Source of the DNA: Desulfomonile tiedjei
GTDB taxonomy: Bacteria; Desulfobacterota; Desulfomonilia; Desulfomonilales; Desulfomonilaceae
Direction of reading: 5' to 3'
DNA: 64,000 bases
Assembly (NCBI GenBank): GCA_016218715.1
Contig: JACRDG010000032.1
Location: forward strand, 1 to 64,000
Shown here: positions 1 to 64,000 of the stretch, one piece after another
Numbering within the stretch: the stretch's first letter is position 1
Layout: each line of letters begins with the position of its first letter
Program-made: the position numbers and the translations under genes
The notes under the pieces: model-generated
The model's input: only the letters and a program-made list of their open reading frames with translations
Told to the model about the DNA's origin: nothing
Databases searched by the model: none

Positions 1-321
1 ACCGCAATCTCGCTGAAAGCGGCTGACGCGGTAATTGGTTGGAGAGTCTTTCATTACTGGGACCCAGAAAGGATCGAGACCATCCCGCTCGATAAGTCCC
101 AAGTCATTCGCATCGGTTATATCCCCATCGCCATAGCAAAGTCCACGTCGAGCCGCCCGATGGCTCAGAAGTTTATCGACTTCCTCTTGTCAGAGGACGG
201 CAAGCGTATCTTCAGGAAGTACCATTACTTCATGAGTGCTGATGAGGCCATAGCTTGGGTCGGAGAGACAAAACCGGTGGGCGGAGAGTACGTGGTTCCC
301 AGGGACTGGATCAAGAAATGA
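1..321 (+). CDS. Molybdate/tungstate ABC transporter substrate-binding protein, C-terminal part
   Basis: This is an open frame from the left edge to a TGA at 319-321, so only the last 106 residues are present. The visible part has the C-terminal pattern of periplasmic oxyanion-binding proteins: a stretch ending in alternating hydrophobics (around IRIGYIPIAIAKS), then an SSRPMAQKFIDFLLSEDGKRIF segment of the kind that closes the second lobe in ModA/WtpA/TupA proteins. Its stop overlaps the start of the permease gene, so it is the first visible member of a three-gene importer operon. The protein should act in the periplasm, capturing molybdate or tungstate. The ligand cannot be decided from this fragment. 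Confidence 0.8.
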   Translation, partial: TAISLKAADAVIGWRVFHYWDPERIETIPLDKSQVIRIGYIPIAIAKSTSSRPMAQKFIDFLLSEDGKRIFRKYHYFMSADEAIAWVGETKPVGGEYVVPRDWIKK

Positions 322-1094
322 GCTTCAAAAGAATATCAATCGCATGCTCGGTCGCCACATTCGGCGTCTATGCGATCCTCATTTTGTCCCTGTTCTACTT
401 CTTTCGGAGAGAGACGTTGTGGGACACGTTGCTCTCCGAAAGAACCCTCTTCTCCATACGTCTGAGTATCATGGCAGCCACAATCAGCACTTTGCTCTCG
501 ATCGTCATCGCGGTTCCATCGGCGTTTGCGTTATCCCGGTATGACTTCCTCGGGAAGAGGGCCGTTGACACGATTTTAGAACTTCCTATGATCGTGTCTC
601 CGGCGGCGCTGGGTGCAATGTTGTTGATTTTCTTCAATAACCCACTCGGCTTATGGATCCAGGATCACGGGCCTCAGTTCGTGTTCACCTTCTACGGCAT
701 TGTCCTGGCACAGTTCGTAACCGTGGCCGGCGTGGCGACGAGACTCATAAAGGCTGCGATGGACGAGATACCTGTGCGGTATGAGGCGGTCGCTAGGACC
801 CTTGGGGCGTCCCCGGCGCAAGCTTTCCGCACTGTTACGCTTCCTTTGAGCAGAAGAGGCATTTATGCCGCGGCCATCCTGTCGTGGGCAAAGGCGCTTG
901 GGGAATTCGGAGCGACCATTACCATAGCGGGGTCTATGTCGATGAAGACCGAGACTTTGCCCATCGCAATCTTTATGCGGCTTTCCAGTGCCGAGATAGA
1001 GGGCACCGTGGTGTTGATTCTCATACTCGTGTCTATCGGGCTGAGCATTCTCTATGTCGTCCGCTTTCTCTCCACGGGAGCTTCGTATGCTTGA
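318..1094 (+). CDS. Molybdate/tungstate ABC transporter permease (ModB/WtpB/TupB type)
   Basis: This is a 258-residue inner-membrane permease. An upstream in-frame start at 255 would run through the preceding gene, so I place the start at ATG 318, which overlaps the upstream stop in an ATGA arrangement. There are about six hydrophobic segments. The EAA loop that contacts the ATPase is visible around residues 150-180 (EAVARTLGASPAQAFRTVTLP), followed by the LGEFGAT segment typical of ModB/WtpB/TupB permeases. It forms the pore of the importer whose binding protein lies upstream and whose ATPase overlaps downstream. Family assignment is firm; molybdate versus tungstate is open. Confidence 0.88.
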   Translation: MSFKRISIACSVATFGVYAILILSLFYFFRRETLWDTLLSERTLFSIRLSIMAATISTLLSIVIAVPSAFALSRYDFLGKRAVDTILELPMIVSPAALGAMLLIFFNNPLGLWIQDHGPQFVFTFYGIVLAQFVTVAGVATRLIKAAMDEIPVRYEAVARTLGASPAQAFRTVTLPLSRRGIYAAAILSWAKALGEFGATITIAGSMSMKTETLPIAIFMRLSSAEIEGTVVLILILVSIGLSILYVVRFLSTGASYA

Positions 1095-2211
1095 GGTTAT
1101 CAACCTCTCCGCAAGCGCAGGATGTTTTGTCCTCAATAACGTGTCCCTCGCAGTTATCCCGTCAGCGTGCCACGTGATCCTCGGGCCGACCGGCAGCGGC
1201 AAGACCCTTCTTCTGGAGTCCGTCATTGGATTGAGAAACCCGCAAGGGGGGAGAGTGGTCTTAGAGGGCCAAGAGATCACCGGCCTTCCCATAGAGCGAC
1301 GGGGACTCTCCTACGTGCCGCAAGATCTGGCATTGTTTCCCCACATGACCGTGCGGGAGAATATTCTTTACCCCATCAGAATTCGAGGCAGCAATGAAGA
1401 CATCGAGAATGGCATTGTACGGGAACTGGTTGACTCGCTGGGGATAAGGCACATTCTGGACCGTTCAGTACGAAATCTCAGCGGTGGAGAACGCCAGAGA
1501 ACGGCTCTGGCGAGAGCGGTGGCCTCCGGCCGCAAGTACTTGATATTGGACGAACCGCTTTCCGCGCTCCATGAAAGCTTGAAGAAAGAGCTGTGGTACC
1601 TTCTGAAAGACTTACAGAGGCGGTACGAGCTTGCCATACTGATGGTCACCCACGATCTGGAAGAGGCTTTCTTCTTGGGCGATACCGTGAGCGTCATCCT
1701 GGAGGGAAAGCTCTGTCAGCAGGGAAGAAAAGAGGACGTCTACGAGCATCCGAGCAGCGTTGAGGTGGCTGGTTTCTTGGGCATCAGGAACCTCTTTCAC
1801 GTCAACAGGGCAAGCGTCTCGGCTGATTCTCTCCTGATGTACTGTGAAGATCTCGGTACGACATTGACATTGCCGCTCTCCTCCCTGAAGTCGAGATCAC
1901 TCGAAACATCTTCATTGGCCTTGGGGATAAGGTCTGAAGAGATAGCGGTTCTGATGCCGGGAGAGCTGACGCCCCACGTCACGAATATCATAGAAGGAAT
2001 CGTCCGGGATACCTTTGAAAACGGGGCTTTCCTGACTCTTATCGCCACAGGTCGCGGTTCCTCGACCTCATTGGAAACGGTTCTTCCCCGCATGGTGGCG
2101 AAGAAATTGGGGCTGTTAAGGGGAAGTCCCGTCTTTCTTCGTCTGCCGGAGGACAGCCTGTTTCTCGTTGATATCGATTCTGCCGGCCCCTTTGAGCGGC
2201 TATCCTCGTGA
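1087..2211 (+). CDS. Molybdate/tungstate ABC transporter ATP-binding protein with C-terminal TOBE-like domain
   Basis: This is a 374-residue ATPase starting at ATG 1087, inside the last codons of the permease (8-base overlap), which implies translational coupling. An in-frame start at 1054 would lie deeper in the permease and is less likely. Walker A (GPTGSGKT) is near residue 37, the signature LSGGERQRTALARA near 135, Walker B YLILDEPLSA near 155 and the switch histidine in MVTHDLEEA near 190. About 140 residues after the ATPase core resemble the TOBE-type regulatory region of ModC/WtpC proteins. It powers the importer at the cytoplasmic face. Confidence 0.9.
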   Translation: MLEVINLSASAGCFVLNNVSLAVIPSACHVILGPTGSGKTLLLESVIGLRNPQGGRVVLEGQEITGLPIERRGLSYVPQDLALFPHMTVRENILYPIRIRGSNEDIENGIVRELVDSLGIRHILDRSVRNLSGGERQRTALARAVASGRKYLILDEPLSALHESLKKELWYLLKDLQRRYELAILMVTHDLEEAFFLGDTVSVILEGKLCQQGRKEDVYEHPSSVEVAGFLGIRNLFHVNRASVSADSLLMYCEDLGTTLTLPLSSLKSRSLETSSLALGIRSEEIAVLMPGELTPHVTNIIEGIVRDTFENGAFLTLIATGRGSSTSLETVLPRMVAKKLGLLRGSPVFLRLPEDSLFLVDIDSAGPFERLSS

Positions 2212-2212
2212 T

Positions 2213-2230
2213 AGGCCGGTCGGCCTTTCT
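2213..2230 (+). terminator. Weak intrinsic terminator after the importer operon
   Basis: AGGCC-GGTC-GGCCT is followed directly by TTTCT, two bases after the stop of the ATPase gene. The stem is only 5 bp and the T-run is interrupted. A second, stronger stem (TAGCCTCA-acc-TGAGGCTA, 2235-2253) follows without a T-run. Together they could end the operon transcript. Confidence 0.35.
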
Positions 2231-2265
2231 CATGTAGCCTCAACCTGAGGCTATCCGCCGCATCC

Positions 2266-2334
2266 TCAAGCAAAAGCTAATGAAGTTGCGACAATATAAA
2301 GCGATCCCAACAGAAATAAGAGTCGAATCGTCAT
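2266..2334 (-). CDS. Possible 22-residue hydrophobic peptide or signal-peptide remnant
   Basis: On the minus strand a GAGGAAAGG ribosome site lies just before ATG 2334. The frame encodes a 22-residue peptide with a basic start, a hydrophobic core (RLLFLLGSLYIVATS) and an LAFA end, then TGA. It looks like a complete Sec signal peptide cut off at its cleavage site. It could be a tiny membrane peptide, or the 5' remnant of a secreted-protein gene whose body has been lost. No continuation is visible downstream in any frame. Nothing else supports it, so confidence is low. Confidence 0.3.
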   Translation of the reverse strand: MTIRLLFLLGSLYIVATSLAFA

Positions 2335-2476
2335 GAACCTTTCCTCGATGTTTCTTGTCATTATAATCATAGTAGTCTGGCATATCAAGACAAATCTGTT
2401 GAGAAGAGCATCCAACCAGCGATCCGGGGCAAGAACCCAGCGCTGTTGCCTCGCGGACAATCCTGTGGCCCATCGC

Positions 2477-2549
2477 CTCACCCCGGCGAAGTCGGGAGGC
2501 CGGCAGATGCCGAGCAATTTCGATTCCGGCCTCAGCCGGCATGACGGAC
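2477..2549. repeat. Dispersed palindromic repeat, family E copy 1
   Basis: This is an imperfect inverted repeat: CACCCCGGCGAAGTCGGGAGG at the left and GATTCCGGCCTCAGCCGGCATGACGG at the right. It resembles the copies at 11844-11908 and 32541-32631, with CCGGCxxxGCCGG hairpins and a terminal ATGACGG. The rest of the 2254-2708 gap shows no gene on the plus strand before the subtilase. Confidence 0.6.
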
Positions 2550-2708
2550 AAGGGACTCCTCGTTTTGAGAATCCAAGTGGGACACTCAAGAGCCCTCGCG
2601 TAAGTTAATGAATGCGACGAGCATTGTGCTTGCTTTCCGTCCCCACCGCGTCGGATACTAAAACGTGAGGTATCGGACCCGTTCAGAGATCCTTGGGGAG
2701 GAGCGCCG

Positions 2709-4610
2709 ATGTATGCCACGAGAAGACTACTGGTCTCAGTTGTCGCACTGTCCGCGTGCCTGTGCCTTGTCTGGATAGGCTTCGTCTCCGGTGAGAACGC
2801 AGGCTTCACGACTCCGGCCCGCGACCGGTCGGGCTTTGAAGCAAACGATTCTCTGTCCGCGGAGGTGAAGACGATATTCGGCCTCAGCCCCGCGCCGTCC
2901 CAAGAAATCAGGATCTTTCTCAGTGTTGACAGGCCATCCGTTGAGGCCGGGGACGCGATAGCCATCACCGCAGAAACAGACCGGGATTGCTTTCTGACCG
3001 TCCTGAACGTGGGGACCCCGGGAAGAATCATCCGCCTGTGGCCGAATGCTTATTCCGGGCCTGACAATCGAGTTCGGGCGAACACGCCGATACGGATACC
3101 GCCCGCTGGGGCGCCGTTCATGGTCATACTCGACGGAAGCAGGCCGGTGGAAAAGATTGTTGCCTATGCGACGACCGAACAGGGGACGATCTTTGACGAA
3201 GCGGATTTCCAGGATCATTCCGGTGGCGGCACGCGGACCGTCTTCCGTGGGGACCACGTCGAGCTGGTCGACACCTTCAGCAGACGCGTGAAACAACTCC
3301 CGCACGATGTCAGGTGGGGTACTGCTCAAGCCGACGTGCGCATTGGCCGGGCTGGTGCGTCCGGGGCATCGGTCGGATTGGTGCCGGTCATCGTGGAAAT
3401 GCAGGTCCCCCGAGAGGCATCGAAAGGCTTGGTCATGAAAAGGGCCGACGGCCTGAGCGCGCTGGGATTCCGCCTGGACGACACCTATGAACCGCTGCCG
3501 ATAGAAGCCGGGACCGAGGAGATGGAATCTAAGTTGCTGGCGGCCGGCGAAGAAGTTGTGCTCGTGCGCGGCGCACTCGACGAGAGCCGACTGTCCATGA
3601 TGGAGAAAGAACCGGGTGTCATTGGCGTATGGAGAGACGATGAATTCGAATTTTGTGAGAAGCCCTGTCCCAAACCGTTCACCTCTTGTGACTGTAAACC
3701 CGGAGAGCCCAAGGGGACGTTGTTGGACGTGGCGAAGTATCTGGGCGTCGACAAGCTCTGGGCTGAGGGATACCGCGGGGAGGGTGTCGTTATCGGGATT
3801 GTCGATGACGGGATTCGTGCGGAAGGTCGCTACCAGGGTACCGAGAAGAAGATCGCGCGAGTGATAGGAGGTTATCCCGAGAATTGGGGCACCATGAGTG
3901 ACAACCACGGCATGATGACCGCCACGGATGCCCTGGGAATGGCTCCGGACGCGAAGATTCTCGACATCCGAATCCTGGGAAAACACGGTTCTGACATTGC
4001 CAAGGCGTATACCTGGGTCGTTGGCCAGTTTCAACGTCACAAGACCCCGCAGATCCTGTCGAACAGTTGGGGGGCATCGGCCAAGGGGGTGAAAGATCAA
4101 CGTTCCTTTCCCCGGAATCCGAAGCACCCGGTGAATCGCAAGGTTGCGGAGGCGATGCAGAATGGGATTATAGTCCTGTTCGCCGCGGCCAACTGTGGTG
4201 AGACGTGCCCGGACCAGCGGTGCGGTGAGTATGTGGGACCTGGAAAAAGCATTTGGGCTCCTGGCGCACTGTCGGAAGTCATGACGGTTGCCGCGGTGAA
4301 TCTCCGGGAGGAATGGGTGGGGTACAGCAGCCAAGGGCCGAGCGCGGTTGAAAAGAACAAACCCGATTTCGCGTCCATAACGCATTTCACCGGTTGGGCG
4401 AAGTGCGACAATGGCACCTCTGCAGCGTGCCCCGTAGCCGCCGGGGTGGTCGCGCTGCTCAAAGGGGCGAATCCGCGACTCTCGCAGCAGGTGGCAAAGA
4501 AACTGTTGATGGAGACCGCTAAACAGATCGGCGAGCCCGGATGGAATGCCCATACCGGTGCGGGTATCATTCGGCCGAAGCTGGCCTTTGACCGGATGAT
4601 GGGTCGTTGA
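2709..4610 (+). CDS. Secreted subtilisin-like serine protease (S8) with N-terminal DUF4384 domain
   Basis: This is a 633-residue protein with an N-terminal signal peptide (basic TRR, hydrophobic core to about residue 28). ATG 2709 follows a GGGGAGGAG ribosome site. Residues about 68-160 match the DUF4384 pattern (LSVDRPSVEAGDAI, then a WPN motif), a beta-rich domain often joined to envelope kinases or proteases. The peptidase domain begins near residue 335: catalytic Asp in GIVDDG (about 366), His in DNHGMM (about 400), oxyanion Asn in AAANCG (about 495) and Ser in NGTSAACP (about 571). A cysteine-rich strip (CEKPC...CDCK, about 316-329) precedes it. It is probably exported and matured. The substrate is unknown. 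The next gene starts about 110 bases downstream. Confidence 0.9.
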   Translation: MYATRRLLVSVVALSACLCLVWIGFVSGENAGFTTPARDRSGFEANDSLSAEVKTIFGLSPAPSQEIRIFLSVDRPSVEAGDAIAITAETDRDCFLTVLNVGTPGRIIRLWPNAYSGPDNRVRANTPIRIPPAGAPFMVILDGSRPVEKIVAYATTEQGTIFDEADFQDHSGGGTRTVFRGDHVELVDTFSRRVKQLPHDVRWGTAQADVRIGRAGASGASVGLVPVIVEMQVPREASKGLVMKRADGLSALGFRLDDTYEPLPIEAGTEEMESKLLAAGEEVVLVRGALDESRLSMMEKEPGVIGVWRDDEFEFCEKPCPKPFTSCDCKPGEPKGTLLDVAKYLGVDKLWAEGYRGEGVVIGIVDDGIRAEGRYQGTEKKIARVIGGYPENWGTMSDNHGMMTATDALGMAPDAKILDIRILGKHGSDIAKAYTWVVGQFQRHKTPQILSNSWGASAKGVKDQRSFPRNPKHPVNRKVAEAMQNGIIVLFAAANCGETCPDQRCGEYVGPGKSIWAPGALSEVMTVAAVNLREEWVGYSSQGPSAVEKNKPDFASITHFTGWAKCDNGTSAACPVAAGVVALLKGANPRLSQQVAKKLLMETAKQIGEPGWNAHTGAGIIRPKLAFDRMMGR

Positions 4611-4720
4611 GTCCGTCTCCGTGCAGGTCCAGGGTCGCGGTTCCGCTGATGTTTTTGTCTATTTTTTCGTCCCGTTGTGGTATTATTCGCGTCAAAAAGG
4701 GTCGCAGGAGCAGATGTAAC

Positions 4721-6187
4721 TTGCCGAAATTCGAGATCGTACACAAGAAAACCGGGGAAGTTATCTTCTCGGGGCGAGGCGGGTCCCTGAAAGAGCTGGT
4801 TCAGTCGGCCGCTACCGCGGGCGTGGATGCCTCCATCGCGGGACTGCTGTTCTCCAAACTGAAGAAGACATCGAAAGCCAGATTGTACGGGGCGGATCTG
4901 AGAGAGAAAGACTTGTCGGAGATAGACCTGACCGAAGCCGACATGACCGGTTCGGATTTCTCGTCCTCCAATCTCGAAGGATCGCTTCTGAACAAGGCCA
5001 GCCTGTCCCGGTCCACGTGGGTCAGGGCCAACCTGTCCCGATCCGCGCTCGTCGAAGCCGATCTTACGGAAGCCGACATGAAAGACGCGGATTTGACGAA
5101 AGCCGTTCTGGATGGAACCAATTTCACCGGCGCGAAGCTCATGGGGGCGAATCTTTCTGGTACGAGGATCGGCAAGGCCAACTTCACGCGAGCCGATCTC
5201 CAGGGTGCCCGGATGCAGTCCGCGGACGCATCCAAGGGCCAGTTGAGCGGCATCAACTTGGCCGGTGCGGACCTGTCGTGGGCGAATCTCTCCAAGTTGC
5301 GTATGGAGCGGTCGGATTTGAGCGGCGCGAATCTGGAGCGGTCGGATTTGAGCGGTGCGAAACTCATCGGCAGCAACTTCACCGGCGCGAATCTTACCAG
5401 CGCTAACCTTCAGGGGGCTGATCTGACCGGCGCCATCCTGGACGGTGCCGATCTATCCAGTGCGAACCTCACTGAAGCGATCATGAAGAATACCAAGGTG
5501 GTGAACGCGAAACTGGACGGAGCAAAACTGGTCAGGGCGGTCGGTCCCGGATGTGACCTCAGTGGTGCGGATTTGAGCGATGCGGACATCACTGCTGCGG
5601 ATTTCTCCTCGGGCCAACTCGTTGGGGCCACACTGTCGCGGGCGATTTCGCCGGGAATCAATTTGACCCGCGTTGACATGCGCAAAGCCACACTGCTCAA
5701 GGCCAACCTTTCCGAAGCCACCTTCGTTGCGGCTCAAATGCAGGAGGTCGATGCGAGGGGAGCTGTGCTCGAAAACGCCAACCTTTCCGAAGCAGATTTG
5801 ACCGGTGCGCATCTGGAGGAGGCAACGTTCCAGAAAGCGAAGTTGGTCTCCGCGGACCTGTCATCCGCTTCGTGCACGACCACGTCGTTCTATGATTCCG
5901 ACATGTCCAGTGCCAGGGCGCATGGCGCAGACTTCACCGACGCGGACATTCAGAACGCCAGGCTGAATGGCGCGGATTTTACGGGGAGCACCTTCAGCGG
6001 AGCCAATCTCAGCGGCGTGAAAATGACCGACGTTTGCTTTGTCAGGGCTGACATTACTCGTGCGAATTTTTCGTGGGCATATATGGAAAATGTCGATTTT
6101 TCAGGTGCGAAAGTTGCCGGCGCCAGTATGAGGGGAGCCAGCATCAAAAGCGTGAAAGGGATCAAGTTCAAGAAGCCCGCGCCGTAA
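4721..6187 (+). CDS. Large pentapeptide-repeat protein
   Basis: This is a 488-residue protein built almost wholly of A(D/N)LXX pentapeptide repeats from about residue 60 to the end, expected to fold as a long right-handed quadrilateral beta-helix. The frame is open back to 4607 (TTG in the previous stop). I choose TTG 4721 because AGGAG sits about 11 bases before it and the peptide before it is unlike the family. The first about 50 residues form a small non-repeat domain (FEIVHKKTGEVIF, then KELVQSAATAGVD). There is no signal peptide or membrane segment. Known repeat proteins of this kind include DNA-gyrase mimics, but most have no assigned role, and none is claimed here. Confidence 0.88.
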   Translation: MPKFEIVHKKTGEVIFSGRGGSLKELVQSAATAGVDASIAGLLFSKLKKTSKARLYGADLREKDLSEIDLTEADMTGSDFSSSNLEGSLLNKASLSRSTWVRANLSRSALVEADLTEADMKDADLTKAVLDGTNFTGAKLMGANLSGTRIGKANFTRADLQGARMQSADASKGQLSGINLAGADLSWANLSKLRMERSDLSGANLERSDLSGAKLIGSNFTGANLTSANLQGADLTGAILDGADLSSANLTEAIMKNTKVVNAKLDGAKLVRAVGPGCDLSGADLSDADITAADFSSGQLVGATLSRAISPGINLTRVDMRKATLLKANLSEATFVAAQMQEVDARGAVLENANLSEADLTGAHLEEATFQKAKLVSADLSSASCTTTSFYDSDMSSARAHGADFTDADIQNARLNGADFTGSTFSGANLSGVKMTDVCFVRADITRANFSWAYMENVDFSGAKVAGASMRGASIKSVKGIKFKKPAP

Positions 6188-6225
6188 CCCAACCGAATCC
6201 AAGAAGCCGACTTCTTATTGCTCGG

Positions 6226-6460
6226 TTTCTCAAATATGCCGTCCCGTCTCATACCAATGTGCGATTCAATAAGCAATATTGCTGAAGGGCGCTCCTGGGA
6301 GGTCTCCGGAGCGCAGTCAGGCTGTGCCGTTCGTAGCGGAGGAGACCTCCCAGGAAAAGCCCAGAGCAGAGTCCTCGGACGTTACAAATTGAACTGCGCA
6401 TTGGTATCAGATCCCTGCCCACGGCTGTTCAGTGGGACCGGCATCTTGCCGGTGACACTC
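6226..6460. repeat. Family A palindromic element, truncated copy 1, interrupted by a family D element
   Basis: The left end TTTCTCAAATATGCCGTC (6226 on) resembles the TTTCACAAATACGGT end of the copy at 34553. The sequence is then interrupted by the family D element and resumes with AGATCCCTGCCCACGGCTGTTCAGTGGGACCGGCATCTTGCCGG, the standard core of family A. The right half is missing or degraded. The rest of the 6188-6539 gap holds no gene. Confidence 0.6.
6252..6406. repeat. Family D MITE-like element, copy 1
   Basis: The element is bounded by terminal inverted repeats (TACCAATG at the left, CATTGGTA at the right) and flanked on both sides by TCA (6249-6251 and 6407-6409), a possible 3-bp target duplication. 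It carries an inner 14-bp perfect inverted repeat (CCTGGGAGGTCTCC ... GGAGACCTCCCAGG). It is clearly homologous, in opposite orientation, to 26431-26586. It encodes no transposase. Confidence 0.7.
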
Positions 6461-6539
6461 CCGTCCAGCGGTGGCACCCTGAACCAGGAACTCGTGAAGG
6501 GCAGGACGAGTACGCGACCTTCTTTACGTCATTGAGTAA

Positions 6540-7667
6540 TCAGCGGTCCGGACGGCCTGTCAAAGCCGCGAGGGGCTGGTGTTCGTACCCCAGCGACCTG
6601 GCCACACCTTCATGGGTCACGCATCCTTTGTACACATTGACCCCTTTTGCCAGGGGGACGTCGTTGGCGACCGCGGCATGAAATCCCAGGTCGGCAAGCT
6701 TCACCGCGTAGGGCAACGTAACGTTGGTCAGGGCGAACGTCGAGGTGCGGGCAACAGCCCCGGGCATATTCGGGACGCAGTAGTGGATGACGTCATCGAC
6801 GACAAAGGTAGGGTTGCGGTGGGTGGTAGGCCGGGAAGTCTCGACACATCCGCCCTGATCCACCGCCACGTCCACGATCACGGTCCCCGACTTCATGGCC
6901 CGGATCATCTCACGGGTGACGAGCCTCGGCGCTCGGGCTCCGGGTATGAGGACCGACCCGATCACGAGGTGTGATCCCACTACCGCTTCGGTAATATTGT
7001 CCATGTTGGAGGTAATCGTGGTGGCCTGGTTGCCGTACAGGTCGTCGATGGAACCAAGCCGCTGCTGATCCACATCCAGAATGTGGACTTCCGCGCCGAA
7101 CCCCACGGCTATCTTGAGCGCAGCCCTGCCGACCGTCCCCGCTCCCAGTATGGAGACCCGGCCGCGTTTGACACCCGGCACGCCCCCGAGCAGGACCCCC
7201 CGGCCGCCCTGAGGTTCCTCGAGGAAGTGCGCCCCAACCTGCACGGACATACGGCCGGCGACTTCGCTCATCGGCACGAGGAGCGGCAGGGAACCGTCGT
7301 CCAACTGGATCGTTTCATAGGCGACTGCAATCACCTTGCTCTTGACCAGGGCCGCGGTGAGTTCCGGTGCGGGTGCGAGATGCAGATAGGCATACACGAT
7401 CTGGTCCTCGCGGAGCAGCCCGTACTCGGGTTCGAGCGGCTCCTTGACCTTCATGACCATGTCTGAAGCCGCGTAGACATCCGCAGCGGTGCCAACGACA
7501 CTCCCGCCGGCTGCTACATATTCTTCGTCGAGAATACGGCAACCGTGGCCCGCGGTGGATTGAATGAGTACCGTGTGCCCGTGCTGTACCAGCACACGCA
7601 CCCCTGAAGGAACGATCCCGACTCGGGATTCGTCTTCCTTGATTTCTTTCGGAATGCCGACGATCAT
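6540..7667 (-). CDS. ald: Alanine dehydrogenase
   Basis: This is a 375-residue protein, the usual length for the family. It catalyses reversible NAD-dependent deamination of L-alanine to pyruvate and ammonia in the cytoplasm. The start [16 protein letters not shown] is the hallmark N-terminus. The substrate-binding Lys and active-site His lie in [12 protein letters not shown] (about 72-83) and AYLHLAP (about 93-99). The Rossmann segment [19 protein letters not shown] is near 170, and [20 protein letters not shown] near 240. It stands alone on the minus strand, with the next minus-strand gene about 80 bases upstream. No regulator is adjacent. Confidence 0.95.
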
Positions 7668-7750
7668 TACCTTCTCCGCACTGGTTCATGACTCCGGAGT
7701 GGGTGAACTGAAGGCCCCGTTTGAGTCCCGATCCGGTTCTGATGCACCGT

Positions 7751-8941
7751 TCACTCGAACTTCATTGCTTCAACGGCGCTGAGTCTTCCGGCCCGTGCCG
7801 CAGGGAGGAGACCGGAAGCGACCCCGAGAAAAACAGCCAGGAGCACGGAACCAATCACACTGGAAAGGAACATGCCGTACTCGGCCGCGGTCTGAAAAAG
7901 GGTCTGGAGAACCTCGACGGCCCACAGACCGCAAATGATACCGATAAGAGCCCCAACCAGACTGACCGTCAAGGACTCGAACAGAAACTGGTACACGATC
8001 ATCCCTTCGGTGGCTCCGACAGCCTTGCGCAGACCGATTTCCTTGGTGCGTTCGTTGACCACCGCGAGCATCACATTCGTGATCCCAAGCCCGCCGAGGA
8101 TGAGCGTAACGCCAATAGCCGAGTAGAGAAAGAACTTGAAGACGAACACAATAGTCTGGATCGCCACGATCCGTTCCGGATAATACACGATGGACAACGA
8201 TTCGGAGTATCCGGGGTGGTTCGCGCTTAATACAGTATAGACCTGGCGATGAAGTTCGGCCACCGAATTCCAATCCACGGCTCTCACATAGATGTGACGT
8301 ATGTCACGCATACCGGTCAATTTCGCTCTTGCCGTGGATAGGGGCACGAACACACTCTCCATGTATGACAGGTCTTCCACTCCTCCCAGCACGCCGATCA
8401 CATGGAACACGATCCCGCCGACGAGAAGGTCTCGCCCTAACGGGTTTGTGGGGCCGAACAATTCTTTCTGAACGGTCTGGCCGATGATGCAGACCTGGCG
8501 CAAAGAGACCTCGTCTTCCTTGGTTATCCGCCTCCCGCTTTCCATGGGCAGGTAGAACGCCTCGAAAAAGTTTGCCTCAATTCCCGCGACGTTGAGCCTC
8601 AACGTTTTCTTTCCATAAGAGGTAGGCACCCTGCCCCTCCATTCGGCAGGAGAAACGTGAAGAGCGCCCTGGAGCTGTCTCAGATCCTCCACATCTCCGT
8701 CGGTAAAGCGGCCGTGATGCCACCTGAGCGTGTTGAGGTAATCCCAGCCGGCCTTGACGACGGTGGCGCTACCCAGCACCTCGAGGTTTTTGCCAAGCGT
8801 GCTTTCGACCGAATCCCCCATGGTGATGACTGTAATAAGCCCGGCGATGCCCAGAGCGGTGCCGATGATGGCCCCCTTGTACCGTCGCCTGTTGCGATAG
8901 ACCTGTTTGAAGGCTGTTCTTAATAGGTCTTTCCATACCAT
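7751..8941 (-). CDS. ABC transporter permease of the MacB/FtsX type
   Basis: This is a 396-residue inner-membrane protein with one N-terminal membrane segment (RYKGAIIGTALGIAGLITVI), a large periplasmic MacB_PCD-like domain (about 45-265), and three C-terminal membrane segments forming the FtsX domain, with ERTKEIGLRKAVGAT near 300. Proteins of this kind act with a LolD/MacA-type ATPase in lipoprotein release, efflux or mechanotransmission. No ATPase or adaptor gene lies next to it, so the partner must be elsewhere. The start at 8941 has only a weak ribosome site. Confidence 0.85.
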   Translation of the reverse strand: MVWKDLLRTAFKQVYRNRRRYKGAIIGTALGIAGLITVITMGDSVESTLGKNLEVLGSATVVKAGWDYLNTLRWHHGRFTDGDVEDLRQLQGALHVSPAEWRGRVPTSYGKKTLRLNVAGIEANFFEAFYLPMESGRRITKEDEVSLRQVCIIGQTVQKELFGPTNPLGRDLLVGGIVFHVIGVLGGVEDLSYMESVFVPLSTARAKLTGMRDIRHIYVRAVDWNSVAELHRQVYTVLSANHPGYSESLSIVYYPERIVAIQTIVFVFKFFLYSAIGVTLILGGLGITNVMLAVVNERTKEIGLRKAVGATEGMIVYQFLFESLTVSLVGALIGIICGLWAVEVLQTLFQTAAEYGMFLSSVIGSVLLAVFLGVASGLLPAARAGRLSAVEAMKFE

Positions 8942-9086
8942 AGAGGGCTAACCCCGGCTTGGGCTCCGAACCGAGACACCCTTATCAGCTCAGCCTCCGG
9001 GAGTCAAAGAACATGAACCACCCGCTTGTTATAGGGGAACGCGTCGAGTCGCGGTACATTCACGAGGAGAGAGCGGTGCAGCGACG

Positions 9087-9662
9087 CTATTGGCTCGCCC
9101 CACCAGGAAGGCCTTGCATTCGTCTGAGTCGTTCCGGCACACGCCACTTGGCCATCAGGACCGCGGAACTCGTCGGTACCAGGTCTTCCCACGACTCCCC
9201 CGCGATCATCCGCCTCCGCAGCTCGGATCCCGTGATCCCCTTTCCTGAGGGAGGTTTTTCCCACATGACCTCGGTTTTCAGACCGAGCGAACGGAACATA
9301 TCGAGCTTCTTCCTGCCCCAGGAATCATAGATGGTCAGATAGAATACCGCATCCAGAGGTACGTAGTGCCGGTACAATTCGGGAAAGTTTATGGGGAGCG
9401 GCACGACGGAGAACTCCTCCCATGGGGTCCCTGCTTCGACGAGAGCGGCCCTGATCAGTGTGTAGCGCTCGAAATAGGTGAGGGGATTGCGAGCGGTCCC
9501 GCTGCGGCCCGGATCGGCAGGGTCTTCTTTGGCGAGGGTGGGATCGGGGTTGGTAATTCCTACCACGAGGTGCCTGCATCGGGCTTTCCCCGCCAACAGG
9601 TAGGTGAGGTGGTCGTTGTGCAACCCCTGGAATCGGCCGTGAATGACTCCGACTTCAGTCAT
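9087..9662 (-). CDS. NadM-like nucleotidyltransferase (probable NMN adenylyltransferase)
   Basis: This is a 191-residue protein. The frame is open back to 9959, but the family start MTEVGVIHGRFQ fixes the start at ATG 9662, and the longer version would run across the start of the divergent gene at 9877. GRFQ near residue 9 is the phosphate-binding signature of NadM/NadR-type enzymes. The usual (H/T)xGH motif appears as HNDH. ITGSELRRRMI near 150 corresponds to the ISSTxIR motif that contacts ATP. Expected reaction: adenylyl transfer from ATP to nicotinamide mononucleotide. Substrate specificity is inferred only from the motifs. Confidence 0.72.
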   Translation of the reverse strand: MTEVGVIHGRFQGLHNDHLTYLLAGKARCRHLVVGITNPDPTLAKEDPADPGRSGTARNPLTYFERYTLIRAALVEAGTPWEEFSVVPLPINFPELYRHYVPLDAVFYLTIYDSWGRKKLDMFRSLGLKTEVMWEKPPSGKGITGSELRRRMIAGESWEDLVPTSSAVLMAKWRVPERLRRMQGLPGGASQ

Positions 9663-9876
9663 AGAGCGGTTCCTTGCGTAACGGGTCGTCGCTCCGTGCT
9701 TCAAGCCGATCCGTGCTCCGGCACGATGGAACTCCGGGCGAAGACCGGCCGATCGAGACCTGCCGAGCATACCACATCCCGCGCGTCGGCAAAACCATTG
9801 ACTTTCAAGGGGCAATCTCGGATTCTTCATCCACTCCGGTGATAGGACCGACAGAACGCGCAAGGATGAAAACCGC

Positions 9877-11736
9877 ATGGAGAATTGGCGGAAAACATAT
9901 GGATCCAAACTTCTCTCGGCTGAAGACGCTGCGGCCAAAATCAAGAACGGCGACCGCATCTATTTGGGGAGCCGGTGTTGCGAACCGACGAAGATAATAG
10001 AAGCCCTTGGGGCCTCGTACCTCGAAGACCTGGAAATGCTCCAGTTCATACCGGGAGAGCATGCGGTTGCGTTGGGGGCAAAAGGTCACCACAGGTTCAG
10101 GTTAAAGACTTTCTTTCTCGGAGGACTGGCGCAGGCTACCAGTTCCGCGTCGGAAGCGTACTACGTGCCACTTTTTCACTCTCAGATCCCCGAGTTCTTC
10201 AGAACCCGCCGCATACCCATCGACGTGGCCGTCGTCCAGGTTTCGGAACCTGACGAATCGGGGCGTTTCAGTCTCGGCGTCTCGGTGGACGTGTCCCTCT
10301 CCGCTGTGGAATCGGCCCGGACCGTCATCGCTCAGGTCAACCCTCGCATGCCCCGAACCCGCGGAGATACGCTCATCCCCGGCGATCGAATCAACAATCT
10401 GGTGGACGGTCCTGAGGAACTCTGGGAGGCGCCACCGGAGATGCTCGGGCCGGTGGAAAAGGAAATTACCCGGTACTGCAGCGAACTGGTCGACGACGGA
10501 TCGGTGCTCCATTTCGGATTCGCAGGCATTTCGAAAGGGCTGATGGAATTTCTGATGGATCGTCGCCATCTGGGAATCCACACGGAGATCTTCACCGATT
10601 CGCTCTGCGACCTTATCGAAGCGGGGGTGATCGATAACAGCACGAAGAAGATCTACACCGGCAGATCGCTCGCGACCTGCTGCATGGGGACCCGCCGCGT
10701 GTACAACTTTGTCAATGATAATAAGCTGGTAGAATTCTACCCGTCGGATATTCTTCTGTATCCAACCTTTATCGGGTCCAACGCGAAGATGGTGGCAATC
10801 AACCTGGCGGTACAGGTGGATCTGCGGGGTCAGATACGGCAAGGAAACCCCACCTGGACCGTCTTCGAAGGATCCGGTGGCGATCACGACTTCATGCGCG
10901 GCGCAGGGCTCTCCAGAGGTGGACGATCGATCGTATGTCTGCGTTCGACCTCACTCCGAAGCGGCCGTTCCACGATTGTGCCGTCGTTCGGCGCGAAGGC
11001 GTCGGTGATCATGAACCGCGGGGAAGCCAACTACATCGTCACCGAGCACGGCGTGGCGTATCTCGGCGGTAAATCGGTGCGCGAGCGGGCCATGGCCCTC
11101 ATCGAGATAGCCCACCCGGACCACCGCGAAGATCTGATGCGGGAGGCCCGCGAACTGGGGTATGTGTATTCAGATCAGGTCTATGTCCGCACCGCTTCGC
11201 CTGACCTGCGGCAGCGAGTCCGCTGCGAGCATGAGTTCAAGCACGGTCTCATCGGGCATGTTCGGGTCGTCAAGCCCACGGACGAATCCATGGTTCGGGA
11301 CCTGTTCTACAATCTGTCGCAAGGTTCCGTCTATTTCCGCTACTTCAGCCCGCGTCGGGCCATGCCGCACGACAATATCCGGGAGTACGTGAGCCTTTCC
11401 GAGGAGAAGGGATTATCAGTGGTGGTTACAGTGGGCCCGCGAGAAAACCGCCGCATGATTGCCGAGAGCCGGTACGTCGTGGAGAAAGACGGGTACGCTG
11501 AAGTGGCGTTCATGGTGGACGAGTCCTATCACGGGTACGGCATCGGAACGTTCCTGCTGAACTACCTGGCCGAGATCGCGAAGGAACGCGGGGTAAAGGG
11601 TTTCCAGGCGGATGTTCTCGTCTCCAACGCGCCGATGATCAAGGTCTTCGAGAAGCAGCCGTACGTGCTCCACAAGACTGTTTCAGACGGAGTCATCACC
11701 ATCAGGTTCCGGTTCGACGAGCCAAAAGAAGCCTGA
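9877..11736 (+). CDS. Acetyl-CoA hydrolase/CoA-transferase family protein fused to a C-terminal GNAT domain
   Basis: This is a 619-residue protein; ATG 9877 follows an AAGGA site by about 10 bases. Residues about 10-440 are a class I CoA-transferase of the 4-hydroxybutyrate CoA-transferase/acetyl-CoA hydrolase group: LGSRCCEP near 28, LGIHTEIFTDSL near 230 (likely catalytic Glu) and the EGSGGDHDFMRGA glycine motif near 330. Residues about 455-615 are a GNAT acyltransferase fold, with VAFMVDESYHGYGIGTFLL as the acetyl-CoA-binding motif A. The likely role is swapping CoA between short acids; the GNAT part might acetylate lysines of this or another enzyme. The partner substrate is unknown. It is divergent from the NadM-like gene and not in an operon. 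Confidence 0.88.
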   Translation: MENWRKTYGSKLLSAEDAAAKIKNGDRIYLGSRCCEPTKIIEALGASYLEDLEMLQFIPGEHAVALGAKGHHRFRLKTFFLGGLAQATSSASEAYYVPLFHSQIPEFFRTRRIPIDVAVVQVSEPDESGRFSLGVSVDVSLSAVESARTVIAQVNPRMPRTRGDTLIPGDRINNLVDGPEELWEAPPEMLGPVEKEITRYCSELVDDGSVLHFGFAGISKGLMEFLMDRRHLGIHTEIFTDSLCDLIEAGVIDNSTKKIYTGRSLATCCMGTRRVYNFVNDNKLVEFYPSDILLYPTFIGSNAKMVAINLAVQVDLRGQIRQGNPTWTVFEGSGGDHDFMRGAGLSRGGRSIVCLRSTSLRSGRSTIVPSFGAKASVIMNRGEANYIVTEHGVAYLGGKSVRERAMALIEIAHPDHREDLMREARELGYVYSDQVYVRTASPDLRQRVRCEHEFKHGLIGHVRVVKPTDESMVRDLFYNLSQGSVYFRYFSPRRAMPHDNIREYVSLSEEKGLSVVVTVGPRENRRMIAESRYVVEKDGYAEVAFMVDESYHGYGIGTFLLNYLAEIAKERGVKGFQADVLVSNAPMIKVFEKQPYVLHKTVSDGVITIRFRFDEPKEA

Positions 11737-11782
11737 GTGCTCGATTTCATAAATACGATGTCTCTCTCCGAGTCCCAGCTCT

Positions 11783-11820
11783 TGGCTGTTCAGTGGGGCC
11801 GGCATCTTGCCGGCCATTCT
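11783..11820. repeat. Family A palindromic element, copy 2 (core half)
   Basis: The core CTTGGCTGTTCAGTGGGGCCGGCATCTTGCCGGCC is preceded at 11745 by TTTCATAAATACGATG, the family A left end. The right half is replaced by the family E repeat just downstream. Confidence 0.55.
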
Positions 11821-11843
11821 TTCCAAACCGGTCCCCCCATCGA

Positions 11844-11908
11844 CGTCACCCCGGCGAAAGGCGGAGGCAAGCAATCCCGGATGCCGGCCTCCGCCGGAAT
11901 GACGGACA
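11844..11908. repeat. Dispersed palindromic repeat, family E copy 2
   Basis: GTCACCCCGGCGAAAGGCGGAGG at the left mirrors CCGGCCTCCGCCGGAATGACGGAC at the right. It is the clearest copy of the family seen also at 2477 and 32541. It lies inside the 540-base gap between the CoA-transferase and the polysaccharide cluster. Confidence 0.65.
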
Positions 11909-11963
11909 GAAGAACAGCCCAGCGTTCAGTTAGCCCTTCTGCTCTGTGAAGACACTCTTCGTT

Positions 11964-11998
11964 CTTTCCCTTTCCCTCTCCAAAAGGGAAAGGGAAAG
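11964..11998. terminator. Long perfect stem-loop, possible terminator
   Basis: CTTTCCCTTTCCC and GGGAAAGGGAAAG are perfectly complementary over 13 bp around a 9-base loop. There is no long T-run, so it may act as a transcript end stabiliser or as a recurring purine/pyrimidine repeat and not as a strict intrinsic terminator. Confidence 0.4.
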
Positions 11999-12069
11999 GT
12001 TGTCGTGTCATACTTCACAAAGATTCACCTTTTAAATCAACCAGTTTTAATACCAAATCAAAGAATTAC

Positions 12070-12097
12070 TTGCAAAATGTCTTTCAAGCAGTATAGT
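12070..12097 (+). promoter_or_regulatory. Candidate sigma-70-type promoter of the polysaccharide cluster
   Basis: TTGCAA and TATAGT are separated by 16 bases in an AT-rich stretch within otherwise GC-rich DNA. They lie about 180 bases before the first gene of the glycan export cluster. The -10 matches five of six consensus positions and the -35 four of six. Confidence 0.4.
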
Positions 12098-12276
12098 GCC
12101 CTTCCGTTGAGGCGCATCAGGGCCGTGACGGCCGGTCGCTCCCGGCGTTGACATATGAATTGGCTCTGGTTGGGCTCAAGAAGCCCCGCTCGGTGAAAGG
12201 CCTCCAATAGTCCCTGGGAGGCTGAGTGACGCACATAGTGCTTCTCTCCTACCCACGAGAAGGACGGAATTGCGAA

Positions 12277-13374
12277 ATGGCACGCATTTTATACGGTGTA
12301 ATGGGTGATTCTCGAGGACACCTTAGCCGTTCTCTGGCTGTAGCACAGGCAATGCCTCGTCACGAGTACCTCTTTGTGGGCGGGGGAACGGTCCACGAGC
12401 TCGCGCAAGCGGGGTACGCCGTCGAGAATGTCCCTATGGCCTCGACGATTCGTCGGAACAACCGGGTTCACCTCCGGGCAACCTTGGCCAACGCGGCGAA
12501 GGTCTTCGCGTCGCGGGGGCCGGTAGTGAAACGTATTGCTGAGATCGTCAAATCGTTCGATCCTGATCTCATCCTGACCGACTACGAGTTCTTTACGCCG
12601 CTGGCCGCTGCCGCGCTGGGCCGACCCGCGGTGAGCCTCGACCACCAGCACATCCTGACCCACTGTACGTACCAACCTCCGCCGGGTCAGTATCTGAACC
12701 GATTCCTTACTTGCTCCGCGATCCGGCAGTTCTATAGTGCGGCGGATCGCTTCTTCATCGTCTCTTTCTATCCGCTGCCGCCTACAGATGACTCGAACAC
12801 CGAGGTCTTCGCACCGATCGTGAGGGGCGTGGTCAAAGAGATCGTCCCCACCCCGGGCGATCACGTGCTCGTCTACTTTGCCGATGGGGCCTTCCACAGC
12901 CTGCTCCCTGTTCTGGAAGCGAGGAAGGCCAAGTGCATCATCTACGGACTGGGAGAGCGGCCTCCGACTAAGAACCTCGTTTTCAAAGGAGAGTCGATTC
13001 ACGGTTTCCTGGAAGATTTGGCCTCCTGCCGGTACGTCATATCCAATGCTGGACATTCGTTGATCAGTGAGGCCCTTTACTACGCGAAACCGGTCCTCGC
13101 ATTCCCGAGAAATTATGAGTACGAACAACTGCTGAATGCGTATTTTCTGTCGAAACACGGGCTCGGGGCGTACGGCTTGTCACTGGCGGCAGCGGAAAGA
13201 ATCCTCGGCATCTTCGAGCAACGCCTGGAAGGGTACCGGGCCGGGATGGAGGCGCATCGCATCTTCGGATACCAACGCCTGGTCCATCGGCTGGAAGCCC
13301 TGATGGGGCATGACCTCGACAGAGACGAGAGCCGGTCTCGCGATCGCCAGGAGGCTCCCTGGGCCTATTCGTGA
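12277..13374 (+). CDS. GT28/MurG-like glycosyltransferase
   Basis: This is a 365-residue protein. The frame opens at GTG 12226, but ATG 12277 follows an AGAAGGA site and gives the family start MARILYGVMGDSRGHLSRSLAVA, a glycine-rich acceptor-side loop. The C-terminal half has YVISNAGHSLISEALYYAKPVLAFP (about 255-280), the nucleotide-sugar motif of MurG-like enzymes. It resembles uncharacterised proteins often annotated as teichoic-acid-related glycosyltransferases. It opens the polysaccharide cluster, about 170 bases before the export permease. Donor and acceptor are unknown. Confidence 0.8.
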   Translation: MARILYGVMGDSRGHLSRSLAVAQAMPRHEYLFVGGGTVHELAQAGYAVENVPMASTIRRNNRVHLRATLANAAKVFASRGPVVKRIAEIVKSFDPDLILTDYEFFTPLAAAALGRPAVSLDHQHILTHCTYQPPPGQYLNRFLTCSAIRQFYSAADRFFIVSFYPLPPTDDSNTEVFAPIVRGVVKEIVPTPGDHVLVYFADGAFHSLLPVLEARKAKCIIYGLGERPPTKNLVFKGESIHGFLEDLASCRYVISNAGHSLISEALYYAKPVLAFPRNYEYEQLLNAYFLSKHGLGAYGLSLAAAERILGIFEQRLEGYRAGMEAHRIFGYQRLVHRLEALMGHDLDRDESRSRDRQEAPWAYS

Positions 13375-13542
13375 CCGAATTTCTGAGGCCTCCGAGGCGC
13401 TCCCCTTGACAAAGCAGCGCGTTTTTTCAGAGAATCCGCGGTGATCTTCCCTCGGCTTCGAGGCGCGGAATCGGCAGAGGGCTCGTTTCGATTCATCGTT
13501 TCGAGTCCGTTCTTTTTTTGGGGACTTTCAGGAGCAGGTGAG

Positions 13543-14364
13543 TTGCCAACAACAGATTTTTGGAACCGGGGCGTTTACGTAAACACCTCCCCGTCGGCCC
13601 GGAGATGGCCACGATTCTTTTCACTCCTTTCAGCGCTGGTGGTCAGAGACCTCACCAGTCGGTACCGGCGCTCTTCTCTGGGGATGTGGTGGGCTTTCCT
13701 GCAGCCGCTGATCCTGATGCTGCTCTTCAACATGTTGCGTGGTTTCGTCAACATCCCGAGCGACGGGATTCCCTATGTGCTCTTCAGTTATGCAGCTCTG
13801 ACCCCCTGGACCTTTGTCAGCAATTCGGTATCGTCCTGCGGCCCGAGTATTATCACGAACGCGGAAGTGATCAAGAAGATCGCTTTGCCCCGCGAGGTAT
13901 TTCCTCTCGCATGCGTCGTCGCGACCCTGTTCGATTTTGCCGTGTCGTGCATTCTCTTGGCGGGGATGATGGCCTGGTTCGGCGTGCCGGTTGGATTGTC
14001 CCTCTTGTGGCTACCGGTCCTGATCGTGCTCATGGCTGCGGTGGCGTTCTCGGTGGGGCTCCTGATCTCGGGGCTGGGGACCTTCAGAAAAGACTTCATC
14101 TTCGCAACCCCCTTTCTCATGCAGGCGTGGCTGTTCGTTACCCCGGTGATCTATCCGTTGAGCACGGTTCCCGAGAGCTGGCGCCTGTTGTACATGATGA
14201 ACCCGATGGTCGGGGTGGTTGAGGGGTTCCGCAACGTGCTCCTCAAGGCGGAGCCGCCGCCCATGGAACCGCTCGCGTGCGCCGTCGTCATCACGGGGAT
14301 TCTGCTGGCGATTGCCTGGCCGGTGTTCCGTAGCCTGTCGAGCTATTTTGCGGATGTACTATGA
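13543..14364 (+). CDS. wzm: Polysaccharide ABC exporter, permease (Wzm/TagG type)
   Basis: This is a 273-residue inner-membrane protein with six hydrophobic segments, matching the ABC-2 permease of O-antigen or teichoic-acid exporters. The frame opens at GTG 13441, but TTG 13543 has AGGAG eight bases before it and gives the normal family length, with the amphipathic LVVRDLTSRYRRSSLGMWWAFLQP segment near residues 25-48. The C-terminal segment includes TPVIYPLSTVPESW and MNPMVGVVEGFRNV. The stop overlaps the ATPase start (ATGA). It moves an undecaprenyl-linked glycan across the inner membrane. Confidence 0.9.
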   Translation: MPTTDFWNRGVYVNTSPSARRWPRFFSLLSALVVRDLTSRYRRSSLGMWWAFLQPLILMLLFNMLRGFVNIPSDGIPYVLFSYAALTPWTFVSNSVSSCGPSIITNAEVIKKIALPREVFPLACVVATLFDFAVSCILLAGMMAWFGVPVGLSLLWLPVLIVLMAAVAFSVGLLISGLGTFRKDFIFATPFLMQAWLFVTPVIYPLSTVPESWRLLYMMNPMVGVVEGFRNVLLKAEPPPMEPLACAVVITGILLAIAWPVFRSLSSYFADVL

Positions 14365-15626
14365 GTGAGCCCATGTCCGATGATGTGGTTGTCAAAATAG
14401 ACGGTCTGTGGAAACGGTACGGACTGCCCGTTCCTGAAGTGGTCCGCAAAGTGTGGAACCTCGCGAGGCGCTCCAAGAACTCCGGCCGGCCGGAGGACGA
14501 CGGCCCGTGGGCCTTGAAGGAGGTCAACCTCGAAATCCGCCGGGGTGAAACCGTCGGGATCGTTGGACGCAACGGCGCGGGAAAGAGCACGCTCCTGAAG
14601 GTCCTGGCAGGGGTGACTACCCCCACGCGTGGAAGAGTCGAGATCTACGGCAGGATCTTTCCCATGATCGAACTCAATGCCGGCCTGAACATGGAGTTGA
14701 CCGGCCGTGAGAACGTGCGCCTCCTGGCCGCGGTCATGGGGCTGTCGCGAGAAGAGATCGAGTCCAAATTGCCGGACATAGAAGACTTTACCGAACTGAG
14801 CGAATGGTTCGACAGGCCGGTAAGGACCTACTCCAGCGGTATGCTTGCCCGCCTGGGTTTCGGGGTTGCGGTGAACGTCGAGAGCGACGTGATCCTCATC
14901 GACGAGACCTTTTCGGTGGGTGACCTGAAGTTCCAGAACAAGAGTCTCGCCAGGATCAGAGAAATGCGGGAGAGCGGCGCGACGGTCCTGCTGGTCAGCC
15001 ACAGCCTCGAAACGCTCCAATTTGTGGCTCGCCGCGGTATCCTGATGGAACAAGGGAAGGTGATCGCAACCGGATCCTCGCTGGAAGCGGTGACCGCGTA
15101 CGAAAGGCTCGTCTTCCGTGCGGAGCAGGAGCGATTGGAGCATCGGGCCAAGAACCGTATCTCCACGCAGGAAGCCAACATCTACAGCGCGCGGATTTTC
15201 GGGGGGAACGGCGAAACTCTCACTGAGGTCCCCGTCGGAACATCCTTCGGAATAGAGGTCGAGTTCCGTCTGAACCGGCCCCTGTTGAGGCCCATGTTTT
15301 CGGCGGGCATCCTGAATGCGCAGGGCATCCTGTGCAAATGGAACATCTCGGAAGAAGACGGACTCGCGGAACCCGGGCCGTGCGGGCGGTACCTTATTCG
15401 GGCATGGTACCCGGAAAACCACCTGATGTGCGGCGCATACGAGGTGCATTTCGCGGTACGGGACGCGACTTCCTTCGAAACCCTGGAACGCCTCGCCGGG
15501 CTTGTGAGTTTTGCGGTCATCGGGGACAACCGCGCGCGCGGGATCGTGTGCGGAGACTGCCAGTGGGAGCTGATCCCTATCGAGGAGAACGACCGGCCCT
15601 CCGACGGACCGGAGCAGACCGGGTGA
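14361..15626 (+). CDS. wzt: Polysaccharide ABC exporter, ATPase with C-terminal glycan-binding domain (Wzt type)
   Basis: This is a 421-residue protein. The N-terminal ATPase (about 1-250) has Walker A GRNGAGKS near 68, signature YSSGMLARLGFGVA near 156 and Walker B DVILIDETFSVGD near 175. Residues about 255-405 form a beta-rich Wzt_C-like domain, which in O-antigen systems recognises the capped non-reducing end of the chain before export. Its presence suggests that chain termination is coupled to export, and the methyltransferase two genes downstream is a candidate capping enzyme. It overlaps Wzm by four bases and is followed without a gap by a glycosyltransferase. Confidence 0.92.
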   Translation: MSEPMSDDVVVKIDGLWKRYGLPVPEVVRKVWNLARRSKNSGRPEDDGPWALKEVNLEIRRGETVGIVGRNGAGKSTLLKVLAGVTTPTRGRVEIYGRIFPMIELNAGLNMELTGRENVRLLAAVMGLSREEIESKLPDIEDFTELSEWFDRPVRTYSSGMLARLGFGVAVNVESDVILIDETFSVGDLKFQNKSLARIREMRESGATVLLVSHSLETLQFVARRGILMEQGKVIATGSSLEAVTAYERLVFRAEQERLEHRAKNRISTQEANIYSARIFGGNGETLTEVPVGTSFGIEVEFRLNRPLLRPMFSAGILNAQGILCKWNISEEDGLAEPGPCGRYLIRAWYPENHLMCGAYEVHFAVRDATSFETLERLAGLVSFAVIGDNRARGIVCGDCQWELIPIEENDRPSDGPEQTG

Positions 15627-16549
15627 TGGAAGCGCACCGAAATGCAGAAGCTCAGGCTTTGACGGTCCGCACCATGCTGTTGGACGATCGGGAGTACCAG
15701 GTGGACGTGCGCCGCAAGGTGTCTCTGGCCCCGGAAGCTCCCAGAATCGTCGTGGTCTCGTATCAGGGGAACGCAGCGGCCCGCGAGCTTCTGCGGGTGT
15801 GCATTGCCGGGGTCCAGCGATTCACGCCGGAACCTCACGAATTGTGGATCGTCGATAACAACTCGCCGGAAGAGCACCTGGATTGGCTCATCGAGTGGCC
15901 CGGTATCAACCTTGCACTCAATCGGACGGAACCGTTGCCGCGGGAAGAACTGGACCGATCGCACGCGGAGACCGGTCAGCACGGCCAGAAGAACTGGGGG
16001 AGTTACGCGAACGCAGTGGGGCTCGAACTGGGGCTGAAGGCCATCGATCCCGAAACGAGTTTTCTCGTGACCATGCACATGGATGCGCTACCGTGCAGCG
16101 AGGGATGGCTCTCTTTCCTGCAGTCGAAGATCACTGGGCGCATCGCCGCTTCCGGTGTCCGGATCGACCGGACCCGCACTCCGGAAGGGGTGCTGCACGT
16201 CCTCGGCTATATGGTGGATTTTCAGATCTTCCGCGGACTGGGACTCGACTTCTTCCCGGACCTCCCACATCTGGATGTCGGGGATCGCGTCACGATAAGG
16301 CTCCGTGAAGCGGGGTACGAGGTGTTCGCCTGCCCGAACACCGTCTGGGAACCTGAACTCGCCGAGACGATTCCGCCTTCTTCACCACTGCGGCATCTCC
16401 ACGTGGACAGGGCTTTCAACGACAACGGAGAAGTGATCTTTCTGCATCTCGGTCGCGGGGTACGCAGGTCCATTGGCGAGCACCGGAAAGGGATTGGTGC
16501 GGAGGAATGGGCCCGTTTCGTAGACGAGCACCTTCTTGCCGGAGCGTGA
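15626..16549 (+). CDS. Glycosyltransferase family 2 protein
   Basis: This is a 307-residue protein. ATG 15626 shares its A with the TGA of wzt, and GGAG lies about 11 bases before; a longer frame back to 15332 runs inside wzt and is rejected. It has a GT-A core with RIVVVSYQGN near residue 40, LWIVDNNSPEEHL near 72 and a TMHMDALP metal-binding motif near 150. It follows the exporter directly and probably adds a sugar to the exported chain. Donor and acceptor are unknown. Confidence 0.78.
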   Translation: MEAHRNAEAQALTVRTMLLDDREYQVDVRRKVSLAPEAPRIVVVSYQGNAAARELLRVCIAGVQRFTPEPHELWIVDNNSPEEHLDWLIEWPGINLALNRTEPLPREELDRSHAETGQHGQKNWGSYANAVGLELGLKAIDPETSFLVTMHMDALPCSEGWLSFLQSKITGRIAASGVRIDRTRTPEGVLHVLGYMVDFQIFRGLGLDFFPDLPHLDVGDRVTIRLREAGYEVFACPNTVWEPELAETIPPSSPLRHLHVDRAFNDNGEVIFLHLGRGVRRSIGEHRKGIGAEEWARFVDEHLLAGA

Positions 16550-16553
16550 CGTG

Positions 16554-17273
16554 ATGGATAGCGCGCCTCTCCAGGTCTCTCGGGACCAGTTCGGCACCCT
16601 GGGCTATTCGCTCAGGCGGTACCTGGTGGACGATTTCCACTTCCGCCACGTGGTGACGCTCCCCGAGGGAGGGCTCGTGCTGGACCTGGGCGGAAACCGG
16701 ATCCGCAAGAGGGGATTCTTCGACATAGATCAGTTCGGCCTTCAGGTCTTCTATGCCAACCTCTCCACAGCGAAGCAGCCTCACGTCCAAGCTGACGCGG
16801 GGGCGATCCCTTTCGACAGCGAGGTGTTCGACGCTGTGATCTGTGCGGAACTGCTCGAGCACGTGCCGCACCCGCCCGCGGTACTGGCTGAGGCGCATCG
16901 GGTGCTCCGGAAAGGCGGCGTGCTTCTCCTGTGCGTCCCGTTGCTGAACCGGATTCACGGCGATCCGCACGATTACGGCCGGTACACCGATTCTTACTGG
17001 TCGCATGCCCTGCAAACTGCCGGCTTCCGCGACACACGCATCGAAAAACAGGGTCGTTTCTGGTGCGTGCTGGTCGACATGGTACGAGACCTGGTCGTCC
17101 GGAAGACCGCTAGCGGCGTGCTCGCAAAACCGTCGGCGATTCGCCTTTTGGCCACCGTTATGGCAATGTGCAAGAGGAAGGCCCTGGAATGGGACGCCGT
17201 GGCGGATGACCAGGGAGGCCGGACCCCGGTGGGCTACACGACGGGATTTGGCATTACCGCGCGAAAAGCCTAG
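16554..17273 (+). CDS. Class I SAM-dependent methyltransferase
   Basis: This is a 239-residue protein starting at ATG 16554, four bases after the upstream stop; TTG 16536 is an in-frame alternative. The glycine-rich SAM motif LVLDLGG lies near residue 38, the acidic loop FDIDQF near 58, and the methyltransferase_11-type motif AVICAELLEHVPHP near 98, then LRKGGVLLLCVP. Its place between glycosyltransferases and next to a Wzt with a C-terminal domain suggests sugar O-methylation, perhaps as a chain cap. That role is an inference. Confidence 0.8.
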   Translation: MDSAPLQVSRDQFGTLGYSLRRYLVDDFHFRHVVTLPEGGLVLDLGGNRIRKRGFFDIDQFGLQVFYANLSTAKQPHVQADAGAIPFDSEVFDAVICAELLEHVPHPPAVLAEAHRVLRKGGVLLLCVPLLNRIHGDPHDYGRYTDSYWSHALQTAGFRDTRIEKQGRFWCVLVDMVRDLVVRKTASGVLAKPSAIRLLATVMAMCKRKALEWDAVADDQGGRTPVGYTTGFGITARKA

Positions 17274-17280
17274 TGCTGCT

Positions 17281-17444
17281 TTTCGGAAGTTCGATCGAGC
17301 GATTCCGGGAGCTTGGTGGGATAGGCATCTTGCCTGTCCATCGAGAAATGACAGGCGGGACGCCTGTCCCACCGAACAGCCAGTGAAGCCGCGGCCATGA
17401 ACTGAAACGGCGCTTCACCGGAATCCGCGACCGTGTTTGTGAAA
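17281..17444. repeat. Family A palindromic element, copy 3 (full)
   Basis: The core GGTGGGATAGGCATCTTGCCTGTC and its mirror GACAGGCGGGACGCCTGTCCCACC (17315-17373) are flanked by TTTCGGAAGTTCGATCG at the left and GACCGTGTTTGTGAAA at the right (17429-17444). The element fills the gap between two glycan genes and would place a strong double hairpin in the cluster transcript. Confidence 0.7.
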
Positions 17445-17484
17445 CGCAGCTATAGTACCGATCCGCTTACACAGTGACCGAAGA

Positions 17485-19506
17485 ATGAACGGACCGAAAG
17501 TTTTCTTGACCGGTGGTGACGACGTCGGCTGGGCCGTGGACGAAGATCTGCGGCTCACCCGGCAGGCCGTGGAACGGGTCGCGTATCTGGTGGACCTTTC
17601 CGCGTGCGACGTGGTCCATTCGATGTGGTGGGAAGGGCTCATGATGCTCTCCCCGGACGATCTGATCGGCAAGCATGTCGTCTGTAACGTGCCTGGTGAA
17701 CCGTCCCGGTACTTCTCCATTCCCGGGCATCGGCGTGCATTGCCGCTGGTCGGGCAATGGGTGACGCGCACGTCGCAGGGATTCGATCAGATGAAGGGGT
17801 TTGGCATTCACTCGGTGCAAATCCCGTATCTGATTGACGTGGAGACCTTCAGACCGCTCGAAAAGGACGACAACGCAAGCGCGGAGCTACGGGCCAGATG
17901 GAATATCCCGACGGACGCTTACCTCATCGGGAGCTTCCAGCGGGACACCGAAGGAGCTGACCTGAGGTCCCCAAAGCTGATGAAGGGCCCTGACGTGCTC
18001 CTGGAGATACTGATCGGACTCCAGCGGAGACACGTCAGGTTCCACTTGATCCTTGCCGGGCCGAGGCGCCACTGGCTGGTACGGCAGTGTGCCGCACGGG
18101 GAATCCCATTTACCTACCTTGGCGAGCTTTCTGAAGAGGATGACCTCAAAATCAATTCACTCCCGAGGTCGACGCTCAACGTGCTCTACAACATGCTGGA
18201 CCTCTACGTGGTGGCCAGCCGAACCGAAGGAGGGCCACATGCGATTCTCGAGGCGGCCGCGTCCCGATGCAAGGTGATCAGCTCCCTTGTCGGGATGGCT
18301 CCGGACGTCCTGGAGCCTCGCTGCATCTTCAGGTCAGCTCCCGACGCTGTGGCAATCATCGAAAGGGATGTCAGCGAGCGCTTCCTGGATGACACGCGCG
18401 ACATTCAATACGAACGAGTGCAGGTCAATCACCGCCCGGAAAGCACGGCCCATCTGTTCCAGCGGCTTTACGCGAATCTCGACTCGATACCGCGATTTCG
18501 CGGGGTGCAGCCTCCAGCGATCCGAACGCGCGCATCCATCGAGGAAAAAGGAGACACGGAAATCACTCCGGGAAGACGATCAAAGAAAAACACGCTCACG
18601 GTCGGGCTGTGGCACACCTTTTACGCGCCGCCGTACGGTGGAGGCAATCAGTTCATGATGGCCCTGCGAAAGGGTCTGCTGCGGCAAGGGGTCGAAGTCC
18701 GAGAAAACGAACTGACCGAGGATATAGACGCGTACGTGCTCAATTCCATCCATTTCGATGTGGATCGGTTCATGGAATTTAGCGCCAGGCACCGTATCAA
18801 TGTGATTCACCGCATTGACGGACCCATTCATCTCATCAGAGGATACGACCGGGAAAAGGACGAACTCTGCTTCGACTTGAACGCGAAGTTCGCGTCCGCG
18901 ACCGTAATCCAATCTTCGTGGACCTACCAGCGCATCGTTGAAATGGGGTATCAGCCGGTCAACGCGGTCATCATCCGCAACGCGGTGGACTCGGAGATCT
19001 TTCATTCCCGCGGCCGAATCGCGTTCGATCCGCGGCGCAAGATACGCCTGATCTCCACGAGCTGGTCCAACAACCCGAGAAAGGGCGGGCCGGTGTACAA
19101 ATGGATCGAGGAGCATCTCGACTGGGATCGGTTCGAGTATACGTTTGTGGGGAATGCCTCGGAAAACTTCACCCGCGCTCGGCACGTTCCGCCGGTCTCG
19201 TCCGAAGAGCTGGCCGAGCTGCTCCGCACCCACGATGTGTACATTACGGCCAGCCGCAACGACCCGTGCTCCAACGCGTTGATCGAAGCGATGGCCTGCG
19301 GACTTCCTGCCCTCTATCTCGAGGACGGGGGGCACCCTGAGCTGGTGGGGCAGGGCGGTTTGCCGTTCAAAGAGGAAGCGGAGATTCTGACTCAATTGGA
19401 ACAGATCGTGGAGAATTATGAAACGTTCCAGCGGCTTATCGCCGTATCCACCCTGGATGACGTGGCTGCGAAGTACCTGGCCCTGGTGCAGGAAGTGGTC
19501 CAATGA
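17485..19506 (+). CDS. Two-domain GT4 glycosyltransferase
   Basis: This is a 673-residue protein with two GT-B family 4 modules in tandem. Module 1 (about 1-350) ends in YVVASRTEGGPHAILEAAASR near 245, the EX7E-type donor motif. After a basic linker (about 355-370), module 2 has NPRKGGPVYKWIEE near 530 and YITASRNDPCSNALIEAMACG near 590, again with the EX7E glutamates. Such fusions can make a two-sugar repeat or use one domain as a scaffold. It shares ATGA with the next gene. Substrates cannot be read from sequence. Confidence 0.82.
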   Translation: MNGPKVFLTGGDDVGWAVDEDLRLTRQAVERVAYLVDLSACDVVHSMWWEGLMMLSPDDLIGKHVVCNVPGEPSRYFSIPGHRRALPLVGQWVTRTSQGFDQMKGFGIHSVQIPYLIDVETFRPLEKDDNASAELRARWNIPTDAYLIGSFQRDTEGADLRSPKLMKGPDVLLEILIGLQRRHVRFHLILAGPRRHWLVRQCAARGIPFTYLGELSEEDDLKINSLPRSTLNVLYNMLDLYVVASRTEGGPHAILEAAASRCKVISSLVGMAPDVLEPRCIFRSAPDAVAIIERDVSERFLDDTRDIQYERVQVNHRPESTAHLFQRLYANLDSIPRFRGVQPPAIRTRASIEEKGDTEITPGRRSKKNTLTVGLWHTFYAPPYGGGNQFMMALRKGLLRQGVEVRENELTEDIDAYVLNSIHFDVDRFMEFSARHRINVIHRIDGPIHLIRGYDREKDELCFDLNAKFASATVIQSSWTYQRIVEMGYQPVNAVIIRNAVDSEIFHSRGRIAFDPRRKIRLISTSWSNNPRKGGPVYKWIEEHLDWDRFEYTFVGNASENFTRARHVPPVSSEELAELLRTHDVYITASRNDPCSNALIEAMACGLPALYLEDGGHPELVGQGGLPFKEEAEILTQLEQIVENYETFQRLIAVSTLDDVAAKYLALVQEVVQ

Positions 19507-20615
19507 GCCGGCATCTCACACTGTTCTTCACCCGAGGGGTGTCGCTGCGCACCTGGAGCATGATGGGCTCGCTCGAACGAGAGGTCGCCCTGTACAAACG
19601 ACTGCTGGAACATGGGTACGCGGTAAGTTTCGTCACGTACGGCGATGCCTCCGACCTGGGGTATGCGTCGACCCTGGGCGGCATCCGCGTGCTCTGCAAC
19701 GAGCGGTCTCTGCCGCTGGAGCGGTACGAGGCCATGCTCTTTTCGCTGCACGGCAGGGCCCTGGCCGAATCTGACATCATCAAGACCAACCAGACCTATG
19801 GAGCTGAGTTGGCTCTGTGGGCTTCCCGCCTTCTCGGGACGCGATTCGTGGCCCGCTGCGGGTATATGTGGTCCCTCAACGCGGCACGGGAGCGCGGCGA
19901 GGATTCCGCGGCTGCCATGGAAGCCCGCCGCGTCGAGGCGAAGGCCTTCCGGGGTGCAGACCGGGTGGTGGTGACCGCCCCGGCAATGCGGATCAGCGTC
20001 TCGGAAAGACTCCCCGAGGTCGCGGATCGCATTCGCGTCATTCCCAATTACGTTGATACCGACACCTTCCGCCCGCTCGGGCCCGCGGCCGACCGCCCGT
20101 CGCTGGTATTTGTGGGGAGAATAGCGCCTGAAAAGAACCTGGAAGCGCTCCTTCAGGCAGTGGAGCCGCTCGGAGTCGCTTTGACGCTCATCGGCGAAGG
20201 GAAGCTCCGGCCGGAACTGCACGAAAAATTCGCGGCCCTGGACGGGCAGGTGACCTGGGAAGGGAACATCCCGAACCGCCAACTCCCCGAGTACTTGAAC
20301 CGCGCCGGGATGTTCGTGCTGCCGTCATTCTACGAAGGCCACCCGAAGGCCCTGCTCGAAGCGATGTCCTGCGGCATACCCGTGATCGCGGCGAATTCGC
20401 CGGGAATTCGCGAGGTAGTCGAGCACCGGCGCACCGGACTCCTCTGCGGTACCGATCCACTGAGCATCCGGTCATCCATCGAAGAGCTGATGGCGAATCC
20501 TGATCTGCGTGCCGAGTTGGGCCGCAACGCACGGAAATACGTGCTGGATCACTATTCGCTCGACAGAATTCTGGACCTGGAACTGGCGGTCCTCCAAGAC
20601 CTGGCCGGAAAATGA
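19503..20615 (+). CDS. GT4 glycosyltransferase
   Basis: This is a 370-residue single GT-B protein of family 4. Its start overlaps the previous stop by four bases, so the two are co-translated. The N-terminal half has SLEREVALYKRLLEHGY near 22. The C-terminal half has LVFVGRIAPEKNLEALLQA near 200, then PSFYEGHPKALLEAMSCGIPVIA near 275, the donor-binding EX7E motif. The C-terminus RKYVLDHYSLDRI is standard for GT4. It is part of the surface glycan pathway; specificity is unknown. Confidence 0.87.
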   Translation: MSRHLTLFFTRGVSLRTWSMMGSLEREVALYKRLLEHGYAVSFVTYGDASDLGYASTLGGIRVLCNERSLPLERYEAMLFSLHGRALAESDIIKTNQTYGAELALWASRLLGTRFVARCGYMWSLNAARERGEDSAAAMEARRVEAKAFRGADRVVVTAPAMRISVSERLPEVADRIRVIPNYVDTDTFRPLGPAADRPSLVFVGRIAPEKNLEALLQAVEPLGVALTLIGEGKLRPELHEKFAALDGQVTWEGNIPNRQLPEYLNRAGMFVLPSFYEGHPKALLEAMSCGIPVIAANSPGIREVVEHRRTGLLCGTDPLSIRSSIEELMANPDLRAELGRNARKYVLDHYSLDRILDLELAVLQDLAGK

Positions 20616-20636
20616 AGAACATGCCTAAGTACAGGA

Positions 20637-20774
20637 TTTCATCAGTACGGTCGCGGATTTTAGGTTTGTTGGTGGGACAGGCATCTTGCCTGTCACTTCT
20701 TAATGGACCGGCAAGATGCCGGCCCCACTGAACAGCCAAGAGCAGAGCCTCCAAACGAGACCGTATTCATGAAA
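20637..20774. repeat. Family A palindromic element, copy 4 (full)
   Basis: The left end TTTCATCAGTACGGTCGCGG and right end GAGACCGTATTCATGAAA (20757-20774) are imperfect terminal inverted repeats. The core holds two hairpins: GGTGGGACAGGCATCTTGCCTGTC and GGACCGGCAAGATGCCGGCCCCACT. Total length is 138 bases. Confidence 0.72.
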
Positions 20775-20848
20775 ACGAGTTCTAAGCGTCACCCTGGGGC
20801 AGCTTCTTTGTTTATTGAGTGTCCGCCGGCCGCAACCAGACACCGGTG

Positions 20849-20931
20849 ACTGTAGGGACAGGCCCCCGCGCCTGCCCGAACCTGTCTTATAAGGATCGGC
20901 CACGGGCGGATACAGGGGTCCGCCCCTACAA
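20849..20931. repeat. Short inverted repeat, family C
   Basis: TGTAGGGACAGGCCCCCGCGCCTGCCC and GGGCGGATACAGGGGTCCGCCCCTAC face each other around a short spacer. It resembles widespread TGTAGGGGCGGAC-type repeats of GC-rich genomes. It precedes the next glycosyltransferase and creates a false N-terminal extension of that reading frame. Confidence 0.5.
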
Positions 20932-21043
20932 GATCCAGCAACCCGGCCCACACCGTTTTTTCCGTGGCGGAACAAATGGAGAAAAGTGGGAAATCCAGCT
21001 GCCTGAACGAGTACCCCAGGCATTCTCTCCTTCGGAGCACCCT

Positions 21044-22063
21044 GTGCAGAGATCCGGTCCGCGGGTAACGGTGTTGATGTCGGTCTTCAACGACCAGGGA
21101 TACCTGCGGGAAGCCATCGAGAGCATTCTCAATCAGACCTTCCGGGATTTCGAGTTCCTCATTATCGACGACGGATCCACACAGCCCTTCGACCATATTC
21201 TTGCAGCGTGTCGGGATCCTCGTATCGTGATGATACGGCACGAGAACATGGGCTTGACGCGGTCCCTCAACCGAGGGCTGCGCTCCGCGGCAGGAACGTA
21301 TATCGCGAGGATGGATGCAGACGACGTGAGCCTCCCGACCCGGTTGGAGACTCAGATAGGGGAGTTCGACCGGAATCCCCGGCTCGATCTCGTGGGGACG
21401 TTCTTCGACGTAGTTGACGCGGACGGACGGCTGCTCGAACGGAAGAGCCTCATCACCGACTCGATCTACCGGTTGTGGCGACTGCAATTCCACAACAACT
21501 ACGGTCACGGCTCCATCATGGCGAAGAAACAGGCGCTCCTGGACGTCGGCGGGTATGACGAACGATTGTCGTACGCTCAGGATTACGACCTCTGGTCCCG
21601 CCTATCCGAAAGACAAAATACGAACGTGATTGCCGAGCCTCTGTACCAATATCGGCTCGTGCGCGACAGCAATCAGGCGTCAGTCCGAAACTACGACGCA
21701 CAGCTCGCGGCTGCGGTAGAGATCAGCAACCGGAACCTCATGGCGTGCAATCCGCGGCTCACCGAAGACCAGGCGGCTGAGGTGCGCGCTCTGTATTGGC
21801 AATTCCAATACAAAGAAGTTCCCCTTCACGGATACGAGCGCGTCGTGGAGACTCTGGCTGGGTTTTGCCGGCGCTTCGCGGTCGAAGGTTCCGAAAGGGA
21901 CGCACTCGTGGCCAAAGTGGCTCAGGATCTGAAGGAAAAGGTAGTGGACGCACCGAGCATAACCGCCGCGGGAAAACAAGAATTGCTGAACCTGGTCTGG
22001 ACTGACTTCCGCTGCCTGTTTGGAGAAGCTCTTATCCCAGCGAAGACTAATGGTTTGAGTTGA
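21044..22063 (+). CDS. Glycosyltransferase family 2 protein
   Basis: This is a 339-residue GT-A protein. The frame is open to 20819, but that part is repeat-derived. GTG 21044 with GGAG six bases upstream gives the family start RVTVLMSVFNDQGYLREAIES. Visible motifs: FLIIDDGST near 42, GTYIARMDADDVS near 88 (the DXD metal site), and YDERLSYAQDYDLWSRL near 172 (acceptor-side ED motif). About 100 helical residues follow the catalytic core. It belongs to the polysaccharide cluster; sugar specificity is unknown. Confidence 0.84.
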   Translation: MQRSGPRVTVLMSVFNDQGYLREAIESILNQTFRDFEFLIIDDGSTQPFDHILAACRDPRIVMIRHENMGLTRSLNRGLRSAAGTYIARMDADDVSLPTRLETQIGEFDRNPRLDLVGTFFDVVDADGRLLERKSLITDSIYRLWRLQFHNNYGHGSIMAKKQALLDVGGYDERLSYAQDYDLWSRLSERQNTNVIAEPLYQYRLVRDSNQASVRNYDAQLAAAVEISNRNLMACNPRLTEDQAAEVRALYWQFQYKEVPLHGYERVVETLAGFCRRFAVEGSERDALVAKVAQDLKEKVVDAPSITAAGKQELLNLVWTDFRCLFGEALIPAKTNGLS

Positions 22064-22176
22064 ATTATTCGGTAATCTTGTCTATATTCTGAAGGGTTAT
22101 GCACCGGTTGCCGGTGCCGAAGCGCGGCGATGGCTGCCGGGTCATCTCGCCACCTGACTGCATGGAGGAACAAGGT

Positions 22177-23271
22177 ATGTTCGGTCAAGACTTGAGACGC
22201 AGGATCGGTTCGCTCCTGAGCAAAGCGTTCCCCATGCCTGAAGGTCGGGAGCTTGAGGCGCTGAGAAACGAAATGGAGCTGCTCAAGGCCGGACTGCATC
22301 CATCTCGGGGCAACGGTGGTGACAATCCTGAACAGCATACCCCCCGTACTGCAGCGTCGGAGGCGCACGACCACCGGGAAATGCGAGTGCTGAGGCAGGA
22401 AATCGAGATACTCAGGAATGAGATGCTGGAGAACATCGCTGCGCTCAATCGGCTCGAAATTCTGACCCTTGGACAACGCATTCAACTTCTGAACGATTTT
22501 GGCAAGGAACTCCCTCCGACCGTCGCGGGGAGGACCAGAACCTCCATCAAACCGAGAGGATACAGTTTCGGCATCATCACCAACGGTCAGCGAAACGAGA
22601 AGTTGGTCAGGTTGATCGAATCCATCCGACGCCAGAATCTCACGAACGACGTGTACGAAATTCTTATCGCTGGCTGCGTCGATGAGTTTTCCGGTCGTGA
22701 CGGCCTCCGGACCTTCTCGCTGACTGAGGCGGCAGAGCAAGGGAGGCTCGGCGCGATGCGCAACGTGCTGGCGAAGGCGGCCACATTCAACAAATTCGTC
22801 TGCCTCGACGATGATTTCCTGCTTCATTCAGGATGGTCGAATGCTGTGGAAGCGGTCAAGGGGGACTTCGACCTCGCCACTGGGATTATCGTGAACCCCG
22901 ATCTGAGCAGATACTGCGACTGGGTGAATATCATCGAGAATTATACGTTCCTCAGGTCGTACAGCGAGACATTCGCCAAATGCCAGTACGTGACGGGCGG
23001 GTACGGGATCTACAAGGATCACCTTTTCGTGGACCATTCGTGGAATGACGACCTGGGCTTCTATCAGGGGGAGGATGTCTCCTTCTCACGCAAGCTCTTT
23101 GAGGCAGGGTACGAGTTGAAATTCATTCCCGAGGCGATCGTGATGCACGACGACGAGCGCTACCGCCAGAAAGGGTACGGGGTGATTCGCCTGAAGTCCG
23201 CGGAAGAGTGCATGGACGACTGCCTGCTCAGCCTGAAACTGGAACAACTGTGCCCCAGGACCCTGTCGTAG
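22177..23271 (+). CDS. GT2-like glycosyltransferase with N-terminal coiled coil
   Basis: This is a 364-residue protein; ATG 22177 follows a strong GGAGGA site at seven bases. Residues about 15-110 are heptad-rich (ELEALRNEMELLKAG, VLRQEIEILRNEMLENIAAL) and likely form a coiled coil. From about 128 a GT-A-type domain follows (YSFGIITNGQRNEKLVRLIES), with KFVCLDDDFLLH near 235 as the DXD equivalent and YQGEDVSFSRKLFEAGYE near 290 as the ED motif. The coiled coil could tether the enzyme to other proteins of the chain-assembly complex. It is the last intact gene of the cluster. Confidence 0.75.
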   Translation: MFGQDLRRRIGSLLSKAFPMPEGRELEALRNEMELLKAGLHPSRGNGGDNPEQHTPRTAASEAHDHREMRVLRQEIEILRNEMLENIAALNRLEILTLGQRIQLLNDFGKELPPTVAGRTRTSIKPRGYSFGIITNGQRNEKLVRLIESIRRQNLTNDVYEILIAGCVDEFSGRDGLRTFSLTEAAEQGRLGAMRNVLAKAATFNKFVCLDDDFLLHSGWSNAVEAVKGDFDLATGIIVNPDLSRYCDWVNIIENYTFLRSYSETFAKCQYVTGGYGIYKDHLFVDHSWNDDLGFYQGEDVSFSRKLFEAGYELKFIPEAIVMHDDERYRQKGYGVIRLKSAEECMDDCLLSLKLEQLCPRTLS

Positions 23272-23287
23272 GCGATCGTGGCAACCG

Positions 23288-23514
23288 ATGCGACTCGCGA
23301 TCGCCATTCGGTATGGCGCTGATTACCGGCTGATAGCAGAGGCGAGGACCACAGAACCACTCTACCCGAGTTTCATAGACAACTCGGACCCTGGCTGGAT
23401 CGCATAAGTCAACGGCCGATCCGTCCCCATCGAAAGCCTTTTCGAGACGTTCAAAGCAGTCAGACTCCCGGCCGGAGAAAGCCTCCTCAGCGCGTACCGC
23501 CCCCGGTCCTTCTA
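23288..23514 (+). pseudogene. Decayed C-terminal tail of a YfhO-like membrane glycosyltransferase gene
   Basis: In the frame ending TAA 23512-23514 the translation reads DYRLIAEARTTEPLYPSF, then NSDPGWIA, a TAA at 23405-23407, then VNGRSVPIE, FKAVRLPAGESLL and YRPRSF. The order PGW-A-V(N/D)G-PI-F-AV-PAG-YRP is the conserved end of YfhO-type (GT-C-like) membrane proteins. The N-terminal membrane part is absent and an in-frame stop splits the tail. It is therefore a remnant left at the end of the polysaccharide cluster. The match is by pattern only. Confidence 0.6.
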
Positions 23515-24870
23515 ATCTTTTTCGGGCAGATTTTTCTTTTTTGTGAAGGCTCTTTGTGCGTTGCTCAAGCGGCGGGTGGTCTTCTCCAGGCGGTCGATGA
23601 GGGTTTCAATGAAGACCTGGTAGAACTTCACCTTGAGATCGGGGCTTTCTCGTTCCAACACCTTGAGGTCGAGCTTCAGGACAATGCAGGGTTCCCGTGC
23701 GATGACGTGAGCCGTTCTCGCGGTAGCGGTGAGCGCGCCCATCTCCCCAAAGCACGCACCTGAAGGGAGCGTCGTGATGCGTCGGTTATTCTTTACCACA
23801 CGCACCGAGCCGGAGAGGATGATGAAGAACGTCGTATCGATGTCCCCTTCTCTCACGATCACTTGCGACGGCTCGTAGCGGATGAACTTGCCATAGCGCG
23901 AGATTTCCTCGATCTCTTTCTTGTCGAAGGATCGGAAGAACTCGATCGATTTGAGCAGAGAAGCCTTCTTGCCGGCCTTGATGTCGCGGATGGAGATCCG
24001 TTCGCCCCGTACGGCCCGGTCGATTTCTTCCGCGAATTCCGCGCCGGATCGGTATCTCAGTTCAGGTTCTTTTTCGAGGGCCTTTTGAATGACCTGGTCC
24101 AGAGCGGGCGGAAGCTGCGGATCGAAACTCAGGAGTGACGGTGCAGGCGAATAGCGGATGCTCTCCATGAGTTCGTAGAGGGTGCGCCCCTGGAAGGGAC
24201 GTCTGCCGACCAGCAGCTCGAAGAAGACCACCGCCAGCGAAAAGAAGTCTGTTTGCGGGGTGAGCTTGAGCCCTTTGGTCTGCTCCGGCGACATGTAACT
24301 CGGCGTGCCGATGACCTGGAACTCACTCGTGTGATTGGCCCGTGCCATCACAGCGATACCGAAATCGGTGATCTTGATACGCCGGTCCGCGGTGAACATC
24401 AGGTTTGCGGGCTTGATGTCCCGATGAATCACGTTGTTCCGGTGAGCGAAATCGAGGGCGAGGCAAATGCTCTTGACGATCTCGATCACCGTCTCTTTGG
24501 GCAGGAGCGACCCTTCCCGGTTGTAGGAGGTGAGCGTCTCCCCCCCGAGGAGCTCCATGGCTATGAAGCAGTAGTCGCCGTCCTGACCCAGGTCAAAAAC
24601 GGTGACGATGTTCGGGTGGATCAGGTTCCCCGCGATCCGGGCTTCCTCGAAGAATTTATCGATAACGAACTTGAGGTCTTTCTTGTCGTAGACCAGATCG
24701 AACCGCCGCGTTTTGAGCGCGACCAACCGGCCGATCATGGGGTCCCTGGCCTTGAACACCTCGCCCATGTTGCCGCGGCCCAGGGTTCCAAGGATCTCGT
24801 ACCGCCCGACGGTTCGGGTGACCTCGGGATCGGCGAATTCAACGCGTATTTTTTCGTCGCTAAGTTCCAC
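23512..24870 (-). CDS. Serine/threonine protein kinase with C-terminal cyclic-nucleotide-binding domain
   Basis: This is a 452-residue soluble protein. The Hanks-type kinase domain spans about residues 23-285: glycine loop LGRGNMGEV (30-38), Lys 53, HRDIKPAN near 149, DFG near 169 and GTPSYMSPEQ near 187. Residues about 305-435 match a cNMP-binding domain (VIVREGDIDTTFFIILSGSVRV, then ALTATARTAHVIA at the phosphate-binding cassette). No membrane segment or PASTA domain is present, so ligand control is probably cytoplasmic. The fusion suggests kinase activity switched by a cyclic nucleotide. The ligand is not known. It is convergent with the glycan cluster and divergent from cooT. Confidence 0.9.
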   Translation of the reverse strand: MELSDEKIRVEFADPEVTRTVGRYEILGTLGRGNMGEVFKARDPMIGRLVALKTRRFDLVYDKKDLKFVIDKFFEEARIAGNLIHPNIVTVFDLGQDGDYCFIAMELLGGETLTSYNREGSLLPKETVIEIVKSICLALDFAHRNNVIHRDIKPANLMFTADRRIKITDFGIAVMARANHTSEFQVIGTPSYMSPEQTKGLKLTPQTDFFSLAVVFFELLVGRRPFQGRTLYELMESIRYSPAPSLLSFDPQLPPALDQVIQKALEKEPELRYRSGAEFAEEIDRAVRGERISIRDIKAGKKASLLKSIEFFRSFDKKEIEEISRYGKFIRYEPSQVIVREGDIDTTFFIILSGSVRVVKNNRRITTLPSGACFGEMGALTATARTAHVIAREPCIVLKLDLKVLERESPDLKVKFYQVFIETLIDRLEKTTRRLSNAQRAFTKKKNLPEKD

Positions 24871-25092
24871 GGTAGTCTATTCGGGGTTTCCAGGAGTTAT
24901 AAGCAAACCCATTATAGACCAAAACCACGGAACAAGGAAGCGCCACGGATTCGTTTGGGCCTTGATATTCCACTTCCATGGTATATGGTGAGATTGAGAG
25001 AGGGAAACGTCATCTCTTGCCGGGACAAACGCAGTCCCTCGGATCGTGACGGGGGAGTTGTACCAAGAAAACTGCTGCTCAGGAGAGCTATC

Positions 25093-25281
25093 ATGTGTGA
25101 ATCCAACGTCTACCTCATCAAGGACGGTAAAGAAGAATTGATCATGGAGAGCGTCGGCCTGCTCGTGCCTGAGGGTAAGAACGTCCTTATCCGGAGTATA
25201 TTCGGAGAGGAAACGGTCGTCGAAGCGACCCTGAAGGAACTCGATCTGACCGGTCACCGCGTCGTTCTCGAGACACGGTAA
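25093..25281 (+). CDS. cooT: CooT-family nickel-binding protein
   Basis: This is a 62-residue protein with AGGAG eight bases before ATG 25093. A longer in-frame reading back to 24253 lies antisense to the kinase and is rejected. The start MCESNVYL with Cys2, the central IFGEETVVEA and the end LDLTGHRVVLE match the CooT family, small dimers that bind Ni(II) through Cys2. Some members help mature the nickel CO dehydrogenase, others serve unknown nickel enzymes. No cooS or cooC gene is near. A single small gene between divergent and downstream units. Confidence 0.85.
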   Translation: MCESNVYLIKDGKEELIMESVGLLVPEGKNVLIRSIFGEETVVEATLKELDLTGHRVVLETR

Positions 25282-25421
25282 CGTACGAGGGCGGCAGAAG
25301 CGTGCGGACGCGTCCCTGCCTCGCTTTCCGCTTGACACGCCACCCCAGCCCTTGTTAAACGATAACCGTGACCGGAAATTGAGCATTACTCAACGAACGA
25401 GATCCAAAGCAGGTTATTCCC

Positions 25422-25928
25422 ATGGAGGCCGTGATTGTCCTGAATGCCGGCTATGAGTTCATGGGGCTCGTCTCGTGGCAGCGCGCCCTCACTCTCCTGT
25501 TCACCGGCAAAGTGGAGGTGGTTAAGGAATCCAATCGGACCGTCAGGACGGTGTCCCGAACGTTCCGTGTCCCTGCGGTGATTCGGCTCATCAAATTTAT
25601 CCGCCAGATCTACCGCCGCGAGGTCCCCTTTTCCCGAAAGAACATTCTGACGCGAGACGGCTTCAGTTGCCAGTACTGCGGGCGAGACTTTCAGTCGGGA
25701 GACCTCACCGTCGACCACATCGTCCCCAAAGTGCAAGGCGGGCCCAACGAATGGACAAACGTGGTAGCCTGCTGCCGCGCGTGCAACATAAGAAAGGGCG
25801 GCCGCACGCCCAGGCAGGCCGGCATGCAACTGGTGCGAAAGCCGTTCAAACCCACCATCATGGAGTTCCTCAATCTCTACCTGAAGAGACGATTCGGGGT
25901 CGACCTGGCAGAACTCCTCGAATATTAA
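25422..25928 (+). CDS. HNH endonuclease
   Basis: This is a 168-residue protein. The HNH nuclease fold lies at about residues 82-130: CQYCG, then DLTVDHIVPKVQGGPNEWTNVVACCRACN, giving two CxxC zinc ligands, the DH catalytic pair and the Asn. The N-terminal VLNAGYEFMGLVSWQRALTLLFTGKVEVV is standard for the widespread chromosomal subfamily found outside mobile elements. The substrate and role of that subfamily are not established. A strong terminator follows six bases after the stop region. Confidence 0.9.
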   Translation: MEAVIVLNAGYEFMGLVSWQRALTLLFTGKVEVVKESNRTVRTVSRTFRVPAVIRLIKFIRQIYRREVPFSRKNILTRDGFSCQYCGRDFQSGDLTVDHIVPKVQGGPNEWTNVVACCRACNIRKGGRTPRQAGMQLVRKPFKPTIMEFLNLYLKRRFGVDLAELLEY

Positions 25929-25935
25929 TACGTAC

Positions 25936-25973
25936 AAAAAAATACCCCTTGACCCGATCAAGGGGTATTTTTT
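25936..25973. terminator. Strong bidirectional intrinsic terminator
   Basis: AAAAAAATACCCCTTGA pairs with TCAAGGGGTATTTTTT around a 5-base loop. The A-run and T-run give a working terminator in both directions. It ends the HNH endonuclease transcript. Confidence 0.9.
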
Positions 25974-25975
25974 CA

Positions 25976-26003
25976 TTGACAGCCGTCATCACTGTGATAT
26001 GAG
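25976..26003 (+). promoter_or_regulatory. Candidate sigma-70 promoter for a small RNA
   Basis: A perfect TTGACA (25976-25981) and TATGAG (25998-26003) are separated by 16 bases. It lies immediately after the terminator of the HNH gene, so it must drive something new. The next plus-strand gene is 600 bases away, beyond a stem-loop with T-run. Confidence 0.45.
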
Positions 26004-26009
26004 GGGGGC

Positions 26010-26081
26010 ACTTCTCAACATACTTTTCCATCCCAGTGGAACGCACGTAAACGGCCATTTAGATGCCGTTTTCGTGCTTTT
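26010..26081 (+). ncRNA. Candidate small RNA ending in a stem-loop terminator
   Basis: Downstream of the promoter at 25976-26003, an interrupted 12-bp stem (GCACG-t-AAACGGC ... GCCGTTT-t-CGTGC, 26043-26077) is followed by TTTT (26078-26081). Promoter and terminator would bound a transcript of about 70 bases with no credible reading frame. No known RNA family is recognised. This is an inference from signal spacing alone. Confidence 0.35.
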
Positions 26082-26087
26082 GGACCC

Positions 26088-26203
26088 GTGGTCTTAGCCC
26101 CAACCTCACCACTTCTCGAACAACGAACTCCCTGTATACCGTCCGCTCGGGTTCCACCCGGTACCCGGTGGTGTGAACCCACATCCAACCTCTGGGGTGG
26201 GTT
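26088..26203. other. Gene-free stretch rich in short stem-loops
   Basis: No supported gene is seen. Three possible stems are visible: GTGGT/ACCAC (26088-26112), CCACC/GGTGG (26154-26171) and a 7-bp AACCCAC/GTGGGTT (26176-26203). I compared it by eye with 6S, tmRNA, SRP and RNase P hallmarks and found no convincing match. It could be a structured RNA on either strand. Confidence 0.3.
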
Positions 26204-26430
26204 AAACCTCATATCTGGATTGTTGTCAACAATTTTTTAATGTCTTTTCGGTGGTTGAGAGTTTTTTCAAGAATATAGATGATTCATACTGCATGAATTG
26301 CTTTAGATATACGCGTCCGTTTTCTCTCAGGGCAGCCGCATACGTGCGGCGATGATTTTGTGGACCGGAGCCGCTCCCGCACTTGCCTCCGCCGGCATCG
26401 CATGGTAGATTGCCGGACATGCCGCTGTCC

Positions 26431-26586
26431 TACCAATGCGTTTTCACACACGGGACGTTCGAGAACCCCGTTCAGGGCCGCCCCCGGCAGGTCTCTTTTG
26501 CTCCGGACGGCACGACCTGACTGTGTTGGGGAAACCTTCCAGGAGCGCGCATCAGCGGTACCACTTCCTTGCCAGCGCATTGGTAT
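26431..26586. repeat. Family D MITE-like element, copy 2 (inverted relative to copy 1)
   Basis: TACCAATGCG at the left and GCATTGGTA at the right bound about 156 bases. Its reverse complement aligns with 6252-6406 over GCGCTCCTGG-AGGT-TCC, CAGTCAGG--GTGCCGT and GAGACCT. It ends just before the ribosome site of the following methyltransferase. Confidence 0.68.
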
Positions 26587-26611
26587 CAGGCAACTATAGA
26601 GGAGCACTTAG

Positions 26612-27325
26612 ATGACCGACCGGCTCAAGGAGGGCTGGCGAAAACTGAACGCGGAAACCATCGGCACCGACGCGTACTGGTGGATTGCAGTGGAGAGCGC
26701 CACCTTCTACGAGGACATGAAACGGGTGGTCGAGCAGTACGCGTACGGTCGAGCGCTTGACGCCGGAGCGGGGCGGCTCGCGTGGCGGGAGCTGTTGAGC
26801 CGGCACGTCGGCACGTACCTCAGCGGAGATTTGAACGTGGAGCACGATCAGCTCGATGTCGTCTTCGACCTCACCGCGCGATTCCCGTTCCCGGACGGAA
26901 GTTTCGACACGCTATTCTGTTGCTCGGTGCTGGAACACGCCCCGGAGCCGTGGGATGCGTTCTCCGAGATGTCCCGGGTGCTGACGAGAGGCGGCGTTGC
27001 CATCGTTTCCTTGCCTTTCCTGCTCCATCTGCACGACGAGCCCCACGATTACTACCGGTTCACGCGGTACGGCATCGAGTATCTTGCAAGCAAGGCCGGC
27101 TTTGAAGTCAAGGAGGTGGTTGTGAACGGCGGCTTGTTCCATCTGGTCCTCAATGTGCCGTCGATCGTGTTGTCGATCGTGTGGCAAGCGCTGGGCGCAC
27201 GCTTTCTCATTCGTCCCACGACCCGCTTCTGGGTGGCTCTGGCCAAGACCTTCGACCGCTGGTCCGGACTCGGGGACTCGTTCGCGTCGAATTACATCGT
27301 GATTCTGCGCAAAAGAGACCAGTGA
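26612..27325 (+). CDS. Class I SAM-dependent methyltransferase
   Basis: This is a 237-residue protein with GAGGAG ahead of ATG 26612. SAM-binding motif RALDAGAGRLAWRELL lies near residue 47, the acidic YLSGDLN near 68, and LFCCSVLEHAPEPWDAFSEM with VLTRGGVAIVSLPF near 100-135. A hydrophobic C-terminal part (VPSIVLSIVWQAL, about 175-190) may touch the membrane. It resembles the methyltransferase at 16554 in the HDEPHDYYRFTRYGIEYL region, which suggests a glycan or lipid substrate. It precedes a PfkB kinase by 32 bases. Confidence 0.82.
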   Translation: MTDRLKEGWRKLNAETIGTDAYWWIAVESATFYEDMKRVVEQYAYGRALDAGAGRLAWRELLSRHVGTYLSGDLNVEHDQLDVVFDLTARFPFPDGSFDTLFCCSVLEHAPEPWDAFSEMSRVLTRGGVAIVSLPFLLHLHDEPHDYYRFTRYGIEYLASKAGFEVKEVVVNGGLFHLVLNVPSIVLSIVWQALGARFLIRPTTRFWVALAKTFDRWSGLGDSFASNYIVILRKRDQ

Positions 27326-27357
27326 GGCACTCAACCAGCTTCTCTGCCAAAGGAGCA

Positions 27358-28377
27358 ATGCCGGGGAGAATGTTTCATCAGATGCACGCCATCGGTTTCG
27401 GGTCTTTGAACCTCGATGAATTCTGGGAGGTTTCCCCTGAGTTCCTCCGCAGGTACGGTCTGCGCACCGGTGAAGAATATGTGAAGGATCTGGAATGGTT
27501 CGAAAGGATCTGCGCGGACCTCTGTTCGACCGGGGAGTTGCTGGCGCGCGATCCCGGCGGGTCGGCAGCGAATATGATAGCAGCTCTCTGCAGGATGGGG
27601 TTTCGCACCGGTTTCTACGGAGCTGCCGGCGGCAGGGACGCGGAAGCGCTGAGACTGACGGAACTGGGCCGGGAGGAAGACCTCCGGATTCAGCTGGTGG
27701 ACCTTCCCGCAGGAAGATGCCTCGCACTCATCGATCGTGAAGACCCGAGGAAGGACCGCGCCCTGGTGATCCTCCCCAATGCGAACGACCTTGCTGGTTC
27801 CGATCGGATGGATCCGGATTATTTCGCGGCGGCGAAGTGGGTGCATTTGACCTCCTTCGTTTCCCGTGAGCCGCTGCGGGCCCAGATCGAGCTGATGCAG
27901 TCCGTGTCTGGAACGACCGGGGTCTCCTTCGATCCGGGAGCGGTGTACGCTGCGCTCGGGTTGACGGTCCTGGAGCCGATCCTCAGGCGGAGCGACCTCC
28001 TGTTTGTCACCGAAGAGGAACTCGAGACGATGACTGGAGCTTCGGAAGCGCGGATGGCAGCCGCGACCCTCTTTGAACTGGGCGTGCGGACCATCGTCAC
28101 GAAGCTCGGCGACCAGGGGATACGGGCGATTACCCGGGAGCAGGTCATACATCAAGAGTCGATACCACCGCGGCAAATCAGGGATCGCACCGGAGCGGGC
28201 GACGTTGCGGCTGCTGGGTTCCTGGCAGGCCTGATCGCGTCACTCGACCTCGCTGCGTCCTTGGAGCTGGCTGCTGCCGCGGCATCCCGGAGCATCGAGG
28301 GGTACGGCCGCCACAAGTACCCGGATCGAGTCTTCTTCGAACAGTTCGTAAAACGGCGTGTTTCCGGGCAGACCTGA
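27358..28377 (+). CDS. PfkB-family carbohydrate/nucleoside kinase
   Basis: This is a 339-residue protein. The frame is open upstream inside the methyltransferase gene, so the start must lie near 27358. ATG 27358, 27370 or 27382 are possible, since the AGGAG (27351-27355) sits unusually close to the first. Family motifs: GGSAANMIAALCRMGFRTGFYGAAG near 60-85 (first PfkB signature) and DRTGAGDVAAAGFLAGL near 278 (second signature with the catalytic Asp). It should phosphorylate a sugar or nucleoside with ATP. The substrate is unknown. A HAD protein follows 40 bases later. Confidence 0.85.
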   Translation: MPGRMFHQMHAIGFGSLNLDEFWEVSPEFLRRYGLRTGEEYVKDLEWFERICADLCSTGELLARDPGGSAANMIAALCRMGFRTGFYGAAGGRDAEALRLTELGREEDLRIQLVDLPAGRCLALIDREDPRKDRALVILPNANDLAGSDRMDPDYFAAAKWVHLTSFVSREPLRAQIELMQSVSGTTGVSFDPGAVYAALGLTVLEPILRRSDLLFVTEEELETMTGASEARMAAATLFELGVRTIVTKLGDQGIRAITREQVIHQESIPPRQIRDRTGAGDVAAAGFLAGLIASLDLAASLELAAAAASRSIEGYGRHKYPDRVFFEQFVKRRVSGQT

Positions 28378-28417
28378 GCGATTTGTATCACTTTCTGGGA
28401 GTTAACGGAGGGCCTAC

Positions 28418-29419
28418 ATGGAAGAGAAAGCTGGGCGAGTCTTCATCACCGATTGCGAGGGACCCATTACCAAGAACGACAACGCTGCGGAGCTTGCGGA
28501 AGCCTTTATCCCGGGAGGGGACCGATTCTTCCGCAAGATCAGCCTGTACGACGACTACCTTGCTGAAGTGGTGAAGAAGCGAGGCTACAAGGCCGGGGAC
28601 ACACTTCGGCTCATTCTGCCGTTCTTCAAGGCCTTCGGCCTGGATAACCGCAGCATGGGAAAATTTTCCCGACGCAATATCGAATTGATTCCCCAGGCCG
28701 ACTGTATGCTCCAGCAGGTATCGGACGTGATGCCGACCTACATCGTGAGCACCAGTTATTCGCCCTACATCAAATCAGTGTGTGAGGTGATCGAGTTTCC
28801 GTTCATGAACACGTATTCCACCGTGGTGGATCTGGATCGGTACGAGCTCTCCGGGGAGGAGCACAAGGCGCTCAAAGGTATCCACGCTCGTATCCTCGAC
28901 CTGCCGGATTTCCTGATCCCGTCCGTGGGAGGGTCGCTGGACGACCTGTCGGCGGAGGACAAGCAGGCCTTGAAAGACTTGGATGAGATCTTCTGGGGAG
29001 TTCTGCCCGGGATGCGGATTTTCCGAATCATCGAGGACGTCAATCCCATCGGAGGCCGGGAAAAAGCCAGAGCGATCGAGCAGATTATCGAACTTGAAGA
29101 CGCGAGCCTCCAGGACGTGATTTACGTTGGAGACAGCATCACCGATGTGGATGCGTTCCGGATGGTGAAACGCGGGGGAGGACTGGCGGTCTCGTTCAAC
29201 GGGAATGACTGGGCGGTGAAGGAGGCTACCTATGCGGTGACGGCTCAAAACGCCCTCCCCATAGGATGGGTCGCGATTATGTTCTTGAACCAGGGGCTTG
29301 CTGGCTTCGAGGACCTCACGGTGAGCCCGGTCACCGAACAGACGGTGGAAAGGATTTGCCGGGAGAGTTCCAGGATCAGGAAGAGCGTCCGGACGGAAAA
29401 GATCGGCACACTGGGATAA
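28418..29419 (+). CDS. HAD-superfamily hydrolase-like protein
   Basis: This is a 333-residue protein; ATG 28418 has GGAGGG close upstream. The HAD nucleophile motif appears as FITDCEGPITKND near residue 8, where DxE replaces the usual DxDxT; the C-terminal acidic motif is DVIYVGDSITDVDAFRMVK near 230. The pattern resembles a group of archaeal and anaerobe HAD proteins that includes the one annotated as subunit R of the Eha hydrogenase, though no Eha genes are here. The substitution at the second Asp leaves phosphatase activity uncertain. It probably belongs with the PfkB kinase upstream. Confidence 0.7.
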   Translation: MEEKAGRVFITDCEGPITKNDNAAELAEAFIPGGDRFFRKISLYDDYLAEVVKKRGYKAGDTLRLILPFFKAFGLDNRSMGKFSRRNIELIPQADCMLQQVSDVMPTYIVSTSYSPYIKSVCEVIEFPFMNTYSTVVDLDRYELSGEEHKALKGIHARILDLPDFLIPSVGGSLDDLSAEDKQALKDLDEIFWGVLPGMRIFRIIEDVNPIGGREKARAIEQIIELEDASLQDVIYVGDSITDVDAFRMVKRGGGLAVSFNGNDWAVKEATYAVTAQNALPIGWVAIMFLNQGLAGFEDLTVSPVTEQTVERICRESSRIRKSVRTEKIGTLG

Positions 29420-29462
29420 CAGCCGGAGTTCGGACAATCAAGGGAACCATGCAACCGGGAAG

Positions 29463-30800
29463 TCAGTACAGGTAGGGAATGAACTTCCAGGTGCGCTTCC
29501 GATATTCTGCGTAGTCAGGGAACTTCTGTACGAGCAGGGGCTCTTCTTTGATGGACTTCAATACGTAGAGCCCTGCGCACAAAACCAGGGGAACGATGGA
29601 AAACCACGCCCCCCACGCGATGACGTACCCTGCCAAGCCAGCCACAACCCCTGTGTACATCGGGTGCCGGATCAGCGAGTAGACTCCGGTGGTGACGAGA
29701 GTCCCGCTCCGTCTGGGCGCGGCAAAGACGCGGAAATTCCTCCCGAGCGCACGAAAGCTCAACAGCCCCAACAACAACCCGACCAACCCTAGAACCCCGC
29801 CGACTATCTGGTGTATGGGCGTTACCTCTCGGGAAAAGATCGTGTGCTCGACGGGCGCGCCGATCAGGGTGAGCAGGGCCATGGTAATGTACCCGTACGA
29901 AATGGCGCGAACGTCTGCTCCACGGCGCTCCGCGTCCCGATGCGGCCGAGTCAGGCCGAACGGGCCGGTGCTCTTTTTCCCTCGCTCGATCAGAATCAGG
30001 TAGAGGATGCCCCAATTCAAATTGTAGACCGACGTGAAACCGAGCTTTCTGAGCATGAGAGCGACAGCAGGAGATCGGTGCCCGGAGAAGCAGGTCACCA
30101 GGACCGGTCGGTCCTTTGGTTTATCCCGGGCGGCTTCGCTCACCCCCGCGCCCCACGGGAAGTTTTCCGCTCCCTGCATCCGGTTCCAGTAGAACTCGGG
30201 TTTGGTGCGCACATCCACGATCCACGTGTCTTCCGGCAGTGTGTCGAGGCGCCACGGCGCAATTGGCCGTGCCCCGCCGGCGACGGTCACCAGTTCGCCA
30301 CCGAGGATCAGGTGGAGCAACAACATCCCGGTCCCCGGTCCATTCCCTTGCAGGCCGTCCATGACGTGTTCCCGGGAAACCGGTCCCAGGATCAGCGCGG
30401 TCTGAGCCGCATATACCACTGCGAGAACGCCCCACGCGACCCATCCCCACGCGCTCCCGGTGAGGATACAGAGTGCCAGCAATCCCAAGAGGATGGATGT
30501 GGTGAGCGGATGGATGAGGTATGTTCCGTGGACACGCGCAAACAGGTGTCCGTCCTCGGATACGGACGGCATGAACAGAAAGTAGCTGACCAGCCCGGTC
30601 AGAGAAAAGACCAAGAGGAATCCCGCGGGTACTGCGGCTGCCAATAAGCCGATTAACTCGTACGTCCCGAGCGCCCGCCCGATGAATCCCGTATCCACTG
30701 CAATCGCTCCCACGACGACGAGCGCTACGGCATAGGATGCGACGGTGGGCAATCGACTCTCTTGGAGCCATTCCAGCCTTTTCATAACCTTAGACGTCAA
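29463..30800 (-). CDS. Membrane protein with internal rhodanese domain and C-terminal isoprenylcysteine-type methyltransferase domain
   Basis: This is a 445-residue protein with three parts. The first about 175 residues hold four to five membrane segments. Residues about 180-275 look like a rhodanese domain (TWIVDVRTKPEFYWNRM, then VLVTCFSGHRSPAVALML with a Cys in the active-site loop). From about 295 on, more membrane segments lead to GVYSLIRHPMYTGVVAG near 385 and EEPLLVQKFPDYAEYRKR near 425, the ICMT/PEMT-type SAM-binding region. Start is TTG 30800 (GAAGG six bases before) or ATG 30785. A sulfur-transfer or reductase partner for methylation is possible; the function is unknown. Confidence 0.8.
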   Translation of the reverse strand: MTSKVMKRLEWLQESRLPTVASYAVALVVVGAIAVDTGFIGRALGTYELIGLLAAAVPAGFLLVFSLTGLVSYFLFMPSVSEDGHLFARVHGTYLIHPLTTSILLGLLALCILTGSAWGWVAWGVLAVVYAAQTALILGPVSREHVMDGLQGNGPGTGMLLLHLILGGELVTVAGGARPIAPWRLDTLPEDTWIVDVRTKPEFYWNRMQGAENFPWGAGVSEAARDKPKDRPVLVTCFSGHRSPAVALMLRKLGFTSVYNLNWGILYLILIERGKKSTGPFGLTRPHRDAERRGADVRAISYGYITMALLTLIGAPVEHTIFSREVTPIHQIVGGVLGLVGLLLGLLSFRALGRNFRVFAAPRRSGTLVTTGVYSLIRHPMYTGVVAGLAGYVIAWGAWFSIVPLVLCAGLYVLKSIKEEPLLVQKFPDYAEYRKRTWKFIPYLY

Positions 30801-30948
30801 TTTCTGCCTTCACGGAGGAGTGCGGCCCGGCCTCCACGCGGTGACCGGGGCGATGCAACCAACGGGCGAACCGTTGCTCGGTATCGCGGGCAGTGCTCGA
30901 CCCGGACCATGGCTGGCAAACGGAAGCGCTCCCCGAACAGGGCCGCCG

Positions 30949-31149
30949 CTACTTGTTCTTCATTCTTCTCAGCTTCTTCAGAAGCCGCTTTCTCGCCGCC
31001 ATGGCCTTGCGTTTCTTCTTGACGCTCGGTTTCTCATAGGCTCGGCGTTTCTTGGTCTCCGTGAGGACTCCTGATTTCTGCACCTGTTTCTTAAAGCGTC
31101 TCAACGCATTTTCAAAGGGTTCGTCTTCCTTTACATAAACACCTGGCAT
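30949..31149 (-). CDS. rpsU: Small ribosomal subunit protein bS21
   Basis: This is a 66-residue, strongly basic protein with AAAGGAG before ATG 31149. [21 protein letters not shown] is the typical bS21 start, and the Lys/Arg-rich C-terminus ([19 protein letters not shown]) is as expected. It binds the platform of the 30S subunit near the anti-Shine-Dalgarno end of 16S rRNA. It is not followed here by dnaG or a yqeY-like gene, the usual partners, so it is a single gene. Confidence 0.95.
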
Positions 31150-31494
31150 TCAGAATCTCCTTTGTTGGATAAGACTCACCTTCGGGACACGACAACCGGA
31201 GTCCCGGCCGTTAAGCCGCTACACGGCTCGCGCGTCCGGACTGCCCCGTTAGCCCGCGAAGGATTTCGTTCGTACATACGTATTGAATGTTTTTGGAAAA
31301 GCGTGACACCTGTCCCCTGCAGGAACCGATGCCCAAAGATTTTCTAGAACCGTGGCCTGATGGCTGGAGGTATCAAATCCCTTCTACAGAGCGTTTCGGG
31401 GCTTTCTCTGAGCCCGCTCTCGCGGAAACGCTCCTCAGAATCGGCCGGGCGCGTGCAAACGTGTTCGCGATGTCACGCCCCCTGCTAAACTTAA

Positions 31495-31523
31495 AAAATA
31501 AGGCAAGATCCACACGCCGTCAA
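31495..31523 (-). promoter_or_regulatory. Candidate sigma-70 promoter reading toward rpsU
   Basis: On the minus strand TTGACG (31518-31523) and TATTTT (31495-31500) are 17 bases apart. A transcript would start near 31488, giving rpsU a leader of about 340 bases. The rest of 31150-31574 has no gene that I can support. Confidence 0.35.
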
Positions 31524-31574
31524 GACAAATTGCATGCAACTCCTGCAATTCAAAACCTAGGCCGCTGCGCTCCT

Positions 31575-32327
31575 TCACCCCTTCTTGGCCAGAGCGGCCA
31601 ATTCCGTCCGGACCTCGGCATTCTGGAAGTAGCCGGGATCGTTGAGGTATCTAGTGATCGCCTCCCATTCGGCGGGATGCATCACCCCTTCCAGGAGTGG
31701 CAGGCCGACGGTCTTGAACGGGATCAAGCTCAGCAATGCGATCCCCGCGTTGTGCGCGGCTTCCTGACCTCCCTGCTCTCGGTCGAGCACCACTGCGACC
31801 GTGTGGCACTGGATATCGCCGAGGCGTCTCTTTTCAATTTCGTACCGCACCTGCTCGAGTGCGACGACCTTGCTGTCGAAGCGGGTCACCAAATCGTCAA
31901 CGAGTGCGACCCGGTCGCCGGCCGCAAGCTCACCTTCCAGCATGCTGTGCTCACCGTAACTTGCGATCGCCTCCCGAAAGGCCTCGGCTGATTTGACGTT
32001 TTCGATCTTTCTCGTAAATCCAGCGGGGATGCCTCCTGCCAAGGCCATTCCCGCTGCGATGGGGACGCCCGCCATGGCGATGCCGATCACCCGGGTGATT
32101 TCCGGCGCTTCTTCCCGGATAAGGCGTGCCATGCCGCGACAGACGGTCTCGAAGACTGGAGGATAGGAGACCAGCGGCCTGAGCTGAATGTACAGGGGGC
32201 TGTACAACCCTGATACGAGGGTCCAACCGTCGGGGTTGTCCCGATAAAAAGTGCGTATCAACCTGTGTTCGTACAGAAGCCGCAGGATTTCTCTCCCCAG
32301 GCTTTCCTTCTCATTGCTCCAGTTCAT
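31575..32327 (-). CDS. Orotate phosphoribosyltransferase-like protein
   Basis: This is a 250-residue protein. The PRPP-binding loop reads RVALVDDLVTRFDSKVVAL near residue 140; GIAMAGVPIAAGMALAGGIP near 82 is the pyrophosphate-loop region, and LVSGLYSPLYIQLRPLVSYP near 37 resembles the OPRTase N-terminal substrate loop. It is longer than classical PyrE (about 210) and lacks the exact RKxxK pattern, having FTRKIENVKS instead. It may be a true PyrE or a paralogue acting on another base. It stands alone on the minus strand. Confidence 0.75.
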   Translation of the reverse strand: MNWSNEKESLGREILRLLYEHRLIRTFYRDNPDGWTLVSGLYSPLYIQLRPLVSYPPVFETVCRGMARLIREEAPEITRVIGIAMAGVPIAAGMALAGGIPAGFTRKIENVKSAEAFREAIASYGEHSMLEGELAAGDRVALVDDLVTRFDSKVVALEQVRYEIEKRRLGDIQCHTVAVVLDREQGGQEAAHNAGIALLSLIPFKTVGLPLLEGVMHPAEWEAITRYLNDPGYFQNAEVRTELAALAKKG

Positions 32328-32540
32328 CTTTTCTCGTCTCTCCTGGAATGCGGTCCTGCCGCGACATATCGCGCGCGGCTCGGCGTCGGCCTGACAATCA
32401 TTGGTGGTGACCGAAGAGGTACCGGTGAACCGTGTCGAAAAACCGAGCGACTGTCAAGTAAATAGCGTCGAGACCGGTATTCATTCACGTTGCGCGGGCC
32501 GCTTGACCGCTCAACCAAATCCATCACGGAGAGGAGGTCC

Positions 32541-32631
32541 TTATCCGGAATTCCGGCGGAGGCCGGAACCCAGCCTCACGCTTCGCGGCATTGAGTATCT
32601 TCTGGACCCCGGCCTTCGCGGGGATGAAGAA
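32541..32631. repeat. Dispersed palindromic repeat, family E copy 3
   Basis: GGAATTCCGGCGGAGGCCGGAACCCAG at the left and CTGGACCCCGGCCTTCGCGGGGATGA at the right face each other. It lies in the 500-base gap between the PyrE-like gene and the reductase fusion. No gene is seen in the rest of that gap. Confidence 0.6.
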
Positions 32632-32827
32632 GGGGGATCGGCTTGTCGTTGAGTCACCAGCCTCTAGCTATTGCCCCGGATAACTGAATGAATGCACACA
32701 GACTCCATAACCGCGCGCCGGTTTGCAGATCATGCCTGGGGACCGGAGGTTGACTCAGGGGGCGCTATACGGTAGTGTATCCAATTTGTTGCAGAAAAAT
32801 ACCCGGTGATGAACAGGGAAAAGAGTC

Positions 32828-34408
32828 ATGCTGGATGGCAAGAATATCCTGATCGTTGGAGCACGATCCGGCGGATATGGCGAAGCGATTGCGCGATCCG
32901 CAGTGCAGGCGGGGGCCAGAGTCTTCGGCACCTCCCTGAGCCCTGAAGACCCAAGAGAAACCGCTTTCTTCGAGCTACTCGGGGTCGAACTCGTCGGGGT
33001 GCCCCTGAAATATCATTTCGACAAGAGGCGCGCGGTCTTCGGGCAACTGGCGGCCATAGAGGAATGGCTCAGATCCCACGGCGTGGAGCGCCTGGACGCG
33101 ATCGTACACACGGTCGCAGGCGGCTTCCCACGGCAACCGTCGGTCATGAAGGCGGTCGGCGAGATACTCAAGGGGAACGACACCTTCACGAACATGGCTA
33201 CCACGGTCAAGCGGAACGTGTACTACGTCAACGCAGGGTCTTTTCAGGATACGATCAACGGCCTGGCAGGGCTGACCCACGACGGAACTCACTTCGTCGC
33301 GCTCACCTACCGGGGCGACTTGCCGTACTTTATCTGGCACAGCAAGAAATATCTCGAACGGATTGCCCTCCGAATGGCTCGAAAGGGGAAACGCACGCTC
33401 GTCGCGGCCTTGCCCGAAGCCTGGACCCAATCGTCCCAGTTCTTCACCGGGATCGAAGTTGCCATCCTTCATAATTACCTTGCGGACCTCAGAGAGCGAC
33501 CGGTGGTCAGAGAAGAATTAGCACAAGCCTATCACGACATGGAGCGATCTCTCGAGGATTTGGAGGGGTTTCCTGGCTTGCTGGACACCTTGCAGGGCTT
33601 CCTGAAGGATCAATGGCCCGACATCACGTCGTCAGCTGACTCCGGGATATTGTATGGTGCCGTGCAAGATCTCTTCGCACGTTTGAGAGCAGACGGGAGG
33701 TTCCCGGTCTTGCGCCGAGCGGTGGAGACCATTTCGGAATTCGTCCGAGCCGCATCCGGTTTCATCGTCGCGAGTGAGTTTCTCGACGCGGGCAGGTATC
33801 AGCCCGGAGACGTGCGGCAGGTCTTTTACAGCGATCTGACCTGCCGGACCGACATCAAAACCGCGGCGCCCTGGGAACCGCTACGCTCGGCATCGGATAG
33901 GAATCGCACCTGGCTGGCCTTCGGAAAGGACGAGATTCGAGAGACTCTCAGCATGTACGGGAAGAACTTCCTGTTTTTGGATCGAGCGGTGATCGAAGTG
34001 GGGGACATCAGGGACGGGTTGATCGGATTCGGCTCCTTCACCGTCCCGACGCCCGAGGAGAACCCGATTCTCAAGGACCATTTCGTCGGCCTCCCCCTCT
34101 TCGGCGGGCACCTCCAGATGGAGGCGGTCGCGCAGCTAGGGACCTTCATGATATTGAAGCTTCAGAAAGAGAAGAGACTGGTCCCTATTCTGACCGGCAC
34201 GGAATTTCCCAACCTCAATACCATGGCGCCGCCGGGAGAAAAGCTTGCCATGATGGGTACCATTCGTCTCCAAGGCAAGCGGCTCCTCGCGTGCGAAGCG
34301 TTCATCGAGAATCGTTTCGCTCGATCCCGGGGCACGGTTCGCGGGATGGTTATCCCGGAACGTCTCGTCCGCAAGACCATGACGTCTTTCAGCTCCGACG
34401 ACGATTGA
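32828..34408 (+). CDS. Fusion of a FabI-like enoyl reductase/SDR domain and a FabZ-like hotdog dehydratase domain
   Basis: This is a 526-residue protein. The N-terminal about 255 residues are an SDR of FabI type: VGARSGGYGEAIA glycine loop near 11 and YFIWHSKK with Tyr 167 and Lys 174, the YX6K spacing of FabI. After a helical stretch, residues about 370-505 match FabZ: FLFLDRAVIEVGD, then DHFVGLPLFGGHLQMEAVAQ with His 418 and Glu 432, the same 14-residue spacing as the FabZ catalytic pair. One chain could therefore dehydrate and reduce a 3-hydroxyacyl thioester. No acyl carrier protein or ketosynthase is adjacent. A terminator follows at 34462. Confidence 0.82.
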   Translation: MLDGKNILIVGARSGGYGEAIARSAVQAGARVFGTSLSPEDPRETAFFELLGVELVGVPLKYHFDKRRAVFGQLAAIEEWLRSHGVERLDAIVHTVAGGFPRQPSVMKAVGEILKGNDTFTNMATTVKRNVYYVNAGSFQDTINGLAGLTHDGTHFVALTYRGDLPYFIWHSKKYLERIALRMARKGKRTLVAALPEAWTQSSQFFTGIEVAILHNYLADLRERPVVREELAQAYHDMERSLEDLEGFPGLLDTLQGFLKDQWPDITSSADSGILYGAVQDLFARLRADGRFPVLRRAVETISEFVRAASGFIVASEFLDAGRYQPGDVRQVFYSDLTCRTDIKTAAPWEPLRSASDRNRTWLAFGKDEIRETLSMYGKNFLFLDRAVIEVGDIRDGLIGFGSFTVPTPEENPILKDHFVGLPLFGGHLQMEAVAQLGTFMILKLQKEKRLVPILTGTEFPNLNTMAPPGEKLAMMGTIRLQGKRLLACEAFIENRFARSRGTVRGMVIPERLVRKTMTSFSSDDD

Positions 34409-34461
34409 TGAGGCTTTGCGTGCAGAGCGCGTAATCCATAGCGTAAATACAGAGCTGTATG

Positions 34462-34490
34462 GCGAGCGAACCGCACCGCTGGCTTTTTTT
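34462..34490 (+). terminator. Intrinsic terminator after the reductase/dehydratase fusion gene
   Basis: GCGAGCG and CGCTGGC pair with one mismatch around a 7- to 9-base loop and are followed by seven T (34484-34490). It lies about 55 bases after the stop. Confidence 0.65.
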
Positions 34491-34552
34491 GTTGCTGCTT
34501 ACCTGCCGCACATACCCTATCGCATTGGGCAGTAGTGCACTGCTGAATCAAT

Positions 34553-34688
34553 TTCACAAATACGGTTCTAATCTGGGCCCCTGCTCGTGGCCGTTCAGCG
34601 GGGCCGGCATCTCGCCGGTCCACTAAAAAATGACAGGCAAGGTGCCTGGCCCACCAAGGCCCCGAAATCCGCGACCGAACTTGTGAAA
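34553..34688. repeat. Family A palindromic element, copy 5 (full)
   Basis: The left end TTTCACAAATACGGTTC and right end GACCGAACTTGTGAAA are terminal inverted repeats. The core holds GGGGCCGGCATCTCGCCGGTCC and GACAGGCAAGGTGCCTGGCCCACC. At 136 bases it is the clearest complete copy. The remainder of 34409-34967 has no supported gene. Confidence 0.75.
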
Positions 34689-34967
34689 AGGCGTACGAAG
34701 GAATCCGGAAACGACCGTTCTTGACACGAAGTCCTCCCCGCCCCGCCTCAAGAAACTTCTTGCCGAGGGACTTCAATTCTCCCGGCGGGATGGATACTTT
34801 TTGGAATGAACGACGAAGTTGGTTTTGGGGCGAGGGTTTTATTGGCTTGACCTGCACGGTCGCCTCTGGTACGGAAGGTCGTGTTACGGACGCGAAATCC
34901 CGCTTAGCCGGGTGACCACGTCCTCCCGATGCGGTAAGAGCACCGCCAGTGTGGTGCGAGAACTCCC

Positions 34968-36050
34968 ATGACGCAATTCAAATGGGATCTGTGCGCGTCC
35001 GAAGACAAGATAGCCGAGCTTGCATCCGTTGTGGAGGGGGCGAGTCGGCGGAGGATTCTGATCCTCTGCCATAACAACCCGGATCCCGACACGATGGCCA
35101 GCGCGTTCGGCTTACAGTTTCTCCTCAGCAAGAAATTCAACGTTCGTTCGACTCTGGGGTATGGTGGGGTCGTAACGCGGGCTGAAAACCAGGCCATGGT
35201 GAAGCGGCTGCGCATCAAGATGACCCAGATGTCTCGTGTCAAGCCGCATCAATACTATGCAATCGCCATGGTAGACGCTCAGCCCGGCACGGGGAACAAC
35301 CTCTGCCCGAAAGGCGGCATGGCCCCGATGATCGTCATCGACCACCATCCCCTGCGGAAGGCATCTCTCAAGGCTAATTTCCACGACATCCGACCCGATT
35401 ACGGCGCCACCTCGACCATCGTCGCCGAATACATCGCCGCCGCGGGACTGACGCCGACTCGATCGCTGGCGAACGCGCTCCTCTACGGGATAAAGACTGA
35501 TACTGATTCTCTGGTAAGAGGTGCGTCCAGGGCTGATTTTTTGGCATTTCGGTATCTCTTCCCGTTCACGAACCCTCGGGTGGTCGGGCTCATCGAAAAA
35601 CCGTGCCTGTCGCAGGAATACTTCGAAGATTACCACCGCGGTTTGACAAACGCGAAGCTCTACAAGGACGTGGCAGTCGCCTGGCTCGGCGAGATTCATT
35701 CCGGGGCGATCATACCGGAACTGGCGGATCTCCTTCTCAGAATCGACGGAGTCTGCTGGGCTCTCTGTTTCGGGATCTCCGACAACCTGTTAATCGTTTC
35801 GCTGAGGTCGACGGCCCGGCTTCACGACGCGGGAATGGTTATTCGCCGGCTAGTGGGAAAGTCCGGGGCTGCGGGCGGGCACAGGAGGATGGCAGGAGGC
35901 CAGATTCCCGTCGGTGACCTGAGTCCCGAAGATCAGGCCGAACTGCCCCAGAAGCTGGTGTGCAAGTTCCTGAGAACCATCGGTAGAGAAGGGGTGCACC
36001 CGCGGCCTCTCGTGAACTCCGCGCCTGGCGAAGAGAAAATCCCCAACTGA
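34968..36050 (+). CDS. DHH/DHHA1-family phosphoesterase
   Basis: This is a 360-residue protein. Metal-binding motifs in order: HNNPDPDTMASA near 35 (motif I), AMVDAQPG near 99 (II), MIVIDHHPL near 122 (the DHH motif III) and YGIKTDTDSL near 175 (IV). DHHA1 shows GAAGGHRRMAGGQIPV near 300, the GGHxxxAG substrate loop. It is close in layout to NrnA-type nanoRNases and pAp or cyclic-dinucleotide phosphatases. The exact substrate cannot be told. It is convergent with the trehalose operon. Confidence 0.87.
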   Translation: MTQFKWDLCASEDKIAELASVVEGASRRRILILCHNNPDPDTMASAFGLQFLLSKKFNVRSTLGYGGVVTRAENQAMVKRLRIKMTQMSRVKPHQYYAIAMVDAQPGTGNNLCPKGGMAPMIVIDHHPLRKASLKANFHDIRPDYGATSTIVAEYIAAAGLTPTRSLANALLYGIKTDTDSLVRGASRADFLAFRYLFPFTNPRVVGLIEKPCLSQEYFEDYHRGLTNAKLYKDVAVAWLGEIHSGAIIPELADLLLRIDGVCWALCFGISDNLLIVSLRSTARLHDAGMVIRRLVGKSGAAGGHRRMAGGQIPVGDLSPEDQAELPQKLVCKFLRTIGREGVHPRPLVNSAPGEEKIPN

Positions 36051-36077
36051 TCGGTTGCCTTCGCGGGTGCAATCGGT

Positions 36078-37331
36078 TTACTCGTGCGGTTTCATCTCAA
36101 GCTCGACCCGTTCCTCATCCCCGTATATTAGGGCGACCATAAGGCTCAGGTACTCTTTGACGTGACGGGTGATGAGGAAATCCTCTCGGACAAGTTCCTT
36201 CGCCTTCAGACCCATTTCCTGGGCCCTCTCCGGACGCTGCAGCAGATGCCTGATCCGCAACGCAGCACCCTCGGGAGTGTTGACAAGAAAACCGGTATGA
36301 TGGTTCACCACCTGAAGGCGAATCCCTCCGGTATTGCCTCCGATCACTGCTTTCCCTTTCCACATGGCCTCGGTAACGGTCAGGCCGAAGCCTTCCTTGA
36401 TGGATTTCTGCACCACGATGTCGGCCGACCGCTGGAGCGCGTTGATTGTCACATGCGCGTCGGGAGGAAGCAGAAGGATGTGTGCGTCCTTGTCCTCATT
36501 GACTTCGGAACGAACTTCCGCCAAAACGGCTTCCCCCTCCGGATCGTCGGTCGCTTCGCCGCCGGCAAGAACCAGTTGCAGCGAAGGAGCGAAGGTTTTG
36601 GCCAAGCGATACGCGCGGATCACCCCAACCGGGTCCTTGAAGCGATCGAACCGCGAGACCTGCAGCATCATCGGCCTGTCCGGATCAATGTTGAATTTCG
36701 TGCGAATCCCGAGCACTTCGCTTTCCGGTAAATCCATGTTCTTTTCGCTCAAAGGATCGATACTCGGCGGTATGAGATAGAGGGTGTGCGGCAGAGGCTG
36801 AGCGAAATCGGACAGGGAAAAGACGCTCGCATCATAGTCGACCACGAACTTGCGGAGATACTTCCACACGGGCCGGTAAGGATGGCTGAGGTCGATATGG
36901 CAGCGCCAGACCCACTTCCCCTTTCGGTTCGGGCACGCTTTCAACAGCGGTAAAGGCTGCGGATCGTGGATAAAGACGATATCCGCCTCTTCCAGGATGC
37001 GACGAAGTTCCTCGGCATTTTCCGCGTTGGTACGCTCGTAGACCTTCAGGAGCGTGTCGGCCATGGGAACTTGTTTTCCTTGCACGCCGTTGTGGAAGTT
37101 TTTCGTGCATTCATAGAACCTTTCCCCGCCGCGTATCACTTCCCATACAGCGTCCAATCCCAGTTCTTTCGTAAGGGGGACGAGCTTGACAAGTATCTCG
37201 GCAACGCCGCCGCCGAGTCTCGTCGAATTGACGTGAACGACCTTGAGCCCCTGGAGCGGAGCTGCCAATTGACGGAGGTGGTTTATGACATCTTCGCCCG
37301 CAACGGCAGCATAATCTTGGATCGCGGTCAT
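36078..37331 (-). CDS. treT: Trehalose synthase, glycosyltransferring (TreT-like, GT4)
   Basis: This is a 417-residue protein. ATG 37331 is chosen because AGGGAGG lies just upstream and MTAIQDYAAVAGEDVI is the family start; a longer frame runs into the DUF5752 gene. VVHVNSTRLGGGVAEIL near 30 binds the acceptor side, VSRFDRFKDPVGVIRAY near 230 and KSIKEGFGLTVTEAMWKGKAVI near 305 carry the GT4 donor motif (EX7E). TreT makes trehalose from NDP-glucose and glucose and can work in reverse. It overlaps DUF5752 by four bases, as the last gene of the trehalose operon. Confidence 0.87.
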   Translation of the reverse strand: MTAIQDYAAVAGEDVINHLRQLAAPLQGLKVVHVNSTRLGGGVAEILVKLVPLTKELGLDAVWEVIRGGERFYECTKNFHNGVQGKQVPMADTLLKVYERTNAENAEELRRILEEADIVFIHDPQPLPLLKACPNRKGKWVWRCHIDLSHPYRPVWKYLRKFVVDYDASVFSLSDFAQPLPHTLYLIPPSIDPLSEKNMDLPESEVLGIRTKFNIDPDRPMMLQVSRFDRFKDPVGVIRAYRLAKTFAPSLQLVLAGGEATDDPEGEAVLAEVRSEVNEDKDAHILLLPPDAHVTINALQRSADIVVQKSIKEGFGLTVTEAMWKGKAVIGGNTGGIRLQVVNHHTGFLVNTPEGAALRIRHLLQRPERAQEMGLKAKELVREDFLITRHVKEYLSLMVALIYGDEERVELEMKPHE

Positions 37332-38005
37332 TGCTGCCTCCCTTTGAAATAATCCTCGAATATGGACGCCAACTGCTCGCGCAATTCCTTGAGCGTAACG
37401 AAATAGGGGTCCACCGATGCCAGCAGGTAGCACAACTCCTGGTCAGGTTCATCGGAACATCTCAGCCAGGAGCGAAAGTCGTCCAGACTGATCGGATGCC
37501 GGCGCCTCGCATCAACGAAGTGGTAAAAAATGGACCCCACGGAGATTCTCGGTACGACCTCCGGGAGTTCCTCAGGGCGTTCAATCCTTCTCCCGGTATC
37601 GAAAACGACTATTTGGGAGCGGATGAAGTGAAATTGCTGATCCAGCTCGACCCACCTGGGGTGTTCTACATCCTCCAGTCTCTGCTCGATGATTTCGACC
37701 ACCTCCTGCCGGAGAAGGTCCAGCGTATAGTAATCGGTGGGATCGATCACCGCGAGACGTTCGGCCAGGATGTCGTCGTGTAGTGCATAATGGCACCAAG
37801 TGGCAAAATCATTGTGGAACTGCGGGTCGGCGAACGCCGGCCGTAGACGCCCCCCCCAGAAGTGGTAATAGACGCTTCCCGGATGAGTCTTCAGCAACCC
37901 TTCTCGCAGCTCTCTCAGGTTCTGGGCCTTATCTCCTGTCGCGATGGCGATGAGAGAGCAGTCCTTAACCGAAAAGGGTTCCTTACTGCCATTTTCCAAG
38001 GACAT
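37328..38005 (-). CDS. DUF5752-family protein
   Basis: This is a 225-residue protein; ATG 38005 follows GGAGGAAAG. It appears to hold two related halves: an N-terminal one with KTHPGSVYYHFWGGRLRPAF and NDFATWCHYALHDDILAERLAVIDP, and a C-terminal one with VGSIFYHFVDARRRHP, DDFRSWLRCSDEPDQELCYLLASVDP. The repeated S(V/I)(F/Y)YHF and W-D-LA-IDP motifs suggest an internal duplication. The family has no assigned function. Its coupled position before treT suggests a regulatory or stabilising partner of trehalose synthesis. Confidence 0.72.
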   Translation of the reverse strand: MSLENGSKEPFSVKDCSLIAIATGDKAQNLRELREGLLKTHPGSVYYHFWGGRLRPAFADPQFHNDFATWCHYALHDDILAERLAVIDPTDYYTLDLLRQEVVEIIEQRLEDVEHPRWVELDQQFHFIRSQIVVFDTGRRIERPEELPEVVPRISVGSIFYHFVDARRRHPISLDDFRSWLRCSDEPDQELCYLLASVDPYFVTLKELREQLASIFEDYFKGRQQ

Positions 38006-38066
38006 TGGACTTTCCTCCACAAAAACATTCCCGCGCAGCCATACCCCAGTTCCCATTCATTCACTT

Positions 38067-40907
38067 TTAGCCTGACCGGCGCGACGTTCGAGGCGCTGCG
38101 CGGCTGCGGTTCTTGGAATGTACGAGCAATGCCACAGGAAAATGTTCCAAGGCTTCGGCCACGGCATGAGAATTCCCGGTAAAAACAGGCTGATTCGTGA
38201 GCACGTTTGTCCACTCGGAAGGCGCGGCAGGGGGCAACACTATCTCAGTGTCGGGCCATACCTCGCGGCCGAGGGGGAGCGCACCCTCTTCAACGACCGA
38301 GGTCAGGAACCTGGGAGCGATGGTGAGGCTCCAACTGCCGGACTCTTCCCGTGCAAAGGCCATGATATGGTTCGCAAAGGTCCCGGAAACCCTGAGACCT
38401 ACATAAACGCCTCGCTGGAAGAGGGTGCTGTAGAAGTTTCGCGCCTCGAGCACTTTTGCGATCAGAAAGAGTTTGACCCTTCCGTCCTCCTTGTGGGAAA
38501 GCAGTTCCTGCACCAGGCCCAGGAGGCCCGAGCGGGCTTGCCGGCTCAGTTCCCGGAGCCATGAAGCTCTCTGCCGGAAATCGACAGGGCGTCGATTGTC
38601 GGGGTCCACTAGACTCAGATCCCAGAGTTCCGTCCCCTGGTACAAATCGGGAACACCGGGTGAAGTCATCTTGATCAAAACCTGTGAGAGGCTGTTCAGT
38701 ATTCCGTAATGGGCAATCTTCTTCTGGAACGGCACGAACTCGGGTAGGAAGAGATTTTCTTTTGACGGCTCCAGGATTGCTTTGGCAAAGGACAGGTAGG
38801 CCTCTTCGTACTCGGCATCCGGCTTTATCCACGCAGTATGCACCTTCGCCTCCCGGACGGCTTTGATGATGTAGCTGCATATTCGTTCCACAAACGCGGG
38901 GTAATCGATCGCACCAAATGGGAACGCTCCTACCAACGTCTGGTAGAGGAAGTATTCGTCGTTCTTGTCCGGCATGGTCGCGCGTTTCAGCCGTGTCTTC
39001 TTGTTCCTGTTCAGTCTGCTCCAGAGTTTGATCTTACTTTCCCATTCCGCCGGGATCTCGGAGAGCACGTTTATGCGGGCTCTCACGTCTTCGCCTCTCT
39101 TCGTGTCGTGCGTCGCAGTGGCATTGAGCGTGTCCGGCCAGCGCCTCTGCCTCTTCCGGTTGAAACGATGAAACCTTTTGACCGGGCACCCGAAAAGGTC
39201 AGGTCGGCCGCCCACTTCGTTGAGAGAAAGCAGCCTGTTGTACACGTAGAGCGCAGTGTCTTCGAATCCTTTGGCCATCAACGGTCCGGTCAACTGCTGA
39301 AACCGCATGGCCACCTTCAGCCAATCGGCCTTGTGCGCTTCTTCCAGGTATGCGGGGTATTCCAGCAGGAGAAAGCGTTTGATAAACATCAGCTCGTCGA
39401 AGAGCGCTGGATTGGAACTGACGGCTTGGGCGATGGCCGTGCGGATATACTCACGGTCGGTATCAGCAACGGCTTCCCGATGCGTGTAGGTCCTGTACAC
39501 CGGGAACGCTGCAAGGACCTCCATCAAGGCTCTCCGCAGCCCGTAGAGGGTTACGTCCATGCCGTGTCGATCTCGGCTGGACACGGTTTTGAGGAGCTGC
39601 GCCAAGTTATTGACGTCACCGGCCATGTGTTCCAGGATTATCAGCCTCTTCTTCTCTCGGGCCAAGTCTCCGAAATGAACCCTGGCCCCGGTGAACTCGG
39701 AGTAGATCCTTCTGAAGGTCCGCTCGTTCCTTCTCACACAAAACAATGCGTTGACATAATTGAGGAAGTCATAGCCGGTTGTACCCTGAACGGGCCAGGA
39801 ATGGGGAAGGTCCTCATTCGGGTCCAGTATTTTTTCCACGAGCACGTATATGTCCGGGGCTCTGCTTCTTATGCGCTGGAGGTACATATGCGGGTCGTGC
39901 AGCCCGTCGACGTGGTCGATGCGCAAGCCGGCGATGTGTCCTCTGTCGATCAGATCGAATGTCAGGCGGTGTGTATGCTCCAGCACCCCTTGTTCTTCAA
40001 CCTTGACCGAAATAAGATCGTTGACATTGAAAAACCGTCGATAGTTTATTTCCTTGGTGGCGATTTTCCAGAAAGAGAGCCGGAAGTGCTGCCGGAACAA
40101 CAGATCGTCGAGTAGGGCGAAGCTGTCGGGATTCCCTCTCTCTCCGTTGAATGCACGAAGGTTCTTGCGGACGAAGGCCTTGAAGTCGCTGTTGGACGAA
40201 TAGAGATCCCAGAGCATCCTCTTAATGAATTTGACCTGCTGGTAGTAGCTCCCCTCGATTGACTCTTCGGAAGTGATCGTTCGCAACACATAGAGCACGC
40301 CCAAGAGCTTAATAAAATCGGGATGATCTTCCCCGAGTTTTTTCTTCAGAGATCCCAATCCATGCGAAAAGAAACTTGCATAATAATCGATGCTCACCGG
40401 AAAGACGAGGTGGAAGTATCGCACTGCCAGCCCTTCCTGTGCATAATGCAAGGTTATCTCCCCGTCTTCCAGCGTCTGGCCGTAAAAGCGCCCGAGGAAC
40501 GGGGCAAGGACCCTCCCCTTGATGTTTTCGTAGCTGTGTTCCCAATCGATATCGAAGAAGGGAAAGTATCCGGACCGTTGCCCGCTTTCGAGGATGTCCA
40601 TCAGCATCTCGTTCTGGGAATCGAAAGCCATGTGGTTCGGTACCACGTCCTGTACCCAGTCCATTCCCTTTTCCTTCAAGGCGTCCACGAGGTGCTCGAA
40701 ATCCTGAACCGAGCCCAATTCGGGGTTCAGTTGATTTGGGTCGACCACGTCGTAGCCGTGTTGGCTGCCCTTCCTGGCCTTGAAAATGGGTGACGCGTAA
40801 AGATGGGTGACGCCGAGCTTGGCGAGATAAGGTACGACCTTGCGTGCGTCTTCGAAGCCGAAGGAGGGACTGAATTGGATGCGATAGGTCGCTACGGGAA
40901 CACGCAT
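38067..40907 (-). CDS. treY: Malto-oligosyltrehalose synthase
   Basis: This is a 946-residue GH13 enzyme that turns the reducing-end alpha-1,4 bond of a maltodextrin into the alpha,alpha-1,1 bond of maltooligosyltrehalose. ATG 40907 has GGAAGGGG about nine bases upstream. The start PVATYRIQFSPSFGFEDA, YASPIFKARKGSQHGYDVVDP near 40, DVVPNHMAF near 88, LRIDHVDGLHDP (nucleophile region, near 325) and ILVEKIL-type acid region (VYVLVEKILDPNEDLP) are all TreY hallmarks. Length is at the upper end of the family. It sits in the operon between GH57 and DUF5752. Confidence 0.94.
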   Translation of the reverse strand: MRVPVATYRIQFSPSFGFEDARKVVPYLAKLGVTHLYASPIFKARKGSQHGYDVVDPNQLNPELGSVQDFEHLVDALKEKGMDWVQDVVPNHMAFDSQNEMLMDILESGQRSGYFPFFDIDWEHSYENIKGRVLAPFLGRFYGQTLEDGEITLHYAQEGLAVRYFHLVFPVSIDYYASFFSHGLGSLKKKLGEDHPDFIKLLGVLYVLRTITSEESIEGSYYQQVKFIKRMLWDLYSSNSDFKAFVRKNLRAFNGERGNPDSFALLDDLLFRQHFRLSFWKIATKEINYRRFFNVNDLISVKVEEQGVLEHTHRLTFDLIDRGHIAGLRIDHVDGLHDPHMYLQRIRSRAPDIYVLVEKILDPNEDLPHSWPVQGTTGYDFLNYVNALFCVRRNERTFRRIYSEFTGARVHFGDLAREKKRLIILEHMAGDVNNLAQLLKTVSSRDRHGMDVTLYGLRRALMEVLAAFPVYRTYTHREAVADTDREYIRTAIAQAVSSNPALFDELMFIKRFLLLEYPAYLEEAHKADWLKVAMRFQQLTGPLMAKGFEDTALYVYNRLLSLNEVGGRPDLFGCPVKRFHRFNRKRQRRWPDTLNATATHDTKRGEDVRARINVLSEIPAEWESKIKLWSRLNRNKKTRLKRATMPDKNDEYFLYQTLVGAFPFGAIDYPAFVERICSYIIKAVREAKVHTAWIKPDAEYEEAYLSFAKAILEPSKENLFLPEFVPFQKKIAHYGILNSLSQVLIKMTSPGVPDLYQGTELWDLSLVDPDNRRPVDFRQRASWLRELSRQARSGLLGLVQELLSHKEDGRVKLFLIAKVLEARNFYSTLFQRGVYVGLRVSGTFANHIMAFAREESGSWSLTIAPRFLTSVVEEGALPLGREVWPDTEIVLPPAAPSEWTNVLTNQPVFTGNSHAVAEALEHFPVALLVHSKNRSRAAPRTSRRSG

Positions 40908-40991
40908 CGGCAAATACCCCTTCCGCGGCGAAATTTGTGCCGCTTCGCGTTCAAGCGAGTCATTACTGGTTGAAAAGCTGCTCGTAACGGC

Positions 40992-43421
40992 TCATGCGCG
41001 GATATTTATCCAGAGCTTCTCCGCCACATCGCTGATATGATCGATCCATTCCGCCGCGTGGGCGTCGCCTCGATCCGCCTGGCGTTGAAAATCCGAGTAT
41101 CGGTCCTCGATTATTTTGTAACAGACGTTCTGGATACTCCGAAGGTTGACCTCGAACGGCATCGATCCCACGAGGGTGACGGATGCACGGAGGTTCCGGA
41201 GCAGCTCCACGTTTTGCGGATCTTCCGAGAAGCGGTCCGCTGTTCGCTCCATCCCTTTTCTCAGGGCGAATTCGAGCGTGGTCGCATCCAACGGGATCCC
41301 GGCCAGACGCGTCTCTTCAAGTAGGGCCTCGACTGACTGAGGATCGACCGGGTCTTCCTGGAACGCATGGCGAAGCTTGTCATTCAAAACAAATCCCGCG
41401 GCCGCGTGGAGTTGCTGGGGCAACGGTATGCCAGAATCGAAGAGGAAGCGTATCAACGGGGCGTAGCGGTCGTAGATCTGGCTGTACAGCGCCAATGCTT
41501 CGGCCTGGGTCGGTTCGAGGATCAGCGCCAAGGCCTCACGTTGCTGATCGTAAAAGAGCGAGGTAATCGAGTAGTTGGCCGCGCCGAAATGCTTGTCCAT
41601 GAGGCGGATGCTTTCCGGAAAGTCCGCCCGGGTAAAAGCCTCGGATAGCTCCTGCAGCACGGCCTCGTACTGTTCTTCATCCTCGTACTCGCTGACGCCG
41701 CAGTTGAGGTTATGGTCTCCCATGTGCAGGACGCCGAACATCAATGTTGCAGATTCCCGGGTAATGTTCGAGGTAAACCTGGCGCGGCCCACCGCACACT
41801 TGACCCTCCCGACCTGGGAACCCTGGTAATCTTCCTGGGTCACGGAGTACGAGAAAACCGAGCTTTCCTCGGCATATTCTTCAAACATGGAGTTGATGGC
41901 ATAATGAACCGCCACCTTGGTCAGGTCCACCATGGAAGGTCTGACCCACTTCTCGTAAATATTCCGCCCATTTCGATACTCCGGAATGTTGCTGCGAGCC
42001 TGCTCCAGCCGCTCGAGGAACGGCTCTTCGAGGGCGGCACCGAACAGTTCTTCCGCGAGCTGCACCGCACGGCCGGCATACCGCAGGACTTGGACGGTCT
42101 CGATGCCGGAAAGCTCGTCAAAGAACCACCCACAACTGGTGTACATGAGCATCGCGTGACGTTGCAGCTCAAGAAGCTTCAAGGCACGGATCGTCTCGGC
42201 CTCGGTCAGGGTGTGGAGCGCGTGCCGGTGAAAGAATACTTCGACAGACTCCGGGGAACGCTCCGACATAATCGTGATGTAATCGTTTCGCGCTCCCCAG
42301 GGATTCTTGAGAAGCACGCCCGCGGCAACCTGGTACGCGAGCGCCAGGGGGTCTCTGAGCCAGTCCAAGGCAGCCCTGAGCGGGCCGCGCCACTCCTGAT
42401 TCCAGTGGGGATATCCGCCGGAATTGCACCCGCAGTTTGCCCGCCAGCGTTCTATCCCGTGCACGCAGCTCCAGGAGCTGTTCGCGAAGATCTCCACCTC
42501 GTGCGTCGGTGGGCACAATTCGAGATATTCCGCGTAGTTGGTGAGGCGAGCAAGGCCTTGGGATTCGATGTGATCGAGTGCATAGGCGAGCGCCATGTCG
42601 CCGTTCTTGTGGTGATGGCCGTAACTCTCCCCGTCGGTGGCTATGTGCGCAAGCTGAGGCCATGTCCGTTCTGCGTTGAACGCTTCGAGCAGCCTGTCGG
42701 CAAAAGCCTCACCATTGTTCAGCAGACCCTCGAACGCCACTGCCTGGGATATGGGACCGTCGTAAAAGAAAAGGCTTATGGATCGGCCTGACGGCAATAC
42801 AAGCTTGTAGGCCATCGTCGGGTCGATTCTCCCGCCGCTCACGTCCTGCCAATCGCCTTTTCCGACGGGCCGAACGCGATGAGCCTGATTCGGTGCGAGG
42901 AGCGTAAAAAGGATTCCGTTCTCGCTGAGGATTTCCAGCGTCTCGATGTCCACCGCGGTTTCCGGCAGCCACATCCCCTCGGGCCTGCGCCCGAACCGGT
43001 ATTCGAAGTCGGCAATTCCCCAGATGACCTGCGTTCCTTTGTCTCTGCGGTTGGCAAGGGGGAGGATCATGTGATTGTAGGGCTGGGAGAGCGCCGAGCC
43101 ATGCCCCGAAAAGCGCTGCCGGCTCTCCCGATCGGCCTCCAGAATCGCTTCGTACGTAGCCGGAGCGTGCTGTTCCATCCAGGCCAGGAGCGTCGGCCCA
43201 AAGTTGAAGCTGATCCTGGAGTAGTTGTTCACCAGGCGGGTTATCCTGCTCTCACCGTCCAATATGCGCGAAGTAGCATTGGAAGCATAACACTCCGCGG
43301 TAATCCGTTCGTTCCAGTCATGATAGGGATAGGCGGAATCCTGAAGTTCAATGGCCTCCAGCCAAGGATTCTCTCGAGGTGGCTGATAGAAATGGCCGTG
43401 GATGCATGCGTAACGCTCCAT
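40992..43421 (-). CDS. Glycoside hydrolase family 57 protein with DUF3536
   Basis: This is an 809-residue protein. The GH57 catalytic part occupies about residues 1-330: ACIHGHFYQPPRENPW at the start (metal or substrate His), GMWLPETAVDIETLE near 145 with the nucleophile Glu, and HIATDGESYGHHH near 255 with the acid Asp. DUF3536 covers most of the remainder. Family members act on alpha-glucans as amylases, branching or transferase enzymes. In this operon it could trim or supply the maltodextrins used by TreY, taking the place of a debranching enzyme. It lies four bases after treZ. Confidence 0.85.
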   Translation of the reverse strand: MERYACIHGHFYQPPRENPWLEAIELQDSAYPYHDWNERITAECYASNATSRILDGESRITRLVNNYSRISFNFGPTLLAWMEQHAPATYEAILEADRESRQRFSGHGSALSQPYNHMILPLANRRDKGTQVIWGIADFEYRFGRRPEGMWLPETAVDIETLEILSENGILFTLLAPNQAHRVRPVGKGDWQDVSGGRIDPTMAYKLVLPSGRSISLFFYDGPISQAVAFEGLLNNGEAFADRLLEAFNAERTWPQLAHIATDGESYGHHHKNGDMALAYALDHIESQGLARLTNYAEYLELCPPTHEVEIFANSSWSCVHGIERWRANCGCNSGGYPHWNQEWRGPLRAALDWLRDPLALAYQVAAGVLLKNPWGARNDYITIMSERSPESVEVFFHRHALHTLTEAETIRALKLLELQRHAMLMYTSCGWFFDELSGIETVQVLRYAGRAVQLAEELFGAALEEPFLERLEQARSNIPEYRNGRNIYEKWVRPSMVDLTKVAVHYAINSMFEEYAEESSVFSYSVTQEDYQGSQVGRVKCAVGRARFTSNITRESATLMFGVLHMGDHNLNCGVSEYEDEEQYEAVLQELSEAFTRADFPESIRLMDKHFGAANYSITSLFYDQQREALALILEPTQAEALALYSQIYDRYAPLIRFLFDSGIPLPQQLHAAAGFVLNDKLRHAFQEDPVDPQSVEALLEETRLAGIPLDATTLEFALRKGMERTADRFSEDPQNVELLRNLRASVTLVGSMPFEVNLRSIQNVCYKIIEDRYSDFQRQADRGDAHAAEWIDHISDVAEKLWINIRA

Positions 43422-43425
43422 CTGT

Positions 43426-45279
43426 TCAAACCTCCTCCGACTTCACCAAAACCAATACCGCATGAGCAGTAAGAAACACGGAGATCTCGCCGTTCGAGTC
43501 CAGCTCCCGCGGGACGGTGCTGCCGGGGCCGTCCCACCGGTGTTCGGCGGAATCGAGGAGCTTCAGCCAACGCCCTTCCGACAGGGGAAGGGGCACCGAG
43601 GTGTCGATCTCGCCAAAGTGACAGACGATCGCGGCCTCCTGTGAACGATTCCAGCGCCGTATGAGCAGCACGTTTTCCCGTTGGAGTTCGAGAACCTCCA
43701 TGTTCTCCTTGCTGCAATGACAGAAGGCTTCACATTCCTTACGCAATGCGATCAAGGTTCGGTAGAAGTTGTAGAGGGCCCTGTGATACCCCGTGTCTCG
43801 TAAGCCGTGATCCAGCGTTGCCTTGAGAAAGGTGGATTCGTCATGAGGGTCCGGCATTTCCTGCGACCACAGGAAGCCCTGAAACTCCTCGCGACGGCTC
43901 TGCCGAACCGCCTCCACAAGGCCAGGATCCTCGTGGCTAACGAAATAGGGGAACGGGGCTGTTTCGCCGTATTCTTCTCCCATGAACAGGAGCGGAATGA
44001 ACGGTGCAAGGATCACGACTGCTGCCGCCAGTTTGAGCCCGTCCAGTGCCATCGTTTGCGTAAGGCGGTCTCCCAGGGCGCGGTTGCCTACCTGGTCGTG
44101 ATTCTGGGAGAAGACCACAAATTGGCGGGCCGGAAGATCGGCCGAGGAATTTCCGTGTCGCCGCTTGCGGTACACGGAATAATCGCCCGCGTAGACGAAC
44201 CCGTTGCGCAGTGCCGTTGTCAGGTGGCGTAATTCGCCGAAATCCGCGTAATAGCCGTCACGCTCATGGGTGAGCAGCGCATGCAGCGCGTGGTGAAAAT
44301 CGTCGTTCCACTGGGCGTCCAACCCATAGCCGCCAACATCGTGCGACCGAATTACCCGGGAATCGTTGAGGTCGCTTTCAGGTATGACGTAGATGCGTCT
44401 GTTAAGCCGTTCTCCTTGCTCGTGTACGGTCGTGGCCAGTTCCTTGAGGAAATGCCGTGCGGAGAAGTCACAGATTCCGTGGATTGCATCGATGCGGAGC
44501 GCGTCAATGTGGAAATCGGTTACCCAGTAGAGGGCATTTTCAAGGAAGAATCGCCGTACCTCGTCGCTGTACGGGCCGTCGAGGTTGATGGCCGGTCCCC
44601 ATGGGGTCCGGTACCGGTCGGTAAAATACGGTCCGAAATCCCACAGATAGTTCCCTTCGGGTCCCATGTGGTTGTAGACCACATCCAGGACCACGGCAAT
44701 CCCCCTCGAGTGACAGGCGTCGACCAATCTCTTGAGCGCGTCAGTGCCCCCGTAGGAGTTCTGAACCGCATACGGGTAGACTCCGTCGTAGCCCCAGTTG
44801 CGCTTTCCGGGAAACTGAGCCACCGGCATCAGCTCTAGCGCGGTGATACCGAGTTCCTCAAAATAGTCCAGGTAAGCAGTGAGAGCATCGAACGTGCCTT
44901 CCGGAGTGAAGGTGCCGACGTGCAGCTCGTACAGAAGGTATTTGGAAAGAGAGAGTCCGGCCCACGCATGGTCCCTCCACGGGAACCGGGTGTCGACAAC
45001 CTGTGAGGGGCCGTGCACCCCCTTAGGCTGAAATCGAGAAGCAGGATCGGGCCGTTCCACCTGGCCATCCAGACGGTAGAAGTAAAGGCTTCCCGGCCGC
45101 GTGCCGGTCAGCGTCCCGACATGGAAACCGCGTGGGCCTTTGGACAGAGGGACAATCCGATCGTCAGGGGCTACCAGATGAACCTCAATTGACCTTGCCG
45201 ACGGAGCCCATACACAAAAACTGCATCGTTCAGACCCCAGATACGTCGAACCCGTGCCGATGTGTGAGTCTACAGTCAT
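43426..45279 (-). CDS. treZ: Malto-oligosyltrehalose trehalohydrolase
   Basis: This is a 617-residue GH13 enzyme that cuts trehalose from maltooligosyltrehalose. ATG 45279 has GGGGAG five bases before it; an in-frame ATG at 45297 is less favoured. A CBM48-like N-terminal domain (CSFCVWAPSARSIEVHL) precedes GVYPYAVQNSYGGTDALKRLVDACH near 165, DVVYNHMGPEGNY near 203, ALRIDAIHGICD near 262 (nucleophile Asp) and YVIPESDLNDSRV near 300 (acid Glu). It is the first gene of the trehalose operon, behind a candidate promoter at 45331-45359. Confidence 0.94.
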   Translation of the reverse strand: MTVDSHIGTGSTYLGSERCSFCVWAPSARSIEVHLVAPDDRIVPLSKGPRGFHVGTLTGTRPGSLYFYRLDGQVERPDPASRFQPKGVHGPSQVVDTRFPWRDHAWAGLSLSKYLLYELHVGTFTPEGTFDALTAYLDYFEELGITALELMPVAQFPGKRNWGYDGVYPYAVQNSYGGTDALKRLVDACHSRGIAVVLDVVYNHMGPEGNYLWDFGPYFTDRYRTPWGPAINLDGPYSDEVRRFFLENALYWVTDFHIDALRIDAIHGICDFSARHFLKELATTVHEQGERLNRRIYVIPESDLNDSRVIRSHDVGGYGLDAQWNDDFHHALHALLTHERDGYYADFGELRHLTTALRNGFVYAGDYSVYRKRRHGNSSADLPARQFVVFSQNHDQVGNRALGDRLTQTMALDGLKLAAAVVILAPFIPLLFMGEEYGETAPFPYFVSHEDPGLVEAVRQSRREEFQGFLWSQEMPDPHDESTFLKATLDHGLRDTGYHRALYNFYRTLIALRKECEAFCHCSKENMEVLELQRENVLLIRRWNRSQEAAIVCHFGEIDTSVPLPLSEGRWLKLLDSAEHRWDGPGSTVPRELDSNGEISVFLTAHAVLVLVKSEEV

Positions 45280-45330
45280 GAACACTCCCCATCGCATGGT
45301 TTTCCACGAGAACCGAGTTCACTTATTTAC

Positions 45331-45359
45331 ATAATACCCATTTCTCTTGCCGCAGTGAA
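45331..45359 (-). promoter_or_regulatory. Candidate promoter of the trehalose operon
   Basis: On the minus strand TTCACT (45354-45359) and TATTAT (45331-45336) are spaced by 17 bases. Transcription would begin about 45 bases before treZ. The rest of the 358-base divergent region up to 45637 shows no other gene. Confidence 0.45.
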
Positions 45360-45637
45360 GCCCGATTTTCGATTACCGGCCGGAGGACCTGGAGGAAAGA
45401 GGCCGGAATCCTATGAGTTGCGCTGGAAATACCCTGTCTTTACAACTTGGGAACCTTTTTGGTCCGAGACGCATCTTAATGTGAAAGGAGGTCCTGTGCT
45501 AGCGTCCTAGCTATGCATTACAGGCTGGAGAAACCGATGTGCAGGCTGTTCTCTGTGGCTCGGAGAAAACGTTACTGCTCTGGGGACGGCTCGGTACTGC
45601 ATCCGGCGACACGCCGTCGCCATAGGGAGGGAGTATC

Positions 45638-45976
45638 ATGACAGGTCTTTTGGTGAGTTGGCTCGTCGCAACGATCGCAATACTCATCGCGGCTCACATC
45701 ATTCCGGGGATCCGAGTGAGCGATTTGGGGGCTGCTCTGATCGGTGCGGCAATTCTGGGAATCGTGAATGCGGTGATAAAACCGATTCTCATCGTTCTCA
45801 CGCTTCCTATCACGTTGCTTACGTTGGGGCTCTTCCTTTTCGTCATCAACGCCTTGATGCTTCTGCTCGCGGGCTCGGTAATCCACGGGTTTCAGGTCGC
45901 CGGTTTCTGGCCGGCCCTTCTGGGTTCGCTCGTGGTGAGTGTCGTCTCGTACCTGGCTAGCTCCCTGCGGATCTGA
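45638..45976 (+). CDS. Phage-holin-family/YvlD-like small membrane protein
   Basis: This is a 112-residue protein with AGGGAGG before ATG 45638. Four hydrophobic segments cover almost all of it. LGAALIGAAILGIVNAVIKPILIVLTLPIT and LGLFLFVINALMLLL are the conserved core of the YvlD/Mycobacterium Rv-type family, named after holins but chromosomal. YvlD-like proteins are often under envelope-stress control. No lysis genes are near, so a holin role is unlikely. Confidence 0.88.
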   Translation: MTGLLVSWLVATIAILIAAHIIPGIRVSDLGAALIGAAILGIVNAVIKPILIVLTLPITLLTLGLFLFVINALMLLLAGSVIHGFQVAGFWPALLGSLVVSVVSYLASSLRI

Positions 45977-46058
45977 TGTCAGGCGCTCAGAGATCGCGGA
46001 CACGCCCGGAGAGGGTCCGCCTTTGGTTTCGGTTTCTCCGGACTAGCCGCCATTGCGG

Positions 46059-46331
46059 CTACCGCCCTCTCGTGGCGATGAGCAGCAGAACCAGGCCGCC
46101 CAGCACGATCCAGAACGAATATCCTGCGAGCGCGGGAACGACCACGATATGAAGGAGGGTCAAGAGTCCATAGACGGCGCAGGCAAAGGCTGTCCACCAG
46201 ACGACCCTTCGGTCCAGAGGCAATCTGCGCCAGGAAAGAGGAGCCCTCTTCCTCCATGGCGAGATTCTCGTCGTTCCCACTCCGTTTCCCCGTATCTGTC
46301 GCTTGTGCTGGCTCATCGGAATCACTTTCAT
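46059..46331 (-). CDS. Small two-segment membrane protein of unknown function
   Basis: This is a 90-residue protein; ATG 46331 follows GGAGG by seven bases. The N-terminal about 40 residues are basic (KRQIRGNGVGTTRISPWRKR), then two hydrophobic segments (VVWWTAFACAVYGLLTLLHIVVV and SFWIVLGGLVLLLIAT) end at the C-terminus. No family is recognised. It is convergent with the YvlD-like gene. Confidence 0.6.
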   Translation of the reverse strand: MKVIPMSQHKRQIRGNGVGTTRISPWRKRAPLSWRRLPLDRRVVWWTAFACAVYGLLTLLHIVVVPALAGYSFWIVLGGLVLLLIATRGR

Positions 46332-46962
46332 CGTGCCACCTCCGCGCCCCATTGACCTCTCTCTACTTTACTTAATCATGACTCGGCGCTCTCGCAAGGG
46401 AGACACGCGGCCTGCTTCTGCGCACAATTCCGTCACCCGGAGACATCGGCCTGGTGAGACTTCCTTTGAAACGCAGCTTTTACGTGCCTCGGTACTGCCA
46501 GGCGACAGGGGCTCAACCATCATTATACCTCAAGGCACGTGAGCGGGCAGAGGTCGAGGTTGTGGAGAACAGACTTTCTTGCGGTACACCCAGTTCCCGA
46601 AGCAGTGCTGTCGAGGCCTTTTGAAATGGTTCCCGGAACCTGCGGACGCGAGTCCGGCACGGTAAGATCTGCCCCTTTCTCCTCTCATACGATGTCGCGC
46701 TCAAGTGATGTAATTGGGTAAGCCTCACCCTGTCCCCACCCACGGGGAGAAGGGACTCCCCGTCGCGCCGGCATCGTGCCGGTGATTTCCTTCTCCTTCC
46801 GGAAGTGGGTCGGGATGAGGGCGTCAGGATTCCTCCTTGGATAGCGCAATCGTATCACGGCATCGTTCCGTCGCACCCGCGAATCCTTTCCCTCTTCCTA
46901 CGCATCTAAAGTTCTAGGAGATTCTTGTGCGCGTCGAAGAGACGATTGAGGAGGAATTACCG
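46332..46962. other. Gene-poor stretch of about 630 bases with repeat fragments
   Basis: No gene that I can support. A family A core fragment (GCGCCGGCATCGTGCCGGTG, 46764-46783) is preceded by CCCACGGGGAGAAGGGACTCCCCG, another short inverted repeat. Open frames here are short, compositionally odd and lack ribosome sites. Confidence 0.5.
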
Positions 46963-47172
46963 ATGACCTTCAGAGAAGAGTTTAATGAGAACATCAAGAG
47001 CATGCTCGAAGCTCGGAGTCAGGAGCGCGATACGCGACCCTTGATCGAGTCGGTAGCGGGTGAAGATGACTTCGCGGAATGGCTTGCCTGCCACGAGCGT
47101 GCTTCGCAGACTGTGATCTGCAATACACCTGAGTTGAGAGACACGCCTTTCTGCGGCACCGGCTCTCACTAA
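46963..47172 (+). CDS. Small hypothetical protein
   Basis: This is a 69-residue protein. GGAGG eight bases before ATG 46963 is a strong ribosome site. The N-terminus is acidic and probably helical (FREEFNENIKSMLEARSQERD); the C-terminal part has two cysteines (WLACHERASQTVICNT) and a third near the end. There is no signal peptide or known domain. It is followed by two other small genes on the same strand, with gaps too wide for a clear operon. Confidence 0.55.
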   Translation: MTFREEFNENIKSMLEARSQERDTRPLIESVAGEDDFAEWLACHERASQTVICNTPELRDTPFCGTGSH

Positions 47173-47402
47173 GCCGGCGCCGGTGATGGTCGTGATGAAT
47201 ACAGAGATGACCGCTCTCCAGTCCCGAGGAGCGGTCGTTCTTTTGGCCAAGGCAAACGCCCCAGAGTGAATCGTTGGGCTCCACCGGGTCACGGACGTGG
47301 GATCACGCCTTCCGCAAACCGTTCGCTGGCACCTGATGAACTTTGTGGACGCCGCTCGCGGGGGAGGGCGTCGCGGGCGAATTCTCCAGCAGGAGGCACC
47401 AG

Positions 47403-47861
47403 ATGGGACACACCGATGAGGGGTCGATCAACAGAGTAATCGTTGCTTTGGAAGATGCGTGGAATCGCCACGACGCTCATGCTTTGGCAAGCTTGTTTGC
47501 AGAGGAATCCGATTTTACCGACGTTACGGGAGCGAGGGCCGACGGCCGAGAGGGGGTCGAGGAGCATTACACGCCGGTCTTTGAAACTACGTTTCGCGAG
47601 AGCCGGCTCATGATCGAGGATGTTCGCATACGATTCGTGAGACCGGACATTGCCGCGGTGGATGCGAAGTGGGAAATGACAGGCGCAACAGACCCCGCAG
47701 GAAACCCGCGACCGCCGCGCAAAGGGCTCATGAGTCTCATAATGGTCAGGGAGCCGCATGGATGGGAAATTCAGGTGATGCACGACATGGATATGCCGAT
47801 CTCTTCCCCGCGAACCGAGGCAGACACCCACGCGGGGATGGGGCACCAATGGCTTCACTGA
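47403..47861 (+). CDS. SnoaL/NTF2-like protein (SgcJ/EcaC-type)
   Basis: This is a 152-residue protein with CAGGAGG before ATG 47403. The pattern INRVIVALEDAWNRHDAHALASLFAEESDFTDVTG, then FVRPDIAAVDAKWEMTG and LIMVREPHGWEIQVMHD, fits the conical NTF2-like fold of the SgcJ/EcaC-type group. Members bind small ligands, some are isomerases or cyclases; no catalytic residues can be assigned here. It is followed 67 bases later by another small dimeric-barrel protein. Confidence 0.75.
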   Translation: MGHTDEGSINRVIVALEDAWNRHDAHALASLFAEESDFTDVTGARADGREGVEEHYTPVFETTFRESRLMIEDVRIRFVRPDIAAVDAKWEMTGATDPAGNPRPPRKGLMSLIMVREPHGWEIQVMHDMDMPISSPRTEADTHAGMGHQWLH

Positions 47862-47928
47862 GAGGCTTGCCTGCGACCGACCACCGGGAAGCTCTGCCGA
47901 GAGCTGCTTGGCACGAGGAGAGAGGACG

Positions 47929-48258
47929 ATGAAATACCTGGTATGGGGCACAGAAGGACCTGGGTTCGCTTCTCCCGAAGAAGCCGTCGATCTATTGGAG
48001 AACCTGGTTCTACCAAGCTTCGAGATGCTTCTGAAACTCGAAGCTGAGAACAAGATTGTGGCTGGCGGATTGCCGGTAGGCGAGCGCGCTTTCGTCTTCA
48101 TCGTGGATGCATCCTCCCATGAAGAAGTGGATCGGCTTGTGCGAAGCATCCCGTTGTGGGGGCTTTTGAACTGGGAAGTCGTTCCGCTCATGACCTTTGA
48201 AGGACGCGCGGCCGTGGATCGCGAGGCCCTTGACCAACTCAAGGCGTCAGTGCAGTAA
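47929..48258 (+). CDS. Muconolactone-isomerase-like/dimeric alpha-beta-barrel protein
   Basis: This is a 109-residue protein with GAGGAGAGAGGAC before ATG 47929. KIVAGGLPVGERAFVFIVDASSHEEVDRLVRSIPLWGLLNWEVVPLMTF matches the ferredoxin-like fold of the muconolactone isomerase/YciI-like group. Such proteins dimerise and often act in aromatic breakdown or as stress proteins. No aromatic pathway genes are close, so the role is unknown. Confidence 0.68.
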   Translation: MKYLVWGTEGPGFASPEEAVDLLENLVLPSFEMLLKLEAENKIVAGGLPVGERAFVFIVDASSHEEVDRLVRSIPLWGLLNWEVVPLMTFEGRAAVDREALDQLKASVQ

Positions 48259-48529
48259 TCCGGCGGAGATCCCAACCCGCTCCTGATTCTACCAGGGGCG
48301 TGGCGGGACCTCTTGCTCCTGCCCTGGAAGAATGCTAATTTCCCTTCATGATCCCAGCGAACAGTCTCTTCCAGCATGTCAGCACGCGAAGCTCCTGCCA
48401 GAGATGGGCGTTGGCTGGGGCTCTTGCCGAGAGGAGTCTCCTGCTGGGCCCCCACTTGGAAGCCCGGTTCTTTGCCGACTGGCGGAGGAAAGATTGGTCT
48501 GCCGATAGAGGCGGGAGGCCTGCGAACGC

Positions 48530-50785
48530 ATGAGTGAACATGACACTCGTTTCCCGGCCTCCGGCGACCCTAGAGTGACCGTTTCGGTCTTTGCCGGCAC
48601 AATGGCCATCGTGGTTTCGGGCCTCTATTTGCTGGCTCGAGTCGGATTTCCTGAGAACCCCTCGGGGCCAGTGTTGAAGACGCTGGCGGTGTCTCTTTTT
48701 CTTATTTTCTTACCCCATGCTGCTGATTATGCCATGAGAAGCCCACGGCGCACCGCTTCCGGGGTTGCACTACTGGTGGATCCGCTGCTCTCCCTGGCAG
48801 GGCTGCTCCTGCTCTCCTTGGCTGGGTTGCTGGCCTCTCACACAGATCTGCCCATGGTATATCTGTTTTCGGGGGTGGGCGTATCCTTGTCCCTGTGGGT
48901 ATTTTGGAAATGGCTCGGCGAAGCATCTATTAAGCGCAGCTTACTATTTCTGGGGGGCACCGCATTGTTTTCTTGTTGGGTGGCCAGCGAACTGTGGGGG
49001 CACATATTCCAGAATCCGCTGTCTGACGAGGAGATGCTCGTTGGCAAGGTGTTTGCCGATTCGCTTTGCCATCCAGCCATTGCCAACATGGTAAAGACAT
49101 TCGGCATCCCGAGCGATGGTCTGGATGGGGTAAAATATTTTCCCTATCATTTTGGTAGCCACTGGTTGCTCGTTAGGTTATCCGAGATTTTGGGCCTGAG
49201 CATCTTCAAGGCCTACGGCCTAGGCTTCCCCGCAATTATTGTGCCGCTATTCTTCAGGAGCCTGCTGCTCTTTGCTGTTTGTCTCAGGAAGTTCCTGTAC
49301 GATCCCGGAACGGACTGGAATTTGCGCTCCGATGCATGGTTTTGGCTGCTCTTGGCGATTGCAAACATCGGGGTGTTACCCGAGCCGTTGCATGTCGGGC
49401 TCGGGCTCGGGAGAAACTGGCATCTATCATCGGAAAGTCAAGCCCTGGGGCTGATGCTTGCGTTTCTTGCCCTATCTGCCTCAGTGTCTCTCTTCTTCGT
49501 TCTGCCTCGGTTGGGGGACTTCGCACAACGCTTCGGCCAGGTGGTGGTCATCGGTGCGGTGCCGCTTTTGTTGTGCGTTATCGGTTGGTCGAAGGTCGCC
49601 CCGATGTGTATCCTCTTGCCCCTGTTCTTGTTTATCATCTGGCGTTTTCGTCTGTATAAGAGATTGCACATTCTTGTTTCCGCGCTTGTTGCTGTGGCGG
49701 CCTGTTTAATGCTTTTGCGTTTGGTGTCACCGCCTCTCGAATATCGCGTCTTTCCCTTTCATATACTATGGGCTGTCGTCGAAGGGCCGTCAAAAGCATT
49801 GTTTCCACTATTTTACTTTCTGTGGGCATGGATATTCATAAGCATGAGAGTGTGGGTTCAAGGCCTCGACACCTGGCAAGAAGTTCGAGCGGCCTTGACC
49901 GACCGCAGATTGCTGGATATTGAAGTGGTTATCGTAACATGCCTTTTGTCCGTGGGGCCTGGAGTGGCCTTGGCCATTCCTTGGGATACCGTTCATTTTT
50001 TTGGTGACTTTCAAAGATGGCTATCTCTTGGGTTCTTAATGGGCTACGTGGGGTTCTTTGCGCATTGGTTCAAGCAAAGTGAAGCGAGAAGAGACTGGCT
50101 CCGGGAACTCACCGGGCTTGCGAAGCCGAAATACCTATTCCTGAGCATGGTGTTCCTGACGGCACTGGCCACTGTGTGTTACAACATCGCGAGCAGTATG
50201 TTCAGGGCAGTGAGAAACAACTTGGAAATCAGGGCAGAACTGGTTGCCGCCGCCGACTCTGCTTCAAGTGATTCCCGTGCGACTGGGAACAGTGGCGGTT
50301 GGATCGGTTGGATCGAGAAAAGGAACCGCAGCGGGATGATTGGGCTGCGCCGCGCAATTGGCCAGGCTTGCTCGGTTCCAGAAGACAAGCTACGGCGGTT
50401 GCCGGGATACAAGACCATAGAAGCGTTGAAGCAGTTGGGCCGTAGCCCGATACATGAAAAGAGGAAAACTCTCCTCTTCATCCCCCGTTCCAATGTGCGT
50501 TATTGGAATATCTCAGACCAGTGCAGAGCGGTTCCTTACATCGCACCGGGGCTGACCGGAATGGCCATGATCGAAGGTTTGCCGGACGAACGCTGTGAGC
50601 CGCTGCTCGGTTACACGTTTGAAATACACCAACCGAAACATCTGCAGGCTGGAAAGGGCACGGTGGACAAAGGGAGACTCTGTGCACGATGCCTCGCAGA
50701 GGGATTCGAAAACCTCACGGTCCTCGAAATGACAGGAGATGGCAACAACATCTCTGTGATCAGGTTATCATGCGAAGCAAGATGA
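48530..50785 (+). CDS. Large polytopic membrane protein of unknown function, GT-C-like
   Basis: This is a 751-residue protein with about 13 membrane segments in the first about 560 residues and a soluble tail of about 190. The loop NPLSDEEMLVGKVFADSLCHP, then KYFPYHFGSHWLLVRLSEIL (about 165-225), with acidic and His residues at the membrane face, recalls GT-C glycosyltransferases. The tail (TLLFIPRSNVRYWNISDQCRAVPYIAPGLTG) has repeated Cys and no recognised domain. It precedes a clearer GT-C protein by 85 bases and may act on a lipid-linked sugar. Function not known. Confidence 0.62.
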   Translation: MSEHDTRFPASGDPRVTVSVFAGTMAIVVSGLYLLARVGFPENPSGPVLKTLAVSLFLIFLPHAADYAMRSPRRTASGVALLVDPLLSLAGLLLLSLAGLLASHTDLPMVYLFSGVGVSLSLWVFWKWLGEASIKRSLLFLGGTALFSCWVASELWGHIFQNPLSDEEMLVGKVFADSLCHPAIANMVKTFGIPSDGLDGVKYFPYHFGSHWLLVRLSEILGLSIFKAYGLGFPAIIVPLFFRSLLLFAVCLRKFLYDPGTDWNLRSDAWFWLLLAIANIGVLPEPLHVGLGLGRNWHLSSESQALGLMLAFLALSASVSLFFVLPRLGDFAQRFGQVVVIGAVPLLLCVIGWSKVAPMCILLPLFLFIIWRFRLYKRLHILVSALVAVAACLMLLRLVSPPLEYRVFPFHILWAVVEGPSKALFPLFYFLWAWIFISMRVWVQGLDTWQEVRAALTDRRLLDIEVVIVTCLLSVGPGVALAIPWDTVHFFGDFQRWLSLGFLMGYVGFFAHWFKQSEARRDWLRELTGLAKPKYLFLSMVFLTALATVCYNIASSMFRAVRNNLEIRAELVAAADSASSDSRATGNSGGWIGWIEKRNRSGMIGLRRAIGQACSVPEDKLRRLPGYKTIEALKQLGRSPIHEKRKTLLFIPRSNVRYWNISDQCRAVPYIAPGLTGMAMIEGLPDERCEPLLGYTFEIHQPKHLQAGKGTVDKGRLCARCLAEGFENLTVLEMTGDGNNISVIRLSCEAR

Positions 50786-50870
50786 CAGTGCATCTTTGGC
50801 AGCGGATATCTGGCATCCCTTCTGGGACGGCCGGACGGTGAAACCTAATGCAATCTCACCGGAGCACGGA

Positions 50871-52553
50871 ATGAGCCGGCCGCAAGAACCGCCAGGTCAG
50901 GCTTTCGGTGCCGAGGACCAAGTTTACGCACGTTCGCCGCGGCGTTGCGCTCGTCGGGGTGATTTGGGCTTTGCCCTCGGAACTATGGGTGCCACGCTCT
51001 GCGCCTTGCTGATCGTGATACTGTTTTCCAATTTACCGCTGAACCTGGACTGCGCCCTTTTCCTTGATTGTGCACGCAAGCTGGTGCGTGGAGGCATTCC
51101 GTATGTGGATTGCGTCGACGTTAACCCGCCGATGAGCTTCTACATTCATATCCCTGCTGTTTTCGTGTCGGACCTGTTCGGCATGGACGGAACTATCGTC
51201 TTTCACCTGATGGTGGCAGCCCTGATTGCGTATTCTTCCGGGATGCTTCTGCATCTTTTGCTGAGGCTCTATCCGAGCGCTTCGATCCCGGTGCTTCTCG
51301 TGGTGACAACCACCTGGATTTCCTTCTCCGTGTACGTCGTCTGTTTCGGATGGTTTGGGGAGAGGGAGCAGCTCTTCATGCTCGCCTACGTCCCCTTTCT
51401 CTTCTGCCGCCAGGCCCGCCACGTCGGCGCTCACGTCGGATCGACAGCCGCGGCGGTCATCGGCGCGATTCTCGGCCCGTTTGCCCTGGTTAAGCCTCAC
51501 TTCTGTGTAATCGCCCTTGCCGTCGAGGCCTGGATGCTGTTCCGCACGCGGCGTTTTTCGAGCTTGCTGCGTGCTGAAGCCCTCCTCGCCGTTGGTTGGG
51601 GGGTTGCCTATGCAGTGTCGTTTGCCGTTGCTCCTGCCGAGATGAAGGAAGCATTCTGGGGCCGATGGCTTCCCTTCGTGGCACGGAACTACAATGTGTT
51701 TGACCTGCCCCTGAAGGATTTCGCATTGCGCGGGCTTCCTGCATTGCCGCACTACGTGCCGCTCGCGCTCATGTCTCTCCCCGCTTGCGTTTTCATAGCG
51801 CGGAAGTTTTCCTCTGGGGCTCGCCTTAACGTGGAGGCGCTGGTCGTCGGCACGCTCGCAGCGTACGGCATGTTTCTCATCCAGCACAAAGGGTGGCCGT
51901 ACCAGGTGTATCCGATGCTCGGCTTCTCGTTCTTGCTGGCAGGGATCATGGCCATGGCAGCCATCGAACCGGCCTCGGTGTTCGCAGAGCCGACGTTGAA
52001 AGAACCCAGGGGATTGCGCTCGGCCCTGCTGGCGGTGATTTGTTCCGTGCTCATTGCCGGGAGCTGCCTGGTAGCGGCGCACAGGCTCTCGAAACGCGAC
52101 ACCGTACGTTCCGAGACCGATCCCTTTATTGAGCTCATCGAGAAATACAGTTCCCCTGACGAACGTGTGGCGTGGATTTCACCCAGCCTGAATCCCGGGA
52201 CTCAAGCTGTGATTTATGCGAAGCGTATCTCCGGTTCTCGCTTCTCCGGCGCGTGGCCTCTTGCGATGCTGTACAAAGACGTGAGTCGGACCGCCGCCGG
52301 TCCTTTTCCCTACAGGACGATGAAGCAAGCGCCTGAAGAGGAACGATTGTTTCTCAGTGACCTGGGAACGGATATGCAGAGGAATCGACCCAGGCTCGTA
52401 TTCATCCATGCGGTAGATGCGCCCACCACACGACCCGCAGGTTTCATCATGGAGGAATACCTGCAAAAAAACGGTTGGATGAAAGAGTATATGAGCAATT
52501 ATGCATTCCTGGTCGCTCTCAACGGATATTCCGTCTACCGCCTTGAAGATTGA
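50871..52553 (+). CDS. GT39/RgtA-like membrane glycosyltransferase
   Basis: This is a 560-residue protein with about ten membrane segments. ATG 50871 has GGAG six bases upstream; a TTG at 50796 is in frame. The first periplasmic loop reads NLDCALFLDCARKLVRGGIPYVDCVDVNPP (about 60-90), the D-x-G-PY-D-NPP pattern of GT-C enzymes that use polyprenyl-phosphate sugars. A soluble C-terminal part (about 430-560) follows. It probably transfers a sugar to a glycan or lipid at the periplasmic face, using the lipid-linked donor that the GT2 protein downstream could make. Confidence 0.78.
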   Translation: MSRPQEPPGQAFGAEDQVYARSPRRCARRGDLGFALGTMGATLCALLIVILFSNLPLNLDCALFLDCARKLVRGGIPYVDCVDVNPPMSFYIHIPAVFVSDLFGMDGTIVFHLMVAALIAYSSGMLLHLLLRLYPSASIPVLLVVTTTWISFSVYVVCFGWFGEREQLFMLAYVPFLFCRQARHVGAHVGSTAAAVIGAILGPFALVKPHFCVIALAVEAWMLFRTRRFSSLLRAEALLAVGWGVAYAVSFAVAPAEMKEAFWGRWLPFVARNYNVFDLPLKDFALRGLPALPHYVPLALMSLPACVFIARKFSSGARLNVEALVVGTLAAYGMFLIQHKGWPYQVYPMLGFSFLLAGIMAMAAIEPASVFAEPTLKEPRGLRSALLAVICSVLIAGSCLVAAHRLSKRDTVRSETDPFIELIEKYSSPDERVAWISPSLNPGTQAVIYAKRISGSRFSGAWPLAMLYKDVSRTAAGPFPYRTMKQAPEEERLFLSDLGTDMQRNRPRLVFIHAVDAPTTRPAGFIMEEYLQKNGWMKEYMSNYAFLVALNGYSVYRLED

Positions 52554-52608
52554 TGCGGTACGGGAGGACTCTCGAGGGTGTTCGCTCAGCACGGGCGGCT
52601 GAATTCCC

Positions 52609-52637
52609 TTGTGCACCGTGAAAATATGATGTAAAAT
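52609..52637 (+). promoter_or_regulatory. Candidate promoter of the GT2/methyltransferase pair
   Basis: TTGTGC and TAAAAT are 17 bases apart, in an AT-rich patch about 37 bases ahead of the GT2 start. The -35 match is poor (three of six). Confidence 0.3.
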
Positions 52638-52673
52638 AACTAAGATACGAACTCAGCCGCACGAGGCCACTCT

Positions 52674-53663
52674 ATGGGGTCGGAATCCGAATCGGCCGCT
52701 CCCGAAACAGTCATCATTTGTATGCCGGTCTTCAACGATTGGGGACCGGCCATCGAGTTGCTGCGACGCATAGATGCGATAGCTGCTACCTCTCCTCTTT
52801 CGTGGAGAGTGCTGTACGTGGATGACGGTTCGACGCAGCCGCCGCCCGCCCGTCTGAACGCGCCCCTTCGCTCGGTGGCCGACGTCGAGATTCTGCAACT
52901 GCGGACCAACCTGGGCCATCAGAGGGCTATTGCAGTAGGACTCAGTTTCATTCAGCAGAATCGGCCGTGCGACAGCGTGGTTGTCATGGACGCGGACGGA
53001 GAGGACAACCCGGAAGACATCCCCAGGCTGGTCGATGCGGCCCGAAGGAGCGACGCTCCTCGCATCATCTTTGCAAAACGACAGCGGCGCACTGAAGGAC
53101 CTGCATTCCGTTTTTTCTACGGTCTGTTCAAGCTGGTGCATCTTGTCGCTACCTTTCGCAAGGTAGAGGTGGGGAACTTCAGCATTATTCCGTTCGAGCA
53201 TTTGAACCGGCTCGTGGCGGTCCCGGACATCTGGAACCATTACGCTGCGTCGGTGTTCAAGGCGAGAATCCCCTACGGCATGATTCCCATCGATCGAGGA
53301 AGACGGATCCAAGGGAAGTCGAAGATGAAGTTCACATCGTTGGTTTCCCACGGCCTCAGTGCAATATCGGTTTATGCGGAAGAGGTCGCGGTGCGGCTGC
53401 TTCTTGCAACGGGTCTCCTCGGCGTGGCGGTGGTAGCCGGCCTGTTGACGCTCGTAGGCTTCGGCCTGAGTGCCGGTGTTGCCATACCGGGTTGGGTCCT
53501 CATAGCCGCAGCGTGCTTCTGGATCACGCTCCTGCAACTATTCGTCATTTCTACCATATTCGTGTTCGTGGCCCTTCACGGGCGCAGCAATCTCCAGTTC
53601 CTGCCTGTTCGAGACTACAACTATTTTGTACTGAGAGTTCTGACGGTCGCCTTCGATGAATGA
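52674..53663 (+). CDS. GtrB/DPM-like GT2 glycosyltransferase with two C-terminal membrane segments
   Basis: This is a 329-residue protein. The GT-A core shows VIICMPVFNDWGPAIELL near 13, VLYVDDGST near 46, LRTNLGHQRAIAVGL near 82 and VVVMDADGEDNPEDI near 102 with the DXD site. Two hydrophobic segments (about 245-275 and 280-305) end the protein, the layout of polyprenyl-phosphate glycosyltransferases. It should load a sugar onto undecaprenyl phosphate at the cytoplasmic face for the GT-C proteins upstream. It overlaps the methyltransferase by eight bases. Confidence 0.88.
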   Translation: MGSESESAAPETVIICMPVFNDWGPAIELLRRIDAIAATSPLSWRVLYVDDGSTQPPPARLNAPLRSVADVEILQLRTNLGHQRAIAVGLSFIQQNRPCDSVVVMDADGEDNPEDIPRLVDAARRSDAPRIIFAKRQRRTEGPAFRFFYGLFKLVHLVATFRKVEVGNFSIIPFEHLNRLVAVPDIWNHYAASVFKARIPYGMIPIDRGRRIQGKSKMKFTSLVSHGLSAISVYAEEVAVRLLLATGLLGVAVVAGLLTLVGFGLSAGVAIPGWVLIAAACFWITLLQLFVISTIFVFVALHGRSNLQFLPVRDYNYFVLRVLTVAFDE

Positions 53664-54384
53664 ACCTTACCAATACGTGGGGACCGAACTGGATCTCTTC
53701 GAACACGCCACAAATTGGAAGTCGTACATCCCCACCAGGCTGAACAAGTACATCAGAGGCGATGTACTGGAAGTGGGCGCCGGTAAAGGGGCCACGACGC
53801 GCTCTCTCTATCGGGCGGATCTTTCGAGCTGGGTGTGTCTCGAACCGGATGCGGACCTTGCCGAGGAACTGTCCAGGAACCTCCGGGTTTTCGGGATCGA
53901 CGACAAGATCGAAATCATGGTGGGAACCGTGGCTGACATTCCCCCTGACCGGAAGTTCGACTCGATCCTCTACATTGACGTTCTGGAACACATCGAAGAT
54001 GACGCTGCCGAACTGCGTTCCGCCGCGTCTCATCTTCGCCCGAATGGAACGCTCAGCGTGTTGGCGCCGGCGCATCAGTTCCTTTTCAGCGAATTCGACG
54101 CGGCCATCGGACATCACCGGCGCTATGACAGAAACTCGATTCGGCGGATTGTCCCCGAAGGGCTCGTGGAAGAAGAGATCGTCTATCTCGATTCAATGGG
54201 ATTGCTTGCGTCGCTGGGCAATCGTCTCATCCTTCGAAAAGCCATGCCAAACATGACCAACATCATGATTTGGGACCGGGTTTGTATTCCTCTGTCGCGC
54301 GTCCTCGATCCGCTGCTCGGGCGGCGCGTCGGCAAGACCTGCCTTGCCGTATGGCGTAAGACCAAGCTGCAATCCAAAGAGTAA
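53656..54384 (+). CDS. Class I SAM-dependent methyltransferase
   Basis: This is a 242-residue protein starting inside the GT2 gene. Motif I VLEVGAGKGATTRSLY lies near residue 38, the acidic LEPDADLAEEL near 62, SILYIDVLEHIEDDAAELR near 105 and LRPNGTLSVLAPAHQFLFS near 128. It has a C-terminal hydrophobic stretch. Given coupling with a polyprenyl-sugar synthase, a lipid- or sugar-methyltransferase is likely. It is convergent with the isomerase gene, 19 bases away. Confidence 0.84.
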   Translation: MNEPYQYVGTELDLFEHATNWKSYIPTRLNKYIRGDVLEVGAGKGATTRSLYRADLSSWVCLEPDADLAEELSRNLRVFGIDDKIEIMVGTVADIPPDRKFDSILYIDVLEHIEDDAAELRSAASHLRPNGTLSVLAPAHQFLFSEFDAAIGHHRRYDRNSIRRIVPEGLVEEEIVYLDSMGLLASLGNRLILRKAMPNMTNIMIWDRVCIPLSRVLDPLLGRRVGKTCLAVWRKTKLQSKE

Positions 54385-54403
54385 TCTGGGGAGAAACCTT
54401 TTT

Positions 54404-55267
54404 TCAAAATAGTTCTTCCCCGATTACTTCTTTGAAAGCCGCCTGGTGCTTCCAGTTCTGCAGGTATCGGAAGGCTTGCGAGGCTGCTTCCGCCGCGGCA
54501 TGCTCGTACGTGTACAGCTCTACGGTCACGAAGCCGGTGAACCCGATCTCTTGGATGGTGTGCAACACGTCCGGGAGGTCTATGGCACCCTCGCCGAGCA
54601 TCAAATGATGGTGCACGCGCGTCTCGGCAATATCTTCAAGGTGGAAATGGTGCATGATCCCTCGCATGCTGCGGACCAGTTGAGCCGGGTCTTCCCGGAC
54701 ACAGAAGAAATGCCCGACGTCGAAATTGAGGCCGAATACCTCGGGATCGAGTTCCTGAAAGAGTTTCAGGAACTGGTTGCTGTTCTCGATAAGAAGACCC
54801 GGTTCGGGTTCGATGAGTATGCGGACCCCTCGTTCTCTTGCTCGCCCTTCAACCGCATGGAGCCCTTCCCGATAGAGGTATAGCCCTTCTTCCGCGGTCA
54901 TCCCGTCGAGCGGCCCGCCCGGTTCGGTGGAAAGCGTCCGGGCCCCGAGGGCCTCCGCTAAATCGAGGCATCGAAGGGTGTAATCGATGCGTTTGGCCCT
55001 CAGGGCAGGGTCCCTTTCGATCCAGGACGGATGATACGTGTCACCGTCAGCATGGTGCATGAACGCGTTGATGTTCGAGATTTCCAGATTGGCGTCGTCG
55101 AGCGCCGTCCGAATGGCTCTGATATCGCGAGGTGTCAGATGAAGCGGATACGCGTGCGGGACATCCGCCATGATTTCAATCCCCTGGTACCCTGTGGCGG
55201 AGATGATTCTGATGGCTTCCAACAGATCGCATCTCAAAAAGGCATTGGAACTGAAGGCAAACTTCAT
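54404..55267 (-). CDS. Sugar phosphate isomerase/epimerase-type TIM barrel, paralogue 1
   Basis: This is a 287-residue protein of the AP-endonuclease-2/xylose-isomerase-like family. ATG 55267 has AAAGGA upstream; the longer frame to 55381 begins inside the paralogue and is rejected. Metal ligands are seen in RILIEPEPGLLIEN (Glu, near 150), GLNFDVGHFFCV (Asp/His near 187), HFHLEDIAETRVHHHLMLGEG (near 218) and FVTVELYTY (Glu near 250). It is similar throughout to the next gene (NAF, LLEAIERI-like helix, GLLIE, VELYTY). The substrate is unknown; the inositol context suggests a cyclitol or sugar phosphate. Confidence 0.84.
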   Translation of the reverse strand: MKFAFSSNAFLRCDLLEAIRIISATGYQGIEIMADVPHAYPLHLTPRDIRAIRTALDDANLEISNINAFMHHADGDTYHPSWIERDPALRAKRIDYTLRCLDLAEALGARTLSTEPGGPLDGMTAEEGLYLYREGLHAVEGRARERGVRILIEPEPGLLIENSNQFLKLFQELDPEVFGLNFDVGHFFCVREDPAQLVRSMRGIMHHFHLEDIAETRVHHHLMLGEGAIDLPDVLHTIQEIGFTGFVTVELYTYEHAAAEAASQAFRYLQNWKHQAAFKEVIGEELF

Positions 55268-55377
55268 CGCGTTCCTTTCTGTCTCTCCGTGCGCTCCCCA
55301 GAGCGGTTGCCAAGAATAATGTCCGATTGGATGGCCGCCGAATTCATGAAACTGCTTGCTTGGCTGCGGTAATGTCC

Positions 55378-56223
55378 TCACTCATCCAAGGGGAGATTAC
55401 GGAGGTAGTGCAAGGCTTCCGCCCCCGCAGCCTCTGGCCGGTGAGGGTACGTATAGAGTTCCACCGTCGCGAAGCCTGTGTAACCCCGTTCCTCCAGCAT
55501 CTGAAAGAGTCCTATAAAATCCATGTCTCCGGCTCCCGGGATCAGGTGGTAATGTTTGCGAGCCCGAATGTCCTCGATATGGAGGTGAAAGATCTTTGCT
55601 GAAAGGCCGCGGATCACCGTTGCAGGATCCTCTCCCAGGACGTGGCTGTGGCCGAGATCGAGGTTCGCTCCGAGAAAGGGTGAATCCATCGCTTCCAGGA
55701 GCGTGGCGAGTTCCTCGTACCGCTCGATGAGCAAGCCCGGTTCGTACTCGATACCGATGCGAACGGAACGTTCTTTCGCATACGAGAGGACCTCTCCCAC
55801 AGATTCCCGGAGGAAGTCCATGGATTGCTCCGGCTCGCACCCCGGCACGGGCCGTCCCGACGTCACGCTGACGCACCGTGCGGCCAAGGCGTGCGCCAGG
55901 TCGATGCACTTTTTCGTGTAGTCGATCCGCCATCGCCTCGCGGCCGGGTCGGGATTGGCGAGTGACGGCTCGAAAAGTGGTTCCCAGAACTGTCTCCCAT
56001 AGTACCCCATCGCGGTGTTTGCATTGACATTCGCGACCGACAGACTTGTTCGTCGGAGAATCTCTTTCAGCCGATCCACATCGGAGAGTGTTACGGACTC
56101 GGCGTACAGATGGGGGGAATCGGCCAGGAGCTCCACCCCTTCGTACCCCACGGCCGCGATGCGTTCGACCGCCTCAAAGACCGAATGCCTTCCGAACGCG
56201 TTGGTGCTGAAGGAAAACCTCAT
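55378..56223 (-). CDS. Sugar phosphate isomerase/epimerase-type TIM barrel, paralogue 2
   Basis: This is a 281-residue paralogue of the downstream gene. Its start overlaps the stop of the inositol-phosphate synthase in a four-base ATGA. Ligand motifs: IGIEYEPGLLIERYEE near 150, LGANLDLGHSHVLGED near 187, IFHLHIEDIRARKHYHLIPGAGDMDF near 210 and FATVELYTY near 255. Keeping two similar barrels side by side suggests consecutive or alternative steps on related substrates, or a heterodimer. No substrate is assigned. Confidence 0.85.
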   Translation of the reverse strand: MRFSFSTNAFGRHSVFEAVERIAAVGYEGVELLADSPHLYAESVTLSDVDRLKEILRRTSLSVANVNANTAMGYYGRQFWEPLFEPSLANPDPAARRWRIDYTKKCIDLAHALAARCVSVTSGRPVPGCEPEQSMDFLRESVGEVLSYAKERSVRIGIEYEPGLLIERYEELATLLEAMDSPFLGANLDLGHSHVLGEDPATVIRGLSAKIFHLHIEDIRARKHYHLIPGAGDMDFIGLFQMLEERGYTGFATVELYTYPHRPEAAGAEALHYLRNLPLDE

Positions 56224-57449
56224 GACCGCTCCGGTGGCTCAGCCCCGGTCTCCGCTGCTCGGTTCGCGTATTCGACGAGCATACGGAATTGCTCGTACAG
56301 ACGATGTTCATCGACCCCCAGAGGGTCCTTGAAATAACAGGCGAGATGGGGCATGAGCCCCGATTCACCTCGGCTCGTGGCAAACTCCGCCCAGCGGACG
56401 AGATCCAGAATCAGCGGTGCGGCAAGGAGCGAATCGTACCCCTGCCAGACGAACTGGAGCGACATCTTCGCGCCGAGGAACCCTCGAAAGTGGATGAAAT
56501 CCCATGCAGTTTTCTGATCGTGGAGAGACGGGACGTAGTCGATCCGGACGCGGGAATGCGGGGCATACCCAAGAATCTTGGACAGAACAGCGTCTTTGGT
56601 CTGGATCTTGGATTGCCGGTTCTGGGGATGATCGAGGACGCGGCCGTCCATGTTGCCCAGAATGTTGAAGCCTTCCCAACTCATGACGTCCAGATTCCGG
56701 CAGGTGAAAAGAGGGGCCAATGCCGACTTTACGAGGGTTTCTCCCGTCTTGCCGTCATTCCCCATCACCGCCACCCCTTCTCGTTCCGCGAGCCGGACGA
56801 GCGCAGGGAAAAGGGCTCCGCTGGACGGGGTGAAATTGATGTACGGGCATCCCGCTCGGATCGCGGCGTAGGCATAAATCGTGCTCGCACGAACCACCCC
56901 GCTATCGTTCCGGTCGAGGCACCCTTCAAAGAGCGCAAGATCGTGGTGGCACTCCTGCATTTCCAGAGGCGGTTCGGTGGAGGCGAGATTCACGACCACC
57001 ACGTCGCGGAATCCGCCGGACGCCTTGAAATCCTCGAGAAACCCGGTTGCACGCGCTATCTCTTCGCGAAGGGATGTCCGGCACGGGGAAGGGGCGCCGG
57101 CCAGCATGTCGATGGCTTCACCGCAGTTCGTCACGGTTCCCGGGCAAATACTTCGTTCGATTCGGGCAAGTTCCGGTTCCAGTTCATTCAGCATCCCTCG
57201 GTCGATGCACCCGGTCTCACGGGCGATCTCGTGAGCCGACTCGCGCAAGCTGCCCCGGCGAATATCGCATCCTCCGAACTCCATGGTTTCGACTGGAGCG
57301 AGGCCAAGGCCTGCAAATGGTTCCTGTGCGGTGATCATCCCGGTGGAATCGGTCAGCCCTTTTTGCAGGGCGAGCGCTCCAAGGATCACCGTTGCGGAAA
57401 TGGAGCCGAGGGCGCCGATCAACCAGACGCCGATCTTCCTTTCGCACAT
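56220..57449 (-). CDS. Inositol-3-phosphate synthase
   Basis: This is a 409-residue protein making L-myo-inositol 1-phosphate (the D-3-phosphate) from glucose 6-phosphate with bound NAD. GAGGGACAG precedes ATG 57449. VWLIGALGSISATVILGALAL near 8 is the NAD loop, VNLASTEPP near 150, YINFTPSS near 198, VAVMGNDGKTGETLVKSALAP near 228, SWEGFNILGNMDGRVLDHPQNRQSKIQTKD near 258 the core. It heads a three-gene operon with two TIM-barrel isomerases. Such trios sit near Ebo or inositol-lipid clusters in other bacteria, as far as I recall. Confidence 0.92.
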   Translation of the reverse strand: MCERKIGVWLIGALGSISATVILGALALQKGLTDSTGMITAQEPFAGLGLAPVETMEFGGCDIRRGSLRESAHEIARETGCIDRGMLNELEPELARIERSICPGTVTNCGEAIDMLAGAPSPCRTSLREEIARATGFLEDFKASGGFRDVVVVNLASTEPPLEMQECHHDLALFEGCLDRNDSGVVRASTIYAYAAIRAGCPYINFTPSSGALFPALVRLAEREGVAVMGNDGKTGETLVKSALAPLFTCRNLDVMSWEGFNILGNMDGRVLDHPQNRQSKIQTKDAVLSKILGYAPHSRVRIDYVPSLHDQKTAWDFIHFRGFLGAKMSLQFVWQGYDSLLAAPLILDLVRWAEFATSRGESGLMPHLACYFKDPLGVDEHRLYEQFRMLVEYANRAAETGAEPPERS

Positions 57450-57528
57450 TACTGTCCCTCACGGCTTCACGCGGCCTTTCCGCACATCAGCCCAATCGGG
57501 GAGCACGGAGTCCCGCGTAGGTACTGGG

Positions 57529-57668
57529 TTCGCAGAATACGATTTCTTTCCTGGCGTCCCTGCTCCCGGCTTTTCAGTGGGACCGACATCGTGCCGCTCA
57601 TTTGTTGACGGACAAGCGAGATGCCTGTCCCACCAGAGCTTCCCGTCATCCGATACTGAAACTGCGAA
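57529..57668. repeat. Family A palindromic element, copy 6
   Basis: TTCGCAGAATACGATTTC at the left and CTGAAACTGCGAA at the right bound CAGTGGGACCGACATCGTGCCGC and GACAAGCGAGATGCCTGTCCCACC. The element lies in the 390-base gap between the divergent inositol and serine hydrolase genes; nothing else is seen there. Confidence 0.62.
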
Positions 57669-57839
57669 CAGAAGCACCAAGGCATTATGGCATATTTCTG
57701 CGCCCTATGAGTAGAGGGGTGGCGCGAGATTCCTGCCCAGCCTCCTCTGTTCCTCAGTCCTAATGTATTATGGTATGCAACATACCGGACCGCCGGCGGC
57801 ATTGCGTACCCGCATTGCCTCAGGGAGGGGAGAGAGCCT

Positions 57840-58997
57840 ATGATGGCCTCCAAGCGTTCGTTCATGAACCGGTTCAGAGTCGTCGCGGCCTTGGCTGTCG
57901 GCCTCACCGTGATGGGGGGCAGCCGCGCATTGTCCGAGGACCTGTCAGCTCGCGGCTTACTCGACCGGAGCACGATCGCGTCTTACATCCGACCGCTGAT
58001 CGATGACGGCTCGTACACCGGGATCGCCGTGGGGATCGTCAGCCCAATGGGCCGGCAGGCATTCGGGTTCGGCAGCACGAGCCGAGATCGCGGCCGACGA
58101 CCATCAGGAGACACGGTTTACCCACTGGCGTCGATTACCAAGACCTTTACCGGCGTTCTGTTGGCAGACTTCGCCCTGCGAGGGCGCGTGCGCCTGAACG
58201 ATCCCATCGGCAAGTACCTTCCGCGTGGCGTGATCGGGCAGGATAATCCGCTCGCACGTATCACGCTGCTCGATCTGGCCACGCACACGTCGGGACTGCC
58301 CCGGATGCCCACCAATACCGCGACGCGCGGCCGGCAAACCCCTGGACGCCCGTACAGCGTCGCGCAGCTGTACGATTTCCTAACTCACTACCGGCCGGTC
58401 CGCCCGCCCGGCGCGACATTCGAGTATTCCAATATCGGTATTGGGCTGCTGGGACATATTCTCGAGATCGCGGGAAGCACTCCGTACGAAACGATGGTGG
58501 AACGTCGGATTTGTCGCCCGTTGGGGATGGAGAGCACTCGCGTCACCCCGACGACTGCCATGCGTCGCCGCATGGCCCAAGGGTACAACAGGCAGCTGAA
58601 ACCCGTCGGGCTGAAGCCTTTCGACGTGGGGAAGAGTTCCGGCGGCCTCTATTCGACCGCAGACGACATGATGAAGTACCTCGCCGCTAACGTAGGCCTT
58701 TCGGACGCGGGGATCGTGAAGGCACTCCTGGACGCGCAACAACCTCGCCGGAGGGTCCCGGGCAAGGAGAACGCGTTCATGGGGCTCACTTGGCACGTAC
58801 GCAAGCTGCGCGGCCGGGAGATCGTGTCCAAAAACGGCGGAGTGACCGGTTTCCAGAGCTTCACCGCGTTCAGCCGAGCGGATCGGGTCGGCATCGTAGC
58901 CCTTGCCAACGGCAACCCAGGGAACCGAAGCCTCGATGCGGCGGCACGGAGAATCTTCTTGAAGATGCTTTCCGACTCCGAGGCGGTTGGCCGATGA
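57840..58997 (+). CDS. Exported serine hydrolase of the class C beta-lactamase/DD-peptidase family
   Basis: This is a 385-residue protein with AGGGAGGGGAGAGAG before ATG 57840. The N-terminus (MNRFRVVAALAVGLTVMGGSRALSE) is a signal peptide. The catalytic SxxK reads PLASITKTFTG near 97, the second motif YSN in FEYSNIGIGLLGH near 197, and the third HxG/KTG position reads SKNGGVTGF near 335, with KNGG an acceptable variant. Family members act as DD-peptidases, esterases or D-amino-acid hydrolases, mostly not as antibiotic lactamases. Substrate unknown. Confidence 0.86.
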   Translation: MMASKRSFMNRFRVVAALAVGLTVMGGSRALSEDLSARGLLDRSTIASYIRPLIDDGSYTGIAVGIVSPMGRQAFGFGSTSRDRGRRPSGDTVYPLASITKTFTGVLLADFALRGRVRLNDPIGKYLPRGVIGQDNPLARITLLDLATHTSGLPRMPTNTATRGRQTPGRPYSVAQLYDFLTHYRPVRPPGATFEYSNIGIGLLGHILEIAGSTPYETMVERRICRPLGMESTRVTPTTAMRRRMAQGYNRQLKPVGLKPFDVGKSSGGLYSTADDMMKYLAANVGLSDAGIVKALLDAQQPRRRVPGKENAFMGLTWHVRKLRGREIVSKNGGVTGFQSFTAFSRADRVGIVALANGNPGNRSLDAAARRIFLKMLSDSEAVGR

Positions 58998-59169
58998 CTC
59001 CTGCCTCACGGTTTCCAGTGAGGCTGCGGCAGGTTCTTCCCGAGGACACCACCCTCGCCCGAACCATGGCAGTGTTTTTGACAATCCTCTTCGATGCACT
59101 AATCTAATGAAGGACAGGCGGACTCGATGCGGCTCATCCAAGGGCCGGCCGCTGAAGGAGGGAATTGCC

Positions 59170-59391
59170 GTGGAAAATCCAACAGGTGGCTATGAAAGGA
59201 CCGTCGAGGCCATGATCGCCGCGTGGGACACGCAAATAGAAGAGTTGCGGGCGTGTTCGCAAGCAGAATGGTCCCCGAGGAGAGAGAAGTGCCGGGAAAA
59301 GATCGGTGAACTGATTCTGAAGAGAGAAGCGGTCCGTCGAGGTCTGATGCGCTTGGACGAGGAAGGGGACGTGTGCTCCTCGTGCCCGTAG
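59170..59391 (+). CDS. Small helical protein, similar in pattern to coiled-coil stress proteins
   Basis: This is a 73-residue protein. GTG 59170 is chosen because AAGGAGGG lies nine bases before it; the frame is open further upstream. The body (VEAMIAAWDTQIEELRACSQAE, then KIGELILKREAVRRGLMRLDEEG) is charged and heptad-like, as in small Sll1863-type stress proteins. It ends in a CSSC motif. The match is by composition and layout only. Confidence 0.5.
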   Translation: MENPTGGYERTVEAMIAAWDTQIEELRACSQAEWSPRREKCREKIGELILKREAVRRGLMRLDEEGDVCSSCP

Positions 59392-59498
59392 TACGGTGAC
59401 CGAAGGCTGCAAGCCGGCTCCGCTCCAATCGCAGATTGCTTCCGGCAACTGCCGCACTTCCGGTCCGCAGAGGCTCCACTTCACCTTCATGAAGAAGT

Positions 59499-59545
59499 GG
59501 TGCATCATGCACCATGGCAACGTTCATGCGGGTGCATCGTGCATC
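59499..59545. promoter_or_regulatory. Palindromic upstream activator sites for the sigma-54 promoter
   Basis: GGTGCATCATGCACC (59499-59513) is a perfect odd-length palindrome. A second related site, GGTGCATCGTGCATC (59531-59545), is centred 32 bases further, about three helical turns. Both lie about 75-125 bases ahead of the -24/-12 element, the usual distance for bacterial enhancer-binding proteins. Confidence 0.6.
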
Positions 59546-59621
59546 ATTACGCTCAGACCCTCCATGGGGACACCTCGCCGTTAATCCCTTCCCTACAAGC
59601 TTTCCGCCGAAATGAACGCGT

Positions 59622-59637
59622 TGGCACGCGAGTTGCT
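59622..59637 (+). promoter_or_regulatory. Sigma-54 (-24/-12) promoter
   Basis: TGGCACG-CGAG-TTGCT matches the consensus TGGCACGN4TTGCW at every fixed position. It lies 25 bases before the start of the NifX-domain gene at 59662, so transcription would begin about 12 bases before the ATG region. Confidence 0.85.
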
Positions 59638-59661
59638 TCCAGATGGTGGGAGCCGAGGACG

Positions 59662-60078
59662 ATGATCAGGATTGCTATTCCCGAACATCAAGGCCGAATT
59701 GCGCCGGTCTTTGACACATGCCAACGGATTCTCGTTTTCGCCCAGCAGGGTGATGGCGAGGCGGTCGTCACCCGCGAAGACTGGTCCGCAATCTCCCGTC
59801 AGGGACGAGCTATTCGTCTCAAGGAGCTGGGTGTCGAGGTGTTGCTCTGCGGAGGTATCAGTTGCGGGATCGAGGACCAGATTCATCTGCACGGCATCCG
59901 GCTCGTGTCGTGGTTGGCCGGCGATGTGCCGGCGATCCTGACCGCGTTCAGAAAAGGAAGGATCATGAACCCGGAATATGCGATGCCGGGGACGCTCCTC
60001 TGCAGGCAACGCCGGCAGATGCGGCGGCGCAGAAACCACCAGAATCAAAGCGGGAGCGCGAAAGCAAAGGAGAAATAG
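59662..60078 (+). CDS. NifX/NifB-type iron-molybdenum cofactor-binding domain protein with basic tail
   Basis: This is a 138-residue protein, the first gene behind the sigma-54 promoter. The frame opens at 59497, but ATG 59662 has GAGGAC upstream and starts the domain (MIRIAIPEHQGRIAPVFDTCQ). LKELGVEVLLCGGISCGIEDQIHLHGIRLVSWLAG (about 55-90) is the conserved second half. A basic tail (RQRRQMRRRRNHQNQ) ends the protein. Proteins of this domain hold or carry Fe-Mo clusters; in Desulfovibrio one forms part of the orange-protein complex. The basic tail is unusual and might bind nucleic acid or another subunit. Confidence 0.82.
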   Translation: MIRIAIPEHQGRIAPVFDTCQRILVFAQQGDGEAVVTREDWSAISRQGRAIRLKELGVEVLLCGGISCGIEDQIHLHGIRLVSWLAGDVPAILTAFRKGRIMNPEYAMPGTLLCRQRRQMRRRRNHQNQSGSAKAKEK

Positions 60079-60080
60079 TC

Positions 60081-60416
60081 ATGCCAGGGTCTGATAAGAC
60101 AGGACCATTGGGAGCCGGTCCCGGAACCGGTTGGGGTCTAGGTCGTTGCACGGTCGCGGCGAGAAGAGGAATTGCTGCATTGGGAGGAATCCTGCGGGGA
60201 GTCGGTCGCGGAGGTATGCCCCGCGGCGGAGGGAGGGGCCTGTGTTTTGGAGGTGCCCGTTTCCGGGGTGAGTCGAGTCCTTTCCCTGGCGGGCCGTCGG
60301 TGACTCCTGCGAAGGAGGCCGAGATTCTGCGGGCCGAATTGGCTGCTGCCAAGGAACAGTTGGCTGCAATGCAGGTCCGTCTGGAGGAGCTGGAAAAACA
60401 GAACCCGTCCCTGTGA
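60081..60416 (+). CDS. DUF5320-type glycine-rich protein
   Basis: This is a 111-residue protein; AAGGAG precedes ATG 60081, two bases after the NifX-domain gene. MPGSDKTGPLGAGPGTGWGLGRC is the DUF5320 hallmark, followed by a glycine/arginine-rich middle and a C-terminal coiled coil (KEAEILRAELAAAKEQLAAMQVRLEELEKQ). DUF5320 proteins are common beside NifX-domain and Mrp genes in anaerobes. The function is not established; the coiled coil suggests oligomer or complex formation. Confidence 0.78.
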   Translation: MPGSDKTGPLGAGPGTGWGLGRCTVAARRGIAALGGILRGVGRGGMPRGGGRGLCFGGARFRGESSPFPGGPSVTPAKEAEILRAELAAAKEQLAAMQVRLEELEKQNPSL

Positions 60417-60532
60417 GGGTCGGTTTGGGGTCAGTCGGGCATCCGCCGATCGGCGCGATGGGTCAGCAGTCTCCGACGGTTATGCCCGACGGTCCCCTGA
60501 TTTGTTGGGATCAAGTACTCCTTTTCGCAGAT

Positions 60533-60687
60533 TCGGTCCCGCGTTTCGAGGAGCATGGTGGGACAGGCACCTTTCCCGTTCATCGAGAAATGACAGGAAA
60601 GGCGTCTGTCACACCAATACAGCCAGAGAGGCCGCGGCAATGAACGGAAACCGCGTCCCACAGAAATACGCGATCGTGTTTGAGAAA
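60533..60687. repeat. Family A palindromic element, copy 7
   Basis: GGTGGGACAGGCACCTTTCCCG and GACAGGAAAGGCGTCTGTCACACC (60557-60615) are flanked by TTTTCGCAGATTCGGTC and CGATCGTGTTTGAGAAA. It lies between the DUF5320 and Mrp genes and could attenuate or process the transcript there. Confidence 0.65.
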
Positions 60688-60737
60688 CCGAGAACTACGG
60701 AAACCGACTGCACGTGAGAAGGAAGCTAAGCGAAGAC

Positions 60738-61634
60738 ATGGCGAGAAACAACGATTGTTCGTCAGAAAAATCATGCGGCGGCTGCGATTCCGCCATTTCC
60801 TGCGATACGCAGGCACAACAGGAGCACATGGACGCCCGCCTGGCGGCGGGTCTTTCCACCATCAGGCATCGTATCGTGATCATGAGCGGCAAAGGAGGGG
60901 TCGGCAAATCGACCGTTGCGGCAAACCTCGCTCGGGCACTTGCTGCGATGGGAAAGAAGGTGGGGATTCTCGACGGGGACGTTCACGGGCCGAATATACC
61001 CAAGATGTTGGGATTGGAAGGGGCGAGCCCCGAGGCGGGACCGTCCGGGCTCCTTCCCCTGGAGGCGGCTCCGGGTCTGAAGGTTATGTCCATGGCGTTT
61101 CTTCTGCCCAATTCAGACACGCCGGTGGCGTGGCGGGGGCCGATGAAGCATACCTTGTTTCAGCAATTCGTCTCGGACGTGCAATGGGGTGACCTGGACT
61201 ACCTCATCGTGGATCTACCCCCGGGAACCGGCGATGAGCCGATGAGTATTGCCCAGATCCTCGGAAAGCCCTTGTGGGCGATAGTCGTGACGACACCGCA
61301 GGACGTGGCGCTTCTGGATTCCCGAAAATCCGTGGTTTTCGGCGGCAGCCTCGACATGAACATGCTCGGTATCGTTGAGAACATGAGCGGCCTCGTGTGC
61401 CCCCACTGCGCGGAGGAGATCGACCTGTTCAAGAGGGGCGGCGGCGAGAGGGCAGCTCGGGAACTCATGGTGCCGTTTCTCGGAGCGATCCCCATCGATC
61501 CCCGTGTTGTCATCGCGGGAGACGCCGGCATTCCTGTAGCTTCAGTTGACCCTGATGCATCGGTCTCACGGATCTTGCGCGAATTGGCCGAGCACATCGA
61601 CGAGACGGTGAACAACCATCACGAGCCGGTCTAG
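60738..61634 (+). CDS. mrp: Mrp/NBP35-family P-loop ATPase
   Basis: This is a 298-residue protein. ATG 60738 is preferred over GTG 60714; neither has a strong ribosome site. Four cysteines near the N-terminus (CSSEKSCGGCDSAISC) resemble the NBP35-type cluster motif. The deviant Walker A MSGKGGVGKSTVAANLA lies near 50, LIVDLPPGTGDEP near 158 and the bridging CPHC near 222. It binds and transfers 4Fe-4S clusters in the cytoplasm. In the Desulfovibrio orange-protein system Mrp-like ATPases act with NifX-domain proteins. It is separated from the upstream genes by a repeat element. Confidence 0.9.
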   Translation: MARNNDCSSEKSCGGCDSAISCDTQAQQEHMDARLAAGLSTIRHRIVIMSGKGGVGKSTVAANLARALAAMGKKVGILDGDVHGPNIPKMLGLEGASPEAGPSGLLPLEAAPGLKVMSMAFLLPNSDTPVAWRGPMKHTLFQQFVSDVQWGDLDYLIVDLPPGTGDEPMSIAQILGKPLWAIVVTTPQDVALLDSRKSVVFGGSLDMNMLGIVENMSGLVCPHCAEEIDLFKRGGGERAARELMVPFLGAIPIDPRVVIAGDAGIPVASVDPDASVSRILRELAEHIDETVNNHHEPV

Positions 61635-61925
61635 GAGGCGGTTGCGTAACGCAATGCTTTCCAGTAATCGCAGCAGGGTGGTGTCGATTGAGACAATGCA
61701 TCTTTCAAGGCTGCCACCTGAAAAGTTTAGAATGTCAGCCTCATAGGAGCCTCCAGATCGAAGCCGGCCGTGTGCTTCGCTGACCTGCCATCATTTCTCC
61801 GATGAGTCAGGTTGCGCGACAGGCTCCTGGAGAAGGTGTCGCAACAGCTCGCGGGTGCGACGCCGTTCAGCAAAGTTCAGACTGCCCGAAATCAAATATT
61901 ACGATTCTAAAGGAGATTCTTACCG

Positions 61926-62306
61926 ATGTTTTCCAAAACCATAGCCGTACCGTCCATGCACCCGGGAGGACTCGACGCGATGCGTTCCGGGCACTTCGGG
62001 CATTGTGACGTCTTCACGCTGATACAAGTGGAAAACGGCCAGATTCGCGACGTGTCCGTTCTCCAAAACCCTCCGCACCAACAGGGAGGATGCCAGGCGC
62101 CTGTCAATCTGCTCCATCAGAGCCAGGCAGAGGCCTTAATCGTGGGCGGAATCGGAATGAGGCCTCTTATGGGGTTCCACCAGGCGGGGATCGAGGTCTA
62201 TTACGGCCCGGAAGGCGAGACCGTCGGGGCCGTGGTCGATGATCTACTCCAGGGAAAGCTTGCTCTGATCCAGGCAAACCAGGTTTGCGGCGGCGGCCAA
62301 TTCTGA
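61926..62306 (+). CDS. NifX/NifB-type iron-molybdenum cofactor-binding domain protein
   Basis: This is a 126-residue protein; AAAGGAG precedes ATG 61926. The start KTIAVPSMHPGGLDAMRSGHFGHCDVFTLIQ has the family SxHFGxC pattern, and ALIVGGIGMRPLMGFHQAGIEVYYG is the conserved second half. HQQGGCQAPVNLLHQ and CGGGQF add cysteines that may bind a cluster. It follows mrp by about 290 gene-free bases, which hold a perfect TTGCGTAACGCAA palindrome at 61642-61654. Confidence 0.87.
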   Translation: MFSKTIAVPSMHPGGLDAMRSGHFGHCDVFTLIQVENGQIRDVSVLQNPPHQQGGCQAPVNLLHQSQAEALIVGGIGMRPLMGFHQAGIEVYYGPEGETVGAVVDDLLQGKLALIQANQVCGGGQF

Positions 62307-62328
62307 AGCGGGGAACCCGGAGGTGGTC

Positions 62329-62688
62329 ATGAAAATCGCAGTAACGTCTACGGGAAGGGAGATAGGCTCCCGGATGGACCCCCGATTCGGCAGGGCGCAG
62401 TACATAGTGATCCTGGATGAGGGCGGAACGATCCTGGAGGTTGTGGACAACTCGCAAAACCTGAACGCCATGAAAGGAGCCGGCATTCAGGCGGCGAAGC
62501 TCATAGCCGACCGCAAGGTCGATGTGCTCATGACCGGACACTGCGGTCCGAATGCGTTCACCACACTCAAGGCTGCGGGGATAAAGGTCGCGGTCGAGCA
62601 ATCAGGCACGGTGGAAGAAGCGTTGGACCGCCTCAATCGAGGCGAAGCGAAGTTTGCCGATCAGCCGAATGTCGAAGCCCACTGGTAG
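62329..62688 (+). CDS. NifX/NifB-type iron-molybdenum cofactor-binding domain protein
   Basis: This is a 119-residue protein with GGAGG five bases before ATG 62329, 22 bases after the previous gene. MKIAVTSTGREIGSRMDPRFGRAQYIVILDE and VLMTGHCGPNAFTTLKAAGIKVAVE are classic for the domain; the RFGRA motif and the TGHCGPNAF cysteine fit proteins that carry Fe-Mo-type clusters. The third such gene in the region, it may form a complex with its neighbour. Confidence 0.88.
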   Translation: MKIAVTSTGREIGSRMDPRFGRAQYIVILDEGGTILEVVDNSQNLNAMKGAGIQAAKLIADRKVDVLMTGHCGPNAFTTLKAAGIKVAVEQSGTVEEALDRLNRGEAKFADQPNVEAHW

Positions 62689-62871
62689 CGACTTGGTGCG
62701 TCCGCCCAAGGGCGCAAGGTCGTGGCGCTCGGGCGGTGTTGCTTGGCGAGGAATCTCCTCCTCCTCAGCCAGTGGAAGGGGCTTGAGAAACCCGCGTTCA
62801 CGGGAGACGGACGGTCTCAAGCCCGCTTCCACATTATTGTGCACCAGGGAACGAAGCGGGATGTAGTGCCC

Positions 62872-63366
62872 ATGGATGTCACCTTCTTCTCTGCGATCCC
62901 CTGGAGTTCGGTAACAGCCGGGGCGATTCTGATCTTCCTGCTGATCGGCGGATGGACCTGGTTCACGGCCAGGTCGGACCCTGAGCGAGGGACGATTGAC
63001 GCTCCCGATGCGACAGCTTTTCTCCGGGGGAATTGCGGCGACGCGATGAAGATCTCGCTCAGGTTTTCCCAGGACCGGGTGGTCGAAGCGAAGTACTGGA
63101 CCGATGGCTGCCGAATGAGCAGCGCATGCGGGGCCGCGGCTGCCAGAGTGGCTCTACACAAGACCCCTGAAGAGATAGCAGACATCGACCACGTCGCCAT
63201 CGAGAGAGAAGTGGGCGGACTCCCCGATGAGGAGCTGCACTGTGCGACCCTTGCTGCCGGAACGTTGCAGGAAGCGGTCAGGCACTATCTCGTGGGAGAC
63301 GCACAAGCATCCTCGGCTGGCCCCAGGCTCAAGATGAAACCAAGTGCTGACAGGGAGTCCGGTTGA
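62872..63366 (+). CDS. NifU-like iron-sulfur scaffold with N-terminal membrane anchor
   Basis: This is a 164-residue protein. ATG 62872 is the most likely start, though the frame is open to 62722 and no strong ribosome site is seen. Residues about 10-32 form one membrane segment (VTAGAILIFLLIGGWTWF). The rest follows the NifU/IscU N-terminal fold: FLRGNCGDAMKISLRF near 50, YWTDGCRMSSACGAAAARVAL near 78 and LPDEELHCATLAAGTLQEAVRHYL near 118, giving three cysteines at scaffold positions. A membrane-fixed scaffold is unusual. It probably serves the same cluster-handling set. Confidence 0.78.
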   Translation: MDVTFFSAIPWSSVTAGAILIFLLIGGWTWFTARSDPERGTIDAPDATAFLRGNCGDAMKISLRFSQDRVVEAKYWTDGCRMSSACGAAAARVALHKTPEEIADIDHVAIEREVGGLPDEELHCATLAAGTLQEAVRHYLVGDAQASSAGPRLKMKPSADRESG

Positions 63367-63410
63367 GCCGGTGCCTCGTTTCATACGGTCGGTAACGCTT
63401 GTTGGGCAGC

Positions 63411-63485
63411 CTTGGTGGGACAGGAATCCCGCGCGTCCACGGATGACGGGCATTGACGCGACGCGCGGGCGTGCCCCACCAAGGC
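63411..63485. repeat. Family A palindromic element, copy 8 (diverged)
   Basis: CTTGGTGGGACAGGAATCCCGCGCGTCC and GACGCGCGGGCGTGCCCCACCAAG face each other, keeping the GGTGGGACAGG outer arms but with a different inner stem. A left end TTTCATACGGTC is seen at 63379. It lies in the 323-base gap before fmdB, which holds nothing else recognised. Confidence 0.6.
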
Positions 63486-63689
63486 CGCCCGTCTCAGCCC
63501 CGAATGATGCGGCGACCTCACCTTGGCGCAGGAACCTGCATCATTCGGGGTATTTTATCGTATCCTTCCCCATCATGATTCCAGCCGGGTTGACTCGGTC
63601 AAGATAATAGTGGAGAATTTCGAACGGGCCGCTCATCTTGAAAGCCTGATCCAGTAGCCGAGAAAGAGCGTCCCAAGAAAGGTCAACTG

Positions 63690-63935
63690 ATGCCGATCTA
63701 CGAATACCTATGTGCGGAATGCGGGCATGTGAGCGAACTCCTCGTGGGAATCGGGAGGAACTCGGATGACCTCGTTTGCGCGTCTTGTGGTGCAACCGGA
63801 CTGAAGCAACTGATGTCCGCGCCGGTTGTATCGATCAATGACGGACCTGCAGGACACGCGGCCGGTTCCACTTGCTGCGGGAGCAACCCGTCAAACAAAG
63901 GGTGCATCCCCGGGAGCTGCTGCGGCTCTTCGTGA
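63690..63935 (+). CDS. FmdB-type zinc-ribbon protein
   Basis: This is an 81-residue protein. MPIYEYLCAECGHVSELL and LVCASCGATGLKQLMSAPV give the FmdB zinc ribbon with two CxxC pairs (about 8-11 and 30-33). The C-terminus is rich in Cys and Gly (CCGSNPSNKGCIPGSCCGSS), common in anaerobe members. FmdB was first named as a regulator of formamidase expression; the role of most members is unknown. The start has only a weak AAGAAAGG-like site. No gene is seen from 63936 to the edge. Confidence 0.87.
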   Translation: MPIYEYLCAECGHVSELLVGIGRNSDDLVCASCGATGLKQLMSAPVVSINDGPAGHAAGSTCCGSNPSNKGCIPGSCCGSS

Positions 63936-64000
63936 GCCCCCTGTGCAACGCCCCTGCAAAGGTGTGGTGGGAAATGGAGCTTCGGAAACGGCTCATCGAC

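Follow-up and report, generated by a model that had tools for sequence, protein, structure and literature searches.

The gene at positions 32828-34408 of the window, the 64,000-nucleotide stretch of DNA analysed here, encodes a natural two-domain protein in which an SDR domain of the FabMG type, predicted to be an enoyl-ACP reductase, is followed by a FabZ-like hotdog domain. The fusion is probably a bifunctional enzyme of elongation within type II fatty-acid synthesis, a reading in which we infer both activities, ACP as the carrier, the cofactor, dimerisation and the housekeeping role. The original prediction, made from the sequence of the window, had described the chain as a FabI-like reductase joined to a FabZ-like dehydratase; the fusion itself, the enoyl-reductase type of its SDR and the FabZ-type fold of its second half all stand, whereas the reductase turns out to be of the FabMG type and not FabI.

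A single chain with two domains

The window lies on contig C108 of a draft genome of 5.55 Mb (G000). The fusion is encoded by a single open reading frame on the plus strand with an ATG start, and the first Met of its 526 residues is invariant in an alignment of 14 homologues (A1), from which two further full-length homologues, L010 and L006 (its reading identical to that of L023), were left out together with three partial homologues; a second alignment (A2) took in L010, L019 and L020. The features of the gene and its downstream neighbour are as follows:

32828..34408, plus strand: gene for the fusion of a FabMG-type enoyl-ACP reductase with a FabZ-like hotdog dehydratase (activities predicted), 526 aa; from the reading frame, the 14-row alignment and the predicted structure
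32828..33850, plus strand: FabMG-type SDR domain carrying additional long helices, residues 1-341; from PF22046, hhalign, Foldseek, and VIA against 6KIA
33326..33346, plus strand: Yx5K pair Tyr167/Lys173, predicted to be catalytic, residues 167-173; invariant in 14/14 rows, aligned to Tyr260/Lys266 of FabMG chain 6ki9
33851..33910, plus strand: variable linker, residues 342-361; low identity, and low pLDDT at 353-357
33911..34390, plus strand: FabZ-like hotdog domain, residues 362-521 (about); from hhalign, a model of the domain, Foldseek and VIA
34079..34123, plus strand: His418 and Glu432, putative catalytic pair of the hotdog domain, residues 418-432; invariant in 14/14 rows
34968..36050, plus strand: DHH-family phosphoesterase gene (PF01368, PF02272), downstream neighbour for which no shared function is claimed

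The division into an SDR at the N terminus and a FabZ-like hotdog domain at the C terminus is supported both by sequence profiles and by predicted structure. The window protein shares 55-66 percent amino-acid identity with the 13 other aligned rows, a figure that resolves into 55-65 percent for the N domain, 60-75 percent for the C domain and 21-38 percent for linker residues 342-365. An AlphaFold2 model of the full chain has a mean pLDDT of 79.6; values fall below 50 in the active-site loops 98-103, 117-131 and 165-168, so that the geometry of these loops is only putative, and loop 421-424 of the hotdog domain is also of low confidence. As regards the folds, the structure-prediction check proposed with the original prediction came out in its favour, both an SDR fold and a hotdog fold being found. 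In the domain search the window protein exceeds the cut-off of PF22046 and lies under that of PF07977 (see below).

An origin by chance or assembly artefact is ruled out by the presence of 15 full-length homologues in 18 genomes of the same family. Misassembly is not the explanation because the whole chain is read in these 15 genomes, and the other three drafts hold pieces that abut contig ends; the reading frame is a real protein of two domains.

The N-terminal FabMG-type domain

The first 341 residues form an SDR of the FabMG type, for which enoyl-ACP reductase activity is predicted from sequence and fold. The window protein matches PF22046 (FabMG) at 34.3 bits (E 1.5e-8), above the curated Pfam cut-off of 27 bits; in a six-frame genome search with the same profile at E 1e-5, the window genome itself lay below threshold, and the G006 homologue reached 39 bits, neighbours in frame included. 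Comparison of the fusion N domain with eight FabMG proteins of the phylum by hhalign gave a probability of 97.6 (E 4.3e-12). Structural searches led to the same relative: Foldseek placed FabMG (6KIA) at rank 1 for the AlphaFold2 model (E 1.5e-10), and VIA-align gave 6kia_A as top match (Z 26.1, 329 residues aligned, rmsd 3.6), the shared fold including long helices above the Rossmann core. After FabMG, the VIA list consists mostly of FabI and InhA at Z about 20-22.

The residues that distinguish the two reductase types point in the same direction. Tyr167 falls on Tyr260 of FabMG and Lys173 on Lys266 in a profile alignment with chain 6ki9, and both residues are invariant in the 14 rows. The motif of FabMG is given as Yx5K in a review (PMC9260719), which also reports that FabMG no longer complements E. 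coli fabI(Ts) when it carries Y260F or K266A. The original prediction had read a FabI-type YX6K pair at Tyr 167 and Lys 174; position 174, however, is K in only 4/14 rows (A in 6/14, R in 3/14, H in 1/14), and the FabI-type Yx6K is ruled out on this ground. Since Lys is found at 173 in all rows and at 174 in four, the motif is the Yx5K of FabMG, and the earlier FabI motif, being off by one residue, takes the FabI assignment down with it. The cofactor motif of FabI, defined as Gx5SxA in the same review (PMC9260719), is missing as well: the fusion SDR carries G11-A-R-x-G-G-Y-G, without SxA in the expected place. The only FabI NCBIfam model listed for the fusion scores 14.9 bits against an equivalog cut-off of 299. 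It is of note that the SDR is a FabMG-type domain and not plain FabMG, given the fused hotdog domain and the length of 526 aa.

The C-terminal hotdog domain

Residues from about 362 to 521 form a FabZ-like hotdog domain, whose dehydratase function is predicted from sequence and model, and which is not called FabZ here. Modelled alone, the domain has a mean pLDDT of 84.4 and ends in a C-terminal helix. The best 50 PDB matches of this model in Foldseek are all FabZ, and in VIA it aligns with E. coli FabZ cross-linked to AcpP (6n3p_B) at Z 17.0 over 141 residues, FabA following lower at Z about 13-14. Comparison by hhalign with eight FabZ proteins of the phylum gave a probability of 95.6 (E 1.1e-8). 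His418 and Glu432, which the original prediction had singled out for their FabZ spacing of 14, are invariant in all 14 rows, in agreement with that claim.

The FabZ equivalog cut-offs are nevertheless missed by a wide distance (23.9 vs 155.15 bits for TIGR01750 and 26.6 vs 113 bits for NF000582), and the window protein scores 17.4 bits with PF07977 (FabA-like) against a Pfam cut-off of 23, a cut-off exceeded in 11 of the 17 matching family genomes. In addition, G-G-H in the fusion takes the place of P-G-V in the FabZ rows.

Taxonomic distribution

The window's family, termed f1 below, is related to sulphate reducers and is probably Desulfomonilaceae (Thermodesulfobacteriota). A search of 60 related genomes detected the fusion gene in 18/18 genomes of f1, that of the window included, and in none of the 24 genomes of a class-mate family (f2), while three genomes elsewhere in the phylum gave weak matches to the hotdog part only. 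In 15/18 f1 genomes the match spans essentially the whole chain, and in three drafts it is broken into pieces. Among 395 genomes sampled from the phylum, full-length matches occur in five, all of family f1, and two others match in the hotdog part only. In the survey of taxonomic spread, which the original prediction had suggested, full-length matches come from family f1 among the related and phylum genomes covered.

These figures describe family f1, its class-mates f2 and the phylum samples; outside the phylum, coverage consists of a contig scan with the single window protein, which returned one locus, a homologue with 61 percent identity from a MAG labelled Desulfomonile sp. A link to plasmids or phage-like contigs is ruled out, no match having been found in plasmids and no relative of the fusion among 61 pattern matches in viral_contigs.

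Genomic context

The fusion gene stands apart from the fab genes, as had been stated in the original prediction: the fab cluster lies on another contig (C79), and a link of the fusion gene to a fab operon is ruled out by this separation. In G000 the cluster runs fabD, fabG, acpP, fabF and then glyA, in an order that is the same in G005 (in G000, fabD, acpP and fabF were identified by Pfam, and fabG and glyA were named by eye, together with a PF13561 match). Neither fabZ nor fabI was found beside the cluster in either genome.

The immediate surroundings of the fusion gene are conserved. The DHH phosphoesterase gene lies downstream on the same strand in 10/10 loci compared, and a divergent gene, phosphoribosyltransferase-like by eye and with no Pfam match, lies upstream in 8/10. 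This conserved neighbourhood argues for vertical descent and not for a special lipid cluster.

Several other genes of the window deserve mention in their own right. The gene at 29463-30800 (minus strand) encodes one chain in which a rhodanese domain precedes a domain of the phospholipid/isoprenylcysteine methyltransferase type, with homologues in 4/10 loci compared. A 333-aa protein encoded at 28418-29416 (plus strand) is 58-68 percent identical in four compared loci and has no Pfam match at 1e-4. The block at 36078-43421 (minus strand) encodes a trehalose-synthase-type glycosyltransferase, a DUF5752 protein, a 948-aa alpha-amylase family protein and a GH57/DUF3536 protein, and probably concerns sugar storage or osmolyte metabolism.

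Other dehydratases and enoyl reductases in the genomes

In f1, searches for further dehydratases of the FabA/FabZ type returned the fusion itself. With TIGR01750 in 99 genomes, 16/18 f1 genomes match, always in the fusion and none over cut-off, against 1/24 in f2 (27.7 bits) and 54/57 in the rest of the phylum. With PF07977 in 60 genomes, 17/18 f1 genomes match, again always in the fusion, and in the 18th (G012) the gene is cut before the hotdog domain; one of 24 f2 genomes matches. Taken over both searches, the 18 f1 genomes hold no FabA/FabZ-type match other than the fusion. Within f2 (G018-G041), 23/24 genomes are without a FabA/FabZ-type match, fabG, acpP and fabF are clustered in G022, and FabI-like matches occur in one genus. 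Because 23/24 f2 genomes show no FabA/FabZ match and none has the fusion, another dehydratase must exist in the class, and it might also work in f1.

Among enoyl reductases, the FabI model NF005908 finds a strong match in a single genome of the 18 of f1 (G005, 178.4 bits), which was confirmed as FabI (448.6 vs a cut-off of 337); weaker matches in G006 and G015 (about 59-62 bits) were assigned to the ordinary SDRs on the strength of their scores alone. In G000, PF13561 has 14 matches. The motif was read in ten of them, and all ten have Yx3K and none the FabI motif; the four others sit in long multidomain proteins. A FabK-like protein of G000 scores 259 bits, below the FabK cut-off of 453; its gene is more likely catabolic because it sits among CoA and beta-oxidation genes (those for acyl-CoA dehydrogenase, enoyl-CoA hydratase, AMP-ligase and methylmalonyl-CoA mutase). 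The same model matches only broken or weak pieces and megasynthases in G004 and G005. The FabV search gave no match in the 18 f1 genomes, nor in its 14 controls, so that absence is not to be deduced from it. G000 also has an MFE-2 protein with a MaoC-type hydratase domain.

Two megasynthases were observed in G000, at L110:4142-12160 (on the window's contig C108, at about 251-259 kb) and at L109:2200-12864 (contig C4). These proteins of 2673 and 3555 aa carry nitronate-monooxygenase-like, KS, AT, ACP, KR and DH domains, the larger also carrying a phosphopantetheinyl transferase, and each has a counterpart of like length in G005 (KS, SDR and FabK-model matches).

Proposed role of the fusion

In the scheme considered probable, the C-terminal hotdog domain would dehydrate (3R)-hydroxyacyl-ACP by means of His418 and Glu432, which would lie, as in FabZ, where two hotdog domains meet in a dimer, and the N-terminal FabMG-type SDR would next reduce the resulting trans-2-enoyl-ACP with NAD(P)H through Tyr167 and Lys173. 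In f1 the fusion would contribute the last two elongation steps, with fabD, fabG, acpP and fabF making up the rest of an ordinary type II system, and would replace a free-standing FabZ in all f1 genomes searched and a free-standing FabI in nearly all. It is tempting to extend this scheme to a history in which f1 lost its free-standing dehydratase and, nearly always, its enoyl reductase, one essential fused enzyme passing enoyl-ACP from site to site; this extension is put forward tentatively, as a possibility that falls short of even chances, and the idea that the enoyl intermediate is handed between the fusion domains is speculation. If it were true, such a sole fused replacement would stand midway from dissociated (type II) to megasynthase (type I) synthesis, and the enzyme would probably be triclosan-insensitive, as is FabMG.

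Some observations count against an elongation role: the gene does not adjoin the fab genes, its conserved neighbour being a DHH phosphoesterase; the hotdog domain scores far below the FabZ equivalog cut-offs and shows G-G-H for P-G-V; the two megasynthases of G000 stand beside the MFE-2/MaoC hydratase as further candidates; G005 has a clear FabI; and the dehydratase that must work in f2 might also serve f1. In a rival reading, both domains would be active, with CoA thioesters or a special acyl chain as substrate (in storage, detoxification or a secondary lipid), and housekeeping would be performed by another dehydratase, for instance of MaoC type, and another reductase. The original prediction had suggested that the protein might serve such a special acyl chain. 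The position of the gene away from the fab genes agrees with this, as do the class-mates in f2 that manage without FabZ and without the fusion, the MFE-2/MaoC and FabK-like proteins of G000 and the FabI of G005. An accessory lipid enzyme would nevertheless not usually be present in 18/18 family genomes, no FabA/FabZ-type match other than the fusion occurs in f1, FabK-model matches in G004 and G005 are limited to broken or weak pieces and megasynthases, and the closest characterised relative, FabMG, can replace FabI in E. coli according to PMC9260719. The general elongation role fits better because of the 18/18 presence, the lack of any other FabA/FabZ-type match in f1 and the occurrence of FabI in only 1/18 genomes, and the special-chain or CoA function is judged unlikely.

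It could also be supposed that the reductase alone is active and that the hotdog domain is a structural or ACP-docking part, which would suit its low FabZ scores, the G-G-H near the active site and the low confidence of loop 421-424 in the full model; the invariance of His418 and Glu432, the better conservation of the C domain than of the N domain and the lack of another FabA/FabZ-type match in f1 genomes make this very improbable. That the SDR is a ketoacyl reductase, making the chain KR-DH instead of ER-DH, is hardly credible, since the weak N-terminal matches to FabG and to fungal fatty acid synthase subunit alpha that suggest it span the cofactor-binding half, the motif is Yx5K as in FabMG vs Yx3K in the ten other SDRs read, FabMG and then FabI/InhA top the fold lists, and fabG is already present in the fab cluster.

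Comparison with known systems

FabMG (PDB 6KI9/6KIA, PF22046), an SDR enoyl-ACP reductase from a soil metagenome, shares with the fusion the fold over residues 1-341, Yx5K, the long extra helices and the motifs H-x-x-AGG-x-P-R and TxSS-x-x-F-x-G-x-E, the structural alignment showing about 18 percent identity. As described in PMC9260719, FabMG is a single 438-aa enzyme, in contrast to the 526 aa of the fusion; it has longer inserts and no hotdog domain. The phylum sample contains eight strong FabMG matches, with open frames of 440-544 aa, all of them from families other than f1. FabI has in common with the fusion the SDR fold (Z about 20-22) and an enoyl-reductase-type active site, but the fusion differs in having Yx5K and not Yx6K, no Gx5SxA, no FabI model near cut-off, extra helices and the hotdog domain. 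With FabZ, the fusion shares the hotdog fold, the His/Glu pair 14 apart and the pattern HF...P...L-x-x-E-A-x-x-Q, and it differs in scoring below the equivalog cut-offs, in its place behind a reductase, in G-G-H for P-G-V and in the C-terminal helix.

The original prediction knew of no standard named protein with this domain order, and no published description of a FabMG-type SDR followed by a FabZ-like hotdog domain was recognised in the open-licence literature, judged mostly from listings. The fusion would bring a distant branch into the range of the FabMG reductases, a recent discovery, would account for the 'missing' fabZ and fabI of f1 genomes, and would provide a two-domain system for a direct test of enoyl-ACP hand-over.

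The ER-DH segment of fungal type I fatty acid synthase likewise places a reductase before a hotdog dehydratase in one chain; its reductase, however, is a FabK-like flavin TIM barrel in a chain with other domains, whereas the fusion consists of an SDR and a hotdog domain alone. The parts are known and the architecture is new: type II synthesis is the textbook dissociated pathway, to which a family-wide natural ER-DH fusion would add an architecture.

Follow-up and report, generated by a model that had tools for sequence, protein, structure and literature searches.

Toward its end, the window analyzed here (a stretch of 64,000 nucleotides of Desulfomonile tiedjei DNA, part of the contig designated C108) carries a collinear set of genes that reaches to about position 63935, with intergenic gaps of ~190 to 320 bp (Table 1). 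A preliminary description of this DNA had ended the feature at 60416, which takes in the first two genes but leaves out the rest of the set. It had assigned a NifX domain to the first gene product, and a match to PF02579 agrees with this, albeit below the curated cut-off and for a divergent protein. The term "orange-protein-like," also used there, applies to the NifX/MrpORP families as a whole, whereas assignment as a bona fide orange protein (ORP) is weak for any one of the NifX proteins. Of the two halves of MrpORP, the ATPase half is matched by the Mrp protein and the C-terminal ORP half by NifX2; MrpORP appears to be present in the window as two genes. The NifU_N protein appears to carry a hydrophobic segment at its N terminus, which is unusual in a soluble scaffold, and two strong inverted repeats (63404-63490 and 63498-63550) lie between its gene and the FmdB gene.

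Table 1. Genes and regulatory elements of the locus, with the candidate activator gene (window coordinates unless a contig is given)
Feature	Coordinates	Strand	Basis and remarks
Enhancer site 1, GGTGCATCATGCACC	59499-59513		Core TGCA-N3-TGCA 59501-59511; tandem layout kept upstream of orthologs
Enhancer site 2, GGTGCATCGTGCATC	59531-59545		Core TGCA-N3-TGCA 59533-59543; 32 bp from site 1
Sigma-54 -24/-12 element, TGGCACGCGAGTTGCT	59622-59637	+	Only exact match in window; conserved in 35/44 orthologs
NifX1, divergent NifX/Nitro_FeMo-Co-domain protein, first gene	59662-60078	+	PF02579, E = 1e-4, below curated cut-off
DUF5320 Gly-rich small protein	60081-60416	+	PF17253, 5e-18
Mrp/NBP35-type P-loop ATPase (Fe-S carrier)	60738-61634	+	PF10609, 2e-93; NF041136 positions 1-254
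NifX2, separate gene	61926-62306	+	NF041136 positions 277-365, 1e-15; PDB 2wfb (ORP), E = 0.0018
NifX3, NifX/Nitro_FeMo-Co-domain protein	62329-62688	+	PF02579, 7e-22
NifU_N scaffold-like protein	62875-63366	+	PF01592, 5e-18; start inferred, mechanical ORF from 62722
FmdB-type zinc-ribbon protein, possible end of gene set	63690-63935	+	Profile match
Candidate activator, 490 aa	C80:75839-77311		PAS 63-164; GAFTDA-type AAA+ 183-348; Fis-type HTH 442-483

Scans of the region gave no sigma-70-like plus-strand promoter before 63590 and reported no terminator-like site on the plus strand. Cotranscription past the DUF5320 gene is a plausible prediction. Dispersed repeats occupy the gaps at 60417-60737, 61635-61925, and 62689-62874 and may break the operon; they share 75 to 78% identity with other copies (window 17272-17445, L042:11477-11652, L141:9149-9261 and 5711-5820, L120:2853-2967, and L029:490-688).

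Ahead of NifX1 lies a sigma-54 element of the form TGGCAC-N5-TTGCT with the correct GG-N10-GC spacing. From it, transcription is predicted to start at about 59648; the sequence GAGGA (59655-59659) stands ahead of the NifX1 ATG. The element is the only zero-mismatch match on either strand of the 64 kb, compared to a mean of 0.03 exact elements in dinucleotide shuffles (3 of 100 shuffles contained one). When two mismatches are allowed, the pattern is no commoner than chance (21 in the window versus 24.5 expected), so that it is the exactness of the match, together with its conservation, that makes the case for a promoter. The genome also encodes sigma-54, as rpoN is recognized by a PF04552 match at C4:188314-188787 (E = 5e-61). 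The consensus with its spacing, rpoN, and upstream sites together with an AAA+ activator are thus all found in this genome, and the pairing of activator and sites is suggested by synteny in relatives.

The two upstream sites are dyads with perfect TGCA-N3-TGCA cores exactly 32 bp apart; the distance from the start of the core to the -24 element is 121 bp for site 1 and 89 bp for site 2. These results uphold the preliminary description, which had reported a -24/-12 consensus at this position, a palindrome with a related site 32 bases on, and the classic enhancer distance. The central bases of the two sites are TCA and TCG, and the outer bases of site 1 are GG/CC. Because GGTGCATCATGCACC occurs only once in the 5.55-Mb genome, the exact 15-mer was dropped as a genome-wide motif; the motif that underlies it is a tandem TGCA-N3-TGCA dyad. 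A scan for the IHF consensus gave one 8/9 match, at 59611, overlapping the promoter, and none between enhancer and promoter. On the minus strand, the inverted repeat at 59498-59514 is also scored as a weak hairpin of the terminator type, and the palindrome might conceivably be such a terminator, or a repressor or sigma-70-associated operator, with no role in sigma-54 control. We consider this very improbable, as there is no convergent minus-strand gene in need of a terminator at that place and no sigma-70-like plus-strand promoter near the dyads. Moreover, the dyad is present twice at 32 bp, many genomes have kept it ahead of sigma-54 elements, and it is found again with the same geometry at the C8 operon described below.

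The preliminary description had made its reading depend on the presence of rpoN, reported above, and on conservation in relatives, and both checks came out in its favor. Orthologs of NifX1 were found in 104 of the 198 relative genomes searched, and 44 upstream regions from 14 families were compared, with 200 dinucleotide shuffles as the null. A strong sigma-54 element occurs within 125 bp upstream of NifX1 at 35 of the 44 loci (shuffles, mean of 0.4 and maximum of 3), and tandem dyads spaced 31 to 33 bp apart (14 or more of the 16 core positions matching) occur at 12 of the 44 (shuffles, 0.01); as the loci share common descent, the counts measure conservation and are not independent events. 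With 14 families represented and NifX1 orthologs sharing only 29 to 58% identity, mere lack of divergence is an unlikely cause. In a large co-directional NifX1 subclade, the sigma-54 element is retained but the dyad is not, which indicates that the enhancer is lineage-specific. In genome G008, the dyads are degenerate.

Across the 198 genomes, the pattern TGCA-N3-TGCA-N20-22-TGCA-N3-TGCA (spacing of 31 to 33) occurs in 19 places in 14 genomes, compared to four places for a control pattern in which the gap is shifted to 25 to 27. By our own count, the downstream gene is NifX1 or Mrp/MrpORP at 11 of the 19. It is barely conceivable that the promoter and dyads are chance matches to a loose consensus. 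The chance-level frequency of two-mismatch elements would fit such a reading, but the single exact match against 0.03 expected, the element at 35 of 44 loci, and the 19 against 4 places speak against it, and the conservation data already contradict it. Within the D. tiedjei genome, exact tandem dyads are confined to three places (the window, C8:38047, and C115:12052), and a tandem dyad at C80:98524 carries one mismatch. One dyad at 72 to 101 bp before TGGC-N8-TGC is likewise found only at the window, C8, C80, and C115. The C80 dyads at 98.5 kb (L143) belong to an operon for a small cytochrome c, a TAT-signal protein, and a membrane protein; a counterpart operon in G005 (C1:5551 kb, L144) shares its 141/109/32 geometry, so that the arrangement occurs in two genera.

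The genome contains over 30 full-length genes for sigma-54 activators. The window has no gene for an enhancer-binding protein, and the only PF00158 matches on the contig are at 363 and 372 kb; the activator had been expected outside the window, and a candidate was located on another contig, C80. In most relatives, an activator gene (mostly PAS-AAA-HTH) is directly beside NifX1. In a tree of the relatives' and own-genome activators, all of the NifX1-adjacent ones fall into one clade (support of 0.93), whose only member from this genome is the C80 gene, unlinked to the window. Within that clade, seven Desulfomonilaceae proteins group together (support of 0.998), and the C80 activator is 67 to 77% identical to its orthologs in the family. 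The orthologs in G003, G005, and G010 are divergent from NifX1, and those in G008, G001, and G002, like the C80 gene, lie apart from NifX1 on the contigs at hand. Three cysteines of the PAS domain (97, 106, and 110; C-x8-C-x3-C) are invariant in 25 of 25 aligned clade members but are shared by two further activators encoded in this genome, and so are not clade-specific. They suggest that the domain may sense through an Fe-S cluster, a metal, or a thiol/redox reaction. Two other activators were set aside because they fall outside the clade: a long PAS activator beside a NifX gene (C78:133.8-136 kb, L039), considered as a local activator, and own_L005, a different activator, of the nif cluster at C78:98-112 kb (L038). 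An exact sigma-54 element at C80:79105 (L113:12106) is preceded by two tandem activator genes and followed by genes for a response regulator and a likely sensor kinase.

On contig C8, dyads with a 32-bp pitch begin 121 and 89 bp before TGGCACAGAAGCTGCA, reproducing the geometry of the window base for base. The operon behind them encodes two MinD-type ATPases (CbiA/ParA), each with two ferredoxin motifs (Fer4), together with an Fe-S assembly protein of the DUF59 family. These products fit what has been described for Orp3 and Orp4 of Desulfovibrio vulgaris (PMC6345978), and the occurrence of the same enhancer before such an operon supports the earlier proposal of the same kind of control as that of the D. 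vulgaris orange-protein operons. In relatives such as G005 and G010, MinD-type genes follow NifX3/NifU within one cluster. The simplest account is that an ancestral cluster was split into the C108, C8, and C80 fragments and that both target fragments kept the enhancer. Given the identical enhancer geometry, we predict that this genome most likely has a dispersed regulon, comprising the window and C8 operons with the activator at C80. The broken-up cluster amounts to a natural experiment, and the retention of the enhancer and its geometry by both fragments argues that the genes act together.

The core motif alone singles out no one activator, as the core dyad also occurs in the C115 family. There, a two-component activator beside a histidine kinase has TGCA-N3-TGCA sites before the kinase gene (C115:12052-12094, L142); counterparts occur at Desulfomonilaceae loci L145, L255 to L257, L260, and L270, and a KdpA-like gene comes next after the locus in this genome and in G017. 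The dyads in the window might thus serve another activator, for example the two-component-type C115 protein (own_L021), at a promoter that is real, while the C80 protein regulates something else. The C115 sites share the tandem arrangement at 32 bp beside a two-component regulator, conserved in the family, and the sigma-54 promoter ~1.8 kb downstream of the C80 activator is a possible local target of that protein. We nevertheless think this unlikely. In relatives, it is C80 orthologs, not C115 orthologs, that are divergent from NifX1 next to these dyads; furthermore, the outer bases at C115 are of the TT/AA type and the distances there are 105/73, whereas the window and C8 sites have GG outer bases and distances of 121/89. 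The GG/CC outer bases and the distance to the promoter are all that separates the window and C8 sites from those of C115.

We therefore favor the C80 protein, and predict with considerable confidence that the sigma-54 promoter of the locus is functional and has an enhancer of two sites, served by the C80 PAS activator that the locus shares with the C8 operon. The activator most likely binds both dyads on one face of the helix, as 32 bp is about three turns, and would then loop to the RNA polymerase-sigma-54 complex at 59622-59637. A signal, perhaps an Fe-S, metal, or redox cue, would reach the PAS domain and lead to ATP hydrolysis and opening of the promoter at ~59648. Expression of the NifX1-DUF5320 genes, and probably of the Mrp-NifX2-NifX3-NifU-FmdB genes behind them, would follow, providing proteins of an Fe-S/orange-protein type, and the same activator most likely drives the C8 operon through its identically spaced enhancer. 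Genes that relatives mostly keep in one cluster would thus be spread over three unlinked loci here and remain under common control. The proposed activator-enhancer pair is testable and belongs to an orange-protein/MrpORP Fe-S system outside Desulfovibrio.

Close counterparts already known are orp1 and orp2 of D. vulgaris Hildenborough, sigma-54 operons with palindromic sites and a single-component activator, DVU2106 (PMC3897727, PMC4641369, and PMC6345978). The present loci resemble them in their sigma-54 promoters, in palindromic activator sites ~90 to 130 bp upstream, in a single-component activator with a GAFTDA loop (present in both DVU2106 [PMC4641369] and the C80 protein), and in their complement of Mrp, NifX/ORP-type proteins, and MinD-type ATPases, the last being Orp3/Orp4-like, with two ferredoxin motifs and the same enhancer geometry, at C8. 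In D. vulgaris, however, two divergent operons flank the activator gene, whereas here the operons are at C108 and C8 and the activator is at C80; MrpORP is fused there, whereas Mrp and the ORP-type domain are separate genes in the window. The window also has the additional NifX1, DUF5320, and NifU genes, and no convincing IHF site was seen between enhancer and promoter. As the operons here do not diverge around the activator gene, MrpORP is not fused in the window, and DVU2106 was compared by its GAFTDA motif, we file the system as a variant of orp-type sigma-54 control, distinct from the D. vulgaris system proper.

The LuxO-qrr enhancers of Vibrio, TTGCAW3TGCAA (PMC11443567), likewise have a TGCA-N3-TGCA core, often as two sites, with a sigma-54 promoter downstream. 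The sites in the window differ from the LuxO type in the outer bases of site 1 (GG/CC versus TT/AA), in centers that are not W3, in their strict 32-bp spacing, in a PAS-type activator instead of one with a receiver domain, and in an Fe-S/ORP-type operon as the target instead of small RNAs. Since LuxO and the C115 family use the same core, this dyad is common to several activator types.

Also close are loci of other anaerobes at which a PAS-sigma-54 activator stands beside NifX1-DUF5320 (for example, Pseudodesulfovibrio L173 and Desulfomonile L209). They share with the window an orthologous or clade-related activator, NifX1, and a sigma-54 element, and they differ in that the activator adjoins NifX1, whereas it is unlinked here; the co-directional PAS-activator/NifX1 loci of other anaerobes are without the window-type dyad. 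The C80 protein belongs with these activators by its place in the one clade and by the three invariant PAS cysteines. More tentatively, and with somewhat less than even confidence, we suggest that a module widespread in anaerobes uses a PAS activator with a C-x8-C-x3-C sensor of Fe-S, metal, or redox state to control NifX/Mrp/MinD genes for Fe-S or metal-cofactor delivery through lineage-specific enhancers. In the present lineage, it would take the form of a trans-acting regulon of unlinked operons (C108, C8, and possibly C80 at 98.5 kb) with tandem TGCA-N3-TGCA at a fixed 32-bp pitch. At the Pseudodesulfovibrio activator loci examined, the NifX1 arrangement is present, no classical orp cluster was seen, and tandem dyads occur at another target. 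There (L248:8073-8118), an activator of the clade is divergent from an uncharacterized gene, with a tandem dyad and a sigma-54 element, which indicates that the targets of this activator clade go beyond NifX1.
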